From a virus, in IMG/VR virus record IMGVR_UViG_3300018719_000041, positions 1-64,000 of that record: a stretch of 64,000 nucleotides of DNA, one strand, 5' to 3'. Of this stretch, positions 1-64,000 are shown in pieces. The stretch's first letter is position 1, and the number at the start of each line of letters is the position of its first letter. The translations under genes and the position numbers were made by a program. The notes under the pieces were generated by a model. That model had not been told where the DNA came from, made no database searches, and saw only the letters and a program-made list of their open reading frames with translations.

Positions 1-1170
1 TTACGTGGAACTAACGAGTGATCGAACATCGGAACGGCTTTGTTCGATGTTAATCCGATGCATTGCAGCGCCCGCCAGACGTTTCTGGCGGGCTTTTCTT
101 GTGTAATGCGACGCTTGCTTCGAACTCTTCCAGCCGAAGATCGCCATCAGCTCGAACTCGCTCGCGCCGTTTTCTGCCGCCAGGGTCGCGCCGGCCTTTC
201 GGAGGCCGTGCGCCGAGCAGTGATGAAGGCCAGCCTCCCGGCACCGCTTCTTGAACCAGTTGCCGAATCCGTTCGCCGTAAAGGGCTTGCCGAACTCGGT
301 CACGAGGAATGTCAGGTTCTCCTTGGCTGATGGCGTGTCCTCGATCGTTTTCCACAGCGCCGGCAGGACAGGGAGCTCGAGCGTGACCGGGTTGCGGTTC
401 CGGTTCTTGTGCTGGGTATAGCGCAGCCATCGTTCGGCCGATCCGTCTGGGTGCCTGATCTCGGAGATGTGCTGCCGGCCGAAGGCGGGAATGTCCGCGC
501 GTCGGCCGCCGATGAAAAGCAGCAGCGCCAAGGCAAGCCAAGCCTTAGAACCTACGGGGTGCTTCTCTCTGAACTTCAGGACCTCCTCGACCGTCCAGGT
601 GTGGTGTCCCTCAGTTCCCGACTTGAAATAGGGGACGTCCCTGGCTGGATTCGTCTTAACGTGGTCGGCCTCGATCCCATAGACGAACACCTGCCGGATA
701 GCCTTCACGCGGCCGTTCGCGGCCTCTGGCGTGTCGACCTTTCGGTCGCGCAGCGCCCGTACCGCCTGGGGCGAGAACTTCGATAGCGGGCAGTTTGCGA
801 ACGTCGCCTCGGCGCCGGGCTTCACCCGCTCGTCGTAGGTGGCTTCGAGGATCTGGCGCCGCACATGCCGGGTCCGATTGTCCAGGCGCTTGAACTCAGC
901 CGAAAGGAAATACTGCTCGCAAAGCCAGCGCCAGGTGCCTTTGATGCTCGGCTGCCACTTCCCGGGCTCGGCCTGGGCGGCAGGCTCGGGAGCGCCTTTT
1001 AGAGCCCGCTCATAGGCGGCCATGAAATCGGGTGTCCATGGGATGCCGTGCAGGCGCACTTTTGGATCGCCCTTCCGCCTGCGGAAGTAGATCCTGATAT
1101 TTCCGTGCCGGTCGGGTTCCTCCCAGCAATATTTTGGCAGTCGTCTCGGCATGTCAGTCGTGGATTTCAT
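1..1170 (-). CDS. int: Tyrosine-type site-specific recombinase (phage integrase)
   Basis: A 389-residue tyrosine recombinase that would integrate and excise the prophage. The C-terminal catalytic domain shows the first arginine in GGRRAD (R223), the HxxR box in SAHGLRKAG (H321, R324), W347 and the nucleophile in SHYTRKA (Y356). The N-terminal part (about 70-180) looks like a core-binding SAM-like domain. The stop codon is the first three bases of the window, so the neighbouring attachment site is not visible. Its start overlaps the excisionase-like gene by ATGA, so both are at the distal end of the leftward operon. The family is clear; the target site is unknown. Confidence 0.95.
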   Translation of the reverse strand: MKSTTDMPRRLPKYCWEEPDRHGNIRIYFRRRKGDPKVRLHGIPWTPDFMAAYERALKGAPEPAAQAEPGKWQPSIKGTWRWLCEQYFLSAEFKRLDNRTRHVRRQILEATYDERVKPGAEATFANCPLSKFSPQAVRALRDRKVDTPEAANGRVKAIRQVFVYGIEADHVKTNPARDVPYFKSGTEGHHTWTVEEVLKFREKHPVGSKAWLALALLLFIGGRRADIPAFGRQHISEIRHPDGSAERWLRYTQHKNRNRNPVTLELPVLPALWKTIEDTPSAKENLTFLVTEFGKPFTANGFGNWFKKRCREAGLHHCSAHGLRKAGATLAAENGASEFELMAIFGWKSSKQASHYTRKARQKRLAGAAMHRINIEQSRSDVRSLVSST

Positions 1171-1430
1171 GCCGCGAAATCTCCATATGGATCATCCGCG
1201 GCCTGGGCCTCTTCTTCCTGATCATGAGGAAGCTGATCAAAGTAGAGGTCAAGTTCGCGACGATCCCAAACAACGCGCCTGTTGATACGCCGTGGATGGG
1301 GCATGCGGCGATCAGCCACCATCTCGCGAAAGAGCGTCAGGCCGACGCCGACATATGCTGCCGCTTCGGGCTCCTGGAGCCCGCGCTTCTCGGGAGGGGG
1401 GAGGACGTCTCCGGGACGCTCGCGAGCCAT
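1167..1430 (-). CDS. Excisionase-like MerR/AlpA-type helix-turn-helix protein
   Basis: An 87-residue protein with the short winged-helix pattern of AlpA/Xis-like DNA-binding proteins: EPEAAAYVGVG, then MVADRRMPHPRRI, then VVWDRRELD, at about residues 19-65. Such proteins bind attachment sites and set the direction of recombination. It overlaps the integrase start by four bases (ATGA), so translation is probably coupled. The role as excisionase is inferred from position and fold; it could also be a transcription regulator. Confidence 0.75.
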   Translation of the reverse strand: MARERPGDVLPPPEKRGLQEPEAAAYVGVGLTLFREMVADRRMPHPRRINRRVVWDRRELDLYFDQLPHDQEEEAQAADDPYGDFAA

Positions 1431-1433
1431 GGC

Positions 1434-1670
1434 TCAGATCCCGGCTGCGGCCACGATGGCCGCGCGCTTGAGCCGACGCCAAATCCGTGCGCCTCTGGCA
1501 CCATAAGGGCGTCCGCCTCGTACTTGCCGGCGAAAACGGCGCCATGCACGTTTCATTGGCTTCGGAACGGGCATCCAATGGACCTGACAAATCCACTCGT
1601 CGAATCCATGGTCGTTCAGCCTCGTTCGCCGGCAGTAAGGGACGCAGCAAGCGATACGCTCAGGCGTCAT
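1434..1670 (-). CDS. Small cysteine-containing basic phage protein, unknown
   Basis: A 78-residue protein with a possible metal site near the N-terminus (CCVPYCRRTR, then ICQVHW) followed by a strongly basic, arginine-rich C-terminal half. The start at 1670 is chosen because GGGAGG lies seven bases upstream; the in-frame ATG at 1700 has no such site. It ends four bases before the excisionase-like gene and overlaps the next upstream gene by 11 bases. I do not recognise a family; nucleic-acid binding is only a guess from charge. Confidence 0.55.
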   Translation of the reverse strand: MTPERIACCVPYCRRTRLNDHGFDEWICQVHWMPVPKPMKRAWRRFRRQVRGGRPYGARGARIWRRLKRAAIVAAAGI

Positions 1671-1857
1671 CGTCAGCCTCCCACTTGTCGCAGCGGTCAT
1701 CCTGATCCGTCATCTCGGCAGACCGGGGAGGGGGCACGTCCTTGTCGCCCCTCAGCACGGCGTCACGGCGCTTGTAGGCGTATTCCATGCAGTCGCCTGA
1801 TCGCGGCATCCATTTCGACCAGAACCGACATGTTTCGCAGCGCTTCTCGTCCACCAT
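1660..1857 (-). CDS. Small CxxC phage protein, unknown
   Basis: A 65-residue protein with a CETCRFW motif near the N-terminus and two later cysteines (GDCMEY, DRCDKW), a spacing seen in many small phage and rhizobial proteins thought to bind zinc or iron-sulfur. GAGG lies seven bases before the ATG. It sits inside the leftward operon. The function is unknown. Confidence 0.6.
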   Translation of the reverse strand: MVDEKRCETCRFWSKWMPRSGDCMEYAYKRRDAVLRGDKDVPPPRSAEMTDQDDRCDKWEADDDA

Positions 1858-2087
1858 GGCCGTACCTCGTTTTCAGGTTTGAGGTATCGGGCCTCGAAGG
1901 CGCGAGCCAGACGCCAGACGGTCTTTGTAGCATTGGGCAAAGGCGATATGGGTTGAAACCGAATTTCCTCGACTTCAATGATGAGCCCGGCTTGCCACTC
2001 CTTGGGGCGACTTCTCCAGTTCCAGTCAGTGACCACAGTTGCGGTGCTGAACCGCCAGCGACCAGTGAGGCGGGGGAGGTCAGGCAT
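1752..2087 (-). CDS. Hypothetical early-operon protein
   Basis: An open frame of 111 residues beginning MPDLPRLTGRWRF with GGAGGGGG just upstream. The first 75 residues look protein-like (WQAGLIIEVEEIRF); the last 35 overlap the next gene for 106 bases in another frame and look like out-of-frame sequence. This is more overlap than elsewhere in the operon, so the gene may have lost its original stop, or the call may be partly wrong. No family is recognised. Confidence 0.4.
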   Translation of the reverse strand: MPDLPRLTGRWRFSTATVVTDWNWRSRPKEWQAGLIIEVEEIRFQPISPLPNATKTVWRLARAFEARYLKPENEVRPWWTRSAAKHVGSGRNGCRDQATAWNTPTSAVTPC

Positions 2088-2172
2088 GGCTGCCCCCTCC
2101 ATAGGTAGAACTGCGAACCGTAGCGGTATCTAATAGTGTCCCGAGGACTTTCTTCTTGGGGGCGCTCAACCA

Positions 2173-3084
2173 ATGGCAGAGATCATCGATCTTAGAGAAC
2201 TTTCTGATGACGGCTTTGTCGTTCACTTCGGGGGACGGTTCTCTGAGGTTGATGCAACAACCTTCAGCCGTACGTTGCTGGCGCTGGCCGATGCCATTGA
2301 GGCTATCAACCAGGAAATTAATCCGGGGTACTCGGTTGAAGTCGTCTTTGAGGCGGCCGGAGCTGGTAGCTTCCGAGCCTGCCTGAAGATACTCAAGAAG
2401 CCGCTCGGCAACTTGTTTACGGCGGACACGGTCCGCGACTTGATCATCGGTCTTCTGGGTGCAGCGATCTGGGAGTTCGCAATCAAGCCGGAGAAGCCTC
2501 CCACGATCATCATCAATACCGATGCGGTGATTATCGAGCAGGGCGACAAGCAGATCGTGGTTCCCAAAGAGGCTATGGAAGCCAAGAACCGCATCGACAA
2601 GAGCCCAGCTGTTAAGAAGAACATTGCTAGGACTATGGAGGTCCTCAGCGAGGATCAGTCGATCACGTCCTTCGGCTTCACGCGCGCTGTGAAGGACAAA
2701 GAGCCTCTGTTCGAAATTCCTCGCCCACTGTTCGCCGTCATCCAAGAGCGCGCAATGCCGCTGGACGAAGACAGGTTGAGGTTCGTCGAGGAGCCTGCCA
2801 GTCTCACTGTCGTGAAAGCGATTTTCGAGCGCTCTGCTCGGAAGTGGGAGTTCATCTGGAATGGCTTCAAGATTTCTGCGCCTATTAGAGATAAGCGTTT
2901 CTTTGACAGTCTGCTCCGCAAAGAGATCACATTGAAGCACGGCGATACCTTTAACGCCGTAATTCGTATCCAGCAGAAGCAGGATCCGTTCAGCGGGGCT
3001 TGGCTCAATGAAAGCTATGAAGTGATAAGAGTCGGGCTCCCGGTGGAAAGGATTATACGAAGACATCTCGACCTTGGTGACTAA
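2173..3084 (+). CDS. Plus-strand cargo gene in the left operon (moron), unknown
   Basis: A 303-residue protein lying against the direction of all its neighbours. A compact N-terminal region (about 1-75) is followed by a short hydrophobic stretch (VRDLIIGLLGAAIWEFAI, about 88-105), a beta-rich piece with IIINTDAVIIEQGDKQIVVP, and a C-terminal domain of about 150 residues. Base composition looks poorer in G+C than the phage genes around it. One membrane-associated segment is possible. Orientation, composition and lack of any structural or replication motif suggest lysogenic-conversion or defence cargo, but no function can be assigned. Confidence 0.8.
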   Translation: MAEIIDLRELSDDGFVVHFGGRFSEVDATTFSRTLLALADAIEAINQEINPGYSVEVVFEAAGAGSFRACLKILKKPLGNLFTADTVRDLIIGLLGAAIWEFAIKPEKPPTIIINTDAVIIEQGDKQIVVPKEAMEAKNRIDKSPAVKKNIARTMEVLSEDQSITSFGFTRAVKDKEPLFEIPRPLFAVIQERAMPLDEDRLRFVEEPASLTVVKAIFERSARKWEFIWNGFKISAPIRDKRFFDSLLRKEITLKHGDTFNAVIRIQQKQDPFSGAWLNESYEVIRVGLPVERIIRRHLDLGD

Positions 3085-3110
3085 CTTGCTCCTTCGTTGC
3101 GTGGGGCTGG

Positions 3111-3803
3111 TCATATCGCGTTAGCCTCCGGAATCTGATCAATGTTGGCGTGCTGGACGGCGAAGGAGATCGCGATCACCCACGGGTTAGCATCCCAGGC
3201 ATCAGGGCCGTTGATGCTCTCCCATAGGTCTGCGAACCAATCGCGGGCGCTTGCCCATTCATTGCCGCCAAGGCGCATTGATGTGGCGTTCTCGAAGATT
3301 CTGCCGGTAGCCTTTCCGACGAAACAGCCTTCGGCCCTGGCATCCTCCTCGCTGATGTCCTGCAGCCGCACGGCCTTCACGTCAGTCACAATCAGCGTTA
3401 GGCGGGAAGCCCAGCGCGGCATGTGTATGGAGGGGACTCGCTTCTCGTCCTGCGCGTTGTAGTGATCGCCGTATCGTTGGTGGATTGAGGCTGCATGCTC
3501 ATCCTCGATGGCGATTTTATCGTGATCACAACCTGTCGCGGCATAGAATATGTGATCCCAGTTTGCGACGACGGCTAGATTTTCCCGCACCCAGAGACGG
3601 TCGCCCGGCAGGAATGGACGGCACCCGACATCGCCGCGCGCCCACATATCAAGGTAGCAATCGCCAGAATGACGGTCCACGATCCACCAGCGCCCGTCAC
3701 ATTCGTAGGGCTGCGGCTTCAGAATCCGCCGCGTCGGTGTCTTTCGGCCTTCCAGCAGCGCGCAGACCATGGGGGCGGAGAAAATGATAGGACGGTTATT
3801 CAT
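3111..3803 (-). CDS. ASCH/PUA-like phage protein
   Basis: A 230-residue protein opening with NRPIIFSAPMVCALLEGRKTPTRR, the start typical of ASCH-like proteins found in many prophages (sometimes labelled morphogenetic protein). Later conserved pieces are PGDRLWVRE and MPRWASRLTL, and V(K)AVRLQDISEEDARAEG. ASCH/PUA folds bind RNA or modified nucleic acid; the exact role in phages is not established. It converges with the plus-strand cargo gene and overlaps the next gene upstream by 8 bases. Confidence 0.85.
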   Translation of the reverse strand: MNNRPIIFSAPMVCALLEGRKTPTRRILKPQPYECDGRWWIVDRHSGDCYLDMWARGDVGCRPFLPGDRLWVRENLAVVANWDHIFYAATGCDHDKIAIEDEHAASIHQRYGDHYNAQDEKRVPSIHMPRWASRLTLIVTDVKAVRLQDISEEDARAEGCFVGKATGRIFENATSMRLGGNEWASARDWFADLWESINGPDAWDANPWVIAISFAVQHANIDQIPEANAI

Positions 3804-3978
3804 TGAAGATGTCCTGTAGCTTGGAGCGGATTGCCATCACCCTCTGCCAGAAGTTGGCTGGGAGGCGGCGCTCGTTCTCGATTTCGATGAAGAAGGGCAG
3901 CAGCTCGGACGCCAGATCCTTCTGTCCTTTGCGATAGGTTGCGGTCCTGCGACGTTCACGCCCGCCGGGTGTGCTCAT
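3796..3978 (-). CDS. Small hypothetical protein
   Basis: A 60-residue, charged, mostly helical protein (LASELLPFFIEIENERRLPANFWQ in the middle). It overlaps the downstream ASCH-like gene by 8 bases and the upstream J-domain gene by 4 (ATGA), so it is a genuine member of the operon. No family recognised. Confidence 0.6.
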   Translation of the reverse strand: MSTPGGRERRRTATYRKGQKDLASELLPFFIEIENERRLPANFWQRVMAIRSKLQDIFNE

Positions 3979-4547
3979 CGGCGCGCCTCTCTCAGTGCTT
4001 CGTCCCTGGCCCGGTTGAGGCGGGCCATTCGCTCGTTTGAACCGCCAGCGTCCGGATGCGCGGTCTTGGCAAGATCGCGGTGCTTTGCCTGGATCTGCTC
4101 GGCCGTAGCGGATTCCGGCAGGCCGAGAACGTCAGTCCAATGTTCGCCCTTCGGCGCCGGCAGCGCACGGAAGCCTTCGAAGGTGGCGCGGACGAGCGCA
4201 AGGGTGCCGTGCCGCAGTTCGGTACGGCGAGCCTCGATGATGTAATGGATCGCCTGCAGGTTGGCCTCGGGCGTGGCGTACCGGTCAACCGGAATGCAGA
4301 CCTGCATGCCATCCCATGTGAACCAAACCGCCACGCCCGGGTCATCAGGTCGGTTGACGCCCAACGTGACGTTCGACGAGAGGACCACGTCTTTGACGGA
4401 CTTTCCGCTGTCTGCGCCGAAGCGGCGCAAACTGTCTTGGACGTTCTTCAAGGCTCCGGAAAGCGACGTCTTAAACGCCCCCGAAACTCGCGCATGCTTG
4501 TAGCGCGGAAAGGTGGGTGGCCAGGATAGGGGGTAGGCTGTAGTCAA
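3975..4547 (-). CDS. Phage J-domain protein
   Basis: A 190-residue protein whose last 60 residues form a J domain: WTDVLGLPESATAEQIQAKHRDLAKTAHPDAGGS, with the HPD tripeptide that stimulates DnaK ATPase. The N-terminal 120 residues are a separate domain with no match I know. The start codon is TTG, supported by AGGAGG six bases upstream. Such proteins occur in rhizobial prophage early operons; they probably recruit host Hsp70 to a phage complex, for example during replication, by analogy with lambda's use of DnaJ/DnaK. Confidence 0.8.
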   Translation of the reverse strand: MTTAYPLSWPPTFPRYKHARVSGAFKTSLSGALKNVQDSLRRFGADSGKSVKDVVLSSNVTLGVNRPDDPGVAVWFTWDGMQVCIPVDRYATPEANLQAIHYIIEARRTELRHGTLALVRATFEGFRALPAPKGEHWTDVLGLPESATAEQIQAKHRDLAKTAHPDAGGSNERMARLNRARDEALREARR

Positions 4548-4556
4548 GTGATCCTC

Positions 4557-5387
4557 CTAGAAGCTGAAAGCCATCTGCCCGCGTCGATCGATAGCCACGG
4601 CCGGTGCGGGCTGTGGCGGTGCGGGTGAAGGGAGCAGCTCGGGCATCGGCGCTGGCGCGCCCGGGGCGCGCTTGTCGGACTGCTCGGTTCTCTTGGGGAA
4701 AAGGATCGCCGCCGGCGTCGAGGTCACGAGCCATTGTTCCAGGCTCAAGGTGTTGCCGTGAATCGCGGTCGCAGAGGCATCGGTCAGGGCGCATTGCAGG
4801 AAGGCGCCGCACATGGCGGAAAAGTCCACGTCCACCATGACCCAGTGCACCTGGCGCGCGGGGTTGAGGCCTTGCTCCCGTAAGACGAGGTTTGAGGCCA
4901 GAACCATGCCGCCCACGCCGCATGCCGGCTCCTGGCAGAGGAGGTAGCCGCGGCCGGTGGATTCGAGGAGTGCCGGCGCATCCGCCAGCATCATCCGAGC
5001 CATTGCCTCGCTCAGGGCATGAGGCGTGAAGAACTGGCCGAGAGAGGAGCTTGCCGAGATCTCAGAAAAGATGGGGCCCAGGAAGTCAATCGGCTCGGCC
5101 GCGAGGGCTTCCGTGGCGATTCCGAGCATGACAGCGAGATCGTCCATCGTCTCTTTCGGTTCTCGGCACCGCTCGACGATCTTCATGTACCCGGCCTCGT
5201 TCTGCTCGAAGGCCTCGCCGAAGAGATACCGGCCGCGGATCGCGCGGAAGGCGGCCTCGAGCCACCGCGACATGACCTCGTGCATACGGAGGCCTTCCCG
5301 ACGCTCGACATCGCGCAGGCAATCGACAAAGTCCTTGGCGAAGGGCTGGTGAGCTGACGTGTTGCACTGGACACGGAGGTTGCTCAT
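4557..5387 (-). CDS. N-6 adenine methyltransferase-like protein (HsdM fold), NPPY motif not seen
   Basis: A 276-residue protein with the HsdM-like stretch SSLGQFFTPHALSEAMARMM and the SAM-binding motif I as EPACGVGGM. After it come MVDVDFSAM and AIHGNTLSLEQW, but no NPPF/NPPY catalytic motif follows, so methyl transfer to adenine is doubtful. The C-terminus is proline-rich and ends in QMAFSF. The start at 5387 gives ATGA overlap with the helicase; a longer upstream frame would run inside that gene. It may be an inactive or decoy methyltransferase; confidence in fold is better than in activity. Confidence 0.75.
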   Translation of the reverse strand: MSNLRVQCNTSAHQPFAKDFVDCLRDVERREGLRMHEVMSRWLEAAFRAIRGRYLFGEAFEQNEAGYMKIVERCREPKETMDDLAVMLGIATEALAAEPIDFLGPIFSEISASSSLGQFFTPHALSEAMARMMLADAPALLESTGRGYLLCQEPACGVGGMVLASNLVLREQGLNPARQVHWVMVDVDFSAMCGAFLQCALTDASATAIHGNTLSLEQWLVTSTPAAILFPKRTEQSDKRAPGAPAPMPELLPSPAPPQPAPAVAIDRRGQMAFSF

Positions 5388-6478
5388 TGGACCACCGTCA
5401 CTTTCTCGGCAGCTCGGGTAATGGCCGTGTAGAGCCAGCGCGCGCGGTCCTCCCGGAAGGTGCTGCTCTCGTCGAACACCATCACGTCGTCCCACTGGGA
5501 TCCTTGGGATTTATGGACGGTCAGCGCATAGCCGTAGGTGAATTCGTCGGTGCGCTTCTTGTCCTCCCAGGTCAGCACATCATCGGTGCCGTCGAAGAAC
5601 TCATTCCGCACGAACACCCTGGTCGGCTTGTTCTCCGGATGATCCTCTGAGGTGACATCCATCCGGACGCCGAGGCCTTCAGCCTTCACAACCTTGGCGA
5701 CTTGCCAAAGTCCGCCGTTGAGCAGCTTCTTGTTCTTGTTGTTGCGGAGGCAGACCAGCTTATCGCCTGCGACGGGCTTCACGTCATTGCGGCCAAGGAG
5801 TTGTCGGATCCTCGCGTTGTAGCGCTGGCGGGTAGCGTTCCTGCCGACCAGGACCTGATCGGCGCCAAGAACCTGATCGGGGTGCAGATCCCTGCTGGAT
5901 ATGACTTGGCTCTCGCCATAGCTGCCCCGCTCGAGCGCACCTCCAGTCCGCACTGTCATTGACATGCGGATGATCGGATTGTCCTGGGCCTGCCGGTGAA
6001 CCTCCGTCAGCATGGCGTCCGGCTGGGCGTTGGTGAAATAGCCGGCGTCCTTCACGGGCGGCAGCTGCGCCGGATCGCCAAGGACAAGTACCTTCGTCTT
6101 GAAGGACAACAGATCACGGGCGAGTTCCTCGCCAACCATGGAGCACTCGTCGATGACGACGAGCTTCGCATCGGAGACGGCGCTGAATGGGTTGAGGATG
6201 AATCGGGGTTCCCAGCCTTCAGCCTCTTCGTCTGGCTGATAGATCATGGAATGGATCGTCGAAGCTCCGGCGCAGCCCTTGCGACGAAGAACAAGGGCTG
6301 CCTTTCCGGTGAATGCGCCGTACAGAACTTGCCCCCGCACATCGTCCGCCAGCGTCTTCGCCAGCGTGGTCTTGCCGGTGCCCGCATACCCGAACAGGCG
6401 GAACACCTGTTGTCTCGGATCTTTCAGCCAGGTCCGCACGGCCTTGATGGCGGCTTCTTGCTGTGGGGACCAAGCCAT
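5384..6478 (-). CDS. RecD/Dda-type superfamily 1 DNA helicase
   Basis: A 364-residue ATP-dependent 5'-3' helicase. Visible motifs: Walker A GYAGTGKTT (about 29-37), motif Ia GAFTGKAA, Walker B VVIDECSMV, motif III LVLGDPAQLPP, the UvrD-like region TYGYALTVHKSQGSQWD and LYTAITRA near the C-terminus. It probably works with the recombination and replication proteins of the phage. GGAG lies nine bases upstream of the ATG. It is followed by the methyltransferase-like gene with ATGA overlap. Confidence 0.92.
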   Translation of the reverse strand: MAWSPQQEAAIKAVRTWLKDPRQQVFRLFGYAGTGKTTLAKTLADDVRGQVLYGAFTGKAALVLRRKGCAGASTIHSMIYQPDEEAEGWEPRFILNPFSAVSDAKLVVIDECSMVGEELARDLLSFKTKVLVLGDPAQLPPVKDAGYFTNAQPDAMLTEVHRQAQDNPIIRMSMTVRTGGALERGSYGESQVISSRDLHPDQVLGADQVLVGRNATRQRYNARIRQLLGRNDVKPVAGDKLVCLRNNKNKKLLNGGLWQVAKVVKAEGLGVRMDVTSEDHPENKPTRVFVRNEFFDGTDDVLTWEDKKRTDEFTYGYALTVHKSQGSQWDDVMVFDESSTFREDRARWLYTAITRAAEKVTVVQ

Positions 6479-6483
6479 GGCGG

Positions 6484-8313
6484 TTACTCCGCAACCTCGG
6501 CAACGGGCTGGGCGGCTTTCGCCTTCTTGCGGGATGACTTGGCGGGCGCGGCCGCCTTGGAGCCCGGGCCGTCGTAGTGGGAAGTCCGGAGTTCAGGCGG
6601 GAGCCAGCCAGTCTCGCGGGCGTACTGCGCGGCCGTCGCCGCGACTTCCGCCTTCGAACCTTTCAGCTTTTGCGGACGCCCCATCTCGGCGACGGCAGCG
6701 TCGATCAGCGCGCGGCTGATGCTGGCGAAATAGTCGTCGGCCTCGAACACGCTGCGCAGAGAGCTGACCATTTCGGCGTCGAGCATGGTGCAGATCATGG
6801 CCGCGCTCTCGTCCATGAGCGGTGGGGAGACTGAGCTCTGTGTCCGAAAGTCGAAGGATTGGCCGACGATGCCGGCGAGCGTGTTGAGCTGCTCGTCGGC
6901 ACCCATCGCCATGACATCGCGATAGGCGTCCTCGAACTCGACGACTTTCCCCATCTTTTGCGTGAGCATGCCGTCGTGTTCGAGCTTCGCCGGGGAGCCG
7001 TAACTGTTCGTCATTAGGGCGGCGATCGCGATCTCAAAGGCCCGATCCGGGTGCGACTTGACCGCATCGGCCGCGGCCTGGGTGAGTTGCTTGGACAGAC
7101 GGTGAGCCAGCGCGTTGGAGATCGTCGGCTCTTTCTTTTCCTTTGGTGTATCGGCCTTTTTCTTCTCGGCCTTCGCTGCGCCGGGCTTCTGCATGCCGTA
7201 CTTGATCTCGAGCCGGCCGGCGCGATCGAGGTTGAGGATGCAGCCCGCCGTCGCCTTTGTCTTTGCGCTGTAGCGGCGGGCCTCGGCCGCCGCCCTGATC
7301 TGGTCGCGCTCGGCCTCTGCAGCTTCGGCGGCTTCCATAACCTCCTCATCTTCGCCGTCATCATCATCGGCGCTGATGATCTTCTGTAGCTCTTCCAGGC
7401 GGGCGGTTTCCTCGTCCGTGTATTGGATGCGACTGCCGCCGACCTGATGCCAGTTCCACCTAGCGCCGTAAGGAAGGTCGCTTTCGAGCGCCGCCCAGGA
7501 CCATCCCTCGGCAACAAGACGCTCGCATTCGCGCTGCAGCTTTTCGTCCGACGGCTTCTTAGCCAGCGCCGGGTCGGAGATGACGTGGTTGTCGCCGAAG
7601 AGGTCCTCGGTGACCTTACCGCCTGCGGCCTCGTATGCCTCCCGGCCGATGAACGCGTAGTGCTTCGCCGCGTCGCCCTTCGCGACGCCGAGCTCCTCGC
7701 GGATGTGCCAGGATGAAAGCGCGCCCCGCTTGCGGAGCTTATCGAAAACCTTGTCCTGCTCCTTTACGCTCGGAGCCAACGTGAAGGCCCGGACGCTCTC
7801 GACCTCGTCGCGCCCGAATACCCCGTCGCGCCAGGCCTGCAGGATCTTCGGCGACAGACGTCCGAGCGCGAGGATCCGCTGAACCCGCTTCGGTTCGATT
7901 CCGAAGCGCGAAGCGATATCCTGCTCGGACAAGCACTCGGCCACCAGGGCAGAGAACGTCTCGTACTGGTCGGCCTCGTGCAGCGGGACGCGGAGGATGT
8001 TCGCAGCAAGGGCCGCTTCAAGCGCGTCCGAGCTGCTGTCGAGGACGTGGACTGGAACCTCGTAGGCATCCGTGATCTCGCCTGCCTCGCGCAGATTGTG
8101 AAGGGCTTTGAGGCGGCGGTTGCCTTCCGCCACATAGAGGAGGCCGTAATCACCTTCAGCAACGGCGAGTGGCTGAATGATGCCGTGAGCGAGGATCGAT
8201 GCGGCAAGCTGCTCGACGCCTTCATCACGGCCAGTCTGCCGCGGATTGCTCAGGTCGGGCGGCGCGCCTTCATCATGGCCGTACCGAAGCCGGCGCAATT
8301 CGACTGTGCTCAT
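6484..8313 (-). CDS. ParB/Srx-fold DNA-binding protein
   Basis: A 609-residue protein of the ParB/RepB family. The N-terminal ParB domain has VEQLAASILAHGIIQPLAV and the YVAEGNRRLKAL box (about 62-75); a helix-turn-helix follows at LSEQDIASRFGIEPKRVQRILALG (about 128-152). The centre is acidic (DDDDGEDEEV) and the C-terminus is basic and alanine-rich (KSSRKKAKAAQP). ParB boxes bind CTP and DNA in segregation systems; no ParA partner is seen here, so a role in DNA handling during replication or recombination is more likely. AAGGAAG precedes the start. Confidence 0.85.
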   Translation of the reverse strand: MSTVELRRLRYGHDEGAPPDLSNPRQTGRDEGVEQLAASILAHGIIQPLAVAEGDYGLLYVAEGNRRLKALHNLREAGEITDAYEVPVHVLDSSSDALEAALAANILRVPLHEADQYETFSALVAECLSEQDIASRFGIEPKRVQRILALGRLSPKILQAWRDGVFGRDEVESVRAFTLAPSVKEQDKVFDKLRKRGALSSWHIREELGVAKGDAAKHYAFIGREAYEAAGGKVTEDLFGDNHVISDPALAKKPSDEKLQRECERLVAEGWSWAALESDLPYGARWNWHQVGGSRIQYTDEETARLEELQKIISADDDDGEDEEVMEAAEAAEAERDQIRAAAEARRYSAKTKATAGCILNLDRAGRLEIKYGMQKPGAAKAEKKKADTPKEKKEPTISNALAHRLSKQLTQAAADAVKSHPDRAFEIAIAALMTNSYGSPAKLEHDGMLTQKMGKVVEFEDAYRDVMAMGADEQLNTLAGIVGQSFDFRTQSSVSPPLMDESAAMICTMLDAEMVSSLRSVFEADDYFASISRALIDAAVAEMGRPQKLKGSKAEVAATAAQYARETGWLPPELRTSHYDGPGSKAAAPAKSSRKKAKAAQPVAEVAE

Positions 8314-8341
8314 AGTTCACTTCCTTCTGAGGATTGGGGGA

Positions 8342-8372
8342 ACGGCGGGCCGCGGGGGCGGCGGCCCGCCGT
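8342..8372 (-). other. Perfect 12-bp hairpin between recT and the parB-like gene
   Basis: The arms ACGGCGGGCCGC (8342-8353) and GCGGCCCGCCGT (8361-8372) pair perfectly around a 7-base loop. There is no T run on the downstream side in the direction of the operon, so it is not a standard terminator. It may stop Rho-dependent or 3'-exonuclease progress and so give the two cistrons different levels. Confidence 0.6.
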
Positions 8373-8384
8373 ATGGTGCGTGGC

Positions 8385-9755
8385 CTAGCCCTCAGCCGCG
8401 TTCTGCTCGCGGTAGAGGTCTTGGCCGCGCTGCCATCTCTTGAGCCGTTCAGGGTTGTCTCGGATCTCGGACTTGATGCACTTGCTGCTGCCGCGCTCTG
8501 CATCATCCCAGCCGCGTTTGATGTCCGGGTCTTTCAATTCGTCAGCAGGAGAGGGTTGCTTCTGAGGCGCGTGCCGCTTCGTCTTGGATGCCTCGACAAT
8601 TCTGAGGCGATTGTCCTCGTAGATGTTCTCGACCTTGGTACGCATCTCGCGTGCCATAAGATGCGAGAGTTCGCCATTGACGTAGGGCAGCAGCTCGGCC
8701 GAGGCTTGGTCCAGTTCCTTGAATGTCTTGGCCTTCGCCGCTCCATCTTCAAGCCGCTGGACCATCCCGTCAAAGTCAGGGCTTGAGGACGGTATCGACT
8801 TGTCGCCCGGGAACTCATCGTCCGCACCGGAGGCCGAGTCCGCCGTCCCTTCGTCGGCGCCGGCAGACTCTCCTTCGGACGTGGAAGCCGCCCCGTCAGG
8901 CTCGGCTTCTTCAGCCGACGTTTCGTCCGGCTGCATCTCATCACCCTTCCTGTCTGTTTCGGAAGCGTGATGCTCGATGACAGGTGCACTGCCGGCGATT
9001 TGGTCGAGAGCTTGCGACAGCGTGGGACGACGCAACTCTTGGCGGCTCTCCTCGCGATTGCCGTCGAAGTCGTAAAGTTCATCGTCCCTGCGGATCAAGT
9101 CGTCCAGATCCGTTGACATCGGCAGGACCTTTGAGTGACGACGGGCAACGGTCTTGCGCGCCATCTCCTCCCACCATTGCACCCATGGGCCGCGCTGGTT
9201 GTCCTTCGCGCGGCTTGCCTGCCGCACCTTCTCGATCTCCTGGAAGGACATCACCTCCCGGCTGAGCTCGCCGCTCTTGAACTTGGCGACGGAATAGGCG
9301 GCGATGGGCTTGCCGCGCTCGCCGAGAGCCGGCTTGTGCTTGATAAAGGGTTCGTCACCGAGCTCGAATGCGAACTCGTCGTTCTCATAGACGACATGAG
9401 CATTCCAGTCCGTAATCTCACCGCTGTTCCGGACCTTCTTGCGAAGCCCGGCAATCATGATCATCCACTGAGCGATGGGACCGCGCTGCCGGTCATTGTA
9501 CTCAACGATTGCGCCCTCGCGACCATCCGGCAGCAAGCCGTCTTGCGCGGCCTTCATGCAGGCGTTGAAGAAGCTGCGGCGCTCGACCTTGAGCAGGCCC
9601 GGATTGTTCTGCACGGCCGTCAATACGACGCGCTTGAACCGTTCCGGAGGGATGTGGACAGGCAGGGCCTTTGCGAACTCTGGAAGTCGGTCCTCGAGCT
9701 GGCGCTCGATTACGACCAGAGGGTGAGGGGCTTTTGCTTCGGTAGCTTCGCTCAC
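8385..9755 (-). CDS. recT: RecT-family single-strand annealing protein
   Basis: A 456-residue annealase. The N-terminal 250 residues carry RecT features: PPERFKRVVLTAVQNNPGLL, SFFNACMKAAQDGLLPDGREG and MIMIAGLRKKVRNSGEI. The C-terminal 200 residues are acidic and low in complexity, making the protein longer than typical RecT (about 270-330). It pairs with the YqaJ exonuclease encoded just upstream, whose stop overlaps the GTG start of this gene (GTGA). Together they would recombine phage DNA ends independently of RecBCD. Confidence 0.92.
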   Translation of the reverse strand: MSEATEAKAPHPLVVIERQLEDRLPEFAKALPVHIPPERFKRVVLTAVQNNPGLLKVERRSFFNACMKAAQDGLLPDGREGAIVEYNDRQRGPIAQWMIMIAGLRKKVRNSGEITDWNAHVVYENDEFAFELGDEPFIKHKPALGERGKPIAAYSVAKFKSGELSREVMSFQEIEKVRQASRAKDNQRGPWVQWWEEMARKTVARRHSKVLPMSTDLDDLIRRDDELYDFDGNREESRQELRRPTLSQALDQIAGSAPVIEHHASETDRKGDEMQPDETSAEEAEPDGAASTSEGESAGADEGTADSASGADDEFPGDKSIPSSSPDFDGMVQRLEDGAAKAKTFKELDQASAELLPYVNGELSHLMAREMRTKVENIYEDNRLRIVEASKTKRHAPQKQPSPADELKDPDIKRGWDDAERGSSKCIKSEIRDNPERLKRWQRGQDLYREQNAAEG

Positions 9756-10690
9756 GCGGCTTCTCCCTTGGTGCGTGTGATACGGATCGGCCTCGTGGTG
9801 CGTTCTTTCACCGTGTAGGCTTTTGTGTGTTGGGTTTTGAGGGTGATCTTCCAGCCTGGCATGCGCCCGACCTGGGCTTCGCCAACCTTGGCACGGACTT
9901 CTGCGTCGATCTCATCGCAGCGCTCGCCGTTGGCTTTGATCTCCGCCTTGAGGCGCTCACGCTCCTCCAAAATAATCGGCAGCATGTTGTCGGCGGACAG
10001 GTCGATTTCCCCGCCGTTGTCCTGAACCATCAGACGAGCAAGCAGGGCGCCGTCGCGACTATAGTCAGGATCCGGGGCCTGCCCGCTTTCGACCAAGTTC
10101 CAGAATTCATGAATGGCTGTGCGGATCCGCTCGACGATCCCGGGATGAATCGGAACGTCGACGACCTGAAGGTCGAGGCCATGACTGACCACCATGGCCG
10201 CCACGCAAGCCCACTTTGCGCCCGTCAGATGCGCCTCGATAATGGCCTGCACCGCGATCCAAAGCGGTAGCTCCACCTCGCCCGTTTCGCTATCCACCCA
10301 CTTGCGACGGAAAATTCCGGCCTCGACGGTCTTGACCTGCACGATTCCCATGCCTCGCTCAGGGCATGTGGCAAAAGCGTCAGGGGTAGCGCCGAGGTGG
10401 TGTACGGGATCGCGGAAATAGGTCTTGTTGGGGATGACCTTCCACTCCGGGCGTTCCTCACCAAGCAACGCGAGAGCGACGGGCTCAAGTAATCGTCCAC
10501 GCCGCATCGCAGGCGTTTCCTCGGCATCCTCCTGGATCTGGCCGGTCTTCAGAGCCCAAAGTCCATATGGGGTTTGGTACTCGTGCACCCCGAGCAGCGC
10601 ACCGGCGACAGAGGCTGTAATGTCCTTCTGACGCAGCAGGAGCCAGGCGGCGCGATCGGTGAAAGGGTGCTGCTCAACCATCGCAGCCAT
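9752..10690 (-). CDS. YqaJ/lambda-exonuclease-family nuclease
   Basis: About 312 residues. Nuclease signature: RAAWLLLRQKDITASVAGALLG, the glutamate in GRLLEPVALALL, the aspartate in LGATPDAFATCP and the QxK element in VQVKTVEAG. It would resect double-stranded DNA ends so that RecT can load. The start is 10690 (MAAMVEQHP) or 10681; a much longer upstream frame is rejected because it runs inside the preceding gene and looks out of frame. The C-terminal 100 residues form a likely coiled coil (ERERLKAEIKANGERCDEIDAEV). Confidence 0.9.
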   Translation of the reverse strand: MAAMVEQHPFTDRAAWLLLRQKDITASVAGALLGVHEYQTPYGLWALKTGQIQEDAEETPAMRRGRLLEPVALALLGEERPEWKVIPNKTYFRDPVHHLGATPDAFATCPERGMGIVQVKTVEAGIFRRKWVDSETGEVELPLWIAVQAIIEAHLTGAKWACVAAMVVSHGLDLQVVDVPIHPGIVERIRTAIHEFWNLVESGQAPDPDYSRDGALLARLMVQDNGGEIDLSADNMLPIILEERERLKAEIKANGERCDEIDAEVRAKVGEAQVGRMPGWKITLKTQHTKAYTVKERTTRPIRITRTKGEAA

Positions 10691-11000
10691 CCGCTGCTTT
10701 GGTGATGGCGGCCCGCATGTCATCTGCAGCGCGGACAAGATCCGAATTGCCTGCGGCCCGGCCGCCGCAACGCCGGTCGACCTGGAGAAGCAACTCCTTT
10801 GCCGCCACCAGAAGTTCGAGCGATGCCGCCATGATCCGGGCATCGGCGAAGTCTCGCGAACTCAGGACCTCCCCGTTGCCATCATCGCGATCACATGGCT
10901 CGATCTTGGCGATCGGCCCGGCAGGGCTCTCAATCCAGATGCTGGCCGACTCCTCAGGGTCATAGTTGACCGTCCACGGGCCTGGGCTGTGCAGGGTCAT
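10674..11000 (-). CDS. Hypothetical early protein
   Basis: A 108-residue protein beginning MTLHSPGPWTVNYD, a type of small early protein common in alphaproteobacterial and other phages. The C-terminal half is helical (ARIMAASLELLVAAKELLLQV). GGAGGGT precedes the start. It overlaps the exonuclease gene slightly. Function unknown. Confidence 0.75.
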   Translation of the reverse strand: MTLHSPGPWTVNYDPEESASIWIESPAGPIAKIEPCDRDDGNGEVLSSRDFADARIMAASLELLVAAKELLLQVDRRCGGRAAGNSDLVRAADDMRAAITKAADGCDG

Positions 11001-11001
11001 G

Positions 11002-11235
11002 TTACTGACCCTCCGGCTTGGACCGCTCGACGAGCATCGCGTCGGCGACCTTGTAAGCCCACGTCGCGATCACCTCTGGCTTTGGCAAGCGACAGTCCGG
11101 ATCTGCGTGAGCGCTGAGGTATCCGATGCTCACTTGACCTGCAAACCAGTCGCGAAGGCTCATTCCCTTCTCGGCATACTGGTCCTCGGAAAAGGCATAC
11201 GGGAAAGCGGCGCCGCCAGTCGGAACATTGGCCAT
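11002..11235 (-). CDS. Small hypothetical phage protein with MSLRDWFAGQ motif
   Basis: A 77-residue protein with the stretch EKGMSLRDWFAGQ followed by a helix (EVIATWAYKVADAML). This motif recurs in small early phage proteins but has no known role. The start at 11235 (MANVPTGG) has AAGGA upstream; the longer upstream frame lies in the next gene. Confidence 0.75.
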   Translation of the reverse strand: MANVPTGGAAFPYAFSEDQYAEKGMSLRDWFAGQVSIGYLSAHADPDCRLPKPEVIATWAYKVADAMLVERSKPEGQ

Positions 11236-11236
11236 G

Positions 11237-11680
11237 TCAGTGTTTCCTTGTGCGTGAAAGTACGAGCGCGCCGTAAGCAGTGCAGCGCGGCCGCGCGTAG
11301 ATCCCAGTCTGGTAGAGGCTGATCCCTGAGCAGTTCTCGCCACCGCGGTTCAGGGCCAGGCGCAGGTAACGCATCGACCACTTCAGGTTCGTAGCCGGGT
11401 CATAGAGAGCGCTGCAGGCTCCGGTGAAACCCATGCCCCGCGCGGTCTGGCACTTGATCTGGCCAAGGCCGATCTCGCCATGCCTGCCTGTGACCATGGG
11501 CTGGTATGCGCTCTCGGTCCGTACAACCCCGTGGGCAAAGTGGACTGGTACGCCTTCGCGCATGGCGATAGCCGTCACAAGCGCATGGACGGCGCTCCTC
11601 AACTCGGGATCGGGCGCGGCCGCCTGCTTCGTGGTGGTGCAGCCCGCCAGCGCTACGGCGAAGATGGGGGCGAACCTCAC
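11237..11680 (-). CDS. SLT-type murein transglycosylase, predicted lipoprotein
   Basis: A 147-residue exported lytic transglycosylase. The GTG start (11680) gives a short signal sequence with lipobox LAGC (Cys 14). The soluble SLT-like domain has the catalytic glutamate in RTESAYQP (E56) and the GEIGLGQIK motif (68-76), then YDPATNLKWSMRYLRLAL. It overlaps the small membrane-protein gene upstream by GTGA. A wall-cleaving lipoprotein in the early operon is unusual: it may modify the envelope of the lysogen, help DNA entry of related phages or exclude them. The family is clear, the role is not. Confidence 0.85.
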   Translation of the reverse strand: MRFAPIFAVALAGCTTTKQAAAPDPELRSAVHALVTAIAMREGVPVHFAHGVVRTESAYQPMVTGRHGEIGLGQIKCQTARGMGFTGACSALYDPATNLKWSMRYLRLALNRGGENCSGISLYQTGIYARPRCTAYGALVLSRTRKH

Positions 11681-11820
11681 AGGTCGTCTCCATCGACATG
11701 CTCGCCGACGAACGGCACCGGGTTGCGGGGATACTTCTTGTTCTCGCGATAGATGCCGTATGCGATGCCGCCGACGAGTGCGGTCAGGACGGCGAAGAAG
11801 ATCCAGTGTTCGATTTGCAT
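11677..11820 (-). CDS. 47-residue single-pass membrane protein
   Basis: A short gene encoding MQIEHWIFFAVLTALVGG..., with one membrane segment (about 6-23) and a charged tail ending GDDL. Its stop overlaps the GTG start of the transglycosylase lipoprotein, and its start abuts the stop of the gene before it, so it is embedded in the operon with typical coupling. It could be a partner of the transglycosylase (spanin-like or membrane anchor), but this is inference from position alone. Confidence 0.6.
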   Translation of the reverse strand: MQIEHWIFFAVLTALVGGIAYGIYRENKKYPRNPVPFVGEHVDGDDL

Positions 11821-12044
11821 TAGCGTTGTCCCTTGTTGGAGCCGACGCCGAGCTGCTCGGCCGTCAGGCGGTGTTCGTCATTGGGGTCACGCGCCGGCTT
11901 GCTGCCGGTCACGTCAGCCACGAAGGCTGCCCGGGCTCGCACGGCCGGATCCGGGCTGGTCGCTGCCGCAAGCAGCTTCCGGGCGGTGTCCTGGCGCATG
12001 CGGTTCATTTCGAGGGAGAAGGCGAGGGGGGCGGCGGTCATCAC
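11820..12044 (-). CDS. Small hypothetical early protein
   Basis: A 74-residue protein with a helical centre (DTARKLLAAATSPDPAVRARAAFVADV) and a polar C-terminus. It shares single-base to few-base overlaps with both neighbours in the leftward operon. No family recognised. Confidence 0.6.
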   Translation of the reverse strand: MMTAAPLAFSLEMNRMRQDTARKLLAAATSPDPAVRARAAFVADVTGSKPARDPNDEHRLTAEQLGVGSNKGQR

Positions 12045-12265
12045 GCGATCTCGCCATTGGCCGTGGCGCGCAGCTCGCGCGCCCGGTCGGTCGCCGCGTC
12101 GAGTCCGGCCACGATCTCATCGGCAAGGAAGTTGGATTGCATCAGCTGCCGGATGCAGGCGCGCTCATCGCCAAGGTCGACACCACTGCCCGACAGGATC
12201 GCCGCCATGGTTTCGACCGGCGGCGGGGGCAGGGGTATGCTGAACTTGTTCTTGGCAAAGGGCAT
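12041..12265 (-). CDS. First gene of the leftward operon, hypothetical
   Basis: A 74-residue protein starting MPFAKNKFSIPLPPPPVE. The proline run precedes a helical part with ADEIVAGLDAATDRARELRA. It is the promoter-proximal gene of the leftward operon, about 30 bases after the operator at 12293-12308. Being first under the early promoter suggests a regulatory or host-takeover role, but nothing in the sequence shows one. Confidence 0.6.
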   Translation of the reverse strand: MPFAKNKFSIPLPPPPVETMAAILSGSGVDLGDERACIRQLMQSNFLADEIVAGLDAATDRARELRATANGEIA

Positions 12266-12292
12266 GTCGTCTCTCCGTGTTGCACAAAGAGA

Positions 12293-12342
12293 TTGCCCAT
12301 TTGGCAAAAACAGTCAACCAGGAAAAATGCCCAATAGGCAAA
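12293..12342 (-). promoter_or_regulatory. Leftward early promoter with two repressor operators
   Basis: On the minus strand a -35-like TTGACT (12312-12317) is followed three bases later by TTTGCCAAATGGGCAA (12293-12308), the same 16-base element found at the rightward promoter. A second, related site TTTGCCTATTGGGCAT lies at 12327-12342 just upstream. The arrangement places the operator in the promoter spacer, so CI binding would block RNA polymerase. The -10 is weakly defined. Confidence 0.75.
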
Positions 12343-12641
12343 GTTATTTGCCGACGGGGTCGCGCGCGTGGAGTGCGAACTTCCCTATGGAGGCGCTGTT
12401 CAACAGCGTCCTCCATTCCAGAGAGTGTAGTTATATAGGTTAGTACCTATACCCCGCGTGTGCGTGCTGGATGAATCCGCGCGCGTGAAAGGTTCCAGGT
12501 CCCGGTTGCCGGTTTCCGCAGGAGGGCGGCCTTGAGGGCCGCCCTGTGGATACCGGGGAGAATGGAGGCTGGGAATCGACTCCTGAAACGATATTCCAGA
12601 CACTGGAACCTATAGGGAACAAATTCTCGATTGGTAGGGGC
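12343..12641. other. Control-region spacer with an 18-bp dyad and a hairpin
   Basis: No convincing gene. TATAGGT-TAGT-ACCTATA (12433-12450) is a perfect dyad with 7-base arms and could be an operator different from the CI sites; a related CCTATAGGG occurs near 12610. AGGGCGGCC (12523-12531) and GGCCGCCCT (12537-12545) form a 9-bp hairpin without a T run. A half-site TTTGCC lies at about 12347. Confidence 0.5.
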
Positions 12642-12881
12642 ATGCAGGGCAAGCAGAGCTTTGACGGGAGCCTTCCTAAGGTGCTGTCCGTTTCGATCAC
12701 CTGTGACGATTGCGGTCGCACCAGGCGCATGTTCCGGGAGGGAATCGTGGTTCTGCAGGGGCGGGGTCTACAGACGATCTCGGATATGTACCGCTCGATG
12801 CACTGCAGCTATTGCCGCTCCTTTGGCGGGCTCGGAGACAACTTCATCATCAAGCCGGTGCTGGTCGGCAGGTGTCACTAG
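12642..12881 (+). CDS. Small zinc-binding-like protein next to the repressor
   Basis: A 79-residue protein with two CxxC knuckles, CDDC (about 21-24) and CSYC (about 54-57), the pattern of a small zinc ribbon. It is plus-strand, faces the repressor gene tail to tail (4-base overlap of the ends) and lies downstream of the 12433 dyad. It may be a lysogeny-expressed accessory protein or a transcription or translation regulator. TAGGGG precedes the ATG. Confidence 0.6.
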   Translation: MQGKQSFDGSLPKVLSVSITCDDCGRTRRMFREGIVVLQGRGLQTISDMYRSMHCSYCRSFGGLGDNFIIKPVLVGRCH

Positions 12882-13630
12882 CTCAGGCCGGAAAGAACGA
12901 TCTTGTGAACGGAGATCACCCTATCGGCCGGGAAGCGCATGAGGTGGTCTTCTCCCTCCGGAGGGGTGAACTGCTCGAGCACCAACTCGCGCCCATTCTT
13001 GGAGATGAACTTCTTCACGAAGCCAAGGGGCGGTTCGCCGGGGTCGTCGTTCTGGATCTGGGCGACGACGAAGTCGCCGCTGCGCACCGGCAGGTGCGGA
13101 TGCACCCAGGCCGTCTCGCCGGCATAATAGCGGGGCTCCATGGAGCTGCCATGGATGAACACGGCATAGGCGTCACGGACATTTTCGAGCGCGGGCGGGC
13201 AAAGGACATCGGCCAATCGCTGCCCATTCAGGATGAAACGACCGTCATCGCCACCCACGGCCTGCCCATAGACCGGAAGGCGGCGGCGCGGGAACCTCGC
13301 GGGCTCGCCGAACGTGGCGTTCGCCTCAGCTTCCGCAGCAGAATCTTGTCTGGGGGGTGGCTGCCGAACCAACTCGTCGATCATGGCTTTCTCGTCATCC
13401 GAGACCGGCGACTGAACAGAGGCATCAGGGACCAGATCGCGAGCCTGAACCTTAAGGGCGGCCGCGACCAAGCTCAGATTTTGGATCGAGACGTTCCTCT
13501 TTCCGCCTTCCATGCGGGACAAGTATGAGGGCGAGATGCCGGTCAGCTCCGCGAGCTCTTCGAGGGTGACCCCCTTCGCCTTGCGGATCTCTCTGATTTT
13601 GTTCGGGAAGACGGTTTCGTTTTTGCCCAT
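12878..13630 (-). CDS. CI-like phage repressor, XRE HTH plus S24 peptidase
   Basis: A 250-residue repressor. The N-terminal XRE helix-turn-helix covers IREIRKAKGVTLEELAELTGISPSYLSRMEGG (about 12-43). The C-terminal S24 domain has the catalytic serine in HGSSMEP (S163) and lysine in GFVKKF (K206 or K207), so RecA-stimulated self-cleavage is likely. The cleavage-site region is YGQAVGGDDG, without an obvious Ala-Gly pair. The start at 13630 is chosen because the HTH begins soon after; its first codons (ATGGGCAAAA) themselves match an operator half-site, suggesting autoregulation. Confidence 0.93.
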   Translation of the reverse strand: MGKNETVFPNKIREIRKAKGVTLEELAELTGISPSYLSRMEGGKRNVSIQNLSLVAAALKVQARDLVPDASVQSPVSDDEKAMIDELVRQPPPRQDSAAEAEANATFGEPARFPRRRLPVYGQAVGGDDGRFILNGQRLADVLCPPALENVRDAYAVFIHGSSMEPRYYAGETAWVHPHLPVRSGDFVVAQIQNDDPGEPPLGFVKKFISKNGRELVLEQFTPPEGEDHLMRFPADRVISVHKIVLSGLS

Positions 13631-13673
13631 AAGACAATCTTTCCACATTGGAGAGATCGTCTCTACCGCCTAA

Positions 13674-13714
13674 TTGGCAAACAAACCGTTGACAAATATT
13701 TGCCAAATGGGCAA
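13674..13714 (+). promoter_or_regulatory. Rightward early promoter with operator
   Basis: TTGACA (13689-13694) is a consensus -35; four bases later TTTGCCAAATGGGCAA (13699-13714) is base-for-base the operator of the leftward promoter. A half-site TTGGCAAA (13674-13681) lies upstream towards the repressor gene. This is the lambda-like OR equivalent, from which cI is transcribed leftward and cro rightward. The -10 is poorly conserved. Confidence 0.75.
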
Positions 13715-13747
13715 GTTGCCGCGATGGTTAACAAATCGCGGTGTTCT

Positions 13748-14014
13748 ATGAACTCCCTCGAACGCTACTTCTCAGCCTCTGGCGAGAACATCCGCAAGCT
13801 GGCGGACCGCATGAATGTCTCGCCGTCGACTCTTACGCGCCCGCTCAAGGGAGAGCGGAACGCCAGCATGGACCTGGCTCTGAAGGTGGAGGAGGCGACA
13901 GGCAAGCGGGTCTCCGCCGGGGAATTCCTCGAAATCTGCCTTGAAGCCAAACGGACATTCTTTGGGCGCCAAGCTGCAGGCTCCGACACCACCGAAGCCG
14001 GGGCAAGCGAATGA
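13748..14014 (+). CDS. Cro-like helix-turn-helix regulator
   Basis: An 88-residue protein with one HTH: NIRKLADRMNVSPSTLTRPLKGERNASMDLALKVEEATG (about 14-52). Divergent from the repressor and first in the rightward operon, it fits Cro, the antirepressor of lysogeny. An upstream in-frame ATG (13724) falls near the promoter and is less likely to be used. It overlaps the next gene by ATGA. Confidence 0.8.
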   Translation: MNSLERYFSASGENIRKLADRMNVSPSTLTRPLKGERNASMDLALKVEEATGKRVSAGEFLEICLEAKRTFFGRQAAGSDTTEAGASE

Positions 14015-14256
14015 GCGCAGCCAGCGACCTCTATGTGCTGGGCCGCAGGCAGGCGCAGACCCGCCTCGCCGAACTCCGCCGACTGCACGGAGCGGCCTCT
14101 GCCGGCATCATCGCCGAGGGATGGCTGCGTGGCATCCGCGACGAACTTCAAGAATTCCTTGGGGCTGAGGAAGCCTACCAAGTGATCCAGCGGCAGGCCG
14201 ATAGCGCAGCAGAGCCGCTTCTTCTCTCCAGAGCCAACGACATCCTGAAAGGTTGA
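14011..14256 (+). CDS. Small hypothetical rightward-operon protein
   Basis: An 81-residue, mainly helical protein (RRQAQTRLAELRRLHGAASAG in the middle). It overlaps the cro-like gene by ATGA and ends three bases before the next gene. No family recognised. Confidence 0.65.
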   Translation: MSAASDLYVLGRRQAQTRLAELRRLHGAASAGIIAEGWLRGIRDELQEFLGAEEAYQVIQRQADSAAEPLLLSRANDILKG

Positions 14257-14259
14257 ACC

Positions 14260-14676
14260 ATGCCCAGGGGCAAGAAATCCTCGCAACAGTCCGCATCCGG
14301 TACCAACGGCTTCGAGCCTTCCGTTCTGCAAGACATCGTCAGCCGCTTGGACGAGCTCGACGCAACGCTTGCCTCGGAGAAGGGCAAGTACATGAAGCGG
14401 TGCCGCGAGATCGCCGAAGAGCGCAAGGGCATCATGACCGAGGCCAAAGCTCGCGGCATTCCTCTGAAGCCTCTGAAAACAGAACTCAAGATCCGTAAGC
14501 TCTCTCACAAGATCGAGGAGATGCGATCCGAGCTCGAGCCCGATGATATGGATCAAGCCGTTCTCATTCGCGAAGCCCTCGGAGACTATGCGGATCTCCC
14601 GCTTGGCGCCGCGGCTGTCGCGGCGAATGAGAGGCGGCGCGCCGATTCCGAACTCATGGACGACCTGGCTGGGTGA
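14260..14676 (+). CDS. Coiled-coil phage protein, faintly GapR-like
   Basis: A 138-residue protein with a long helical segment (VSRLDELDATLASEKGKYMK, then EIAEERKGIMTEAKARGIPLK and LKIRKLSHKIEEM). The order of an acidic helix, KxIMxEAKxxGxxxKxLK and a further helix recalls the DUF2312/GapR family of DNA-clamping proteins, but the resemblance is loose. If correct it would bind overtwisted phage DNA during replication or transcription. Confidence 0.55.
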   Translation: MPRGKKSSQQSASGTNGFEPSVLQDIVSRLDELDATLASEKGKYMKRCREIAEERKGIMTEAKARGIPLKPLKTELKIRKLSHKIEEMRSELEPDDMDQAVLIREALGDYADLPLGAAAVAANERRRADSELMDDLAG

Positions 14677-14678
14677 CC

Positions 14679-15224
14679 ATGACGACGATCCTCGGGCTCG
14701 ATGTCGCGAACAGCATGGGCGTTTGTGACTGGACGGTCGGCCAGAAACCGACCTTCTACACGATCCAGCTCGGTCGCGAAGGCGATGACGCGAGCATCGA
14801 CGGCGCCTGGACGAAGTCCTGCCGAGCGCTCCGCTGGATTGCGGAGCGGCTGCGCACGTTTCCACCGGATGAAGTGGTCATCGAGGCTCCGATCCCGGAA
14901 CGGGCCCTTTCTGGCCAGACCAACGCTCAGTCGACGATGGTCAAGATGATGCTGATCGGCACCCTTGGGGCTGCGGTGAAGCTGAAGCACATCCGTGTGA
15001 CTCCGGCGAACATCCAGCGTGTCAGAAAGCATTTCATCGGCCACGGCAATCTCAAAGGTGATGAGGCCAAGCGGCTTGTCCGCAGCGTCTGCCGCGAGAT
15101 CGGCTGGGATTGCAACAACAACGACGAGTCCGACGCCGGTGCGCTCGCACACTGGCGCGCCTCCCAACTCGGCCTCCTCGTTCCGGATGTCCGTCCGTTC
15201 CATTACCGAAAGCTTGCCGCATGA
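14679..15224 (+). CDS. RuvC-like Holliday-junction resolvase
   Basis: A 181-residue RNase H-fold nuclease. Acidic residues fit RuvC: D8 in LGLDVAN, E69 in VVIEAP and the D149/E150/D152 cluster in NNDESDAGALAHW. It would cut branched DNA made during replication and recombination before packaging. A GTG six bases earlier (14673) overlaps the previous stop and is an alternative start. It overlaps the following gene by ATGA. Confidence 0.88.
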   Translation: MTTILGLDVANSMGVCDWTVGQKPTFYTIQLGREGDDASIDGAWTKSCRALRWIAERLRTFPPDEVVIEAPIPERALSGQTNAQSTMVKMMLIGTLGAAVKLKHIRVTPANIQRVRKHFIGHGNLKGDEAKRLVRSVCREIGWDCNNNDESDAGALAHWRASQLGLLVPDVRPFHYRKLAA

Positions 15225-15586
15225 CGTTGTCCCCGCGCGAACTCATCGCCTGCCCGGGACCCGAGCTGCTCCAGCATTTCGTCGTCCTGATGGTCGATGC
15301 TGATGGAGACATTCGCGGGTTTCAGCAGCGCCTAGTTGAGCGCGCACGTCAATTGAAGCCATCGGCAGAAGCGCTCAACCGCGCCGATGCCTTTTTCGCC
15401 GTGCGACGCATGTTCGAGCACATGCTCGTCATTGGCGGCCGTGACGCAACCATTCGAGACCTTACCAGCACCGTTCGCGAGGCCCTTGAAGAGGCAGCGA
15501 ACATGAGGGGCAGCCATGGACAACCAGAAGGCAACACAACCTCCGACCCGCCGAGAGATCCTGATGAAGATCGCGGAGCTGGCTGA
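15221..15586 (+). CDS. Hypothetical rightward-operon protein
   Basis: A 121-residue helical protein starting MTLSPRELIACPGPELL, with a basic centre (VERARQLKPSAEALNR) and a polar, probably disordered C-terminus (QPEGNTTSDPPRDPDED). It overlaps the resolvase by ATGA and the next gene by 71 bases. No family recognised. Confidence 0.65.
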   Translation: MTLSPRELIACPGPELLQHFVVLMVDADGDIRGFQQRLVERARQLKPSAEALNRADAFFAVRRMFEHMLVIGGRDATIRDLTSTVREALEEAANMRGSHGQPEGNTTSDPPRDPDEDRGAG

Positions 15587-15917
15587 GGAAGGTTGCGATG
15601 CTGCCGAGATCGGCAAAGACATCGTAATCCCTCGCGCCCGGGTCATTCGCTTGGCGCGAACTGCGGGAATAAAGCTGGCAGGGGCAGGCGGGCGCCGCCG
15701 CATCAAGTGCGGGGTCAAGAACCGCTATGTCCGAACACTCGATCGCTTGGCCACGATGGCGCGCATCTCGCGCAGCAGCATGGCTGAACGCCTCCTATCC
15801 GCAATCCTTGAGGACGATGGCCGCGCCGCCGTCAAGCTGCTCGGCAAAGCTGCGCTGCCCAAGCGCCGGTACAAGCCCCGCACAATGAAAACAAACCGGA
15901 GGGAGATTGCACAATGA
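15516..15917 (+). CDS. HTH-like basic phage protein
   Basis: A 133-residue basic protein. Residues about 13-52 (REILMKIAELAEEGCDAAEIGKDIVIPRARVIRLARTAG) look like a helix-turn-helix, and RISRSSMAERLLSAIL may be a second helical pair. The C-terminus is lysine/arginine-rich. It is likely a DNA-binding regulator of the early region, without a known family. Confidence 0.6.
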   Translation: MDNQKATQPPTRREILMKIAELAEEGCDAAEIGKDIVIPRARVIRLARTAGIKLAGAGGRRRIKCGVKNRYVRTLDRLATMARISRSSMAERLLSAILEDDGRAAVKLLGKAALPKRRYKPRTMKTNRREIAQ

Positions 15918-16951
15918 CGCACAGGCTTAAGATCGATCAGGTCGCGCCGCGCGATCAGAACATGGCGCTCATCGCCGAACTGGCCGGGATCATGTCGGAT
16001 CTCGCGAATATGCAGGTTCGCGTCAGCCGGTTGTTCAAGCATCTCTCGACCACCGGCATTATGGCTTCGGCCCCGACCAACAGCGGGATAGCCGATGAAA
16101 ACAGGAATCCACAATGCCCCTCTAACCGCGATGGAAGCGCGGACGGTGAGGCATCCTCGGGCGTAGTTCCGCAAGACGAAGCGCCCCAAGCCGGCACAGG
16201 TAGCGAGATGCTTGCGGACCGTGAGGGGCGCATCGCGAAGGGAGCCGGGGAGGAACATGCCTCGGCTCCCAATGCGCGCCCAACGCAGAAGGATCGCGTT
16301 CTTGACGTTTATGCGTCGACGACCCTGAACCAGGTGGAGATTGCAGGCCAGACGGGGGACAAGCTCTCCTCGGTTCGCGCTCAGATCAGCCTGGGACGCA
16401 AGGCCAAGGACGAACGTGTCCTGAAGGGCGATGCGGCACGAGCTGCGGCACGAGCTGCGTTCCTCGCGACCGACCCTGACGAAACGTTTGCCGCGGCAGT
16501 GGCCCTGACTGCGCCGGAGCCACCGCGGACCGTCGCGCCCAAGTCAAAGCCGGCCGCCGACGATGGGCCTCCCAGGTTCCGCCCGCCGAGTGCATCGCCG
16601 GTCAAGGCCATGGCACCCAAGGCCTTTGAGGCGCCGGCCGTGCAGGTCAAGCCGAGCATCGACATCGATGCCGACGTGATCATGGTGGTGGACGAGGCAA
16701 ACCTTCAGATCTACGGCCCGTTGGGGGCGCTCAATGTGTCGCGGCCGCTGGCCTGCTCCCTGACGCGGCTTCAGGACGGCAATCTATACGACAACAAGCT
16801 CCTTCAGGCCGTCGGCGAATGGCCTTCCGAGACCTCGATGAAGGACCACTTCCGCGCCATGCGGAGCAAGCTCGCCAGGATCGGGGTCGACCTGTTCGAG
16901 GTCAAGAACTTCGGGTTCAAGGCGCGTCGGCTGGAGGGCTCCAATGCATGA
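15914..16951 (+). CDS. Hypothetical protein with HTH-like segment and disordered linkers
   Basis: A 345-residue protein with three parts: a short helical N-terminus, a polar Ala/Pro-rich central half with an HTH-like piece (LNQVEIAGQTGDKLSSVRAQISLG) and an alanine-arginine repeat (AARAAARAAF), and a folded C-terminal domain from about 250 (VIMVVDEANLQIYGPLGALNVS to FGFKARRL). It overlaps both neighbours by a few bases. No function can be read. Confidence 0.6.
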   Translation: MTHRLKIDQVAPRDQNMALIAELAGIMSDLANMQVRVSRLFKHLSTTGIMASAPTNSGIADENRNPQCPSNRDGSADGEASSGVVPQDEAPQAGTGSEMLADREGRIAKGAGEEHASAPNARPTQKDRVLDVYASTTLNQVEIAGQTGDKLSSVRAQISLGRKAKDERVLKGDAARAAARAAFLATDPDETFAAAVALTAPEPPRTVAPKSKPAADDGPPRFRPPSASPVKAMAPKAFEAPAVQVKPSIDIDADVIMVVDEANLQIYGPLGALNVSRPLACSLTRLQDGNLYDNKLLQAVGEWPSETSMKDHFRAMRSKLARIGVDLFEVKNFGFKARRLEGSNA

Positions 16952-17537
16952 GCCCGCGCGAAAGGTCGAAGCCCACCTGTGGGATCGTGATCCTGATGAT
17001 TTCTACATAGAGCCGGAATGGGTGAACGAACGCCTCTTCCAGCTCGAGAAGTTCGAGGGCACCATCTGGGATCCTGCCTGCGGAATCGGCCGCGTCGTGC
17101 TGGCCGCACGGGCGGCCGGTTATGAAGCTTTCGGCTCGGATAAGATCCATCGTGCGGACGTCTGCTCCGTGCAGGCGAATTTCCTCGATCTGGTGGAGGT
17201 GCTCGGCGACAACATCGTCAGCAATCCGCCCTACAGCGACGACATCCTGCGGCCGTTCATCGAAAGAGCCCTGCGGCTTGCCCGCGGAAAGGTGGCAATG
17301 CTGCTGCCGACGGTATGGGCCAACGGCGCGGAGACAAGCGAGTGGCTGGAGTCCACGCCGTTGTATCGCGAGTACCGGATCGGACCGCGGCCCTCGATGC
17401 CGCCGGGCCGCGTGATCATGGCTGGTCACAAGCCGGGGGGCGGCAAGAAGGACTTTTCGTATTTCGTTTGGCTCCGCGGCTTTGACGGCAAGCCGACGGT
17501 TCACTTCCTGCGGAAGAACGGCAGACCGTCAAGATGA
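16944..17537 (+). CDS. Phage adenine-N6 DNA methyltransferase
   Basis: A 197-residue methyltransferase with SAM motif I as IWDPACGIGRVVLAA (about 40-54), an acidic motif II region (GSDK) and the catalytic SNPPY (about 92-96). The small size and lack of a target-recognition domain are typical of phage orphan methyltransferases that protect phage DNA. It overlaps the previous gene by 8 bases and the primase by 4 (ATGA). Confidence 0.88.
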   Translation: MHEPARKVEAHLWDRDPDDFYIEPEWVNERLFQLEKFEGTIWDPACGIGRVVLAARAAGYEAFGSDKIHRADVCSVQANFLDLVEVLGDNIVSNPPYSDDILRPFIERALRLARGKVAMLLPTVWANGAETSEWLESTPLYREYRIGPRPSMPPGRVIMAGHKPGGGKKDFSYFVWLRGFDGKPTVHFLRKNGRPSR

Positions 17538-18724
17538 GCTTCACCCCCAGCAAAGCCTATGAGGAATGGGTGGAGGAGGCGCGCTCGGTACCGGTCCTGA
17601 GCGAGCTTGAGCGCCGTGGCGTGAAGATGAGGGGAGGGACCGAACGTGCCGGCCCTTGCCCGGCCTGCGGGGGTGACGACCGGTTCAGCATCAACACCAG
17701 CAAGAACATCTTCAATTGCCGGGGCGCTGGTGGCGGCGATGTGATTGCCATGGTGGAGCATCTGGACGGCTGCGAGTTCCTGGCCGCTTGCGAGACGCTT
17801 ACCGGCAGGCCTCCACCTGGGCGCGAGCAAGCAGAATCCGAGGAAGAGAAGAAGGCGCGGGAAGAGCGGATCGCAGCCCGCAAAGCGGAGCGCCAGCGCC
17901 GCGAGGACGATGACCGGGCGCGCGAGGACGAGGAACGGCGCGAGACACTGGCGTCCATTGAACGCATCTGGAACGAGTCCCGGCCCTTCGCGGGGTCACA
18001 TGCCGCAAAATACCTGGAGGCGAGGGGACTGACACCCCCTGCGCGGCTGCTCGGAGATCTGCGGTTCGTACCGCAGCTCGGGTATCGAGGATACGCCAAC
18101 GCTGAATCGGAAGAGACCGTGCCGCTCGGCTCCTATCCCGCCATGATCGCGGCGATCCGCGACGTGAACGGCTCCATCATCGCCCTGCATCGCACCTACC
18201 TGGATCCATCACAGCCCGCCAAGTTGCAGCCGCCCGGTGATGTGAAGCGAAACAAATCCAAGAAGGTGATGGGTGAGGCCAAGGGCGGGATGATCCACCT
18301 GGGAGAGATCGGGGAGACTCTTGCCATAGGCGAGGGGATCGAAACCGTCCTGTCCTGGTTCGTGCTCGGGCTGGTGGACTACGAGGTCTCGCTTGCCACC
18401 TCGATTTCCCTGGGCAACCTGTCCGGCAGCGCGGCGGGCTCTCTGCCGCACCCGAGGCTGAAGCGCGAGGACGGCAAGCCTCGCCCGATCCCGAACGGCA
18501 CCCCTGACCTGGAACGGCCAGGCATCGTCCTGCCGGCGCAGGTCAAGCGCGTGATCCTGATCGGCGACGGCGACAGCGACCCTGAAACCACGCGCGCCCG
18601 GCTGCTGGTGGCCGCGCGGCGATTCAGGCACCAGGGCCGGGAGGTCCTCGTATCGATGGCGCCTGATGGTTCTGATTTCAATGATGAGTTGATTAAGGAG
18701 CTCGGGCTTGAGGTGGCAGCATGA
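17534..18724 (+). CDS. CHC2/Toprim DNA primase
   Basis: A 396-residue phage primase. The zinc-finger end has CPACGGDDRF (C42, C45) and IFNCRGAGGGD (C62), where the usual fourth cysteine appears as alanine (A65). A charged coiled linker (about 100-145) follows. The Toprim domain has LAIGEGIETVLSW and VILIGDGDSD, the metal-binding acidic residues. It would lay RNA primers for the phage helicase encoded two genes downstream. Confidence 0.9.
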   Translation: MSFTPSKAYEEWVEEARSVPVLSELERRGVKMRGGTERAGPCPACGGDDRFSINTSKNIFNCRGAGGGDVIAMVEHLDGCEFLAACETLTGRPPPGREQAESEEEKKAREERIAARKAERQRREDDDRAREDEERRETLASIERIWNESRPFAGSHAAKYLEARGLTPPARLLGDLRFVPQLGYRGYANAESEETVPLGSYPAMIAAIRDVNGSIIALHRTYLDPSQPAKLQPPGDVKRNKSKKVMGEAKGGMIHLGEIGETLAIGEGIETVLSWFVLGLVDYEVSLATSISLGNLSGSAAGSLPHPRLKREDGKPRPIPNGTPDLERPGIVLPAQVKRVILIGDGDSDPETTRARLLVAARRFRHQGREVLVSMAPDGSDFNDELIKELGLEVAA

Positions 18725-19200
18725 CACGAGGGCCCATCACATTTCAGGAAGAACGCACCCCGTGCGGTGCTCCCGGTCTGCGCCCGGTCTACGTTCGCAG
18801 CACCTATCAGACCGGGACCCCAGCAGACTACCTCGCTGACTGCCTTGTCTCGCGTCCGAAACCCTGGATCCTCATCATCTGGGAACCGCTGTGCACGAAG
18901 GCCCCGGCTCCTCCCAAGGCCGCGCCATACTGCTGCTACATACAGACAGTCATCTTCTACCATTCCCCTTACATCAAACGCCCCTGGAGCCGCTTGTATC
19001 GGAATGGCCGGGGCGCGTTGCGCGCGGAATCCCCTGGCTCTTTTGAGCAATGGGACAAGATCGAGACACGCCTCACAGGCGGCGATGTGGTCGCCTTCGA
19101 GGCCGAGGAATTTGAGATCGGCGGCGGCCAAGTGGTTTGGGCTAAGGGCCGGTGGTGGATGGGCCGGGGAGCGCGCCGGAAACAGGTAGGGGCAGCATGA
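18721..19200 (+). CDS. Hypothetical protein between primase and helicase
   Basis: A 159-residue protein with aromatic and proline-rich stretches (PWILIIWEPLCTK, VIFYHSPYIKRPW) and an acidic C-terminal strand region (GGDVVAFEAEEFEIGG). It overlaps both the primase and the helicase by ATGA, so it belongs to the replication operon. No family recognised. Confidence 0.65.
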   Translation: MTRGPITFQEERTPCGAPGLRPVYVRSTYQTGTPADYLADCLVSRPKPWILIIWEPLCTKAPAPPKAAPYCCYIQTVIFYHSPYIKRPWSRLYRNGRGALRAESPGSFEQWDKIETRLTGGDVVAFEAEEFEIGGGQVVWAKGRWWMGRGARRKQVGAA

Positions 19201-20540
19201 CCGAGCTCCCTCCCATCAAAACCCTAGAGGAATTCGAGAAGGAGACGACCCGGCTGATCAACCCGCCGGTCTCGAAACTGGGTCTCGTGCTCTGGTCCAA
19301 TGTTGAGAAGAATATCGAGGCGCATGAGTACCTGGTCGAGGACCTGATCACGGCTGGCGAGGTCGCGCTGATCGGCGGCGATTCAGGCGCCGGAAAGACC
19401 TTCCTGACGCTCGATATGGCGATGAGCGTTGCACGCGGAGCGCCGTTCCTCGACAAGTTTCAGGTTAAGCAGGGTGGGGTGCTTTACCAGCCGGGCGAGG
19501 GCGCCCGTGGCCTCAGGACCTTGCGCATTCCGGCCTATAAGCGGGTGCACGATCTTTGCGACGACGATCCGATCCCATTCGGTGTTCTCTCCTCGAGCGT
19601 GAACTTGTACCGGGACGATGCCGACACCGACAGCCTGATCAACGACATCAACCTTGCCGGGCAGCTTATGGGCTGCCCGGTGCGGCTCCTGGTGATCGAT
19701 ACCGTTTCCAAGGCCACCCCAGGAGCGGACGAGAACAGCGGCAAGGATGTCGGGCCCGTGCTCGCGCGCTGCCAACGCATCCGTGACGCAACGGGCGTCA
19801 CGGTGCTCCTCGTGGCGCATACCAATGCCAGTGGTGCCAAGATCCGCGGCCATACCTCCTGGCGAGCCGATGTCGATAGCGTCTTGATCTGCGCCCGCCG
19901 TACCGACGGCAAGAGCGTCGGCATGGATAAGGACGCCAACGGCCGCGAGATCCGTGACCTGCAGGTCGCGAAGCTTAAGGATGGTGAGGACGGCAAGAAG
20001 TACCCGTTCGTGCTCCGAGGGCATCTTCTGGGCGAGCGGCCGAACGGCAAGCCCCTGACATCATGCACCGTCGAGACGCCGGACATGGGGATGCTTAGGG
20101 ATGCCCGTGAGGATGCCAGCCCGGCGGTGAAGCGCCTGTCCGACAAGCCCTACAACTATCTCAAGGCCATCGAGCAGGCCATTGAGGAGCACGGCGAAGC
20201 TCCGCCGCCTGAGGTGAAGCTGCCGTCCAGTGTCATGGTCGTGAATCGCAAATACGTGCGGGATGCCTACGCCCTGCTTTACCAGGGGCAGGAGGACGAT
20301 CCCGTCAAGCGCGATCAGAACATGCGGAAGGCCCGGGAACGCCTGGGCGAGGTTCTGCTAGCCCGTGGATATATGGGCCAGCACAAGGATTGGATCTGGC
20401 TGACCGGGAGGCACAAGCGCAGGGCGAATGTCACGCGCAATGCCGGAAATGTCACGGCGGACGGTGAAAACGTCACAAGCTCTGGCCGAAGCGTCACACC
20501 AAACACGGAAAGTGTCACGGATGATGATCCGGCCTGGTAA
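19197..20540 (+). CDS. RecA-fold replicative helicase / RepA-like ATPase
   Basis: A 447-residue AAA_25/RepA-like ATPase. Walker A is GGDSGAGKTF (about 60-69), Walker B LLVIDTVSK, with a sensor-like LLVAHTNASG and GHTSWRADVDSVL. A winged-helix-like C-terminal region (about 350-410) precedes a tail of seven-residue repeats beginning [NS]VT, encoded by the 21-bp DNA repeats. It is the probable helicase or helicase loader of the phage, paired with the upstream primase. Confidence 0.85.
   Translation: MTELPPIKTLEEFEKETTRLINPPVSKLGLVLWSNVEKNIEAHEYLVEDLITAGEVALIGGDSGAGKTFLTLDMAMSVARGAPFLDKFQVKQGGVLYQPGEGARGLRTLRIPAYKRVHDLCDDDPIPFGVLSSSVNLYRDDADTDSLINDINLAGQLMGCPVRLLVIDTVSKATPGADENSGKDVGPVLARCQRIRDATGVTVLLVAHTNASGAKIRGHTSWRADVDSVLICARRTDGKSVGMDKDANGREIRDLQVAKLKDGEDGKKYPFVLRGHLLGERPNGKPLTSCTVETPDMGMLRDAREDASPAVKRLSDKPYNYLKAIEQAIEEHGEAPPPEVKLPSSVMVVNRKYVRDAYALLYQGQEDDPVKRDQNMRKARERLGEVLLARGYMGQHKDWIWLTGRHKRRANVTRNAGNVTADGENVTSSGRSVTPNTESVTDDDPAW
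20427..20531 (+). repeat. Five 21-bp direct repeats, possible replication origin
   Basis: GTCAC recurs at 20430, 20451, 20472, 20493 and 20514, exactly 21 bases apart. Each 21-base unit starts A-A/G-T/C-GTCAC and several end in GGA or GAA. The repeats lie within the 3' end of the helicase gene, like the iterons inside lambda O. 21 bases are two helical turns, so an initiator could bind one face of the DNA. They also encode a heptapeptide repeat, so a protein-level explanation remains possible. Confidence 0.55.
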
Positions 20541-20561
20541 GCCCATGGGGGCACCGAGGCA

Positions 20562-20592
20562 ACAAAAAGGCCGGGGTGATGCACCCCGGCCT
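20562..20592 (-). terminator. Rho-independent terminator after the toxin-antitoxin operon
   Basis: AGGCCGGGGTG (20568-20578) and CACCCCGGCCT (20582-20592) form a perfect 11-bp stem with a 3-base loop. Read on the minus strand it is followed by a T run, so it terminates the antitoxin mRNA. It may also slow transcription arriving from the helicase gene. Confidence 0.8.
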
Positions 20593-20634
20593 CTCGGCTT
20601 GCTCGAGTCCGCCGATTGTCCATGCGAACTCATT

Positions 20635-21036
20635 TCAAAGCGTGTCAGGCTCAATCCCAAGCGCCTTTGCGATCCGCTCGACAACGTCCCTGGTCGGGTT
20701 CTTACGTCCCGTTTCGATATCGCTGAGATAGCCCTGCGTGATGCCTGCGTCGTCAGCAAGCTCAACCTGGCTGCGTCCGAAGGAACGCCGGACAGCTCGG
20801 AGACGCGCCCCAGTTGGAAGGTGCTCTTCGGGCTTAGGTGGGCGGCCATCAGGTCCGGCGCGCACAAGCCCTTCCTCTCCGGATGCGATGCGCTGGCGGC
20901 CTTCAGCAATCAGGCGCTCGGTCATGCGATCCTCGGCCTCCTCGTCGCCCAGGCGGGCAAGCATGGCGTCATAGTCTCGGCGGGGGAGAACGACGAGTTC
21001 CTCGCCGCTATCGGTCTTGATGATCTGCGGGTTCAT
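20635..21036 (-). CDS. Antitoxin with Phd-like N-terminus and XRE HTH
   Basis: A 133-residue protein. The N-terminal part (ELVVLPRRDYDAMLARL) has the sequence style of Phd/YefM-type antitoxins, and the C-terminal half is an XRE helix-turn-helix (RAVRRSFGRSQVELADDAGITQGYLSDIETG, about 82-112). The RelE/ParE-like gene lies 12 bases upstream, giving the toxin-first order of HigBA modules. The HTH probably binds the repeats ahead of the operon and represses it. Confidence 0.85.
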   Translation of the reverse strand: MNPQIIKTDSGEELVVLPRRDYDAMLARLGDEEAEDRMTERLIAEGRQRIASGEEGLVRAGPDGRPPKPEEHLPTGARLRAVRRSFGRSQVELADDAGITQGYLSDIETGRKNPTRDVVERIAKALGIEPDTL

Positions 21037-21048
21037 GATGATCCCCTC

Positions 21049-21294
21049 CTATCGGTAAACCTCTCGGCGGTGCCCCGCCGCAAGGATGGTGATGGTTTCG
21101 GCCGTCTCGTCGAAGACGATGCGGTAGTCGCCGATCCGGATCCGCAGGCCCATGCCCCCCTTCATCTGCTTCACGTCGCCTTCGCCGGTGAGGGCATAGA
21201 CGCGGAGGGCTTCGAGGATGGCTTCCTGGGCCTGCTCAGGCAGGTTCCAGAAGGAGCGGGCTGCGGTGGTGGTGTAGATCAGCGTCTTGTTCAT
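21049..21294 (-). CDS. RelE/ParE-family toxin
   Basis: An 81-residue toxin with the RelE/ParE pattern: YTTTAARSFWNLPEQAQEAILEAL in the helical half, then MGLRIRIGDYRIVFDETAETITILAAGHRREVY, where RIRIGDYRIVF and GHRREVY are the family hallmarks. RelE members cut ribosome-bound mRNA and ParE members poison gyrase; sequence reading cannot tell which applies here. It is first in a two-gene operon with its antitoxin. Confidence 0.88.
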   Translation of the reverse strand: MNKTLIYTTTAARSFWNLPEQAQEAILEALRVYALTGEGDVKQMKGGMGLRIRIGDYRIVFDETAETITILAAGHRREVYR

Positions 21295-21350
21295 AGCGAT
21301 AATATCGCTCGACTCAGCGATAAATGCAACCCTGTTCAGCGATATTTATC
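21295..21350 (-). promoter_or_regulatory. Operator repeats of the toxin-antitoxin operon
   Basis: AGCGAT-AAT-ATCGCT (21295-21309) is a perfect dyad directly before the toxin start. AGCGATA recurs at 21316 and 21338, giving three copies spaced about 21-22 bases apart. This is the expected layout for antitoxin autorepression. Confidence 0.65.
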
Positions 21351-21424
21351 CGTTTTCTCGACCGTTAACAGTAATCTTAACTATTTGGTCATAAACAGGT
21401 GCTCGGGGATCCAAGGAGGCCTTC

Positions 21425-22186
21425 ATGTCAGACATTCAACTTTCAACTGAAGGGCACCCGGCCTACGAGGCATCTGGACCTTACGAAGTCCCTCCATTCT
21501 GGACGCCCGAGCATGTGGCGCACCGCCTGATCCATGCCTTCGAGGTGTTGCTCGCGGTCGGGGGAGGGGTAGGGCCGCGATCCTGCGGGGCCACATGGCC
21601 CGTAGCGATCCGGGAGTTCGCCGATCTCCTCGAGGATGATCGGGACGCGGCGCGTGACTCGTTTGTAGCTGCGCTGAACCGGCCGACCGCCAGCGAGATC
21701 GATCAGTCGGATGAGGCGCTTGCCTGGCCTCTTCGATACATGGCCGACGAGCCCATGGCGGCCGACGCCGTGCTGCTCTGGTCATTCTGCAAGGCAGGAG
21801 GCTTCTCGATCACGGCGGCCCTGCGCGCTAGGACGGAGCGGGCAAAGCGCATGGCGGCCCGGATGCAGGAAGAGGAGAACCAGCGCATCCAGCGCGAGCG
21901 GAAGCTCGCTATCGTGGAGGCCGGAAGGTGGCGAGATGAAAAGGCGAAGGAGATGGGCCTTGCATCGATGCCGGAGCCTGAAAGGCATGAACGCTGGCAG
22001 GAGCTGACAGAAGGCATGCGGTCCCGCATCGCCGCCGATCATGAAAGGCTCAAGCCCGTCGTTTTTCTGCCCTGGCAGGCGGTGCCTGAGAAGATTCTGT
22101 CCCGAACGTCGCTGGACAGGTACTTGCCGGCAGGGCTGGCCTTCCTTGCGGAACAGCTGCACGATGCCCGGGTTCCAGTCCGTTGA
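21425..22186 (+). CDS. Hypothetical prophage protein
   Basis: A 253-residue protein with a strong ribosome site (AGGAGG six bases upstream). It has helical and Arg/Glu-rich segments (AARMQEEENQRIQRERKLAIVE, about 140-160) flanked by more hydrophobic ones. It starts a plus-strand group after the toxin-antitoxin operon. I do not recognise a family. Confidence 0.7.
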   Translation: MSDIQLSTEGHPAYEASGPYEVPPFWTPEHVAHRLIHAFEVLLAVGGGVGPRSCGATWPVAIREFADLLEDDRDAARDSFVAALNRPTASEIDQSDEALAWPLRYMADEPMAADAVLLWSFCKAGGFSITAALRARTERAKRMAARMQEEENQRIQRERKLAIVEAGRWRDEKAKEMGLASMPEPERHERWQELTEGMRSRIAADHERLKPVVFLPWQAVPEKILSRTSLDRYLPAGLAFLAEQLHDARVPVR

Positions 22187-22298
22187 CCGTCCCCGTCGGA
22201 TCAGGAACCTGTCTTAAGCATAGGATGAAATAAAGGCACTCGGAGGATAGGCAATGCGCCGTCCTTGAAATATACGAAGTAGCTTACGGCCTTCAGGA

Positions 22299-23354
22299 AT
22301 GACGACCATACACGAGCTATTATCCTCTCCGATGCCTGCCAGAGATACTGACGTGGCTTCAGTTGCCACCTACAAGTACAATGTTCGGGATTACGGGCCT
22401 GAGCATCTGGCTCTTTTGGGCCTTAGTTGCCTGAAAGGGGTTGGCTTCAGGACGCTTCAAGCGATCGCGGACGCGGGGGTTCCCTTTTCCGACGTCCTGT
22501 CCACTGACGAGACGGATGACGCTGTTACCATACTGAAGAGCTTCGGGGCTCGTATCGAAGGAAATATCACAGATTGGCCGTCGGTTAGAGCAAGGGCGAC
22601 CGAGCGGGCAGAGAAGTACATTGAGGATTTCAAGCAAAACGGTATCTCCCTTATTTTGCGGGACTCTCCGGACTACCCAGAACAACTGCTCGATTTAGCC
22701 TCTGCTCCACATTGGTTGTTTGTTCAGGGTGATCCAGATGTTCTCCATCGTGCATCGATCGCCGTAGTGGGTACCCGAAAGCCAACCGAGGATGGACTGT
22801 TCCTGGGCAAGTATGTGGGAGCATGCCTACGCGAGTGGGGAGCGCCCACAGTAAGCGGGCTGGCTCTTGGGATTGATCAGCAGGCTCATGAGTTGTCGCT
22901 TCGCGCAGGAGTGCCCACGATCGCCTTTTTGGGAACTGGAATTTTCTCCGAGTACCCAAAGGGAACAGCAGGACTCCGAGAGAGGATTCTGGCAGCAGGT
23001 GGAGCAATCGTTACGGAATACCTTCCCCGAGAGACTTACTCGGCAGATAATTTCGTTAAACGAAACCGTCTTCAAGCGGCATTGAGCCGAATCCTCATCC
23101 CAGTCGAGTGGAACTTTAAGAGCGGCACCGCGCACACCGTGCGATTTGCAGCGTCCTTAAAGAGGCCGATAGTTTGTTTACGCATGCCGGATTGGAGCGA
23201 CGAGCGCCTATCGACTGACATGCTGACCAAGTTTGAGACTTGCAGTGTATTCACCATTCCCGGTGAAGAGACCGCTTTACGTGACCACATTAAGCGGAAG
23301 CTGGCAGTCCCAAGGCCGCACCCTAATCCTCAATTCTCTCTGTTCGACGAATGA
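22299..23354 (+). CDS. DprA/SMF-like DNA-processing protein
   Basis: A 351-residue DprA-family protein. An N-terminal helix-hairpin-helix-like part (LALLGLSCLKGVGFRTLQAIADAG, about 38-60) precedes the Rossmann-like SMF domain: SIAVVGTRKPTEDG, VSGLALGIDQQAHELSL, VPTIAFLGTG, EYPKGTAGLRERI, FVKRNRLQAALSRILI and KSGTAHTVRFA. DprA loads RecA on single-stranded DNA in transformation. This copy is prophage cargo, with lower G+C than its neighbours, and is followed four bases later by the HAD-PRTase gene, so the two form a module. Confidence 0.9.
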   Translation: MTTIHELLSSPMPARDTDVASVATYKYNVRDYGPEHLALLGLSCLKGVGFRTLQAIADAGVPFSDVLSTDETDDAVTILKSFGARIEGNITDWPSVRARATERAEKYIEDFKQNGISLILRDSPDYPEQLLDLASAPHWLFVQGDPDVLHRASIAVVGTRKPTEDGLFLGKYVGACLREWGAPTVSGLALGIDQQAHELSLRAGVPTIAFLGTGIFSEYPKGTAGLRERILAAGGAIVTEYLPRETYSADNFVKRNRLQAALSRILIPVEWNFKSGTAHTVRFAASLKRPIVCLRMPDWSDERLSTDMLTKFETCSVFTIPGEETALRDHIKRKLAVPRPHPNPQFSLFDE

Positions 23355-23358
23355 AAAA

Positions 23359-24603
23359 ATGGCTGGTCTGAAAGGCGTAATCTTCTCTCTTCGCGATGTC
23401 TTGGCCAAACACGGGCCAATCGACAATGCTCTCTTCAACGAGACGCTCAAGTTGCTGCGCTATTTGCAGTCCAAAGGTATCACACCTGTCTTTGCGACTA
23501 ACCATGCTTGGGATCTTACCGTAAACGGCAAGGAAATGAGCTTCGAGGGCTACCTTGCGCAGAAGATTGGCCCAGTAAAATTCTACGTCGCACAACGGGG
23601 CGACATGGATTGGAAGCCAAAGGCAGGGGCTGTCGGTCGGATTCTGGCGGACCAAGGATGGGATAAGCGGGAGGTCATATATGTCGGCAACAGCCGAGAT
23701 GACATGATCACTGCCCGAAACGGCAAAGTGCTTTTCCTGAATGCACTCTGGCATGGCGAAACAAACCCGTATGGCTTTCAATTCGATTCGCCGAAGGACA
23801 TAGCGCGATTCATTGATTGTATTTGTCTCGGGCTAGATGAGTGGTTCTGGAAGATCGAAGACGGAAACCTTCGCGTCTATGCTCTTGCTCCATTCACGAC
23901 AATGTCTCCCGCAATGTCAGCTGCCCATGCTTACTCCGCAGGTGCAAGGGCTACAGCCAAGGACGGCGCCGACGATGCGGGGTTCTGGGGAAGGCTTCTG
24001 GCCGCGCGAACTTACTTCTCCGGACTCGTCGACGAGATCGATTTTGTTACTGCCTATCCAGGGCACAGTCCGACATCGAAGCAGAGCGTCGTTGCCGATG
24101 CGCTCGGTATCCTGGCAGAGTCTTTGCATAAGAAATTTCTGCCGGACCTCATCATTCGCCACACAAAGGCACAACAGTCTCACAAGGCACGAGGTGCCGG
24201 TGGCTCAGTCGGATTGGTCAATCAGCTCTCAACGATTCACCTGAATGAGCATCCGCGAAAGGGTCTCCAGGCTGACCCATATAAGAACAATCCAATGGGA
24301 AGAGGCAAAACAGTTCTTGTGGTGGATGATTTCTGTACTGAAGGGAACTCATTCGAGGCTGCACGGGCATTCATTGAGGCGACTGGTGCTCGCGCAATAG
24401 CCCTGAGTTGGCTTAAAACAATCAGCAAGGACTACAGGGAGATCGACGGTCGAATTCCGATCGGTAATCCGTATGTTCCACTCAAAATTACTCAAGAGCC
24501 TCCAACCAAAGGCCATTGGTACAGCAGTGCTATCGTTGACCGGTCGGTAATGACTGACTTGGCCGAGGTCTACTCACGTTATTACAACTGGGACTGGCCA
24601 TAG
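23359..24603 (+). CDS. HAD-like plus phosphoribosyltransferase fusion protein
   Basis: A 414-residue two-domain protein. Residues 1-160 follow the HAD fold: motif I region GVIFSLRDVL (6-15), motif II VFATNHAWD, motif III lysine in MDWKPKAGAVG and motif IV YVGNSRDDMITA. The nucleophilic aspartate of motif I is serine (S10) and the second aspartate is arginine (R12), so phosphatase activity is probably lost. The C-terminal part carries the PRPP-binding loop TVLVVDDFCTEGNS (about 318-331) of type I phosphoribosyltransferases. With DprA it resembles the DprA-ComF pairing of competence, here likely used in phage conflict. Confidence 0.85.
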   Translation: MAGLKGVIFSLRDVLAKHGPIDNALFNETLKLLRYLQSKGITPVFATNHAWDLTVNGKEMSFEGYLAQKIGPVKFYVAQRGDMDWKPKAGAVGRILADQGWDKREVIYVGNSRDDMITARNGKVLFLNALWHGETNPYGFQFDSPKDIARFIDCICLGLDEWFWKIEDGNLRVYALAPFTTMSPAMSAAHAYSAGARATAKDGADDAGFWGRLLAARTYFSGLVDEIDFVTAYPGHSPTSKQSVVADALGILAESLHKKFLPDLIIRHTKAQQSHKARGAGGSVGLVNQLSTIHLNEHPRKGLQADPYKNNPMGRGKTVLVVDDFCTEGNSFEAARAFIEATGARAIALSWLKTISKDYREIDGRIPIGNPYVPLKITQEPPTKGHWYSSAIVDRSVMTDLAEVYSRYYNWDWP

Positions 24604-24666
24604 GTCCGCAGAGCAGAAACGCACCAGGCGGCGCGCTTCGGACTCTTGATCAGTCAGGGGGCGAGA

Positions 24667-25116
24667 GTGACAAACGACATGCTGACCCGCTTCACTGATG
24701 CAGCGACAGCGCTGGCGCAGCAAGCTCGGGAGCTCTCTGAGGCGAATGCTCGTGAAATGGCCTCCATCAAAGAAGAGAATGAACGTTTACAGTCCGAGAT
24801 CGAGCAAGTCCGAAAGCAACAAGCTGCTGCCGTGCAGGCCGCAGTCACCAGGATCGGGCGCAACCCGGACATGAGCCGGGCAATGGAGGAGGCTTTCCAG
24901 GCCGGGCGCTCGGCAGGATTGGCAGAAGCCGCCGACATGGCTGAAACCTACGTATTTGAATGTATCGATGGTGAGCCTATTAAACTCGGCTTTGACCGTG
25001 GCATGGCTATCGTAGTCCAGCATCTGCTCGCGGAGCATATGAGGGCTCGAGCTGAGGGGCAGGAAGAACCCGTGCATGTTCCCTTCGATCCACGATCCCC
25101 TCGGGGGAGAAGGTGA
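24667..25116 (+). CDS. Coiled-coil protein downstream of the DprA module
   Basis: A 149-residue protein with a long coiled coil (about 15-60: ARELSEANAREMASIKEENER then SEIEQVRKQQAAAVQAAV) and a C-terminal helical region. The GTG start at 24667 is preferred because GGGGG lies five to six bases upstream; a TTG start seven codons earlier is possible. It follows the HAD-PRTase gene by 63 bases and could be a third component, or a separate prophage gene. Confidence 0.65.
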   Translation: MTNDMLTRFTDAATALAQQARELSEANAREMASIKEENERLQSEIEQVRKQQAAAVQAAVTRIGRNPDMSRAMEEAFQAGRSAGLAEAADMAETYVFECIDGEPIKLGFDRGMAIVVQHLLAEHMRARAEGQEEPVHVPFDPRSPRGRR

Positions 25117-25428
25117 TTAGTTCCATGTTCTGAGGGAAAAAGCTCCTTCAGATTTTCATCTCGTGCATACTTTCTGGGCGGCCTCGAAGTCTGCCTAAGT
25201 TTTTCTGCTGCAATCGGAATGTGTTCTCGTGAAGTCGGTCTAAACCTATGCACGAGTTGATGAATTTTCCCTCTCAAGGGGTGGTGACACCAGGGCCGTT
25301 TTCGGGCATCCAATTTGCCATCGTCGCACGACGTGTGAACTGACGGGCTCCGGCGCGGGGACAGGCCATCTTCTTCCTTCATGGTCTGGGCGCTGGAGCC
25401 CTGTCGGGGAACGTCCATTGATCGGCTC
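25117..25428. other. Non-coding stretch, nothing recognised
   Basis: No credible gene on either strand. Short open frames here lack ribosome sites and protein-like composition. It leads into the strongly folded segment at 25429-25577. Confidence 0.5.
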
Positions 25429-25577
25429 CGTTCCGAGAGGAACGCTACCGGACGGCATAACCGCTATCCCTTCGATCCAGCAGGCAACGCCTGCAGCGAC
25501 GACCCATTTTCAGAAAGCCCCTCGCGTAAGCGGGGGTCAGGTGCTGCGAACACCTGAACCGCGAGCTGTGAACTCGC
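25429..25577 (+). ncRNA. Candidate structured RNA or 5' leader with five hairpins
   Basis: Five hairpins lie in 149 bases: CGTTCC-GAGA-GGAACG (25429-25444, GNRA loop); GCAGGC-AAC-GCCTGC (25480-25494); CCCC-T-CGC-GTAA-GCG-GGGG (25518-25536, GNRA loop and bulge); TCAGGTG-CTGCGAA-CACCTGA (25537-25557); GCGAG-CTGTGAA-CTCGC (25561-25577). The last two share a 7-base loop CTGYGAA. An ATG follows directly at 25578, opening a 38-codon frame, and the ParB-domain gene starts at 25648. Strand and transcription are inferred from the neighbours. Confidence 0.5.
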
Positions 25578-25647
25578 ATGACCGCAGCGGCCAACCACGG
25601 CCACCCCGCACCGCGCGCAGCGGCACGGGCAAGCATCTGCTCCAGTC

Positions 25648-26160
25648 ATGCAAAATCCGTTAACACTGGCCGTCGAGGACTGGCCAATCGATAAGATCCG
25701 CCCCTATGAGGGCAACCCTCGTGTCATCCCGCAGATCGCAATCGAGAAGGTAGCCGCCTCAATCAGGGAGTTCGGCTGGCGGCAACCGATCGTCGTAGAC
25801 GAGGATGGCGTGATCCTTGTCGGGCACACCCGGCTCAGGGCGGCCCGGCAGCTCGGACACTCAACCGTCCCGGTGCACGTGGCGCACGGGCTCACCAAGG
25901 ACCAAGCTCGCGCTTACCGGCTCGCTGACAACCGGGTTGGGGAAGAGACCGAATGGGATCTCGAAGCTCTGAAGCTGGAGCTTCAAGATTTGGGGAGCCA
26001 CCGCGCCGATCTCGTGCTCACGGGCTTCGATGCCGAATATCTGACCGAACTGCTCGACCCTCCCGGTCCAGAGGCACCGACGGACTTCAAGGCGTTCGAT
26101 GAAACCATCGAGACGAACTGCGAGTGCCCAAAGTGCGGCTACAAATGGAGCCGCACCTGA
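25648..26160 (+). CDS. ParB-domain protein coupled to a DNA methyltransferase
   Basis: A 170-residue protein with a ParB/Srx nuclease-like domain: PIDKIRPYEGNPRVI, VAASIREFGWRQPIVVDEDGVILVGHTRLRAARQLG (about 35-72) and KDQARAYRLADNRVGE. The C-terminus has CECPKCGYKW, a small zinc knuckle. Its stop overlaps the start of the cytosine methyltransferase (TGATG). ParB-domain proteins of this kind usually accompany phage DNA methyltransferases and are thought to assist DNA binding or modification. Confidence 0.88.
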   Translation: MQNPLTLAVEDWPIDKIRPYEGNPRVIPQIAIEKVAASIREFGWRQPIVVDEDGVILVGHTRLRAARQLGHSTVPVHVAHGLTKDQARAYRLADNRVGEETEWDLEALKLELQDLGSHRADLVLTGFDAEYLTELLDPPGPEAPTDFKAFDETIETNCECPKCGYKWSRT

Positions 26161-27320
26161 TGGCGCTCCGGATCAAGAAGTTCGGCTCGAAAGAGCATGT
26201 CGAGCATAGCATCGACGCACCCAGCCCAGCCATTTTGGCTGGAGGTATCAATGGCGTCCGCCACGGCCAATATCAGCTCACCGCAGTGGACCCTCCTGGT
26301 GATAGCCTACCGCCCGGGATCTCGATCGAGGAGGGTAAGCCGCCATACCGTGTCCCGAGCATGGAGGAGATTAGGGCGTTGCTTTGGAACGGCCTCAAGG
26401 TCGCCTCCACCTTCGCCGGCTGCGGGGGATCCTCCACCGGGTACCGCATGGCCGGTTACCGGGTGGTTTGGGCGAATGAGTTCGTGCCGATCGCGCAGGA
26501 GAGCTATCGGGCCAATATGGCACCGTACACTATCCTCGATGGGCGAGACGTGCGCCAGGTACAGGCCCGAGAGATCCTTGAAGCGACCGGCATGAAGGAA
26601 GGCGAGCTCGACATCTTCGATGGCTCACCGCCATGTCAGGCGTTCTCGAGCGCAGGAGCCCGAGAGCGCGGTTGGGGCAAGGACAAGGTGTACGAGCACG
26701 GCGCCAAGCAGCGGAACGAGGAGTTGTTCTTCGACTATATCCGCCTGCTGGACGGTCTGAAGCCGCGCGCCTTCGTGGCAGAGAACGTGTCCGGACTCGT
26801 GAGGGGAACCGCGAAGGGCTACTTCCTCGATATCCTCGCGGCCCTCAAACGGTGCGGCTATCGGGTCGAGGCCCGCGAGCTGGACGCTCAATGGCTCGGT
26901 GTCCCACAGTCCCGACATCGCATCATATTCATCGGTGTTCGTGAAGACCTGAACTTGGCGCCGGTCTTTCCAAAGCCGCTCAGGTATCGGTATTCGACTC
27001 GTGAGGCCTTGCCCTGGATCGGGCGTGCCGTCCACGATACGTCCGGTCAGTTCTCCCTTGGAGAGTTTACCGATAAGCCGAGCCCAGCCATCCTCACAGG
27101 GGCATCTCACTATCATGTGCTGGATGGAGCCGGAGAAGGGCAACGGCGCCGAAGGTTCGAAATTTGCGAGGCTCGCCGTCTGTGCGGCTTTCCCGACGAT
27201 TTCATCCTGAAGGGGTCGTACTCACAGCAGTGGGAAAGACTCGGGAATTCCGTGCCTCCCGTGATGATGTCCCGGATCGCGGCAACACTGCGCGACCAGG
27301 TGCTGCTCCAGTCCAAATGA
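26160..27320 (+). CDS. C5-cytosine DNA methyltransferase
   Basis: A 386-residue Dcm-type enzyme. Motif I is STFAGCGGSSTGY (about 83-95), motif IV SPPCQAFS (about 156-163), motif VI AENVSG, motif VIII QSRHR, motif IX KPSPAIL (about 306) and motif X GNSVPP. The N-terminal 70 residues add DAPSPAILAGG, which copies the motif IX wording. It would methylate phage and lysogen DNA and so blunt host restriction. The start at 26160 is coupled to the ParB-domain gene; an earlier in-frame ATG is less likely. Confidence 0.93.
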   Translation: MALRIKKFGSKEHVEHSIDAPSPAILAGGINGVRHGQYQLTAVDPPGDSLPPGISIEEGKPPYRVPSMEEIRALLWNGLKVASTFAGCGGSSTGYRMAGYRVVWANEFVPIAQESYRANMAPYTILDGRDVRQVQAREILEATGMKEGELDIFDGSPPCQAFSSAGARERGWGKDKVYEHGAKQRNEELFFDYIRLLDGLKPRAFVAENVSGLVRGTAKGYFLDILAALKRCGYRVEARELDAQWLGVPQSRHRIIFIGVREDLNLAPVFPKPLRYRYSTREALPWIGRAVHDTSGQFSLGEFTDKPSPAILTGASHYHVLDGAGEGQRRRRFEICEARRLCGFPDDFILKGSYSQQWERLGNSVPPVMMSRIAATLRDQVLLQSK

Positions 27321-27634
27321 CTCACAGTTCGGTGCGCTCGCACAAGGGGGAGTGAAGGCGGCTGTCGTACCCGCCGGAGCAATCTCGACGAGCCCGTGTG
27401 CTGCCTCGGGCGACGGGGCGCGCGCCGACCATCCCTGCCTCGGCCGAACGGCTGCGTGATGCGCGGCCTGCTGACGTAGCTCCAGGTGGGGAAACCAAGG
27501 CTGCTGTGTGCTCCCGGCCGGGATGCGGAGCAACTGCCTGGCGAGGCAGGAAGTCCGGTGGAAGCCCGGCGCCTCTCAATAAATCTTGCAAGGATAGCGA
27601 CGAAATCGCGTCGTCCAGCGTGGTGCTGCGTTAA

Positions 27635-27825
27635 GCCGACCAAGCGGAGTTGCATGCCTTGAACAGGGCAGCGGATGCTGGCAACTGCCTCAACACCGCA
27701 CAGGAGGCAGCCAACGTAATCGTGGCAGAGATGAAGTGGCGGGCGCTTGTTGGAAGCGCCTGACGGTACGGCACGGCGGCCAAGGAGGGTGCGTTCTTCG
27801 AGGAGTACGGGATCGCAGCGGCATG
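27635..27825 (+). pseudogene. Possible gene remnant with an internal stop
   Basis: The 536 bases after the methyltransferase contain no intact gene. In one frame protein-like sequence (ADQAELHALNRAADAGNCLN..., then KWRALVGSA) runs to a TGA and continues in frame as RYGTAAKEGAFFEEYGIAAA before the final stop. This suggests a decayed short gene. The preceding part (27327-27634) has one open frame of poor composition. Evidence is weak. Confidence 0.25.
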
Positions 27826-27883
27826 AGCTTGCGCTGCTTCCGGAGGGGCGGCTATCGTGCTGGCAAGAACTTGGGGGGCACTC

Positions 27884-28423
27884 ATGCGTTTTCCACTCGT
27901 AATCCTGGCACTCGTCGCCGTCGGCCCAGCATGGGCGCAGTACTGTGGGAACGAATACGCCACGCAGCCCGCGCGGGCCGAGATGGTTGGCAAAATTGAG
28001 AAGATGATCTCCAATTCGCTGGACAGGATCGAGAGCGTTCCGCCGGACGTAGCCGAGTATATTGAGAAGGAACAGGACGCGGCGGTGGCGCAGGGCAACA
28101 GCGCACGAATGAACATGGTTTTGGCCCACAGGTACTACCCTGCGCAAGAGGTGCAGAAGCACCTCAAGGTCGTGCGGGAGAACCTTGCGGCGGCGAGGAC
28201 GGCACGGTCGATCGCAGACCAAGCCGTTTACCTGTCGGTGGTCCTGTCCAGGTACACGGACTTCACTGAAGCCGTTGAGGACTACATCGACGCCGACAAT
28301 GCCCGACAGCAGCGCGTGCTCGACCGCAAAGCCGAGCAGGACATCTACTTCATGCTCCCTTCGACGAAGGCTTTCATTCTGCTCGCGCTCCAGTGCGGCA
28401 TCCGAGAGATGGAAAAGTCCTAG
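27884..28423 (+). CDS. Secreted hypothetical protein
   Basis: A 179-residue protein with a clear Sec signal peptide (MRFPLVILALVAVGPAWAQ, cleavage after WAQ or AWA) and a mature helical domain with two cysteines, one near each end (YCGNEY and LQCGI), which could form a disulfide. GGGGGG lies six bases before the start at 27884. Located between the methyltransferase and the late genes, it is probably lysogenic cargo acting in the periplasm. No family is recognised. Confidence 0.7.
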   Translation: MRFPLVILALVAVGPAWAQYCGNEYATQPARAEMVGKIEKMISNSLDRIESVPPDVAEYIEKEQDAAVAQGNSARMNMVLAHRYYPAQEVQKHLKVVRENLAAARTARSIADQAVYLSVVLSRYTDFTEAVEDYIDADNARQQRVLDRKAEQDIYFMLPSTKAFILLALQCGIREMEKS

Positions 28424-28960
28424 CGATCTCCCACCAGGGCGCCGACAGACAACGGGGCGTCCTTTGATTTTTGTACCCGTCGTGTACCTTCGCTCTACCC
28501 TGGAGCGCATGGGGTACATCATCGTCAACGTGAACCCGTATGGCGTGGCGGCGCGCAAGGGCCTCGGCCTGAAGGTCGATTGGCATCCACTCGTGCTGCC
28601 GAAAGGAGAGGGGTAGGCCATGCGGAGGCACGGAAAAATCCTGTCAATCCACAAAGCCGGCCATAGGAAGGCGAAATTTTCGCAATCTCGTGCATGGTCG
28701 GCGGCGATGTGGCCACCCAGGAAATTCCATTGCCGCGCCGGGGCTTAGCCGCCTCGCCGCACCATCTAAGACCTGTCACAAGATTGAAATCTGGTCGATT
28801 GACATCCCGGCTTGACCGGCGTTTCACTCCTTTGGCCGATCGTCGAGCGAAAGCGAAGACAGGCAATCCCTTCCCACCCGCCATCCGGACCCGAAGCCGC
28901 GAGCCCCTTCAGGGGCGCGAGCGGTGCTTCATGGCGCACCGAGTTCTGGAGATCACGGCA
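28424..28960. other. Intergenic stretch with only very short frames
   Basis: No robust gene. A 35-codon plus-strand frame (28509-28616, MGYIIVNVNPYGVAARKG...) and a 42-codon frame starting at 28620 are possible but lack support. A plus-strand frame running from 28694 into the next gene is rejected as an upstream extension. Confidence 0.4.
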
Positions 28961-29605
28961 ATGCAGCTCGAGATCCTCCCCAAAGACCAGATCCTGGCAC
29001 GCTACGGCAACGGACTAGCCGCAGTAGGAGCAGGCACAGCCGAAAAAATCATGGCTGTATCCCTCAACAAGGCAGGGCGCGATACCCGTCCCGGCATCCA
29101 CCAAGCCTTGAAGCAACAAACCGGTCTGAAGATCGGGGCTATTACCCGGGCACTCAAAGAGGTGAAAGCCAGCCCGCGCACCCTGACATGGAAGCTGATC
29201 GCCAGAGGTGGGCCTGTGCCACTGAAGTACTTCTCTCCCAAAGAGGTCAGGGGAGGCATCAAACACACCTCTCCGATGGACCCGAATCCCTACAATGGGG
29301 CGTTCGTACGAGTTGGTGGGTGGGTCTCCAACGAAGGCAAGCGAGGACGCGTGTTTCGTATGGGGGCCCGTAAGAAGACGGGGCGTTTCGGTGGGCACGT
29401 CATGATCAACGTCGCAGGCGGTAAGTGGGGCGGTCGGGTCGAGAAGGTGATGTCCAAGGTCTCGATCCCGAATGCCATGATCGAAGGGAAAAGCAGGGCA
29501 GCCTTCGAGACAATGGGACCGCGCGTCGTCGAAGAGGTCGGTCGCGTCCTGACCGGCGTGATCAATGGCAGCATCAACCTGCCATCCCGCGCCAAGGCAC
29601 CCTGA
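28961..29605 (+). CDS. Minor tail protein Z-like phage structural protein
   Basis: A 214-residue protein resembling prophage minor tail protein Z (GPZ family): an N-terminal helical region (AEKIMAVSLNKAGRDTRPGIHQALKQQTGL) and a basic centre with VPLKYFSPKEVRGGIKH, GRVFRMGARKKTGRFGG and a C-terminal SKVSIPNAMIEGKSRAAFE. It would be a tail component or tail-completion factor. Its location ahead of the terminase genes is unusual. The start with GGAG upstream is preferred over MAHRV at 28931. Confidence 0.65.
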   Translation: MQLEILPKDQILARYGNGLAAVGAGTAEKIMAVSLNKAGRDTRPGIHQALKQQTGLKIGAITRALKEVKASPRTLTWKLIARGGPVPLKYFSPKEVRGGIKHTSPMDPNPYNGAFVRVGGWVSNEGKRGRVFRMGARKKTGRFGGHVMINVAGGKWGGRVEKVMSKVSIPNAMIEGKSRAAFETMGPRVVEEVGRVLTGVINGSINLPSRAKAP

Positions 29606-29713
29606 TCTTTCCTGCAGCACCCAAGCCTGAAAGGCACCAAGGGCAGGCAACTCTTTGACCATGCGTCACCCCCCTCCTGGGGTCTTGGGGCCTTCCTGAA
29701 GCCTCCCCCTACG

Positions 29714-29736
29714 CGGGGGCGGCCCCCCCGGTTTTT
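29714..29736 (+). terminator. Rho-independent terminator before the packaging genes
   Basis: CGGGGG (29714-29719) and CCCCCG (29725-29730) can form a G+C-only stem, followed by G and TTTTT (29732-29736). It would separate cargo-region transcription from the late operon. Neighbouring C- and G-runs allow other pairings. Confidence 0.55.
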
Positions 29737-29845
29737 GAGCATATTTCGAGAATCCCAATCCGGGTTTTGATTTGGTTTTCCTGCAAGCGGGCAAGACCGA
29801 AAACGGACGCTTCGTGCGCCTCCGCAAACATGGATCTGAAGGCCG

Positions 29846-30370
29846 ATGAGCGAGGCGAAGTCCAAGGATAAACCCAAGGGTTCTGCCGCCGGTCTGATCC
29901 CCATCGAGCAAGCCTCGAAGCTGCTTATGATCGGCGCCGAACGTATCCGACAGCACATCAAAGATGGCTTCATTCCGCGGGCTACGCGGGGGAAGGTTTC
30001 GCTGGTCGGGGCGGTTCAGGGGAGGCTCCGTTTCCTTGAGGAGCAACTGCAGAAATCAACCCAGGCCTCCGGCGCCAACAAGGTTCGGGATGCGCGCGAG
30101 CGCGAGATCAACCTTCGGATCGCCAAGGAAGAGAACCGGCTGATCGAATTCGATGAAGCCCAAGGCGTCCTGGACGAACTGATCGGCGACTTCAAAGCGG
30201 CTCTGGCGGGTCTGCCAGCACGGGTCACGAAGGACCCAGTCCTCCGGGTCACGATCGAGCGGAATTGCGATGACATTCTCCGAAAGCTCGCTGCTGATAC
30301 CGCCGAAAAGGCCAAGGCTGTTGCGGCGGGCGGCTCATCTGCTCCAACCCTCGACGAGGTCGACGCCTGA
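29846..30370 (+). CDS. Terminase small subunit (Nu1-like)
   Basis: A 174-residue DNA-packaging protein. The N-terminal winged helix reads PIEQASKLLMIGAERIRQHIKDGFIPRATRGKVSL (about 19-53), as in Nu1/gpA-associated small subunits, followed by a coiled coil (RDAREREINLRIAKEENRLIEFDEA, about 80-105). It recognises the phage packaging site and recruits the large subunit encoded next, with which it overlaps by 101 bases. Confidence 0.85.
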   Translation: MSEAKSKDKPKGSAAGLIPIEQASKLLMIGAERIRQHIKDGFIPRATRGKVSLVGAVQGRLRFLEEQLQKSTQASGANKVRDAREREINLRIAKEENRLIEFDEAQGVLDELIGDFKAALAGLPARVTKDPVLRVTIERNCDDILRKLAADTAEKAKAVAAGGSSAPTLDEVDA

Positions 30371-32321
30371 CGAGTGGGGGGCAGCTAACCGCACCTATCC
30401 CCCAAGCGCCGGTATTCCGGGCCCGCGGAACCCGTACCTGACGCCATACGCCATCCCGTTTGGGCGTGGCGTCGCGGCACGCCGGCATAGGCGTGTCGTC
30501 TTTGTCGTCGGCGCCCAGATGGGGAAGACGGAAACGTTGCTCGATATCATCGGGCAGCGTCTCGATGAGCGGCCGGCGCCGATCCTCTATGTCGGGCCGA
30601 ACAAGCAGTTCTTGAACGAGCAGTTCGAGCCGCGCGTCATGGCGTTGCTCGATGAGGCTCCGCGTCTCGCCGGCAAGGTGGCTCGAGGTAAGCGCATGAC
30701 GAAGACCCGTAAGGTCATCGCCGGCGTGCCGCTTCGCCTGGCGCATGCAGGGTCTTCAACTGCGCTGAAGTCCGACCCTGCCGCTCTGGCGGTGACAGAT
30801 GAGGTCGACGAGCTCGTGGCGAATGTGAAAGGGCAGGGTGATCCGACCGGCCTGATCGACGCTCGCGGCGATACCTACGATGACTTCGTTCACGCGATGG
30901 TCTCGACCTGCACCAAGGGCATTAAAGAGACGGAGATCGATCCTGTGAGCGGCCTGAAATTCTGGAAAGTGCAGGCCGCCGAGGACATCGAAAGCACGAT
31001 CTGGAAGTTCTGGCAGGGCGGCACCCGCTATCATTGGACCTGGCGCTGTCCTGAGTGTCGCGAATGGTTCATCCCGCGCTTCGAGTGCCTGGAATACACC
31101 GGTAAAGGCAATGAACTGAGAACGACCCCTGCTCTGGCTCGCGCGACGGCTGTTCTCGTCTGCCCCAACAACGGCTGTGTCATCACGGAAGAGCACAAGG
31201 AGCAGATGAATGCCGAGGGCGTGTACGTCGCGCCCGGGCAGAGCATCGATGCCGACGGCCACGTGGTCGGCGGCCCCCCTGAAACCGACACGCTGTCGTT
31301 CTGGGCGTCCGGGCTGGCCTCGCCGTTCCAGAGCTTCGGGGATCGCGCCGCGCGTTACGTCGAGGCGGTCCAATCCGGTGATCCTGAGAAGATCCAGACG
31401 GCGGTCACGCAGGGCTTCGGTGAGCTCTGGGCTCCAACCAATGGTGATGTGCCGGAATGGAAAGAGGTCGAAGACTGCAAGTTGCCCTACCTGTCGAGCG
31501 ATGTGCCGGATGGGGTGCTCTTCCTGACAGCCGGCGTGGACGTGCAGAAGCGCAAGCTGGTCTATGTGGTCCGCGGCTGGGGCGTTCGGCAGGAATCCTG
31601 GCGGCTTGACGCCGGGGAGCTGCACGGATCGGGCGACACCCGCCTCGATGACATCTGGCTTGACCTCTATGAGCAGATACTCGATCGCGATTATGGCGGG
31701 CTGCGCATCATGCGCGCCTTCATCGACTCCGGTTTCCGGCCGGGCAAGGCTGAGGCTGGCGACGAGAACAAGGTCTATGAGTTCTGCCGCCGGCATTCGC
31801 GGCTATGCTACGCGACCAAGGGGTTCGATCATCGGCTCGAGCCGATATCGGTGAAGCGCATCGACGTGACCCCCGCCGGAAATCGGCCGAAATACGGGCT
31901 CGATCTGGTGCGCCTCGATTCTGACGTCCTGAAGTCTTGGGTTCATTCCCGCGTTCGGTGGCCGAAAGACCACCCCGGTGGCTGGCACCTGCCAATGGAT
32001 GCGACCGAGGAATATTGCCGCCAGATTGTGAACGAAGCGCGCATGAAGAAGCCGGGTGGCGGGTTCGTCTGGGTTCCTCGTGGACCGCGCGACTATCTTG
32101 ACGCCGAAGCTTTGGCTTACGGCGCAGCGAAGATGCTCGGACTTGAACGCCTGAGCGACAACGCGGTCCGCCGGTCGACGAGCGCGTCGACGCTCAGGCG
32201 GCCCGATCCCGAACCCAGCGAAGCGTCCCCGGACGGGGATCAAGACGCTGCTACACCGCTACAACGCCCCACCGCATCGTCATTCCTGGGTGGGCGAGGA
32301 TCCAACTGGTTTAGGCGCTGA
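30270..32321 (+). CDS. Terminase large subunit (lambda gpA family)
   Basis: Up to 683 residues. The family opening RSTPDEWGAANRTYPPSAGIPGP leads to the ATPase with Walker A VVGAQMGKTET (about 80-90) and Walker B LAVTDEVDEL. A zinc-like segment (CPECREWF, later CPNNGC) and the nuclease domain (LTAGVDVQ, AFIDSGFRPGK, LDAEALAYGAAKM) follow. It cuts and pumps DNA into the prohead. The first ATG overlaps the small-subunit gene by 101 bases; a start 15-20 codons later is possible. Confidence 0.93.
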   Translation: MTFSESSLLIPPKRPRLLRRAAHLLQPSTRSTPDEWGAANRTYPPSAGIPGPRNPYLTPYAIPFGRGVAARRHRRVVFVVGAQMGKTETLLDIIGQRLDERPAPILYVGPNKQFLNEQFEPRVMALLDEAPRLAGKVARGKRMTKTRKVIAGVPLRLAHAGSSTALKSDPAALAVTDEVDELVANVKGQGDPTGLIDARGDTYDDFVHAMVSTCTKGIKETEIDPVSGLKFWKVQAAEDIESTIWKFWQGGTRYHWTWRCPECREWFIPRFECLEYTGKGNELRTTPALARATAVLVCPNNGCVITEEHKEQMNAEGVYVAPGQSIDADGHVVGGPPETDTLSFWASGLASPFQSFGDRAARYVEAVQSGDPEKIQTAVTQGFGELWAPTNGDVPEWKEVEDCKLPYLSSDVPDGVLFLTAGVDVQKRKLVYVVRGWGVRQESWRLDAGELHGSGDTRLDDIWLDLYEQILDRDYGGLRIMRAFIDSGFRPGKAEAGDENKVYEFCRRHSRLCYATKGFDHRLEPISVKRIDVTPAGNRPKYGLDLVRLDSDVLKSWVHSRVRWPKDHPGGWHLPMDATEEYCRQIVNEARMKKPGGGFVWVPRGPRDYLDAEALAYGAAKMLGLERLSDNAVRRSTSASTLRRPDPEPSEASPDGDQDAATPLQRPTASSFLGGRGSNWFRR

Positions 32322-32323
32322 GC

Positions 32324-32530
32324 ATGGCAGATCCCGTTCTCACCCCTGCAGACGTGACGGTGCTGAAGAAGGCCATCGCCTCAGGGGCTCTCAAGGTTCG
32401 TTACGCCGATGGTCGCGAGGTCACCTATCGCTCGCTCAAGGAGATGCTCGAGATCCTCGATAGGGTGGAAGACGAAATCGCTCCTAGCTCGAAGTCACGC
32501 GTATCATTCGCCAAGTTCGTAAGGGATTGA
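32324..32530 (+). CDS. gpW-like head-tail joining protein
   Basis: A 68-residue protein of the lambda gpW type: LKKAIASGALKVRYADGREVTYRSLKEMLEILDRVEDEI. It caps the connector after packaging so that tails can attach. It lies three bases after the terminase and three before the portal gene, the same order as in lambda. Confidence 0.85.
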   Translation: MADPVLTPADVTVLKKAIASGALKVRYADGREVTYRSLKEMLEILDRVEDEIAPSSKSRVSFAKFVRD

Positions 32531-32533
32531 ACC

Positions 32534-34018
32534 GTGTCCAGAGTCCTCAAGGCCCTTGCGTGGATTTCACCCCAGGCCGCGCTCAGTCGTGCGCGCGCCC
32601 TGGCGATGATCGAGGCGTCGACCCGCTACGCAGGGGCAACCACCGGACGGCGCGGGGCTTCGTTCCGAGGCGGGGCAGGTAGCGCCAATGCGGCCATCGG
32701 CGGCAAGCTGTCGATCCTGCGGGAGCGATCCCACGAAATGGTTCGCGACCATTGGGCGTTCTCGCGCATCCTCGACGTGACGGTTGGTCACGCCGTCGGG
32801 GCAGGAATCTCCATCCTTCCCGACAATGGCAACGACCGAGTCGATAGGATCGCGAAGGTAGCCTTCGAGGAATGGGCGGCATCGGCCGACATCAGCGGGG
32901 AGAACGACCTGAATGGCCTTCTGGCACTTGCTGTGCGCGGCATGCTGGAGGGCGGAAATACCCTGACCCGGATGGTCCCGCGGAAGATGGACGGTAAGCG
33001 TAAGGTCCCCTTGGCGCTGCAGCTCCTTGAGGGTGAGCACATCGACCATACCAAGGATGGTAAGATCAACGGCAAACAGACGCGCCTGGGCGTGGTATTG
33101 GGCGACCATGACGAGCGCCTGGGCTATTGGGTCTTCCCCCAGCATCCAGGCGAGAACACGGCCGGCATCGGGCAAACGGACGCGGTCTTCCTTGACCGCG
33201 CCGAGACGATCCACCTTTACCGCCAGCTTCGACCTGGCCAGATCCTCGGCGTTCCGGTCTTTGCCCCGATCCTGCTGCCGGCACGCGATCTCGATGATCT
33301 GATGGAAGCCGTCATCATCAAGGCGAAGATCGAAGCCTGCTTCTCAGCTTTTGTGACGAAGCAGGGCGATGGCGGGCCGCTCGCGTCCCTGACATCCGAC
33401 AAGGGCGATCGCGCGATCACCGAGATCGCGCCCGGGGTGATCAACCATCTGCGCGAAGGCGAGAGCATCACCTTCGCACAGCCGACCGGTACTAGTCACT
33501 TCGAGTCGATCAACCTTGCCGGCCTCTATGCCATGGCGGCGGGGGCCGGGGTCACGTACGACCAGATGACCGGCGACCTGCGGCAGGCGAACTATTCCAG
33601 CCTCCGGGCCGGGAAAATAGAGTTCCGACGCCAGATCGAGCAGCTGCAATGGCTGACCATCGTGCCGAAGCAGCTCAATCCAATCACGCGCCGCTTCACC
33701 GAGACGGCCATCCTGGCAGGCGCTTTGAAAGAACGTAAGGACGGCTACCGCTGGAAGTACGTTATGCCAGCGAATGAGCCGATCGATCCGAAAAAGGATC
33801 TTGAGGCCGACATCCTGGCGGTCCGTGCCGGCCGCATGAGCCCGCAGGAATTCATTGCGGGCTGGGGCCGCGACTGGCGCGAGGTGATCGATGACTTTGC
33901 GTCGTTCCTCGCCGAGATCGACAAGAAGGGCCTCGTCTTCGATTTCGATCCCCGCAAGCTCAACAAGTCCGGTTCGGAGCACCCCGAACCCCCGGCTGCC
34001 AGCGGCTCTCAAGAGTAA
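32534..34018 (+). CDS. Portal protein (lambda gpB family)
   Basis: A 494-residue lambda-type portal. Signature stretches are SHEMVRDHWAFSRILDVTVGHAVGAGI, LLEGEHID, YRQLRPGQILGVPVFAPIL, YDQMTGDLRQANYSSLRAGKIEFRRQIEQLQW and an SPQEFIAGWGRD end. It forms the dodecameric ring through which DNA enters and leaves the head. The start is GTG at 32534. The C-terminal tail is proline-rich. Confidence 0.93.
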   Translation: MSRVLKALAWISPQAALSRARALAMIEASTRYAGATTGRRGASFRGGAGSANAAIGGKLSILRERSHEMVRDHWAFSRILDVTVGHAVGAGISILPDNGNDRVDRIAKVAFEEWAASADISGENDLNGLLALAVRGMLEGGNTLTRMVPRKMDGKRKVPLALQLLEGEHIDHTKDGKINGKQTRLGVVLGDHDERLGYWVFPQHPGENTAGIGQTDAVFLDRAETIHLYRQLRPGQILGVPVFAPILLPARDLDDLMEAVIIKAKIEACFSAFVTKQGDGGPLASLTSDKGDRAITEIAPGVINHLREGESITFAQPTGTSHFESINLAGLYAMAAGAGVTYDQMTGDLRQANYSSLRAGKIEFRRQIEQLQWLTIVPKQLNPITRRFTETAILAGALKERKDGYRWKYVMPANEPIDPKKDLEADILAVRAGRMSPQEFIAGWGRDWREVIDDFASFLAEIDKKGLVFDFDPRKLNKSGSEHPEPPAASGSQE

Positions 34019-34030
34019 GGAAAACCGTAA

Positions 34031-34687
34031 ATGTCACAGACGACGAACGGGGCGGCTCCCGCCGCTCCGATGGACAACACGCGCCTGGCTCCGGAAGGCT
34101 GGACCCCTGGACAGGTCGAAACCCGTTATGTCGAGGTCAAGAGCCTGATCCCGCGCTCCTACAATTCCAAGGAGGGCACCATCGAGGCGGTCCTCGCCAC
34201 CGGCTACAGGGTCCGTCGCTGGTTCGGCTGGGAAGAACTCGCGATCCGTGACGACGCCATCAACCTGCAGCGCGTCGCTCTCGGGAAAGTCAGGCTGCTC
34301 GACCACCACAACCAGTTCGAGCGCAATGCCGTCCTGGGCGTCGTCATCGATGCCCGTGTCGAGAACGGGGCCTTGATCGGCACCATCAAGTTCGCTGACA
34401 GCGACGTCGGCCGAGAGGCCGAGCGGCAGGTGTCCAGCGGCGAGCTGACCGGCATCTCCGTCGGCTATCGCATCACCAGGCTCGTCCTCGCCGAGAGCAG
34501 CGAAGACGATGATGTCTATCGAGCCGAGGCCTGGGAGCTTCTGGAGGTCTCGCTCGTCTCCGTTCCTGCCGATCCGCACGCTGGCGTGCGGTCGCTGGTA
34601 TCCCCTCGGCCCAAGCTGAGGGGATTCATCGAGACGCTTCGCACGCGGATGCGGATGCGCGCTCGCCAAGCGGGGATCGGCACCTAA
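34031..34687 (+). CDS. HK97-type prohead protease
   Basis: A 218-residue serine protease of the HK97/U35 type. Core elements: VRLLDHHNQFERNAVLG with the catalytic histidine, then ERQVSSGELTGISVGYRI with the serine, and WELLEVSLVSVPADPHAGV. It matures the prohead by trimming capsid subunits. In many related phages this domain is fused to the capsid protein; here a TAA and an 84-base gap separate them although both genes share the same reading frame. Confidence 0.88.
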   Translation: MSQTTNGAAPAAPMDNTRLAPEGWTPGQVETRYVEVKSLIPRSYNSKEGTIEAVLATGYRVRRWFGWEELAIRDDAINLQRVALGKVRLLDHHNQFERNAVLGVVIDARVENGALIGTIKFADSDVGREAERQVSSGELTGISVGYRITRLVLAESSEDDDVYRAEAWELLEVSLVSVPADPHAGVRSLVSPRPKLRGFIETLRTRMRMRARQAGIGT

Positions 34688-34771
34688 GCCCCCCGATTCC
34701 ACCAACGCCGCCTGTGCTCCGCCGGGGCCGCAGGGTGAAGGCGAGTTGCCCCGGATTCTTGGAGACAAAGC

Positions 34772-36478
34772 ATGACCCGAAATAAGGTCAAAATCTTCAA
34801 CATCGCGGCTATTGCGCTGGCCGCCTGCGCTGCGGTTCTCATGTTCTCGCCTGAGGCATTCGCGGCGACAGCTCCGATCAAAGTGCAGGCCGGCGACTTT
34901 GGGGCCCTCAAAGACCTCGTTGCGACGGCCAGCATCAGTCTGGCGGCTCTTCGCTCACAACACGCCGACCTCGTGTCGCGAGCTGCCGCTAAGATCGCAG
35001 AGCTCAAGGACGACACCCCACCTGAGCAGGCCCGGAAGATCGAGGACGAACATAAGGAACTCCTGCGACAGATCGAGGCGATTAAGGACGACATCGCCAA
35101 GGCCGAGGCCGATGAACGCCGCTTGGCTCTTGAAGTGGGCACCGCGCCCGCTCCGCAGGTGGACGACGCCGCCGTACGCAGCGCGGTCGGTACCGCTGTC
35201 GCTGACGCCCTTGCCACCGAGCGCCAGCGTACCGCTGAGATCACCAGCATCGGCCGTCGCGCCGGCATGGACGCCGGGGTCATCGAAAAGGCAATCCGGG
35301 ACAACACCTCGGTGGCCGAGTTCCGCCAGCTTGCCTTCGACAAGCTCACCTCTGACGCCGACAAGGTCCGTGTCTCGGCGACCCATACTCGAGTCGAAAT
35401 GGGCGGGCAGGACGCTGATGAGACCCGCCGCAATGCGGCGATCAACGCTCTGTTGCATCGCGCCGACCCTGGCTCCGTGAAGCTGGAGGATGCTGCTCGG
35501 GAGTTCCGTGGGCTGAGCCTCTCCGAGATGGCGAAGGACTTCCTCGAGGCGCGCGGTGTCAAAACTCGCGGACTGACGAAGTCGCAGGTCGCCGAGCGCG
35601 CGTTCCATTCGACGTCAGATTTCCCGTATATCCTGGAGAACGTGGCGAACAGATCGCTTCGTGCGGCCTATGAGGCGTACCCGCGCACTTTTCAGCCGTT
35701 CTGCCGCCAGATCACGGCTTCCGACTTCAAGGCGATGAACCGCGTCCAGATGGGCGAGGCTCCGCAGCTCCTCAAGGTGAACGAAAACGGCGAGTTCAAG
35801 CGCGGCACGATCACCGAGGGCAAGCAGTCGATCAAGATCGAGACGTATGGCCGCGTGGTGGGGATCACCCGCCAGGTGATCGTCAACGACGATCTTGGGG
35901 CATTCACCCGAATCCCGGCCATGTTCGGCACCTCGATTGCGACCCTGGAGAGCGACATCGTCTGGGCGTTGATCATTAACAACGTCGTTATGGCGGATGG
36001 CACGGCCCTGTTCCATGCCAACCACAAGAACCTCGCCACAGGTGTCGCATTCAGCATCGACGGCATCAGCAAGACGCGTCTGCTCCTGTCGAAGCAGGTC
36101 GGCCTCGACGGCAAGACCAAGATTAATGTTCGCCCCCGGTTCCTGCTCCTCCCGTCCGAGTTGGAGACCGCCGCCGAACAGCTTCTCGCCACGCCGTTCA
36201 TGGCTGAGCAATCCGACAAGACGGTGCCTGCGTCCATGCGCTCACTGACCCCGATTGTCGAGCCGCGCCTGTCGGATGCCTCCGACAAAGCTTACTACCT
36301 CGCTGCCGATCCGAGTACGGTCGACACCCTCGAATATGCCTACCTCGAAGGGAATGAGGGCGCCTACATCGAGACCCGCCAGGGCTTCGACGTGGACGGC
36401 ATGGAGGTGAAGTGCCGCCTCGACTTCGGCGCTGCCGCCATCGACTGGAAGGGCCTCGCCAAGAACCCGGGCGCATAA
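34772..36478 (+). CDS. Major capsid protein (Mu gpT-like) with N-terminal extension
   Basis: A 568-residue protein. From about 278 on (HSTSDFPYILENVANRSL, AYPRTFQPFCRQITASDFK, GRVVGITRQVIVNDDLGAFTRIPAMFG) it matches Mu gpT-like major head subunits. Residues about 40-270 are helical and alanine/glutamate-rich, like a scaffold or delta domain. The first 32 residues form a hydrophobic segment ending SPEAFA, like a Sec signal peptide. GGAG seven bases before the ATG supports this start. The protease encoded just before probably removes the N-terminal parts. Confidence 0.88.
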   Translation: MTRNKVKIFNIAAIALAACAAVLMFSPEAFAATAPIKVQAGDFGALKDLVATASISLAALRSQHADLVSRAAAKIAELKDDTPPEQARKIEDEHKELLRQIEAIKDDIAKAEADERRLALEVGTAPAPQVDDAAVRSAVGTAVADALATERQRTAEITSIGRRAGMDAGVIEKAIRDNTSVAEFRQLAFDKLTSDADKVRVSATHTRVEMGGQDADETRRNAAINALLHRADPGSVKLEDAAREFRGLSLSEMAKDFLEARGVKTRGLTKSQVAERAFHSTSDFPYILENVANRSLRAAYEAYPRTFQPFCRQITASDFKAMNRVQMGEAPQLLKVNENGEFKRGTITEGKQSIKIETYGRVVGITRQVIVNDDLGAFTRIPAMFGTSIATLESDIVWALIINNVVMADGTALFHANHKNLATGVAFSIDGISKTRLLLSKQVGLDGKTKINVRPRFLLLPSELETAAEQLLATPFMAEQSDKTVPASMRSLTPIVEPRLSDASDKAYYLAADPSTVDTLEYAYLEGNEGAYIETRQGFDVDGMEVKCRLDFGAAAIDWKGLAKNPGA

Positions 36479-36512
36479 GATCGCGCGTCACGATCGAACT
36501 GACCTGACGAAC

Positions 36513-36532
36513 GGGCGGCCATCAAGCCGCCC
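36513..36532 (+). terminator. Hairpin after the capsid gene
   Basis: GGGCGGC (36513-36519) and GCCGCCC (36526-36532) pair around CATCAA. Only two T residues follow immediately, so termination would be partial at most. Confidence 0.4.
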
Positions 36533-36578
36533 TTCGTCATATTGACCCGCTCTTCTTCCAGATTCGAGGAGAAACTTC

Positions 36579-36908
36579 GTGAAGAACTACATTCAGCCCG
36601 GCAAAGTCGTGACGGTGCCGGCCCCCTATGATGTCACGTCCGGTGACGGTGCCCTCGTCGGTGCCCTGTTTGGCATCGCCTCAACTAATGCGGCTTCAGG
36701 CGATGACGTCGAGATCGAGACCTGCGGCGTCTTCGAGATCAAGAAGACCTCGGCACAGGCCTGGACCGTCGGCGCGAAGGTCTATTGGGACAACACCAAC
36801 AAGGTCGCCACCACCACGGCCTCCGGCAATACCCTGATCGGTGCGGCTGTGCAGGCTGCCGCCAATCCGTCCGAGACGGGCGTCGTCCGCCTGAACGGCA
36901 CAGTCTAA
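36579..36908 (+). CDS. DUF2190-type capsid cement/decoration protein
   Basis: A 109-residue protein with the DUF2190 pattern: MKNYIQPGKVVTVPAPYDVTSGD, ALVGALFGIAS, GVFEIKKTS and AKVYWDNTNK, ending GVVRLNG. Such proteins decorate and stabilise expanded capsids. Its position directly after the capsid gene agrees. Confidence 0.88.
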   Translation: MKNYIQPGKVVTVPAPYDVTSGDGALVGALFGIASTNAASGDDVEIETCGVFEIKKTSAQAWTVGAKVYWDNTNKVATTTASGNTLIGAAVQAAANPSETGVVRLNGTV

Positions 36909-36917
36909 GGAGCTTCC

Positions 36918-37331
36918 ATGGCCTCGCCTTTTGAAGCCGCAATGGCGGCGGCCGACACCGCCATCACCGCGATCATGGGCGAGGCCATCCAGATCCACCC
37001 CATGGTCCAAAGCCAATACAAGGGGGCAATCCCGGATCCGGATCGCCCCGTTGTGTCGGTTCAAGCGGTCTTCACTCTCACGCCAGAGAGTGACCGCCTC
37101 AAGGGCATGAAAACAGGCGCCGAGATTGAGGGTTTCGCTGCCCTCCAGGTTGCTGATGCCGAGCTGTGGATCTGCGCCGAAGTTGTCAAATCCCTTCCGT
37201 ATAGGCCGAGGGCTGATGACCGCATCGTCCTGGCTGAGAAGCCGGGGACGTCATCCTATTCCATCGTCCGTCCCAAGCCGTCCGACCTAGGCGATCTCAA
37301 ATTCGCGCTGGTCGTCGAGAATGCCCCATGA
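36918..37331 (+). CDS. Probable head-completion protein
   Basis: A 137-residue protein starting MASPFEAAMAAADTAITAIMGEAIQIHPM, with a mainly beta C-terminal part (SIVRPKPSDLGDLKFALVVE). Its size and place between decoration protein and tail genes fit a lambda FII-like head-tail attachment protein; sequence similarity alone is weak. It overlaps the next gene by 4 bases. Confidence 0.55.
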   Translation: MASPFEAAMAAADTAITAIMGEAIQIHPMVQSQYKGAIPDPDRPVVSVQAVFTLTPESDRLKGMKTGAEIEGFAALQVADAELWICAEVVKSLPYRPRADDRIVLAEKPGTSSYSIVRPKPSDLGDLKFALVVENAP

Positions 37332-38146
37332 GCCTCGTCAGTTTCGCGATCCGCACCTGCCTTCAACGCGCTCTCAAGGGAAAGACCTACGCAGAGGATC
37401 GAGTATTCGATTCTCAGATCACTCCCATCGACGAGAACATCGAAGCCGGGCAACAGCCCCTGATCGTGATTTCGACTGATGACGATCTCGGAGAAATCTT
37501 ACATTGGGGCGTCCTCCGAACCAATCGCGGACTCGAAGTCGTAATCGAAGCCGTCCTGGCGACCTTCGTACAAACGACTGTCGAGAACGACCAAGAACAG
37601 ATCGAAATCGTTATCCCGCACACCGATGCAGGCATGGAGGCGTCGCTCGCGTTCATGGTGCGTCAGATCTATCGCGGCATGATGGATTCTCTCGACCCTT
37701 GGGCGGAACTGCTCAAAGAGTTCATGGGTGATATTACAAAGGTTGTCGCGCGGCGCGGGGCGAGCGCTGAAAAGGGTGTGCGCTTCGCTGCGCGACAAGT
37801 CGTTGTGACATGTGATCCGCTTTATGAGCCCGATTTCGGCGACGACATTCCTCCGGAGAGCCCATGGGGACGCCTTCTGACCCTCATGGAGGCAGACCCC
37901 GAACTCGACGACTTGGCGAAGGTGCTTCGCGTCGAGATCACCAACGGGAACGATCTTCCGTCTTGGCGCCGCTTCCAGGCGTCTCGCGGTTGGACTACCG
38001 CGGAAGTGTGGAACGCAGGCTTCGCCCCGGTCGACGAGACCGAAACCGGCGAGGCCCCTGGAATGGTCAGGGCCGAACTCGAAAACGACGAGCGCCTCAC
38101 CACAATCGAGCAAGACAGCACGAGCCCTGTTCCGCCCGGGGACTGA
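37328..38146 (+). CDS. Probable tail-terminator or connector protein, hypothetical
   Basis: A 272-residue protein opening MSLVSFAIRTCLQRALKGKTYAEDRVFDSQI, a start typical of phage tail-completion proteins, with a beta-rich middle (GLEVVIEAVLATF) and acidic C-terminus. Position just before the baseplate spike gene supports a connector role. Confidence in the exact role is low. Confidence 0.5.
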   Translation: MSLVSFAIRTCLQRALKGKTYAEDRVFDSQITPIDENIEAGQQPLIVISTDDDLGEILHWGVLRTNRGLEVVIEAVLATFVQTTVENDQEQIEIVIPHTDAGMEASLAFMVRQIYRGMMDSLDPWAELLKEFMGDITKVVARRGASAEKGVRFAARQVVVTCDPLYEPDFGDDIPPESPWGRLLTLMEADPELDDLAKVLRVEITNGNDLPSWRRFQASRGWTTAEVWNAGFAPVDETETGEAPGMVRAELENDERLTTIEQDSTSPVPPGD

Positions 38147-38150
38147 TCCC

Positions 38151-38615
38151 ATGCCTGATCTGACCGACATCTTGCTCGAGCTGCAGGGGCAGATCGTCGA
38201 GCTGCAGCGCCGACATGAGAATAGTGACCGACCCGGTGTGGTCCATGCCGTCGACGTCGCCAAGAAAAAGGTGAGGCTTCAGATCGGCGGAACCGACAAC
38301 GAACCTTTCCTGACCCCATGGGTGCCATACGCCCAGGTGGCCGGTGAGCTGAAGATCCATTCTCCCCCGAGCGTCGGGCAGCAGATGATGTTCCGCTGCC
38401 CGGACGGGGATTTCCGACAGGGCTACGCCATTCCCTATACGTGGTCCAACCAGAATCCGTCCCCATCGGATCGGGCTGACGAGCATGTCACCGCATTTGG
38501 TCAGTCGAAACAGACGATCCGGGAGGGGCAGCTTCGCCACGAAGTCGGAAGCTCCCAGGTGAGGGTGTCCGAGGAGAGGGTCAGGGCCGTCGCACCGATG
38601 ATCGATTTGAATTAG
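38151..38615 (+). CDS. V: Baseplate assembly protein V (spike)
   Basis: A 154-residue P2 gpV-like spike protein. An N-terminal helix precedes an OB fold: GVVHAVDVAKKKVRLQIG, LTPWVPYAQ, SPPSVGQQMMFRCPDGDFRQGYAIPYTWS. The trimer would form the membrane-piercing tip of the tail. It begins the P2-like baseplate set. Confidence 0.88.
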   Translation: MPDLTDILLELQGQIVELQRRHENSDRPGVVHAVDVAKKKVRLQIGGTDNEPFLTPWVPYAQVAGELKIHSPPSVGQQMMFRCPDGDFRQGYAIPYTWSNQNPSPSDRADEHVTAFGQSKQTIREGQLRHEVGSSQVRVSEERVRAVAPMIDLN

Positions 38616-38624
38616 GAGCCTGCC

Positions 38625-39518
38625 ATGGCCGGTATCTCGCGCGATGTCTGCATTGCGCTGATCCTTCGCTATATCGGCGGGACCCCTTTGCGCGGTGCGG
38701 TCAATGTCCGCGCCAACAAACTCCTGGTGGCCCGCAAGGTCGGCTTCGGCGATCTCGGTGGATTGACCGATACGGTGCTTGCCGATGGGCTTGGATCGGT
38801 CTTCAGGAGCCCCCTGGCAGGCATGAAGAGCGCTTTGCAGGGCGCGATCTCAGGTGCTGTTGCGCAGCTGAAGGAGCATTTCAGGCAGACCGATGACGAT
38901 GGAGGCGGCGAAGGCTCGTCCATCATGGAAGCCGAACCCGACCCTGACGACGATGGAGCCACATATCCGCCGGAGATCGTGGCGCTGATCGAGGCGCTCG
39001 AAGGGGAGAGCGTTGGCCTTTCGGGGGCTGTCAGGCAGGTGGATCATGCCGCGAACCTCCTCTCCGGCGTCCAGCTTCCAGGCGATTTCGAGTTCGGCCT
39101 GGCCGATCTCCTCAGCCTTGCGCTCGACGGGTCGGAGACGCTCTTCGAGAGGGCATCGCGACCGCTGGAGCAGTTGCCCCGGCTCACCAAGGCCCACACC
39201 TTCGTCGCCACCCTGGCCCAGCAGGTGATCACAGGTGAGATCACGCCTGAGCGGGCAACCGCGATCATCCAGGATCACGCTTCCACCTTGCGCGCGGTGG
39301 TGTCGGCCAGCAATGCCGCTCTTGCGGCGATGCGAAACGGCGCTGAGGCCGTCGCCCTCGTTCAGGAGGCGGCGGCCGCCCTCATGGATTCCGCGATGCT
39401 GAATGCAGAGACGTCGCGAGCCAAAGTCCTCGTGGAAACCATCGTCCGGCCGGAGCCGCTCGAAACCATGAGGCAGGTCGTCCACGACTGGACGCACCCG
39501 ACCGCCGAAGACGACTGA
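38625..39518 (+). CDS. Hypothetical baseplate-region protein
   Basis: A 297-residue helical protein with an acidic linker (QTDDDGGGEGSSIMEAEPDPDDDG, about 88-110). It sits between the spike and gpW, where P2 has no gene. Presumably structural or a baseplate assembly factor. No family recognised. Confidence 0.6.
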   Translation: MAGISRDVCIALILRYIGGTPLRGAVNVRANKLLVARKVGFGDLGGLTDTVLADGLGSVFRSPLAGMKSALQGAISGAVAQLKEHFRQTDDDGGGEGSSIMEAEPDPDDDGATYPPEIVALIEALEGESVGLSGAVRQVDHAANLLSGVQLPGDFEFGLADLLSLALDGSETLFERASRPLEQLPRLTKAHTFVATLAQQVITGEITPERATAIIQDHASTLRAVVSASNAALAAMRNGAEAVALVQEAAAALMDSAMLNAETSRAKVLVETIVRPEPLETMRQVVHDWTHPTAEDD

Positions 39519-39529
39519 AAGGAATGATC

Positions 39530-39883
39530 ATGCTGCGTTACCGCTATGTCGTGACCGGGGAGGGCGCGGCGCGAGGATACCTGTTCGACCGCACGGTGGC
39601 TGAAGGTCAGGAGCTTTGGCTGACCGAGGGCGAGGCCACGACGCCGCTCGAGCAAGGCCTCATCGAGAATGGTAGCGAGCCCTTACCGGCTCCAGAGACC
39701 GTTACGGTGCAAGGTGCAGACATCCAGGCAGATCGCATTGTGTTCTCCAAGCCTCAGAACATGGGCAAGAGTGATATTGGGCTGTTGCCCACGATAGGGA
39801 ACGCCGTACGCCACCCGCTTGATCATGACGGAGATGGTCGGAAAGGCGGGTCCCTGAAGGGCAGCCATCGCCGGAGGTCCTGA
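39530..39883 (+). CDS. Small phage protein with DHDGDG motif
   Basis: A 117-residue protein. The C-terminal PLDHDGDGRKGGSLKGS is a short motif common in small phage structural proteins and resembles a calcium-binding loop. The N-terminal two thirds are beta-like. An ATG six bases earlier (39524) is an alternative start. Confidence 0.6.
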   Translation: MLRYRYVVTGEGAARGYLFDRTVAEGQELWLTEGEATTPLEQGLIENGSEPLPAPETVTVQGADIQADRIVFSKPQNMGKSDIGLLPTIGNAVRHPLDHDGDGRKGGSLKGSHRRRS

Positions 39884-39885
39884 CG

Positions 39886-40263
39886 ATGTCTGCCGGGATG
39901 AACCGCAAGACCGGCTATCGGCTTTCAGGCTGGGATCACGTCCTGCAATCCCTGACCGACATCCTCACTACGATGGTCGGAACGCGCGTCATGAGACGCA
40001 CCTACGGTAGCATGGTCCCTGCACTGCTTGGCCGCCCGATCAACCGGACGACCGTGCTGCGGTTCGCCACCGCCATCGTGGTCGCCATCGAGCTGTGGGA
40101 ACCCCGGTTCCGCGTCAAGCGGATCACATTCAGGCGCTCTCAGAACAGCCCGGAACAGACCCGCCTCGGCTCCTTGTCGATGGTGATGGTCGGCGAGTAC
40201 CGCCCGCGCGGCCATCTCGGCGATCCGACGCCGGAAGCCCAGGACCGCACCCTCACGATCTAG
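39886..40263 (+). CDS. W: Baseplate protein W (gp25-like)
   Basis: A 125-residue protein with the gp25/GPW wedge pattern: GWDHVLQSLTDILTTMVGTRVMRRTYGSMVP, then WEPRFRVKRITF. gp25-like proteins initiate sheath polymerisation on the baseplate. Confidence 0.9.
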   Translation: MSAGMNRKTGYRLSGWDHVLQSLTDILTTMVGTRVMRRTYGSMVPALLGRPINRTTVLRFATAIVVAIELWEPRFRVKRITFRRSQNSPEQTRLGSLSMVMVGEYRPRGHLGDPTPEAQDRTLTI

Positions 40264-40304
40264 GCCGCGCCGTCCCGTTCGGCCGGGTCCAGCAAGGTTC
40301 CCCG

Positions 40305-41198
40305 ATGTCCGACAGCACCCTTTACGACCTCAGCGCCTTCCCGCCGCCACGGGCGATCGAGGAGCTAGACTTCGAAGCCATCGTGACGGCGATGAAGGCC
40401 AATGCCGTCGCCCGGTGCGATGAGGTCGGCATCGATATTCGCGGCATCATCTCCCTCGAAAGCGAGCCGATGCTCAAGCTGATCGAGGTGTTTGCCTATC
40501 GCGAGACGCTGATCCGCGCCCGCATCAACGATGCCTTCCGGGCGAACCTGCTCGCCTATGCCGGAGGGGGCGATCTCGATCATCTGGCCGTCTTCTATGA
40601 TGTGACACGCCTGCCCGGCGAGACCGATGCGGCGCTTCGTCGGCGCACCATCCTTGCCATCCAAGGTCGGTCAACCGGCGGCACTGTCCCGCGATACCGC
40701 TCCGTGGCGCTGGGTGCCAGCCCCCGCGTGGCGGATGCCGTCGTCTATCGTGACGGCACCAGCCCTGTCGTACACGTGGCCGTCTACTCGACCGATGCCG
40801 ATCGTGTGGCGGACGCGGCCCTACTTTCGGAAGTTGAGACGGCCCTGAACGCGCCTGGCGTCCGCATGGTCAACGACACCATCGAAGTCCGATCCGCGAT
40901 CTTCGAGGTCGTTAACATCGAATACGACGTCTGGCTGCTGCCCGAGACGCCGGACACGATGATCACCCCGCCGGCTCCCAACAGGGATTCGCCCCTCGCG
41001 GCGCAGCTGCGCCAGGCCTGGGACGCTGAGACGGGGCTCGGCTTCGATCTCAATCATGCCTGGATCACGGCGCGTCTCATGCGACCCGGCATTCAGCGCG
41101 TCGCGCCGGTTCTTCCTGCAACCGACAAGGTCGCGCCGCCTGAACGGGCGATCTCGCTCGGCACGATCACGCTGAACAACAAGGGCAGGGCCTACTGA
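40305..41198 (+). CDS. J: Baseplate protein J
   Basis: A 297-residue P2 gpJ-like wedge protein. Recognisable parts are EPMLKLIEVFAYRETLIRARINDAFRANLLAYAGGGDLDHLAVFYDVTR, GETDAALRRRTILA and NIEYDVWLLPET. It overlaps gpI by one base (TGATG), as wedge genes usually do. Confidence 0.93.
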   Translation: MSDSTLYDLSAFPPPRAIEELDFEAIVTAMKANAVARCDEVGIDIRGIISLESEPMLKLIEVFAYRETLIRARINDAFRANLLAYAGGGDLDHLAVFYDVTRLPGETDAALRRRTILAIQGRSTGGTVPRYRSVALGASPRVADAVVYRDGTSPVVHVAVYSTDADRVADAALLSEVETALNAPGVRMVNDTIEVRSAIFEVVNIEYDVWLLPETPDTMITPPAPNRDSPLAAQLRQAWDAETGLGFDLNHAWITARLMRPGIQRVAPVLPATDKVAPPERAISLGTITLNNKGRAY

Positions 41199-42316
41199 TG
41201 GCGCTCGAAGACCTCCTCCCGCGAGAATCTGAAAGGCTGGAGCGAGGACTATCGCTGGGCAGCGACAGCTACACGACGGTCGGTCCGAACGTCACGGCGA
41301 TGCGTGGGCTCAAGATCACCAACCCGCCGCCTTCGCTGCTGCCCTATCTGGTTTATGAATACGGGCTGGGCGAACTGACGCCCTATGTCCGCAATCTCTA
41401 CGAGCTCATCGACGAAGGCATCGATTGGCAGCGCGTGCGCGGGACGCCCGCCGCGATTGCGATCGCACTCGACTGGCTGGGCTACGCGGCCGTCATCGAG
41501 GAGTTTTCGACAGGGAGACGCCACTGGAACTTCTTCCAGCTCGGGCTCGACCGCGAACGGGACAGGGAAGGGGACCTGCCCGCCATAGAAGGCGTGGCGA
41601 CCCTTTCGGTGCCGCTGCGCTCGGTCTTCTGGCGTGGCTTTCATGGCTACGACATCAGGGCCCTTGAATACGGCAGCGGCCGGTGGGGCTCGAAGCTCTG
41701 GGGGGCCTATTCGGGCGTCCGCCTCCCCTTGGGTTCGGCCAAGTGGTCGTTCGGGCGCCGGTACGACATCGATCACGTCATGACCGAGGCCGAGCTGACG
41801 GCACTCGGGGTCTGGCTCGAGCCGATGGGAGAGAGGCTGACCTGGGGGGCATTCCCGTGGCCGATCGTCCCGTGGGCGGACGCGTCCGTCATCGGACGCT
41901 CGGTCGTGATGGTCGAGGCGCTCCTCGGATTGCTTGGCGGAAAACCTGCCTGGGCGGTTTTCCGCGATGCTGGCGGCGATGTCATCGGATACCGGCGCGC
42001 ACGGGTTCGACGCACCGTCGCCCTTGCGTCATCAGGCATCTATCGGGTCGGGGGTACCTCCCTGGTTCTCAAGCCTGAGACGGCCACGATGATCTATGTC
42101 GAAGCCATGACCGGATTCGGGGATGGCTTCGGTTCTGAGGCGGAGAGCGTCGGATTCATTCTCGGGTCCGAGGTTGCGCCGTCCTATCCGCCCGGCGCGC
42201 TCTGGCTGCCGCCAGACGGGTTGGTCGATTCCGGCCCCATCGTGGCCGAGACCCCCATCACTATCGAGTTTGGACGAACGGTGCGCGAGCGCGTCTGCGC
42301 TCTGCTGCGGTTCTAG
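41198..42316 (+). CDS. I: Tail protein I, extended form
   Basis: A 372-residue protein; the N-terminal half matches P2 gpI: SLLPYLVYEYGLGELTPYV, NLYELIDEGIDWQRVRGTPAAIAIALDWLGY. P2 gpI is about half this size, so the C-terminal beta-rich extension (from about 200) is extra and may hold the fibre or the large wedge protein encoded next. Confidence 0.88.
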   Translation: MALEDLLPRESERLERGLSLGSDSYTTVGPNVTAMRGLKITNPPPSLLPYLVYEYGLGELTPYVRNLYELIDEGIDWQRVRGTPAAIAIALDWLGYAAVIEEFSTGRRHWNFFQLGLDRERDREGDLPAIEGVATLSVPLRSVFWRGFHGYDIRALEYGSGRWGSKLWGAYSGVRLPLGSAKWSFGRRYDIDHVMTEAELTALGVWLEPMGERLTWGAFPWPIVPWADASVIGRSVVMVEALLGLLGGKPAWAVFRDAGGDVIGYRRARVRRTVALASSGIYRVGGTSLVLKPETATMIYVEAMTGFGDGFGSEAESVGFILGSEVAPSYPPGALWLPPDGLVDSGPIVAETPITIEFGRTVRERVCALLRF

Positions 42317-42324
42317 GAGATCAT

Positions 42325-45300
42325 ATGGCTCACGAGCACCCCTCCGGCCTTCCGGCTGCCTACGATCGTTCTGCGGAGAACCCTGAGTGGTCCGAAGTCG
42401 TCTTCCGCGAGGACAACATCGCTCAAGGGGCCGAGATCAACGAGGTCCAGTCCATCGTCAAGAGGCGCAACCGGCGCGTCGGCAATCTCATTGCCAAGGA
42501 TGGCGACCGTATCAGCGGCGCCGACATCGTGGTCGATGTCGACGCGGGCACGGTGAATGTCGCCGCCGGCAGGATATACGTCGCGGGGGACGTTCGCGAG
42601 ATCGCGGCCGCATCCTTCACCGACGTCCCGATGACCGGCGAAGTCACCGTCGGCGTTCGCCTCGTCTCGACCGTCATCACCGAAGCCGAGGACCCTTCGC
42701 TCTTGGGCGTCCACCCGGGCTCCGAGTCCGAGGGCGAGCCTGGAGCTGCCCGCGTGACGGAGCAGATCGTCTGGGCCCTGCCGGATGATGGTGGTGACGG
42801 TGCATTCTTCGCCGTCTATCTCATCAAGGATGGTGCGGCTCTCGACCAGATGCCTCCGCCTGCCTTGTCGGGCGTCATTTCCCAGATCGCACTCTACGAC
42901 CGTGACGCCAACGGCAATTACATCGTGGATGGCTGTGAGGTCGTCGCACTGGGCAAGACAGGCTCCAGCCAGGTTTTCAGCATTGGTGCGGGCACGGCGA
43001 ACATCCAGGGCTTCAAACGCATCCGTGAGGCCAGCATACGCCACGCCGAGCCGGAAACGCCGGATCTCGATGCCATTGCGGCGGAACCGCACACGTTCAC
43101 CGGCCCGACGGGTGGCTCAAGCGTCGTCACGGTCTCGCGGCCGCCGGTTGCAGCCGTCTCGTCGGCCATCGTCGTGAAACGCATCACCGAAGTCGTGACG
43201 AGGGGACCGATCCCCGGCGGCAGCGACGATCTGCAGTTCTCGTCCGTCGTGGAGATCGAGAGCGTCGTCCAAGGCATGACCACCTTCCCGCCGTCGTCCT
43301 ATGCGCTGGCGGGCGATGCGGTGTCCTGGGCTCCGGCCGGATCGGAGCCGGCGGCGAGCTCAACCTATTCGGTGACCTATCTCTACAATGCAGCCGTGGT
43401 GCCCGACGCCGTCACCGATACGACCGTGACGGTTTCCGGCGGCGTCAATGGCAGGCCCGTTCTCCTGTCCTACACGTCGAAGCTGCCGCGCATCGATCTT
43501 CTGTGCATGGATATCATGGGCAGGCCTGTCTACGTGAAAGGCATCAGCGCCCGAAATGGCGCGTTGGCCCCGATCCCGCCATCCAACCTGCTCAAACTCG
43601 CCGAGGTCAGGAATACCTGGCTGGGCACCCCGGAGGTGAACAGCAATGGGACGCGCAACTACACCTACGACGAGCAGCGCCGCCTCTTCAACCGTCTGAT
43701 CACGATGCTCGATCAGTTCGATCGGTCCGAAGCCGAGCGTGACATTCTTGCGCGCGAGCCGGTCAGCAAGAGTGGTATTTTCACCGACACCTTCGTCGAC
43801 GATTTCTACCGCGACCAGGGCGAGCCGCAGACTGCGGCCGTCAACCAGGGTGTCCTGCAGCTCGCGGTCGACGACGTGCTCATGCAGCTTGTGGGCACGT
43901 CGGTTCTGACCTTGAACTACACGGAGGAGGTGGTTGTCAGCCAGGACAAGCGCACCTCGTCCATGAAGATCAATCCTTACGACAACTTCACGGTGATGCC
44001 GGCGGGGCTCACCTTGTCTCCGGCGGTCGACTTCTGGACCGAAGAGCAGACGGAATGGACCTCGCCGGTCACCCGGCAGTTCACGGCCGCCCCCGGTCAG
44101 CCGCCGGGGCGGTCCGTCCTGAACGAGGTGACGCAGATCCGCCGCGTCAATGCGGTCAACCTGCGTCAGATCCAGGTCTCGCTGCTGATCGAGGGGTTCG
44201 GCGTCGGCGAGGAACTGGAGACGCTCACCTTCGACGGAGTGAACATCAAGCCGCCTGGAACGCAGGTTGCGGATGGCGACGGAGAAATTTCACTCACCTT
44301 CACCGTTCCGGCGAATGTGCCCGTCGGACGACGCCGTGTACTGGCAGAGGGAGCCGCGGGCAGCTTTGCCGAGGCGATCTATGTCGGTGAGGGCACCATC
44401 GACATCACGACCATGCGCCGCGTCACCCTGGTGGCCCGCGCAGCACCGTCCGCCAAGCCGCCTACAGTCGTCACGAACGTCATCCAGAACGTGACGGTCA
44501 TCAACCAGATGACGAACCCGGTGGTCGAACGGAGCTCGCGCCTGGCAGGTGATAGCAATAGCGCAGCCGATCCAGGCCCAGACCCCCTCGCCCAGACGTT
44601 CACGCTGCCGGAACCTCGGCACATTGTCGGCGTGAACTTCCGGTTCACCGCCATCGGTGACCGGTCCAAGGGCGTTCGCGTGCAACTCGCCCGGGTCCAG
44701 AACGGCTATCCCTCGAACGAGGTGCTGGCCGAGGCCTTCATCAACATGCAGACCCAGAACGTCGGCGATCTCGTCCAGGCGCGGTTCAGGGCCCCCGTGT
44801 TCTGCCCATCGGACCGGGAATTCTGCTTCGTGATCCTGACGGCCGACGACACCCATAAGGTCGCAATCTCGCAGCTGGGCGATGTCGATGTCGTGACGCA
44901 GACTAGGGTATCCTCCCAGCCCTATACGGTTGGCGTACTGTTCTCGTCCTCGAACCGGGTGACCTGGACACCTCACCAGGACGCGGATCTTCACTTCGAG
45001 GTGGTCGCCGCGAAATTCGCGCCGGCCACTCGCGTGGTGAATCTCTGGACGGGCGCCTTCGACACCATCAGCGATATCCTGGTGCGCGGGGCGGTGGAAA
45101 TCCCCACGGACGCGGCGCGGTTCCGGTATGAACTCGTCCGCGCGACGGGGCAGGTCATCCCGCTCGCTCCGGGGCAGACTTGGGAATTCGCCGAGTATGT
45201 GAGCGAGGAAGTCACCCTCCGGGCGGTTCTCGAAGGATCCGACACGATCTCGCCTGTCCTTTATCCCGGCACGCTTCTCATCGGCGGACGGATCCGCACG

Positions 45301-45591
45301 AGTGGGGATTACGTGACACGTCTGTTCCCAATGGGCAGCGCAGTGAAGGTCGCGGCCTTGTTCGCGGCCTTCCAGCCGGCGGGATCAACCATCACGGTCG
45401 AGTGCGATGCCGGCGACGATGACTGGACAGCCCTCTCGGCGGTCGGCTCCGATTTCCTCGGAGGAGGCTGGTCCGAGCCGAAATACGAGAAGGCTTCCTT
45501 CACCGCCGCTCAGGGGCGCATCCGGATCACCATGACCGGCGGCCCGGGCTCCCGCATCTCCGTCGCAAGGCTTCGCGCCTATTCAGTGTAA
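42325..45591 (+). CDS. Large DUF4815-type baseplate/tail protein
   Basis: A 1088-residue structural protein. The N-terminus (AYDRSAENPEWSEVVFREDNIAQGAEINEVQSI, then KDGDRISGADIVVD) is the DUF4815 start. The rest is beta-rich modules, including QTFTLPEPRHIVGVNFRFTAIGD and a C-terminal piece with VARLRAYSV. In phages of this type it connects wedge and fibres, comparable in place to T4 gp10. Inserted between I and H relative to P2. Confidence 0.82.
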   Translation: MAHEHPSGLPAAYDRSAENPEWSEVVFREDNIAQGAEINEVQSIVKRRNRRVGNLIAKDGDRISGADIVVDVDAGTVNVAAGRIYVAGDVREIAAASFTDVPMTGEVTVGVRLVSTVITEAEDPSLLGVHPGSESEGEPGAARVTEQIVWALPDDGGDGAFFAVYLIKDGAALDQMPPPALSGVISQIALYDRDANGNYIVDGCEVVALGKTGSSQVFSIGAGTANIQGFKRIREASIRHAEPETPDLDAIAAEPHTFTGPTGGSSVVTVSRPPVAAVSSAIVVKRITEVVTRGPIPGGSDDLQFSSVVEIESVVQGMTTFPPSSYALAGDAVSWAPAGSEPAASSTYSVTYLYNAAVVPDAVTDTTVTVSGGVNGRPVLLSYTSKLPRIDLLCMDIMGRPVYVKGISARNGALAPIPPSNLLKLAEVRNTWLGTPEVNSNGTRNYTYDEQRRLFNRLITMLDQFDRSEAERDILAREPVSKSGIFTDTFVDDFYRDQGEPQTAAVNQGVLQLAVDDVLMQLVGTSVLTLNYTEEVVVSQDKRTSSMKINPYDNFTVMPAGLTLSPAVDFWTEEQTEWTSPVTRQFTAAPGQPPGRSVLNEVTQIRRVNAVNLRQIQVSLLIEGFGVGEELETLTFDGVNIKPPGTQVADGDGEISLTFTVPANVPVGRRRVLAEGAAGSFAEAIYVGEGTIDITTMRRVTLVARAAPSAKPPTVVTNVIQNVTVINQMTNPVVERSSRLAGDSNSAADPGPDPLAQTFTLPEPRHIVGVNFRFTAIGDRSKGVRVQLARVQNGYPSNEVLAEAFINMQTQNVGDLVQARFRAPVFCPSDREFCFVILTADDTHKVAISQLGDVDVVTQTRVSSQPYTVGVLFSSSNRVTWTPHQDADLHFEVVAAKFAPATRVVNLWTGAFDTISDILVRGAVEIPTDAARFRYELVRATGQVIPLAPGQTWEFAEYVSEEVTLRAVLEGSDTISPVLYPGTLLIGGRIRTSGDYVTRLFPMGSAVKVAALFAAFQPAGSTITVECDAGDDDWTALSAVGSDFLGGGWSEPKYEKASFTAAQGRIRITMTGGPGSRISVARLRAYSV

Positions 45592-45601
45592 GGACACGTC
45601 A

Positions 45602-47044
45602 ATGGCGGTCATCGACAACAGGACGAGCAATCGCGATTATGCTCTTCCTCATCCTGACAATGACTTGAGCGACGATGTGCTTCGCCTCATAGCGGCCTTG
45701 GAGGGGATCGACACTGATGTGTTCGAGATCTTCACGTCTCTGACCGGCAAATCGAATCTGGGTCATGGGCACCCGATAGAGCAGATCGTCGGGTTGACCG
45801 CGGCTCTGAACTCTAAATCCGGGATCAATCACACCCATCTCTTCGACGATCTTGTCGGGGTGAGCGTGGCGACCGCCGCGAGCGGACAGTTTCTCAAGTT
45901 CGTAGGATCGACATGGCAGCCCGCGACCATTGCGATGGGCGATGTCGCGGGCCTGTCCGCCGCGCTTGGCGGGAAAGCCGACCTTCAAGGGACCTCGGTT
46001 CTCATTCCGGCAGGTACGACGGCACAGCGGCCGTCAACGCCATCGGGGATCAGCCTTCGTTGGAACACCACCCTGACGCTGTTCGAATACTGGACCGGCT
46101 CAGCGTGGACACCCCTTGCCGTCGCTGACGTTCTGTCCAGGTCGCAGAACTTGGCGGACATCCTTGACAGTGAGGTGGCCATCGCAAATCTCGGGGCGGC
46201 CAAAGCAGATCTGTCGAACACCATCGGTCCGCGCGGGAGGCATGCCCACGCATTCACCGGAGATCTCAATACACTCCTGGAAAACGGGACCTGGCTCGTC
46301 AGCAACACCAGCACCAACCGCCCGCCGGGCACGTCCACAGCCTTGCTGGTCCGGGTCGAGTACGGGACCATCGCCTCGAACTCCGCGACGCAATACGCCC
46401 GCGAGTATTCGGCGGACAGCTCGTCCGACAGCAAACTCTGGAAGCGCGAGCGGAACAGCGGCACATGGGGCTCCTGGTACCGTGTCCGCGAGAACGAGGC
46501 CGACCTGGATACTCGCTATGGCCGCTTCTTCGAGAAGCTCGCCTCATACACGATCAACAACAATACCGATGTCCAGATCACGTCGGTCTTCGATAGCTCT
46601 TACGCCAGGTTCCTCATTCTTCTCAATGACATCGATTTCAACGGTGAAACGGGATATATCGGCGTCCAGGTAGGGTTTGGATCACCTGTCACGTATCTGA
46701 CATCCGGGTATTCATATCTCAACGATGTCGTCGGAGGTTCGGTCGAGGGCAGTACGGCCGGCGCACCCTCAATGCCATTGATCGGCACAGCTACGAACTT
46801 CATGGCGCACGGGGACATCTCGGGAGAGATCTGGTGTGAGCGCGTGAAAGCACCGAACTCGGGGGCAATGACGTTGAGCTGGAGCATGGCTTATGGGCGC
46901 TCGACATCGGGAGGTCCTGCTCAAGGGCGCGTATCCGGCATGGGAAGACTACCCATGGGCGCGAACATCTTCAGCGGATTGAAGCTATTGAGCAGCTTGC
47001 CGACGATCTTTCGGGGCGAGGTTTGCGTCTATGGAGTGAAATGA
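45602..47044 (+). CDS. H: Tail fibre protein
   Basis: A 480-residue fibre. The N-terminal shaft has HGHPIEQIVGLTAALNSKSGINHTHLFDDL, where regularly spaced His-x-His turns are typical of metal-binding fibre shafts. The middle holds a knob-like domain (NGTWLVSNTSTNRPPG, WKRERNSGTWGSWYRV) as in pyocin fibres. The C-terminal receptor-binding domain (about 315-480) is unique-looking. AAGGA precedes the start. It decides host range. Confidence 0.85.
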   Translation: MAVIDNRTSNRDYALPHPDNDLSDDVLRLIAALEGIDTDVFEIFTSLTGKSNLGHGHPIEQIVGLTAALNSKSGINHTHLFDDLVGVSVATAASGQFLKFVGSTWQPATIAMGDVAGLSAALGGKADLQGTSVLIPAGTTAQRPSTPSGISLRWNTTLTLFEYWTGSAWTPLAVADVLSRSQNLADILDSEVAIANLGAAKADLSNTIGPRGRHAHAFTGDLNTLLENGTWLVSNTSTNRPPGTSTALLVRVEYGTIASNSATQYAREYSADSSSDSKLWKRERNSGTWGSWYRVRENEADLDTRYGRFFEKLASYTINNNTDVQITSVFDSSYARFLILLNDIDFNGETGYIGVQVGFGSPVTYLTSGYSYLNDVVGGSVEGSTAGAPSMPLIGTATNFMAHGDISGEIWCERVKAPNSGAMTLSWSMAYGRSTSGGPAQGRVSGMGRLPMGANIFSGLKLLSSLPTIFRGEVCVYGVK

Positions 47045-47439
47045 TGCCGTACTTCCGCTTGGTCGATGGGGTGGAGGTCGAGGTCTCCGAAGGTGAGGCT
47101 TTGGCTCAGGCAAATGCACTCATTGCCATGGCCAGTTTACCGTCACTATCCGCACGGCAGTTCTTCCATGGACTCTGGAAATATGGCCTCATCAGTTATG
47201 AAGAGGTCAGATCGGCCGTCAAGAATGGCGACATTCCCGCGGCAATGATGGTTCTGATCCAGAGCCCGGAATTCGCAGCGCAACTCCCCGATACCCTGAC
47301 GGTCGAAGATGTCATCGTTCTCGTCGAGGGTGCGCAGACCTATGAGTTCACCCATCCTGTGACCGTTGCCATCGGTGGGCTCTATTGGGAGGATCCTGAA
47401 CAGTTCCGGGCATTCTGGAACTTCTGCGCGACACTTTGA
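47041..47439 (+). CDS. Probable tail fibre assembly protein
   Basis: A 132-residue protein overlapping the fibre stop by ATGA, where P2 has its fibre chaperone G. PYFRLVDGVEVEVSEGEALAQ and RQFFHGLWKYGLISYEEVRSA are seen. A chaperone role is inferred from position; the sequence does not look like P2 gpG. A second ATG directly follows the first. Confidence 0.6.
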   Translation: MMPYFRLVDGVEVEVSEGEALAQANALIAMASLPSLSARQFFHGLWKYGLISYEEVRSAVKNGDIPAAMMVLIQSPEFAAQLPDTLTVEDVIVLVEGAQTYEFTHPVTVAIGGLYWEDPEQFRAFWNFCATL

Positions 47440-47485
47440 TATCGACCCGCGTCGCTCACCGCGATCCGCCCCCATCCTCCCCAAC

Positions 47486-47514
47486 AAGCCGCCGCTCAGG
47501 GCGGCTTTTCTTTT
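47486..47514 (+). terminator. Terminator between fibre genes and sheath gene
   Basis: AAGCCGCC (47486-47493) and GGCGGCTT (47500-47507) form a stem around GCTCAG, followed by a T-rich run. It would end or reduce transcription ahead of the sheath gene unless an antiterminator acts. Confidence 0.7.
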
Positions 47515-47529
47515 GCAAGGAGCACAGAG

Positions 47530-49398
47530 ATGACCGAGCCGACCTTCGGCATGACTTTCCTGAGAGACGGCACGGAAGTAATGCCGACGCCGCCCAGCGA
47601 CATGAGCATCATCGGTATGGTGTTGCCGTCCGACGATGCCGACTCGTCCGCGTTCCCCCTGAACGTGGCGGTCGACTTCAACTCGACGGACCTGAACTAT
47701 CTGAGCAAGATCGGCACGGGCCCCGCCTATCGGGAACTGCTGAAGCTCAACTCCCAGCTCGCTCCCCTGCAGGTCGGAGCGCGGGTGATCTTCGTCCGCG
47801 TGGCCGAAGGCTCGACCATCGACGAGACCATCGCCAACATCGTCGGCAATCCCTCGGCGGGCGCCGGCTGGTACGCCATGCTCCAGGCAGGGCAGCGCCT
47901 CGGTGCGATCCCGCGGCTTCTCGCGTCGCCTGGCTTCACCGGCCACTTCACCCGCACGGCTGGCGCGACCACCGTCACCAGCGCCGCCAAGAGCGGAGGC
48001 AATACGGGCAATGGCACACTCACCCTCGCGAGCGCGCCAGCCTACGGCGCTGATGTCAGGGCCGGTATCTATCAGGTCCGCTGCAAGGGCGGCACTTTCT
48101 CGGCCGCGGCTGCTGCGGCTGCAGGCAATTCCGGCAACGGGGCGATCTCAGGCGTCGGTGCCGGAGTCGGCGCGACGGCGGGCGTCTACAAGGTCACCTG
48201 CCTTGCAACGGCGACCAACGGTGGATCCTTCGTGGTCGAAAACCCGCCTGGGACCGCCGTCGGCATCGCTACGGTCGGGACGCCCTATGCTGGACCGGTG
48301 ACGTTCACCATTGCGGACGGCAGCGGCGACTTCGAGGTTGGGGACACGTTCGAGATCACGGTCGCGCCCGCCGTGCCCGCCAATGGTGGCGTGTTCTCTG
48401 TGGTTGCACCGGACGGCACGGCTCTCGGCGACGCCACGGTCGGGACGCCTTACGACAGCAATCACATCAAGTTCTCGATCGCGGACGGCTCGACCGATTT
48501 CGCGGTCGGCGACGGCTTCGACGTGACCGTCAGCGTGACCGGCGGGGTTGCGACAGCCAACCCGGTTTGCGCGATCTTGCCGTCCATCTGCAACGCGCTC
48601 CTCGCGAAGGCTTTCGTGGGCGGTCCCCGCACCACGAAGCGGGACGCCATCGACTGGCGCGAGACGATGAACAGCGAGACGCTGATCCCAGTCGATGCGC
48701 CCGTGATCGTGGCTGGCACCGATGGCTCGGGCAATCCGATCCAGATCGAGGAAGACGGCGTGATGCTGGCCATCGGTCAGCAGATCGCCGCCGACTTCGA
48801 GAACGGAGGCATTCCTATGCAGGCTCCGGCCAACCGGCCGGTGCAGGGGATCCTCGGCCTCGGCCGATACGATTCCTTCTCGCTGACGGATGGCGCCACG
48901 GACGGACAGATCCTGCTCGCCAACCAGGTCGGCATCATCCAGCGCGGCGAGTTGGGCGTGGAAACCGCGGTCTCCGATTCCGGCTTCGTGGTGATCTGCA
49001 CCGACACCGCATCGGACGATCCGAACTGGCGCATGATCAATGTCTGCCGCCTGCGCGACTACGAGCATCTGATGCTGCTCCGGGCAACCCGTCGACGGCT
49101 CGGCCGGACGAATATCACCAGGCACGGGGTCCAGGCTGTCCTCAACGATCATATCGCGCTTCTGTCGGACCTCGAGCAGAAAGGCGCCATCCTTCCTGGC
49201 TGGAAGGTCGGCTTCGAGCAGGACAAGAACAATCCTGAGAACCTGCGCCTGGGCCGGATCCGCACGTTCTACGCCGCGGAGGAGCCACCGACCCTCAAGC
49301 ATGTCTCGATCGACAGCCGTCGGAACCGCGAGTCCCTGAACATCCTGATCGAGGATCTCGTCGCACAGACCAATCAGCTGTTCGGCGTAGCTACCTGA
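47530..49398 (+). CDS. FI: Contractile tail sheath protein with inserted repeat domain
   Basis: A 622-residue sheath protein. The core is at the ends: LPSDDADSSAFPLNVAVDFNS and AILPSICNALLAKAFVGGPRTTKRDAIDWRETMNS, FASC-terminal WKVGFEQDKNNPENLRLGRIRTFYAAEEPP. Residues about 140-340 are an insertion of glycine-rich repeats of the type GNTGNGTL, then GVYKVTC, GGSFVV, ATVGTPY, FTIADGSGDFEVGD. P2 FI is about 396 residues, so the insertion accounts for the excess. It probably decorates the outer sheath surface. Confidence 0.92.
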   Translation: MTEPTFGMTFLRDGTEVMPTPPSDMSIIGMVLPSDDADSSAFPLNVAVDFNSTDLNYLSKIGTGPAYRELLKLNSQLAPLQVGARVIFVRVAEGSTIDETIANIVGNPSAGAGWYAMLQAGQRLGAIPRLLASPGFTGHFTRTAGATTVTSAAKSGGNTGNGTLTLASAPAYGADVRAGIYQVRCKGGTFSAAAAAAAGNSGNGAISGVGAGVGATAGVYKVTCLATATNGGSFVVENPPGTAVGIATVGTPYAGPVTFTIADGSGDFEVGDTFEITVAPAVPANGGVFSVVAPDGTALGDATVGTPYDSNHIKFSIADGSTDFAVGDGFDVTVSVTGGVATANPVCAILPSICNALLAKAFVGGPRTTKRDAIDWRETMNSETLIPVDAPVIVAGTDGSGNPIQIEEDGVMLAIGQQIAADFENGGIPMQAPANRPVQGILGLGRYDSFSLTDGATDGQILLANQVGIIQRGELGVETAVSDSGFVVICTDTASDDPNWRMINVCRLRDYEHLMLLRATRRRLGRTNITRHGVQAVLNDHIALLSDLEQKGAILPGWKVGFEQDKNNPENLRLGRIRTFYAAEEPPTLKHVSIDSRRNRESLNILIEDLVAQTNQLFGVAT

Positions 49399-49482
49399 TC
49401 CGGCCTGCGACAATCCCGCTCCAGTGCATGACGCTGGAGCGGGCCTCGCCCTTACCGTTATCAATTCTGGAGTGATCCGACT

Positions 49483-50013
49483 ATGCCTCTACTCATCCAA
49501 GAGGGCGCGAACCTGTACGTTGGCGACGACACGCCAAACGCCAACAAGCGCAATAATCTCGCCTCGATCAAACTACCGATGCTGGAGGAGATCACGGCCG
49601 ACCATCATGCCGGCGGCGCCATCGGCGCCATCAAGGTCGGCGGCCTCGGCCTCTCGGCCCTTGAAGCGACCTTCAAACAGGTCGGCTGGGATCCGCAAAC
49701 CCTGAGCCAGTTCGGTCTCGGGCAGCGCGGCCGCCAGCCTTATACCTGCTACGGCCTCATCCGCGACAAGAGCATCAGCAACCGCGCGATCGAGGTCAAG
49801 GCGATCATGTGGGCTCGCCTCACGAAGATCGAGCCTGACGAATTCCAGCGAGGGGACGCTCTCCTTGGGCACGATCACACGCTCAGCGAGATCCTGCGCT
49901 ATGCCGTGTGGTTCGATGGCGAGGAGAAATATTACTATGATTGGGAGGCCGGCACGTGGCGCGTGGACGGCATCGACCAGAACGCGGATGAACGAGACAT
50001 CCTGCGATACTGA
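49483..50013 (+). CDS. FII: Tail tube protein
   Basis: A 176-residue tube protein, near the size of P2 FII (172). Seen: LASIKLPMLEEITADHHAGGAIGAIKVG, RQPYTCYGLIRDK, KAIMWARLTKIEPDEFQRGD. It polymerises inside the sheath. It lies directly after the sheath gene in P2 order. Confidence 0.9.
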   Translation: MPLLIQEGANLYVGDDTPNANKRNNLASIKLPMLEEITADHHAGGAIGAIKVGGLGLSALEATFKQVGWDPQTLSQFGLGQRGRQPYTCYGLIRDKSISNRAIEVKAIMWARLTKIEPDEFQRGDALLGHDHTLSEILRYAVWFDGEEKYYYDWEAGTWRVDGIDQNADERDILRY

Positions 50014-50034
50014 ACTCAGCGGGGCCGCCGAGCG

Positions 50035-50376
50035 TCAGGCCTCGGCGGATTCCGTCGTTTCGAGGGGGCGACCTTGAAGCGCTTGGAGTTCGGATATGAC
50101 CTGATCGCGGTGCTGATGAATATGCGGATCCTCGAGTTCCAGGTTCAGAAGTATCCAGCCCATCACCACAATGTTGAGGAAAATGCCGACACAGGCCTTG
50201 GCCGCAAGTTGGGTCCACACCGCGCCGAGATATGCCGCCTCGGCGATGTTGTAGGAACTGCGTGTTGCTCCTCTCACATCAGAAAGGTCGATGCCAAGAA
50301 TGATGGCACCAACGACGTTCGCGACCAGGAGTAATATGACGAGGATAGCGCCGAAAGTGTTGACCCTTACTGCCAT
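50035..50376 (-). CDS. Two-helix membrane protein, probable moron
   Basis: A 113-residue protein on the opposite strand within the tail operon. Two membrane segments are clear: FGAILVILLLVANVVGAIILG (about 8-28) and LAAKACVGIFLNIVVMGWILLNL (about 57-79). The C-terminal tail is charged (LEDPHIHQHRDQVISEL). Its own promoter region has a dyad (50395-50414). Such genes are often expressed in lysogens and act in superinfection exclusion; this role is inferred. Confidence 0.8.
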   Translation of the reverse strand: MAVRVNTFGAILVILLLVANVVGAIILGIDLSDVRGATRSSYNIAEAAYLGAVWTQLAAKACVGIFLNIVVMGWILLNLELEDPHIHQHRDQVISELQALQGRPLETTESAEA

Positions 50377-50394
50377 TTGACTCTCCGTCCTGAA

Positions 50395-50414
50395 ATCACG
50401 TCACTGAACGTGAT
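50395..50414. promoter_or_regulatory. Dyad upstream of the membrane-protein moron
   Basis: ATCACGT-CACTGA-ACGTGAT is a perfect inverted repeat with 7-base arms, 19 bases upstream of the moron start and 9 bases upstream of gene E on the other strand. It fits an operator controlling the moron; the CI operator motif is not present. Confidence 0.5.
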
Positions 50415-50422
50415 AACCTATC

Positions 50423-50896
50423 ATGAGTCAATCCCCAGCTGGTTCGGCAGTCGTAAACCTAAAATCCTTCGAGAAAAGGATCACCAACATGCTTGATGAT
50501 GACCCCACGCCCATGTCCGCAGCATCGCCGCCGGTGGTACGCTTCGAATCCCAGGAAGGACGCGCCCGCGAGCAGACCGTTCCCCTTGAATGGCCATTCT
50601 TCTACGGCGAGCGTCGTGTCGATGCCATCGTTGTTCGTCGGATGACCACTGCCCAAGTCGAAGCCTATGTCGAGACTCTCAAGGAGGCTGAGGAGAAGAT
50701 CTCGCCGCCGATGCTGTTCTTTCCTGACGGCGTGCCCGTGCCGAGCGAGGTCCTCGACGCGATGGACAGTGATGACGAAACGACATTGTGCGAGGCTATT
50801 ACCCGTTTTTTGCCCCGCCGCTTGCGACCGGTCAGCGCGCCAACCCCACCCTCTGGCGTGGATACGGCCTCTCAGTCGCAAGCCACCTCAATCTGA
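50423..50896 (+). CDS. E: Tail assembly chaperone E
   Basis: A 157-residue P2 gpE-like chaperone: VPLEWPFFYGERRVDAIVVRRMTTAQVEAYVE in the centre. It guides the tape measure during tube assembly. At codon 128-130 the ribosome meets T TTT TTG (50806-50812), where a -1 shift opens the E' extension. Confidence 0.85.
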   Translation: MSQSPAGSAVVNLKSFEKRITNMLDDDPTPMSAASPPVVRFESQEGRAREQTVPLEWPFFYGERRVDAIVVRRMTTAQVEAYVETLKEAEEKISPPMLFFPDGVPVPSEVLDAMDSDDETTLCEAITRFLPRRLRPVSAPTPPSGVDTASQSQATSI

Positions 50897-51030
50897 AACC
50901 CCACGACATCCGAGCCATGGACTGGCTCGATCTCCTCGCCTGGTACGAGGAGGCAGTCGTGCTTGGCCTAGTGGAGCCTGTCGATGGCGGCAACCAAAAC
51001 CTCTCAGCTCGTCGTCCGCTTACGCGATGA
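50423..51030 (+). CDS. E': Tail assembly chaperone E' made by -1 frameshift
   Basis: Predicted frameshift product of about 202 residues: the first 130 residues of E, then 72 residues read in the -1 frame (APPLATGQRANPTLWRGY..., with HDIRAMDWLDLLAWYEEAV, the usual E' domain). The E' reading frame has no good start of its own. Its end overlaps the tape-measure start by 47 bases, as in P2-like phages. Confidence 0.75.
50806..50812 (+). promoter_or_regulatory. -1 ribosomal frameshift slippery site
   Basis: TTTTTTG read as T TTT TTG in frame with E; both tRNAs can re-pair after a one-base backward slip. The downstream -1 frame then continues for 72 codons. This is the canonical X XXY YYZ type. 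Confidence 0.75.
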
Positions 51031-52297
51031 GGTGACCGCCCCGGCCGGTCGGGCGTCTCGCTCTCTCAGGAATCTCAAGAACGAAGCCCGAGACAGCGCC
51101 AGCATCGGTAGCAGCATAGCCGGGATCAGTCGTGCCGCCCTTGCGCTCGGCGGGACCACCCTTGGTGTCTATGGCTTGAGCCGGGCCATAAGTGACACCG
51201 TCAAAAAGACCGCGGACCTAGAACGGCGCATGACACGGATCCGCCTCACGGCCGATGCGTCTGCAAGCGCCATGGCAGCCGCCACGACGAAAATGCAGGA
51301 TCTTGCCGTCGAAGTAGCTCTTCCTTTCGATAAGATTGCCAGCGGCATGGAGGCGCTTGTCGCTCAGGGACGGACGCTGCCGGAGGCGCTCGCCTTTCTT
51401 CCTGCCGTGGCCCGTACTGCGCAGGCGGCCGGTGCCGAGGTCGACGATATTGCACGTTCGGCGGGCTCCCTCGGCGATCAGTTCAAGATAGCCGCCGGCG
51501 AAATGCAGCTCGCCTTCGACATGATGGCCGCCGGCGGCAAGGCAGGGCAGTTCGAACTCAAGGACATGTCTCAATATTTCCCTAGCCTCGCCGCTCAGGC
51601 AGCCGCACTCGGATTCAAAGGGACGGACGGTCTGGCCACTCTTGTCTCTGCGCTCCAGATGGTGCGCAAGAACACCGGCACGGCAGGCGAAGCGGCAACC
51701 TCGCTCTCGGACGTCTTCGGCAAGATGGAGAGCAAAGACACCATCAAGGCATTCAAGAAGAACTTCGGCATCGATCTTGCAAAGTCGTTTGCGAAAGCCC
51801 GCAAGGAGGGCCGCAATCTGTTCGAGGTCCTCGAGGCCGCGATCGTCAAGATCGCAGAGAAGGACCTCTCAAACGTCAACAAGGTTTTCACCGACAAGGA
51901 GGCTCGCCGCGGCGCCCTGGCGATCGCTCAGTACGCGCAGGAGCGACGGAAGCTCGATCAGCAGATCCGCACCGAGTCGAGCGGGACGGTCATGAACGAC
52001 CTGGCGGCCGTCACGAAAGACGCTCAGGCCGAACTCGATCGGCTGAGCGAGAGCTGGGACGCTTTTCAAAAGAGGCTCGGCAAAAAGATCGAACCGGCGG
52101 TTGTCGGCGTTCTTCGTAGCATCCGCGAGCAGCTCGATGGCACCAGCCAGCCCCGAGCCATCGATCTGCCGGTGGTCCGCCCAGGCATCAACCCGGCATC
52201 GAAGCCGGACCGGGAGCGCATCGACCGTCCAGCCCCTGGCAGCGGCGGCTCCCGGTCCCGCGAAAAGAGCGAGTTTGTTCACGATCCGGAGGTCTAA
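50984..52297 (+). CDS. T: Tail tape measure protein, N-terminal portion
   Basis: A 437-residue TP901-type tape measure. After a basic N-terminus come a hydrophobic stretch (ISRAALALGGTTLGVYGLSRAI, about 50-70) and ADLERRMTRIRLTADAS, TKMQDLAVEVALPFDKIASGMEALVAQGRTLPEA, YFPSLAAQAAALGFKGTDGLATLVSALQMV. It ends at TAA (52295-52297), but the same frame continues with sensible sequence to 52954. P2 T is about 815 residues, so this is short. Confidence 0.85.
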   Translation: MAATKTSQLVVRLRDEVTAPAGRASRSLRNLKNEARDSASIGSSIAGISRAALALGGTTLGVYGLSRAISDTVKKTADLERRMTRIRLTADASASAMAAATTKMQDLAVEVALPFDKIASGMEALVAQGRTLPEALAFLPAVARTAQAAGAEVDDIARSAGSLGDQFKIAAGEMQLAFDMMAAGGKAGQFELKDMSQYFPSLAAQAAALGFKGTDGLATLVSALQMVRKNTGTAGEAATSLSDVFGKMESKDTIKAFKKNFGIDLAKSFAKARKEGRNLFEVLEAAIVKIAEKDLSNVNKVFTDKEARRGALAIAQYAQERRKLDQQIRTESSGTVMNDLAAVTKDAQAELDRLSESWDAFQKRLGKKIEPAVVGVLRSIREQLDGTSQPRAIDLPVVRPGINPASKPDRERIDRPAPGSGGSRSREKSEFVHDPEV

Positions 52298-52312
52298 TCC
52301 ACCCGCCAGTTC

Positions 52313-52954
52313 ATGAACACCTTTGCGAAGGGCATGCGGGCACAGCGGGAGCGGCAGGCAGGGACGTCGGTCAGCTCGACGGAGCAGTATGTCACTCAGG
52401 TCAGTGTGCCGAACCTGATTGCCGAAATCCGCGCCCGGGCGAAAGCCGCGGGCGGGGTGACGGAAGGGCAGTCGATCCGGGAGCAGATGGCGGCCGAGGC
52501 CGAGCTGGAGCGGCTCGCACAGCGCCACATCGCAGCCAGGCGGGCCGAGGCGGATCGAACCGGCCCGGGGCCGTCGCCGGCTGACGAGATGGAGTTTCGG
52601 ACAAGGGTGCCGGAACTGCACCGGATCGTCATGCAGCAGGACGCTGCCCGCAACGGTCAGGCGTCACCGGACGAGACTGCCATCGCCAGCCATGTCCAGG
52701 AGACGTTCAGGCAGGTGGAGGGCAGCATTGCAAACACGCAGCAGGCGCTCCAATCGCTTGAAAAAACCGTCACGCCCAACGTGGATCTTGCATCACTTCG
52801 TGAGACCGACTCGCTGCTGGATTCCATCCTGAAGAAACTCGGCCAGATCGGTCCCGCCATCCAGAGCGCCGGAAGCGGGATCTCCTCGCGGTCGTTCGGG
52901 CGTCATTTCGAATCCCGTCAGAGCGGGTCGTTCTCCGACTTCGAGCATCGGTAA
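52313..52954 (+). CDS. Tape measure C-terminal portion or separate tail protein
   Basis: A 213-residue helical protein in exactly the reading frame of the tape measure gene, separated only by TAA plus five codons. It is rich in coiled-coil pattern (AELERLAQRHIAARRAEADR, ETFRQVEGSIANTQQALQSLEKTV). Either the tape measure was split by a nonsense mutation or the phage makes two proteins. No ribosome site is obvious before ATG 52313, which favours the split. Confidence 0.65.
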   Translation: MNTFAKGMRAQRERQAGTSVSSTEQYVTQVSVPNLIAEIRARAKAAGGVTEGQSIREQMAAEAELERLAQRHIAARRAEADRTGPGPSPADEMEFRTRVPELHRIVMQQDAARNGQASPDETAIASHVQETFRQVEGSIANTQQALQSLEKTVTPNVDLASLRETDSLLDSILKKLGQIGPAIQSAGSGISSRSFGRHFESRQSGSFSDFEHR

Positions 52955-52965
52955 GGATTGAGCGC

Positions 52966-53394
52966 ATGCTGTATCAGGTTGGGGCGCTGACGTTTCGCGT
53001 CACGGCGCCCAACATCCACGAGGTCGAGAAGGAGGCAGCGGCCGACTTCGCCGAGAAGGACGTCATGGGGACGCTGCGCCCCCTGGAGGCGATGGGGGAG
53101 GGGCCGAGCACCTTCACTCTTCGCGGGCGCCTTTACCCTCGCCGGTGGGGAGGGCTCTCGAGTCTCGATCTTCTGGAGCAGATGCGCCTTGCTCAGGATT
53201 CGCACATTGTCATCCGCGGTGACGGCGTGAACCTGGGTTGGTGGGTCATCGACCGTTATCGCGAGAAGCACAATCAGATCGGGCGGACAGGTATCGGCAG
53301 CACCATCGATTACGAGGTGGTGCTGAAAAAATCCCCCAAGCCTCCGACCGCCCTGGGCTACGTCGTCACGCTGATGAGGTTGATCGGGTTATGA
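52966..53394 (+). CDS. U: Tail protein U
   Basis: A 142-residue P2 gpU-like protein: MLYQVGALTFRVTAPNIHEVEKE, FTLRGRLYPRRWGGLSSLDLLEQM, WWVIDRYREKH. It is a baseplate or tail-tip component. It overlaps gene X by ATGA. Confidence 0.88.
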   Translation: MLYQVGALTFRVTAPNIHEVEKEAAADFAEKDVMGTLRPLEAMGEGPSTFTLRGRLYPRRWGGLSSLDLLEQMRLAQDSHIVIRGDGVNLGWWVIDRYREKHNQIGRTGIGSTIDYEVVLKKSPKPPTALGYVVTLMRLIGL

Positions 53395-53618
53395 CCATCG
53401 AGACGCTCCCTCCCGTGGACACCGAGTTCACGACGCTCGATCTGCTGCTCTACCGCCGTTTCAGGCGTGAGATCCTGGGCTTTGTCGAGAAGACGCTCGA
53501 TCTCAATCCTGGCCTCGCCGATCTTGGTCCATTCTTGCCGATGGGAACTGAGGTGAAGATCGAAGTTCCAGTGCCCGTGAAGGCTCGCCCCGTCCGCATC
53601 CTTCGCCTGGTCAATTGA
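53391..53618 (+). CDS. X: Tail protein X (LysM-like)
   Basis: A 75-residue P2 gpX-like protein: LDLLLYRRFRREILGFVEKTLDLNPGLADLGPFLPMGTEVKIEVP, the LysM-like fold that binds peptidoglycan or packs in the hub. Position between U and D agrees. Confidence 0.88.
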   Translation: MTIETLPPVDTEFTTLDLLLYRRFRREILGFVEKTLDLNPGLADLGPFLPMGTEVKIEVPVPVKARPVRILRLVN

Positions 53619-53630
53619 GGTGGGTAAGCC

Positions 53631-54689
53631 ATGACATCACATGTCATCATCAATATCAGCGAGCAGGTCTTCGAAGCGGTCACGGGATCGGGCGACGAGT
53701 CCGACAGTCTCGGCTCTCAGGTCATGTCCGTGAAGATCACCGACGCATCGGGCAAGACGGCAGATACCTGCGAGATCGAGCTGAACGACATGGACGATCA
53801 GATCGTCATGCCGCGCAAGAACGCGCCGATCGAGGTCATCCTGTACCGGGACGACAAGCCGGGCGCGATCACCTTTAGCGGTTGGATCGGCGTCCCCAGC
53901 TCTCGCGGTGCACGCGGCAGCGGACAGGTCATCCTGATCGAGGCCAAGGCCGCTGACATGCGCAGCGGCTTGAAGATCCGAAAAGAAAAGCATCTCGACG
54001 ATTCCACGTTCGAGCAGGCTGCACAGGCGTTCGCCCCGGATGGCGTCACGGTCAAGATCGCGGGCGAACTCGGCCAGATCCGCCGCGATTACTGGTACCT
54101 GGGCCGAGAGAACTTCATGCACTGGGCGCAGCGCACAGCGGCCGAGCTGGGCGCCACGTTCAAGATCATGGGGACCACGGCCGTCTTCGTGCCCATGAAC
54201 TCAGGTCAATCCGTCTCCGGGAAGCCGCTGCAGACCATCGAGGCGACGAAGGGCGTCAACATCATCAGCTGGGATATGTCGCCCGAGAACGAGCGCAACG
54301 ACCGCGACGAATTCGAGGTCACTTGGTATGACCCCGCAGACGCCAAGTGGAAGACGCAGGACGGCACAGTCAAAGTGATCGGGCGCGGCAACACCGGCAC
54401 TTATGGCTACTCCGCAGCAGACCAGGACACAGCCGGGCATATCTCGAAGTCCCTCAAGAAAAAGAAGGAGCGGGAGAGAGGCGGTGGCGAGGTTACCATC
54501 GACGGCGAGCCTGCCGCTCAAGCCGAAGCCTTGTGCGTGGTTACGATCCGCCCCGGCATCTCCGGCACCTACCTGATCGACAAGGCCGAGCACAGATGGA
54601 CCCGCAAGCAGGGGTTTCTCACCAAGCTCGATTTGAAAATGCCAAAGGACGCGGCTGGAACGGACGATCGCGATTCCTCTGACGACTGA
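53631..54689 (+). CDS. D: Baseplate hub protein D
   Basis: A 352-residue P2 gpD/gp27-like hub protein. Seen: SVKITDASGKTADTCEIELND, GWIGVPSSRGARGSGQ, RREDYWYLGRENFMHWAQRTAAELGATFKI-like stretch and GISGTYLIDKAEHRWTRKQGFLTKLDL. It forms the ring above the spike. Family name late control D is historical. Confidence 0.9.
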   Translation: MTSHVIINISEQVFEAVTGSGDESDSLGSQVMSVKITDASGKTADTCEIELNDMDDQIVMPRKNAPIEVILYRDDKPGAITFSGWIGVPSSRGARGSGQVILIEAKAADMRSGLKIRKEKHLDDSTFEQAAQAFAPDGVTVKIAGELGQIRRDYWYLGRENFMHWAQRTAAELGATFKIMGTTAVFVPMNSGQSVSGKPLQTIEATKGVNIISWDMSPENERNDRDEFEVTWYDPADAKWKTQDGTVKVIGRGNTGTYGYSAADQDTAGHISKSLKKKKERERGGGEVTIDGEPAAQAEALCVVTIRPGISGTYLIDKAEHRWTRKQGFLTKLDLKMPKDAAGTDDRDSSDD

Positions 54690-54712
54690 ATCCCTCACAA
54701 TTGGAGACGATC

Positions 54713-55045
54713 ATGACTGCACAGGCACGGATCGAGTGGGTCGAGCTTGGGGCTGGCAAGCTTCAGGACGGCCTAGGGCACAACATCATCAAGGCCTTTC
54801 ATGGAGCCTTGACGATCGGAGTCGACACCACGGCCACCGCAGTCGGTGACCGGCCAGTAGCGCCGGTCACCGGTTTCGCCCTCGTTCGTCACGCGGGAGG
54901 CTCCGACAACCCGATCGTCGTGAACGCCTGGGGGGACGATCCCGTCGCAACGGCAGCGAACGGCAAGGCGGTCTATCCCGGCGAAGAAATCCCGATCCAT
55001 GTCGCGAAGGGCCAGAAGCTCTCGCTCATCGAGATCGCGCCATGA
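54713..55045 (+). CDS. Hypothetical late protein
   Basis: A 110-residue, beta-rich protein (VTGFALVRHAGGSDNPIVVNAWGD). GGAG precedes the ATG at 54713. It follows gpD and overlaps the next small gene by ATGA. Likely a minor virion protein; no family recognised. Confidence 0.65.
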   Translation: MTAQARIEWVELGAGKLQDGLGHNIIKAFHGALTIGVDTTATAVGDRPVAPVTGFALVRHAGGSDNPIVVNAWGDDPVATAANGKAVYPGEEIPIHVAKGQKLSLIEIAP

Positions 55046-55182
55046 TCTCCTACACCTTCGGCTACGGCTACGGCTTCCGATCGAGCCGGGGGCAGGGGCG
55101 ACTCACGATCACCTTCGGCGCCATCATCACTAATGGCGGCGATCCCATCGCCACAGCGCGCGGCGACATCCTCACCCTCTAG
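55042..55182 (+). CDS. 46-residue late protein
   Basis: A short gene encoding MISYTFGYGYGFRSSRGQG..., glycine/tyrosine-rich at the start and hydrophobic later (LTITFGAIITNGGD). It overlaps the upstream gene by ATGA and ends 8 bases before the esterase gene, so coupling supports it. Function unknown. Confidence 0.6.
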   Translation: MISYTFGYGYGFRSSRGQGRLTITFGAIITNGGDPIATARGDILTL

Positions 55183-55190
55183 GTCATTCC

Positions 55191-57029
55191 ATGACGAAAA
55201 TCTCTCTGACGCCGGAGAAGGTTCTCTTCTCCGAACGGGACCGCTTGCCTGCCTACGACGCCGCCCTCGACCGCTGGGGGCATACGCAGCCCGGCTACGA
55301 CATCGCTGTCATCGCCGGACAGTCCAACGCGGTCGGGTTCTCGGGCAATGCCTCGGTGGATTCCAAGATCGACTGGAAGCACAACCGCATCTGGCAGTGG
55401 TCTCCGACCGGAGCCGGTGAGCCCGACTATGCGCTCAAGCGCCTGGAGATCGAGGAGCCGCTTCGTTTCCAGCGGTTCGAGAACATTCCCGACATTGATC
55501 AGACGAAATGGGGTCCGAGCTGCGGCACCTGGTTCGGGCGCGAGAGCGTGCCGTTCTTAGGCCCAAACCGCGACATCGTGCTCATCCCGGCTGCCGTCGG
55601 CGGGTCGAACATCAACGATTGGAACCCGGTCAACGGGCCGTTCTTCCTGCTGGCGCGGGATGCGCTCCTCGCAGCTCTCGCTGCGCTTCCGAACGCGCGG
55701 TTGCGCTGGATCATCCGCGTGCAGGGCGAGGCGGACGTGGCGCAGGGCATGGACCCGGCGGAATACGAGACCAAGCTCGACGCGGAGATCGATGGCTGGC
55801 GCGCGATCCCGACCGCCGAGACCGCCACGATCATCCTCGGCAGCATGCCGCCGAGCTGGGGCAATATCCGCGTGCCCGGCAGTCAGGGCCATGCCATCGA
55901 CCAGATCCATCGCAACACGCCACTGCGCAAGCCGCGCTGCATCTACGTGCCGGGGCAGGATACCGTTGTGGTCGGTGACGGGATTCACTACGATGCCGCC
56001 GCGCAGCGGGAGAACGGCCGCCGCATGGCGATCAAGGCCCGCAGCGATTGCGTCCTGACGAATGGCGCAGTTCTCGGCGTTCCGTCCGATCTGCGCGTAT
56101 CGGGAGCGACCGTCACTTGGAAGGGACCGCTGTCCGACGCTTCACACTATGCCGTCGAGCGGAGGCCTGCGGGCTCGATGGGGGCCTGGACGCGCATCAC
56201 ATATAGCCCGAAACTGTTCTCCGCGCCCGGCGCCGACGTGTCCTACACCTTCGACGATCTCAGCGGCGACACCGAGGTCCGGGTCGCGAGCATGTATCAC
56301 GACAAGATTTCTGACTTCACCGACCTGGTCGTCGTATCCTTCGTCGCGGTGCCGCAGCATACCTTCCTGCTCGACATCGCCAATGCGAGCGTGGGTGGTG
56401 ACGGAAAGATCGCCAGCGTGCCGAACCTCGGCACTGACGCGATGCCTTGGACGGCTCCGTCCGGCAAAGGACCGGAGCAGGTTGTTGTCGGCGCTCGGGC
56501 GAGCCTCGTGACGGAGCCGGCGGACGCATATCTGACCTATGGGAACGCGCCGAGCGGCGCGTCCTATACGTGGGAGATCGTGGTCAACCACGACGACTTC
56601 GAGGCCCAAGGCGTCTACCTGATCGACGGCGGTAACGGTGTGCCGTTCTCGATCTGGCGCGGCGGCCATCTCAGCCGCAAGGTTTATGTAGGGCAGGCGG
56701 GGGTCGGCGATCTCATCGTGGTCGGGCAGATGCAGGCCGGTGCAGATTACGTTCTGCACTCAACCTACGACCTCGCGACACAGACGCTCTCCCTTTACAT
56801 CAACGGCGACCTGGTCGGGCAGGCGACGGGGGTGTCCGCCATGCCGTCGTCCGGGATCGTGCTCAACGCCCTCGCCAATGGAACCGGCGGCAACAACGGC
56901 CGGTATCACTCGGTCGGAGGCTGGATCGGCACGGCGCTGACGCCGGAACAGGTCAATTATCGCAAGACCCTCCTCGTCAATGCCCTCGATCTGACGCTCG
57001 GGGAACTCGGGCCCGAAGCTCTCGGCTGA
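55191..57029 (+). CDS. Tail-associated SASA-type esterase with lectin-like domain
   Basis: A 612-residue protein. The N-terminal SGNH/SASA domain has YDIAVIAGQSNAVGFSG (serine in GQSN, about 42-46), a GGSN-type block VGGSNIND, and VVGDGIHYD with the Asp-His pair (about 263-268). A fibronectin-like piece follows (about 300-375) and then a concanavalin/LamG-like domain (DFEAQGVYLIDG to YHSVGGWIGTALT). It would remove acetyl groups from host surface glycans during adsorption. Confidence 0.82.
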   Translation: MTKISLTPEKVLFSERDRLPAYDAALDRWGHTQPGYDIAVIAGQSNAVGFSGNASVDSKIDWKHNRIWQWSPTGAGEPDYALKRLEIEEPLRFQRFENIPDIDQTKWGPSCGTWFGRESVPFLGPNRDIVLIPAAVGGSNINDWNPVNGPFFLLARDALLAALAALPNARLRWIIRVQGEADVAQGMDPAEYETKLDAEIDGWRAIPTAETATIILGSMPPSWGNIRVPGSQGHAIDQIHRNTPLRKPRCIYVPGQDTVVVGDGIHYDAAAQRENGRRMAIKARSDCVLTNGAVLGVPSDLRVSGATVTWKGPLSDASHYAVERRPAGSMGAWTRITYSPKLFSAPGADVSYTFDDLSGDTEVRVASMYHDKISDFTDLVVVSFVAVPQHTFLLDIANASVGGDGKIASVPNLGTDAMPWTAPSGKGPEQVVVGARASLVTEPADAYLTYGNAPSGASYTWEIVVNHDDFEAQGVYLIDGGNGVPFSIWRGGHLSRKVYVGQAGVGDLIVVGQMQAGADYVLHSTYDLATQTLSLYINGDLVGQATGVSAMPSSGIVLNALANGTGGNNGRYHSVGGWIGTALTPEQVNYRKTLLVNALDLTLGELGPEALG

Positions 57030-57046
57030 CCGGCCGGGATCATAGC

Positions 57047-57072
57047 GCCGCCTTCGGGCGGCTTCTTCTTTT
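57047..57072 (+). terminator. Terminator with UUCG loop before the lysis genes
   Basis: GCCGCC-TTCG-GGCGGC (57047-57062) is a perfect 6-bp stem with the very stable TTCG loop, followed by TTCTTCTTTT. Typical Rho-independent form. Confidence 0.75.
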
Positions 57073-57092
57073 CCACCATCAAGGGCATTTCC

Positions 57093-57797
57093 ATGCAAAG
57101 CGTGCGTGACGTTCAGATCGCGCTGCGCCGGCTCGGCTATGACCCTGGACCCGCCGACGGCATCCAGGGCCGCCGCACCATCGCGGCCATCAAGGCATTC
57201 CAGAGGGACCAGAAACTCCATGTCGACGGTGTGGTGGGCGCCGTCACCCTGGCGCGGCTCTTTCCCGGCGGGTCGACCAGGCCGGAGCCCGCAATCTTCG
57301 TGCCATGGTACGCGGAGGCCTCGCGGCTCATGGGGACGCGGGAGATCGAAGGGCCGAAGCATTCCTCCGTCATCATGGGGTGGGCGGAACGGCTGGGGCT
57401 CTGGTATCCGTCGGACGAAACCGCGTGGTGCGGCCTCTTCGTGGCCCACTGCATCGGCGCCACGCTGCCGAACGAACCCCTGCCGGCAAACCCGCTCGGC
57501 GCCCGCAACTGGACCAAGTTCGGCCGGGCCCTGCAGGAGCCCGCCAGTGGCGCGGTGGCGGTGTTCTGGCGTGGATCCAAGACCGGATGGCAGGGGCATG
57601 TGGGCTTCGTGGCGGCGGTTCATAAGGACGACCGGAGCCTGCTGATCCGCGGCGGCAACCAGGGCAACAGCGTCTCCGACGCCTGGCTTTCCACGGACCG
57701 CCTTCTTTCTCTCCGCTGGCCGTCGACGGCGGCGCTACCACTCTCCCGCGTCCCTGTCTCAATCGTGGGCGGAGAACTGTCCACCGACGAGGCCTGA
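57093..57797 (+). CDS. Endolysin: peptidoglycan-binding domain plus NlpC/CHAP-like peptidase
   Basis: A 234-residue lysin. Residues 1-60 are a PG_binding_1 domain (VRDVQIALRRLGYDPGPADGIQGRRTIAAIKAFQRDQ, VDGVVGAVTLARL). The catalytic domain of the TIGR02594 type has Cys 113 (TAWCGLFVAHC) and His 169 (GHVGFV). There is no signal peptide, so it needs a holin. It lies at the head of the lysis set. Confidence 0.9.
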   Translation: MQSVRDVQIALRRLGYDPGPADGIQGRRTIAAIKAFQRDQKLHVDGVVGAVTLARLFPGGSTRPEPAIFVPWYAEASRLMGTREIEGPKHSSVIMGWAERLGLWYPSDETAWCGLFVAHCIGATLPNEPLPANPLGARNWTKFGRALQEPASGAVAVFWRGSKTGWQGHVGFVAAVHKDDRSLLIRGGNQGNSVSDAWLSTDRLLSLRWPSTAALPLSRVPVSIVGGELSTDEA

Positions 57798-57851
57798 GAT
57801 CCCGCGCCCGGCCGGACCCGCCGGGCAACCTCCCAACGAACGGAAAATCCT

Positions 57852-58367
57852 ATGAAACCATCCCACCATCTGTTTGCGGGCGCTGCGGCTCTGGCTGTGG
57901 CACTCGTGGCCTTCACTCTAGCAGCATGCCTCTCCCCGCCGGCTCAGGCCGCCACGGTCACCATCCCCTATGGCGATCAGATCGCGGAAGGCGCGCACAT
58001 CGCGAGCGCGGTCATCACGCCGCTGTTGCTTCTTCTCCTGTCGAAGCTGACAGGACCTGTCGGGCTTTTCCTGCGCACCTTTCTAGGCGAGAGATTGATC
58101 CGCAACGCGGTCGATTATGCGGTTAACGCCGTCGAGGGGGCCTCCAAAGGCAAGACGCTCTCGGTCAATGTCGGTTCCGAGGTGCTTGCGCAGGCGGTTC
58201 AATATGCGCTCGACCAAGGGGCGCCGTGGCTCGTGTCGAAACTCGGTGGACCGGAAGGCATCAGGCTCAAGATCTTCAGGGCTCTGGACCTCGAGGAGGA
58301 TGCCAGCGTCAAGCTGCTCAAAGCGCCTCCCGTGAATGCCTTGGCGACCATCCGTAAGGCCAGCTGA
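57852..58367 (+). CDS. Membrane or lipoprotein of the lysis region
   Basis: A 171-residue protein. The N-terminus is a signal sequence with a lipobox-like LAAC (Cys 26) and AQA|A as an alternative cleavage. A second hydrophobic segment lies at about 53-80 (VITPLLLLLLSKLTGPVGLFL). The rest is helical and soluble. It could be a holin, an accessory lysis or a spanin-like protein; the evidence does not decide. Confidence 0.6.
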   Translation: MKPSHHLFAGAAALAVALVAFTLAACLSPPAQAATVTIPYGDQIAEGAHIASAVITPLLLLLLSKLTGPVGLFLRTFLGERLIRNAVDYAVNAVEGASKGKTLSVNVGSEVLAQAVQYALDQGAPWLVSKLGGPEGIRLKIFRALDLEEDASVKLLKAPPVNALATIRKAS

Positions 58368-58371
58368 TCAC

Positions 58372-58395
58372 ACCTGCGCCCCTTTGGGCGCAGGT
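58372..58395 (+). other. Perfect 10-bp hairpin without T run
   Basis: ACCTGCGCCC (58372-58381) and GGGCGCAGGT (58386-58395) pair around CTTT between two lysis-region genes. It may stabilise or separate messages; no T run follows. Confidence 0.5.
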
Positions 58396-58422
58396 ACGTC
58401 ATGAAAACAATGGGGGCAGGCA

Positions 58423-58788
58423 GTGGCTGAGCCAGTATCTACGAGCGTCCAAACCGCTCTTCTCGTGAGCGCCGCAACGGGCGGCGCCGTCTCTGCGCTA
58501 CGACGAAAGGGCCCGTGGTGGGTTCGGTTCTCCGCGGGCTTCAGTGGCGCGGCCGCGTGCTACTTTCTGACACCGATCGCCGCGCCCATCGCCGAGCTCG
58601 CGATAGAGAAGGCAATCGTCACGCTTCTCGGAACCCCCTTGGATCTCGACACAGCCGGCGTGTGGGGAGCCGTTGGTTTCCTCATCGGCTCGACCGGTCT
58701 TGAGCTGATGGAGATCCTTGTCGACGTGCTGCGGGGCGAACGACGCCTTTCCGATCTCTTGGGCGGCCGAACAAAGCCGGCCGCCTGA
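58423..58788 (+). CDS. Holin-like membrane protein
   Basis: A 121-residue protein with GTG start and three hydrophobic segments (about 8-22, 38-62 and 80-98, the last VWGAVGFLIGSTGLELMEILV). Size, topology and place after the endolysin fit a holin that releases the lysin. The basic residues between helices 1 and 2 (RRKGPWW) fit a membrane interface. Confidence 0.7.
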   Translation: MAEPVSTSVQTALLVSAATGGAVSALRRKGPWWVRFSAGFSGAAACYFLTPIAAPIAELAIEKAIVTLLGTPLDLDTAGVWGAVGFLIGSTGLELMEILVDVLRGERRLSDLLGGRTKPAA

Positions 58789-58796
58789 ACCAGCTC

Positions 58797-58885
58797 CATC
58801 CGACGCATCGGATGGGGAAGCCCTTTCTGGGCGTTTCCTCTCTGAACTGCCCCCGCTTGGCTCAGGCCAGGCGGGGGCTTTTTTT
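58797..58885 (+). terminator. Double terminator ending the late operon
   Basis: CATCCGA-CGCA-TCGGATG (58797-58814) and GCCC-TTTCT-GGGC are followed by GCCCCCGC (58849-58856) pairing with GCGGGGGC (58871-58878) with inner TTGGC/GCCA pairing, then seven Ts. This is the strongest terminator in the window and marks the end of the late genes. Confidence 0.85.
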
Positions 58886-59216
58886 GTTTTTAGAGAAAAT
58901 TTTTTGCTGCGAGAAGTTGATCGTCCATCAGCTTTCTACTTGTGAGCGGTGAATTTGAGGAAAGGTAGCACATCAGAAAGACCATCTACTTAGAACTGAC
59001 TTTCCTCCTAGCGCTGTCGCAGTTTTCTGTATCTAGCCACCATGGTAACTTTCTGAATAGAAATAACGTACCGGTCAGGGCGGATCCTCAACTCACCCGT
59101 AGAGCCTGCAAGCACAATGAATACTGCAGGTTCAGGGTACGTGAGAGCCCTCTCTGGACTGGGCAATCGGCTCGTTGATTTATCGTTTTAATCTGTTTCC
59201 ATCAGCGGATCATGCC
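58886..59216. other. A+T-richer intergenic region upstream of luxR
   Basis: About 330 bases without a gene and clearly poorer in G+C than the phage. CCTGCA (59105-59110) and TGCAGG (59125-59130) form a spaced dyad that could bind a LuxR-type regulator. An attachment site could lie here, but the other copy is outside the window. The TTG at 59175 is a possible earlier luxR start. Confidence 0.5.
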
Positions 59217-59957
59217 ATGGTTTGCAGTGCACATATTGACGTGAATGCTGTGTTGGAGCCCATCGAGGTGCTCAACCATTTAAACGATCCGGAAGACATC
59301 TTCAGCCATCTCGAAAAACATCTGGCCCGTTATGGGTTTACTTCATTTCTTGTTTCAAGATTGCCTTCGCAGCATCAGCGCCTGGAGCCTTACATCCTGC
59401 TCAACGGCTGGTCCCTGGACTGGTATTATCAGTACACGAAGGTGAACCACTACGAGAGCGACCCGGTCGCGCGGCACTGCTTTACGACACCCAATCCGTT
59501 CACCTGGGATGAGCTGCCGTCCGATCTTCTGGAGAGTAGGGAGGCCCAGCTCGTGATGGACGAGGCTGTCGAGTTCGGTCTCGGCCAAGGCTTCACGGTT
59601 CCTATCCATGGATTCTTCAATTCCTTGGCTTTGGTGACGATGGCCGGGCCTTGGATCGAAATGTCGCCGTGCGAGCGGCATCTGGTTCACCTGATGTCGA
59701 TCTTTGCCCACAGCGCTGCGGAGCGGACCGTACGGAAGATTGATCTTCCCAAAACCATAGGGCTGTTGTCTGAGCGCGAGCGGGACATCCTGAGATGGCT
59801 TACAGAAGGATTGACGCTCATCGAGGCCAAGGAGCGCCTGGGCATCACCGAGAACACCGTGAACGAATACATGCGCCGGATCCGACGCAAGCTCGGGGCC
59901 AGGACGGCTGTTCAGGCTGTGGTCGAGGCTCTCCTTCGTCGTGAGATCCAACTATGA
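59217..59957 (+). CDS. LuxR-family autoinducer-binding regulator 1
   Basis: A 246-residue LuxR-type regulator. The autoinducer domain has NGWSLDWYYQYTKVNHYESDPVARHC with the conserved W, Y and DP, TWDEL and GLGQGFTVPIHG. The C-terminal HTH is LSERERDILRWLTEGLTLIEAKERLGITENTVNEYMRRIRRKLG. ATG 59217 is chosen; a TTG at 59175 would add 14 residues. It overlaps the next gene by ATGA. Its partner synthase is encoded 1.9 kb downstream. Confidence 0.9.
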   Translation: MVCSAHIDVNAVLEPIEVLNHLNDPEDIFSHLEKHLARYGFTSFLVSRLPSQHQRLEPYILLNGWSLDWYYQYTKVNHYESDPVARHCFTTPNPFTWDELPSDLLESREAQLVMDEAVEFGLGQGFTVPIHGFFNSLALVTMAGPWIEMSPCERHLVHLMSIFAHSAAERTVRKIDLPKTIGLLSERERDILRWLTEGLTLIEAKERLGITENTVNEYMRRIRRKLGARTAVQAVVEALLRREIQL

Positions 59958-60232
59958 GCGAATTTAAGAAGCGCCTCGGAGCGGACACCATACCCCTGGC
60001 CCGCCATCCTGCCTTACCCGAAACCCATCTCGTGCCGACGGAACGGGAAGCAGCCCGGCTGTTGTCGCGCATCATTGAGGGACTAACGGTCCACGCTCAC
60101 CACAGGGGTCGGATCGTTTTCACCTTCGACGCGGATGTCGAGTTCCATGATCGTCTCTGCGTATGGGGGGCTGACACCGAGGATCTGGAGGACGATGCGC
60201 CACTTGAAGATGATGAATGTGAGGTCGACTAG
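59954..60232 (+). CDS. Hypothetical protein coupled to luxR 1
   Basis: A 92-residue protein with an N-terminal basic part and an acidic C-terminus (GADTEDLEDDAPLEDDECEVD). ATGA overlap suggests co-translation with the regulator. No family recognised. Confidence 0.65.
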   Translation: MSEFKKRLGADTIPLARHPALPETHLVPTEREAARLLSRIIEGLTVHAHHRGRIVFTFDADVEFHDRLCVWGADTEDLEDDAPLEDDECEVD

Positions 60233-60278
60233 CTTCAGGCGACGTTCCACATCGCGCCTATCCTGTTGGTGGCGATCC

Positions 60279-60587
60279 CTAATGCCTTTGGAACTGATTG
60301 AGAGCGTCTGTCCCTGGCGCACGAGCATATAGCTCTTTGATGTTGATCATCATTCGAATGTTGCGGCCACCGCACTCCGAGCAGCGGAGCCGGAGGGCCA
60401 TGTCGGGCACGGGCAGATCAAGAGGCCAGCCTGCCAGAGGAACTTCGGCTTCATGATAGCAACGTATTGCCTCGCAGTAGGCCAAGACGGTCCGGTATCC
60501 CTCCGCGATGCTCATCCCCACGGTGACAGGCGGGATTTCGTTGCGGTTCTCGTCATAGGCACGGCGGGGATTGCGGCGGGATCTCAT
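60279..60587 (-). CDS. Hypothetical protein with CxxC motif
   Basis: A 102-residue protein with ALRLRCSECGGRNIRMM near the C-terminus, a zinc-knuckle-like form common in small rhizobial proteins. It overlaps the upstream gene of the same strand by ATGA. Confidence 0.65.
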   Translation of the reverse strand: MRSRRNPRRAYDENRNEIPPVTVGMSIAEGYRTVLAYCEAIRCYHEAEVPLAGWPLDLPVPDMALRLRCSECGGRNIRMMINIKELYARAPGTDALNQFQRH

Positions 60588-60763
60588 CTGGAAGACCGTG
60601 GCGGCACGGGAAGCCTTCTTAAGGTATGGCCCAGCACAGCCTTTTGGAGCGCCATCCGGTGGACACCGTAGTCCGTGGCCAGCTTCTCGAACTCCTTCTC
60701 GCCTGACGCATACCGGAGGCGGTCCTCCAATACCTGATCGACCGCCAACATTTCGCGCTTCAT
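60584..60763 (-). CDS. Small HTH-like hypothetical protein
   Basis: A 59-residue protein with a possible helix-turn-helix (KEFEKLATDYGVHRMALQKAVLG). The start at 60763 has AAAGG upstream; an ATG at 60799 has none. It is encoded with the CxxC protein and diverges from luxR 2. Confidence 0.5.
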   Translation of the reverse strand: MKREMLAVDQVLEDRLRYASGEKEFEKLATDYGVHRMALQKAVLGHTLRRLPVPPRSSR

Positions 60764-60934
60764 GCCTTTGGTGACTCGATGCGAACGAAGAAGGAACATG
60801 AAGGAGGATAGGAGAGGTGTCGAGAACCTAAAACCCCAATGACATCACGCAGTGAAGAATGGGGATAAGTTGGAAATGTGCGGCACCGAGCGAACGCGTC
60901 TGGTTCTGCCGCAGCCGAAAATGAGCAGGTCTCA

Positions 60935-60956
60935 AACTGGCCGGATTGACCCAGTT
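60935..60956. promoter_or_regulatory. Dyad upstream of luxR 2
   Basis: AACTGG (60935-60940) and CCAGTT (60951-60956) are inverted arms ten bases apart, 38 bases before the luxR 2 start. It fits a dimeric regulator site; it differs from the palindrome before luxI. Confidence 0.45.
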
Positions 60957-60994
60957 AGTATCTTGTAACAGTCTCCGCCTTAAAGGGGGCGGGC

Positions 60995-61726
60995 ATGTCG
61001 CGCAAAGCCTTTGAAAGAACGCTGGAGTTCATTCGCGCGCTCGACGAGGCCAAGAGCCCGGCCGAGATCTGTGAAAGGCTTCTGGCTTCAATCAGGCAGT
61101 TCGGGGCGGAGTATGTTCTCGCGGGCACCATTCCGGGCCCAGGTACGAGCCGGCAGCAGCAGATGTCGAGTGTCGTCCTCGATCATTGGCCGAAGGAGTG
61201 GAGCCAGCGCTACTTTTCCCACGGTTACATCTTTCGGGATCCGGCGATCAAAGCGGTCAGGATGAGTCCGTCCTCGTTCCTGTGGAGTGAGCTGGAGCCT
61301 GTCTGTCGAGGCGACACCCAGGCGCGGCGCATCATGGACGAGGCCAGGGATTTCCGGCTCAAGCAGGGGGTCACGATCCCTTTGACGATGCTCGACGGCG
61401 ACGTGGCGGGCTTTTCGATTGCCGGGGAGCGCCTTGATCTGTCTCCGGAGGACCGCGGCGTTCTCACCCTCCTGGCCACTTACGCCCTCGGCCGCTCGAT
61501 TTTCCTTCGAGAGGCAGGCGATCGGACAGAGATCAAGCTGACGCCTCGGGAAAAAGAGACGCTCCAGTGGGCGGCGGAAGGCAAGACCGAGTCTGAGATC
61601 GGTGAACGGATGGGCATCTCGGAGCATGGGGTCGACAAGCATATGCGCTCTGCTCGCGAGAAGCTCGGGACGAGAACCCGAACTCACGCTGTCGCGGAAG
61701 CATTGCGCCTGCACCTCATCAAATGA
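60995..61726 (+). CDS. LuxR-family autoinducer-binding regulator 2
   Basis: A 243-residue LuxR-type protein: DHWPKEWSQRYFSHGYIFRDPAIKAVR with W, Y and DP positions, FLWSEL, KQGVTIPLTM, and HTH LTPREKETLQWAAEGKTESEIGERMGISEHGVDKHMRSAREKLG. It lies directly upstream of luxI with the 18-bp palindrome between them, so it is the likely cognate receptor. GGGGGCGGGC precedes the ATG. Confidence 0.92.
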   Translation: MSRKAFERTLEFIRALDEAKSPAEICERLLASIRQFGAEYVLAGTIPGPGTSRQQQMSSVVLDHWPKEWSQRYFSHGYIFRDPAIKAVRMSPSSFLWSELEPVCRGDTQARRIMDEARDFRLKQGVTIPLTMLDGDVAGFSIAGERLDLSPEDRGVLTLLATYALGRSIFLREAGDRTEIKLTPREKETLQWAAEGKTESEIGERMGISEHGVDKHMRSAREKLGTRTRTHAVAEALRLHLIK

Positions 61727-61728
61727 AG

Positions 61729-61746
61729 AGTACGGGATCGCGTACT
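61729..61746. promoter_or_regulatory. Lux-box-like 18-bp palindrome upstream of luxI
   Basis: AGTACGGGATCGCGTACT is symmetric except for one base pair position on each side of the central GATC, and starts two bases after the luxR 2 stop, 55 bases before luxI. Length, symmetry and place fit a LuxR binding site. Confidence 0.65.
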
Positions 61747-61800
61747 TATGCCCCTTTGAGAGGCTGGCCAAATGTCAGCATCCAACCAGTGAGGGGCACC

Positions 61801-62433
61801 ATGATCCATATCGTTACGCCAGAAAATGAATACCTGTTCCGCAATGAGATGGAACAGGCCTACCGGCTGCGGCACCGCGTTTTCGTCGAGGAGAAGAAGT
61901 GGAGGGATCTCGCGAAGCCGGACGGGCGGGAGATCGATCAGTTCGACAATGAATATGCCGTCCACATGCTCTACATCGAGGAAGGCAGGGTGCTGGGCTA
62001 TCAGCGCATGTTGCCGTCCACGCGTCCGCATCTCTTGTCGGATGTACTGCCTCAGCTTTGTGAGGATGAGCGCCCGATCGGCGCTCACATTTGGGAGTGG
62101 ACCCGGTATTGCGTCGAGCCGGCGCATCGCGAGCGCGGACGCACGCTAAGCCCGGTGGCGAATGCTCTTCTCTCCGGTATCGTCGAGTGGGGTCTCGAGA
62201 ACGGGGTCAATTCGATCATCATTCAAATGAACCCGTTGTGGTTGCTGCGCCTGGTGCAGCTTCACTTCCGCACGATGCCTCTCGGGCTGCCCCAGAGGAT
62301 CGGAGATGAAGACGTCGTCGCAGTCACGGCTTCCTTCGATCGTCGGACACTCACACGGCTTCAGGAGATGCGCGGCGACACGCGGCGTGTTCTTGCGGAG
62401 CCGTGGAGGGCGATCCAGCGCTTGGCCGGATAG
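61801..62433 (+). CDS. LuxI-family acyl-homoserine-lactone synthase
   Basis: A 210-residue synthase. All key family residues are visible: RLRHRVFVEEKKW (R, F, W), EIDQFDNEYAVH (two Asp), GYQRMLPSTRPHLLSDVLPQLC (R) and IWEWTRYCVEP (E, R). It makes an acyl-homoserine lactone from S-adenosylmethionine and an acyl donor; the acyl chain cannot be predicted. Start ATG 61801 follows the lux-box-like site. Confidence 0.94.
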   Translation: MIHIVTPENEYLFRNEMEQAYRLRHRVFVEEKKWRDLAKPDGREIDQFDNEYAVHMLYIEEGRVLGYQRMLPSTRPHLLSDVLPQLCEDERPIGAHIWEWTRYCVEPAHRERGRTLSPVANALLSGIVEWGLENGVNSIIIQMNPLWLLRLVQLHFRTMPLGLPQRIGDEDVVAVTASFDRRTLTRLQEMRGDTRRVLAEPWRAIQRLAG

Positions 62434-62435
62434 CC

Positions 62436-62663
62436 ATGGACAGGAAAAAGGCGGAGATTGCCCTGGACGAGGAGCTGATGATCCTGCAGTTCTGGGCACA
62501 TGGAGTAGACATTCTCCATAGGTTTAGTCAGGAGCAGCTCCAGGCAGTACCAGGCCTGAAGGAGGCGATCGATGCGGTCTCCAAGTTGCCGGATGAGATC
62601 GGCTGGGGTGATGAACCGCAGCACCTGCCAAGGCGCGGCAAGGATCGAACGGGCAAAGCCTAA
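62436..62663 (+). CDS. Small hypothetical protein after luxI
   Basis: A 75-residue protein starting MDRKKAEIALDEELMILQFWAHGVD, two bases after the luxI stop. Small helical proteins often follow luxI genes in Hyphomicrobiales. Role unknown. Confidence 0.65.
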   Translation: MDRKKAEIALDEELMILQFWAHGVDILHRFSQEQLQAVPGLKEAIDAVSKLPDEIGWGDEPQHLPRRGKDRTGKA

Positions 62664-62672
62664 CAGTTTCCC

Positions 62673-63056
62673 TTAAGTCTTCGCTATGGCATTAGCGAGG
62701 TCCAGAAGAGCCCGGCGCACGGCCGGGCTCTCGATTCGGGTGAATGCTTTGGCGAGGTCTGTCCCGTCACGGCTGCTCAGAAAAGCCTGAATGGCGGTTG
62801 CCTCTTCGGTTGAGGTAGTGAGCCCTGACTGTCCCTCGAAGAAGGAAGATACCGGCACATCCAAGGCGTTGGCGATCTCTTGCAAGCGCCCTGACCCGAT
62901 ACGGTTCGTGCCCTTCTCGTATTTCTGAACCTGCTGGAAGGAAACCCCGAGCATCTCTCCAAGTCGCTCCTGACTGAGGCCAGCAAGCGTTCGAAGAAGA
63001 CGAATACGAGCTCCGATATGTCTATCGACCGCGTTCGGGGATTTCTGAGACATCAT
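62673..63056 (-). CDS. XRE-family HTH regulator
   Basis: A 127-residue single-domain regulator: IGARIRLLRTLAGLSQERLGEMLGVSFQQVQKYEKGTNRI (about 14-53), the classic alphaproteobacterial form with a small C-terminal helical region. It converges with the lux genes. GATAC-TGA-GTATC (63109-63121) upstream is a likely operator. Confidence 0.9.
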   Translation of the reverse strand: MMSQKSPNAVDRHIGARIRLLRTLAGLSQERLGEMLGVSFQQVQKYEKGTNRIGSGRLQEIANALDVPVSSFFEGQSGLTTSTEEATAIQAFLSSRDGTDLAKAFTRIESPAVRRALLDLANAIAKT

Positions 63057-63108
63057 TCGCTCTCCTGCAGGGCTACGTACAACCTAAAGGAGAGGAAGTC
63101 TACGAGAT

Positions 63109-63150
63109 GATACTGAGTATCGTTAAAGACGGTGGTTGAGGTTCAGTATC
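63109..63150 (-). promoter_or_regulatory. Probable operator of the XRE regulator
   Basis: GATAC-TGA-GTATC (63109-63121) is a perfect dyad; CAGTATCGG recurs at about 63144. Located 50-95 bases upstream of the XRE gene start. Confidence 0.45.
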
Positions 63151-63466
63151 GGTTCGTAATGTTCCGGTGTGGCTTGCTGGCCAACGCCAATTGCGGTCGC
63201 CACTTCAATGCCTATGAATATGGGTAGGAGAAGGAGGTGCATTTGGGCAGGCGTCTGGACAATCCTTTAAGGCCTCGTTGGCGGCGTAATCCCCAGAGGA
63301 TCATCAACTCATCTGATCTCCGAAAATATGGGCTGCGGCAGAAAGAATGTGCCAACCGCAAGCACCTCTTTCCAATGCAGGATATGGTGTTGAGGCGCTC
63401 GCTTAGGCTGCTTTGGGATGGGCCTTGGTTAGTTTTATCCCGTCTAAGCCGGATCAGGAAACGCTC
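63151..63466. other. Intergenic stretch, nothing supported
   Basis: Only short frames of unlikely composition occur on both strands; none has a good ribosome site. No repeat or RNA was recognised. Confidence 0.5.
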
Positions 63467-64000
63467 ATGAGAGCCATTCTTCGCATCTCGGCCTTTGCCC
63501 TGGCGAGCTGTCTGCTGGTGCCGCAGGCAGGGGCGCAGAGCTGTCCTCAGCACTTCTTCAACGGAGCGCCTCCAAGCCTCCTCAACCCGAGGCTCGAGCC
63601 TAAGACCCGGCAGATCTGCTATTCCGAGTTCTCTTTGCTGCATTCAGGGCTCACACGCACCCCGCTCTGGGTTGCGGAGCATCTCACACCTGGCCGGGCA
63701 GCCGGCGCCCGTGACCTGAACCGGGTTAACAACTTCCACCCTGACCCGAACCTGCCGGCCAGCGAGCGGGCCGAACTCTCCGACTATGCCCGCAGCGGCT
63801 ATGACCGCGGCCACATGGCGCCGGCTGGGGATATGGCCACGCCGCAGGGAATGGCCGAGTCGTTCTCCCTGGCCAACATGGTACCCCAGGACAGGGACAA
63901 CAATCGCTATCTCTGGGAGAGCATCGAACGGGCCGTGCGGCGCTATTCCGAGCGGCACGAGGTCTATGTGGTGACCGGTCCCATCTTCCAGGGAGAGAGC
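63467..64000 (+). CDS. Secreted DNA/RNA non-specific endonuclease, truncated by the window end
   Basis: The first 178 residues of a NUC1-type endonuclease. A signal peptide (MRAILRISAFALASCLLVPQ, cleavage near AGA|Q) precedes the nuclease domain with the DRGHMAPAGDM motif (catalytic His), and the downstream Asn helix SLANMVPQDRDNNRYLW. It continues beyond the window. Likely a host gene that scavenges or degrades external nucleic acid. Confidence 0.9.
   Translation, partial: MRAILRISAFALASCLLVPQAGAQSCPQHFFNGAPPSLLNPRLEPKTRQICYSEFSLLHSGLTRTPLWVAEHLTPGRAAGARDLNRVNNFHPDPNLPASERAELSDYARSGYDRGHMAPAGDMATPQGMAESFSLANMVPQDRDNNRYLWESIERAVRRYSERHEVYVVTGPIFQGES

What the first reader, a model, noticed from the sequence alone, without database searches (positions are those of the whole stretch)
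22299..24603. DprA-like protein paired with a degenerate HAD-phosphoribosyltransferase: candidate conflict system in a prophage
Sequence shows a full SMF/DprA domain followed four bases later by a protein with a HAD domain whose motif I lacks both catalytic aspartates (S10, R12) but keeps motifs II-IV, fused to a PRTase with an intact PRPP loop. In transformation DprA works with the PRTase-fold protein ComF; here both folds sit as low-G+C cargo between replication and packaging genes. Inference: a nucleotide-sensing anti-phage or anti-plasmid module. The coiled-coil gene at 24667 may belong to it. I recall DprA-PRTase neighbours in computational surveys but cannot confirm a described system with this architecture.
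Basis: partly seen in the sequence, partly recalled or inferred. Interest (0 to 1): 0.75.

Follow-up and report, generated by a model that had tools for sequence, protein, structure and literature searches.

The report
ShosTA toxin-antitoxin defence pair in prophage
The two genes are an intact copy of ShosTA, an already described bacterial toxin-antitoxin system that protects against phages, carried here as cargo by a probable prophage of an alphaproteobacterium; the odd 'broken' HAD domain is a normal trait of the family.

Summary
In detail: an intact DprA/SMF gene (22299-23354) is followed four bases later by an intact gene for a degenerate HAD domain fused to a phosphoribosyltransferase (23359-24603), in low-G+C DNA between replication and packaging genes. 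It is not a new conflict system. PADLOC models call the two proteins ShosA (6e-81) and ShosT (2e-79). AlphaFold models match solved ShosA (8zva) and ShosT (8zvb-d) over nearly their full length. A DprA-PRTase pair from a P2-phage hotspot blocks T7 and lambda (Rousset 2022). Missing HAD nucleophile aspartate is the family rule: 68 of 69 full-length ShosT lack it, including the solved one, and a HAD-less ShosT branch exists. The PRPP-loop DDxxTxG residues are conserved in 69/69. ShosA sits beside ShosT in 65 of 66 informative loci across several phyla. The coiled-coil gene at 24667 has no homologue beside any other ShosTA pair and is probably not part of it. Most likely mechanism: ShosT is a PRPP-using toxin that disturbs purine metabolism, held in check by DNA-binding ShosA until infection. 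Verdict: new member of a known system; low interest.

The parts
22299..23354 (+). ShosA antitoxin: DprA/SMF-like Rossmann-fold protein, 351 aa
   Evidence: PADLOC ShosA 6e-81; Pfam PF02481 5e-56; PDB 9vzo/8zva ShosA about 2e-63; AlphaFold model pLDDT 90.6, best PDB match 8zva, TM 0.78/0.88
23359..24603 (+). ShosT toxin: N-terminal degenerate HAD domain plus C-terminal phosphoribosyltransferase, 414 aa
   Evidence: PADLOC ShosT 2.1e-79 over residues 4-414; PDB ShosT 1.3e-73 over 4-414; AlphaFold model pLDDT 91.9, best PDB match 8zvc ShosT with PRPP-Mg, TM 0.86/0.84
23371..23403 (+). degenerate HAD motif I (KGVIFSLRDVL, residues 5-15; S10, R12)
   Evidence: residue 10 is Ser in 63 of 69 ShosT and Asp in only 1 of 69
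24310..24354 (+). PRPP-binding loop TVLVVDDFCTEGNSF (residues 318-332)
   Evidence: D323, D324, T327 and G329 conserved in 69 of 69

Best explanation
The pair is a complete ShosTA toxin-antitoxin / anti-phage system of the HAD-containing type, carried as cargo by a prophage whose host is probably in the Alphaproteobacteria. ShosT is the toxin: its PRTase domain binds PRPP and, when released, disturbs purine nucleotide metabolism and causes DNA damage and cell filamentation, aborting infection. ShosA, a DprA-fold DNA-binding protein from the same operon, counteracts it. Infection upsets this balance. Shown here: sequence, fold and operon membership, the intact PRPP loop, and the family-wide loss of the HAD nucleophile. 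Shown elsewhere for homologues: defence and biochemistry. Inferred: that this copy is active, that the HAD domain is structural or regulatory rather than a classical phosphatase, and that it protects the lysogen against competing phages.
For: PADLOC ShosA/ShosT matches. Near full-length matches to solved ShosA and ShosT, by sequence and by fold. ShosA immediately next to ShosT in 65 of 66 informative loci. The homologue in Peduovirus P24C9 (35.5% identity) lies in a P2-like phage; Rousset 2022 (PMC9122126) tested a DprA-PRTase pair from the P2 hotspot and found protection against T7 and lambda. The review PMC12593503 reports ShosT as a PRTase and pyrophosphatase that alters the purine pool, ShosA as DNA-binding, and T7 Gp0.7 as a trigger. 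A close phage relative (L113, TerL 63%) has only about 340 bases where this window has about 6.7 kb, consistent with a variable cargo site.
Against: No functional test of this copy. Identity to the E. coli homologue is only about 36%, so trigger and target could differ. The primary mechanism paper (Pu et al. 2025) was not in the library and is known here only through a review.
Confidence: 0.95

Rival explanations
1. A new, undescribed nucleotide-sensing conflict system in which the degenerate HAD senses a nucleotide and signals to DprA.
For: Motif I and part of motif IV of the HAD are lost while the fold is kept, which is what a domain turned to ligand sensing would look like.
Against: Both genes match described ShosTA models, solved structures and a tested system. 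The degeneracy is shared by the family. A HAD-less ShosT branch shows that the domain is dispensable in some members.
Confidence: 0.03
2. A competence or recombination function: DprA plus a ComF-like PRTase helping uptake or repair of single-stranded DNA.
For: DprA domain with a fold match to DprA of Rhodopseudomonas, Streptococcus and Helicobacter. A PRTase-fold protein, ComFC, also acts in transformation (PMC9005727, listed, not read).
Against: Below the NCBIfam DprA equivalog cut-off (151 against 191 bits). Best matches are ShosA, not competence DprA. The neighbourhoods are phages, plasmids and islands, not com loci.
Confidence: 0.02
3. A phage-encoded counter-defence or nucleotide-metabolism gene pair that helps this phage's own replication rather than immunity.
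For: It lies beside replication genes of the phage and is co-directional with them.
Against: Low G+C cargo, absent in the closest phage relative. The same pair is on plasmids and chromosomes, and in P2-like phages it is the tested defence cargo.
Confidence: 0.05

Closest known systems
ShosTA (ShosT/ShosA) of E. coli and P2-like phages; PDB 8zva-8zvd, 9vzo, 9w2p, 9w2q; the 'DprA-PRTase' system of Rousset 2022
   Same: Same two proteins, same order, near-zero intergenic gap, same domain architecture (degenerate HAD plus PRTase), same PRPP loop, carried by a temperate phage
   Different: About 35-38% (ShosT) and 39-41% (ShosA) identity; alphaproteobacterial lineage; sits between replication and packaging genes of an unrelated phage
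HAD-less ShosTA (PADLOC PDLC03961/PDLC03962)
   Same: DprA-like antitoxin plus PRTase toxin with a conserved DDxxTxG loop
   Different: ShosT is about 212-219 aa in the copies seen and lacks the HAD domain; often lies next to a HAD-type ShosTA, but not in this window
PsyrTA / RqlHI
   Same: DprA-like antitoxin paired with a PRTase-domain toxin
   Different: The toxin carries a RecQ-like helicase domain in place of the HAD; ShosA here matches PsyrA only at 2e-24

Membership tests
ShosTA | DprA/SMF-fold ShosA antitoxin | tested here: met
   PADLOC 6e-81; 8zva by fold, TM 0.78/0.88
ShosTA | ShosT with C-terminal PRTase and intact PRPP loop | tested here: met
   PADLOC 2e-79 over the full length; DDxxTxG conserved 69/69; 8zvc (PRPP-Mg) TM 0.86/0.84
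ShosTA | N-terminal HAD domain, as in E. coli ShosT | tested here: met
   HAD-fold matches by structure; same nucleophile loss as in the solved E. coli ShosT
ShosTA | Two-gene operon, conserved across genomes | tested here: met
   65 of 66 informative loci have ShosA adjacent; exception L042
ShosTA | ShosT toxic alone, neutralised by ShosA | not testable with these tools
   published for homologues only
ShosTA | Protection against phages | not testable with these tools
   published for a P2-hotspot DprA-PRTase pair against T7 and lambda
Competence DprA | Passes the DprA equivalog model | tested here: not met
   TIGR00732 151.5 bits against cut-off 191.15; PRK10736 127.6 against 495
Catalytic HAD phosphatase | Nucleophile Asp and acid/base Asp in motif I | tested here: not met
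   S10, R12
PsyrTA / RqlHI | Toxin with a helicase domain | tested here: not met
   only HAD and PRTase found in the toxin

The most novel reading that the evidence does not exclude
The family-wide pseudo-HAD of ShosT keeps its fold but has lost its nucleophile because it became a regulatory or ligand-sensing module (for PRPP, a nucleotide or ShosA binding) that gates the PRTase toxin; HAD-type and HAD-less ShosTA sitting side by side would then be two differently gated sensors guarding one cell.
Probability: 0.2. Interest if true: 0.4.

Novelty: new member of a known kind. Interest (0 to 1): 0.15.

Why it matters
It extends a tested toxin-antitoxin defence system to another temperate phage lineage, and it shows that the 'broken' HAD domain is a constant of the family, so its role is a general question about ShosT and not about this locus. 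It is not a new system.

Tried and rejected
Single-sequence scans for relatives of ShosT, the coiled-coil gene and the gene at 21425 found nothing in the contig collections; an alignment query then found 63 ShosT loci. The coiled-coil gene 24667-25116 was rejected as a third component: no family above cut-off and no homologue in any ShosTA locus. Competence role: rejected on models and context. Catalytic HAD phosphatase: rejected on motif I. The primary mechanism paper for ShosTA could not be found in the paper library. No chromosome of the host is held; the record is a 66,036-base virus contig, and no direct repeat long enough to be a clear att site was found between its ends (longest 13 bases).

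Full report
Two intact, co-directional ORFs lie at 22299-23354 (351 aa) and 23359-24603 (414 aa), four bases apart. The first is a DprA/SMF protein (PF02481, 5e-56); the second has weak HAD and phosphoribosyltransferase matches. HAD motif I is VIFSLRDVL, so S10 and R12 stand where the two aspartates should be. Their G+C is 0.52-0.54 in a window of 0.616, with third-position G+C of 0.56 against 0.73-0.78 in most neighbouring genes.

What it is. PADLOC models name the proteins ShosA (6e-81) and ShosT (2e-79), each over nearly the whole protein. Sequence search of the PDB gives solved ShosT (8zvb, 8zvc, 8zvd, 9w2p, 9w2q; 1.3e-73 over residues 4-414) and ShosA (8zva, 9vzo; about 2e-63). AlphaFold models made from alignments of session loci (pLDDT 91.9 and 90.6) have as best PDB matches ShosT with PRPP-Mg (8zvc, TM 0.86/0.84) and ShosA of E. 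coli APEC O1 (8zva, TM 0.78/0.88). Entry 8zvb is titled 'The ShosTA toxin-antitoxin system provides phage defence'.

Is the degenerate HAD special? No. In an alignment of 69 full-length ShosT, position 10 is Ser in 63, Gly in 4, Thr in 1 and Asp in 1. The solved E. coli ShosT has the same Ser (FSIADVV). The PRPP-loop residues D323, D324, T327 and G329 are invariant in all 69. A second, HAD-less ShosT type (about 212-219 aa, PADLOC PDLC03962) keeps the DDxxTxG loop. So the PRTase is the constant part of the toxin, and the HAD is a non-classical module that some members do without.

Is the pair conserved? ShosA lies directly beside ShosT in 65 of 66 loci where the neighbour can be seen. Four further loci are cut at a contig end, and L042 is the exception, with a HAD-less pair in place of its own ShosA. 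Two of the 65, the window itself and L053, were counted by hand because the mechanical ORF of ShosT starts too far upstream. Carriers include P2-like phages, rhizobial and Pseudomonas plasmids, a Piscirickettsia element where the pair again lies between ssb and terminase genes, Streptomyces, Bacteroidota (order reversed), Nostoc and a Chloroflexota genome. The window copy groups with alphaproteobacterial ShosT (Rhodospirillales, Labrys, Sphingopyxis, Ruegeria; 55-60% identity), with moderate support for the exact branch.

Context. The window is part of a 66,036-base virus record with an integrase at the left end, RecT, primase, helicase, TerL, portal, head protease and tail genes. In a phage relative, L113 (TerL 63%, helicase 46%, the gene at 21425 42%), the stretch between the homologues of the gene at 21425 and of the Neck1 gene is about 340 bases, whereas here it is about 6.7 kb and holds ShosTA, the coiled-coil gene, a ParB-like gene and a methyltransferase. 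ParB homologues occur in many related phages, while the coiled-coil gene has no homologue in any fetched locus. This fits a variable cargo site; it rests on one close relative.

Mechanism. Rousset et al. 2022 (PMC9122126) showed that a DprA-PRTase pair from the P2 hotspot protects against T7 and lambda, and cite shosTA, syrTA and rqlHI as toxin-antitoxin systems with DprA antitoxins. The related RqlH toxin needs its PRTase domain for genotoxicity, and RqlI (DprA-like) binds that domain (PMC4670107). A 2025 review (PMC12593503) summarises Pu et al. 2025: ShosT is a PRTase and pyrophosphatase that disturbs purine pools, ShosA binds DNA, and T7 Gp0.7 is a trigger. PMC10732053 lists ShosTA among systems activated by phage single-stranded DNA-binding protein. 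For this copy all of that is inference by homology at about 36% identity.

Verdict. An ordinary, well-supported new member of ShosTA.

Noticed in passing
L003, L004, L005, L014, L015, L016, L017, L023, L026, L027, L042, L054: HAD-type ShosTA often has a second ShosA-like gene within about 3 kb, convergent in rhizobia and co-directional upstream in other alphaproteobacteria. Where checked (L003, L014, L015, L042) the second pair's proteins match the HAD-less ShosTA models. In L042 the HAD-type ShosT has no ShosA of its own and directly follows a HAD-less pair.
   Followed up: partly
60995-62433 (also 59175-59957): A LuxR-type regulator and an acyl-homoserine-lactone synthase (LuxI) in tandem, with a second LuxR-like gene upstream, lie just past the lysis-type genes of the prophage. 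LuxI is up to 71% identical to homologues on rhizobial plasmids. Whether this is phage cargo or host flank is not settled.
   Followed up: partly
20635-21294, - strand: A small HTH gene and a RelE/HigB-like gene form a probable second toxin-antitoxin pair next to the ShosTA cargo. The toxin call is by eye.
   Followed up: no
24667-25116: Coiled-coil ORF (GTG start) of intermediate G+C with no recognisable homologue.
   Followed up: partly
25648-27320: ParB-like gene followed by a C5-type DNA methyltransferase, possibly phage self-protection against restriction.
   Followed up: no
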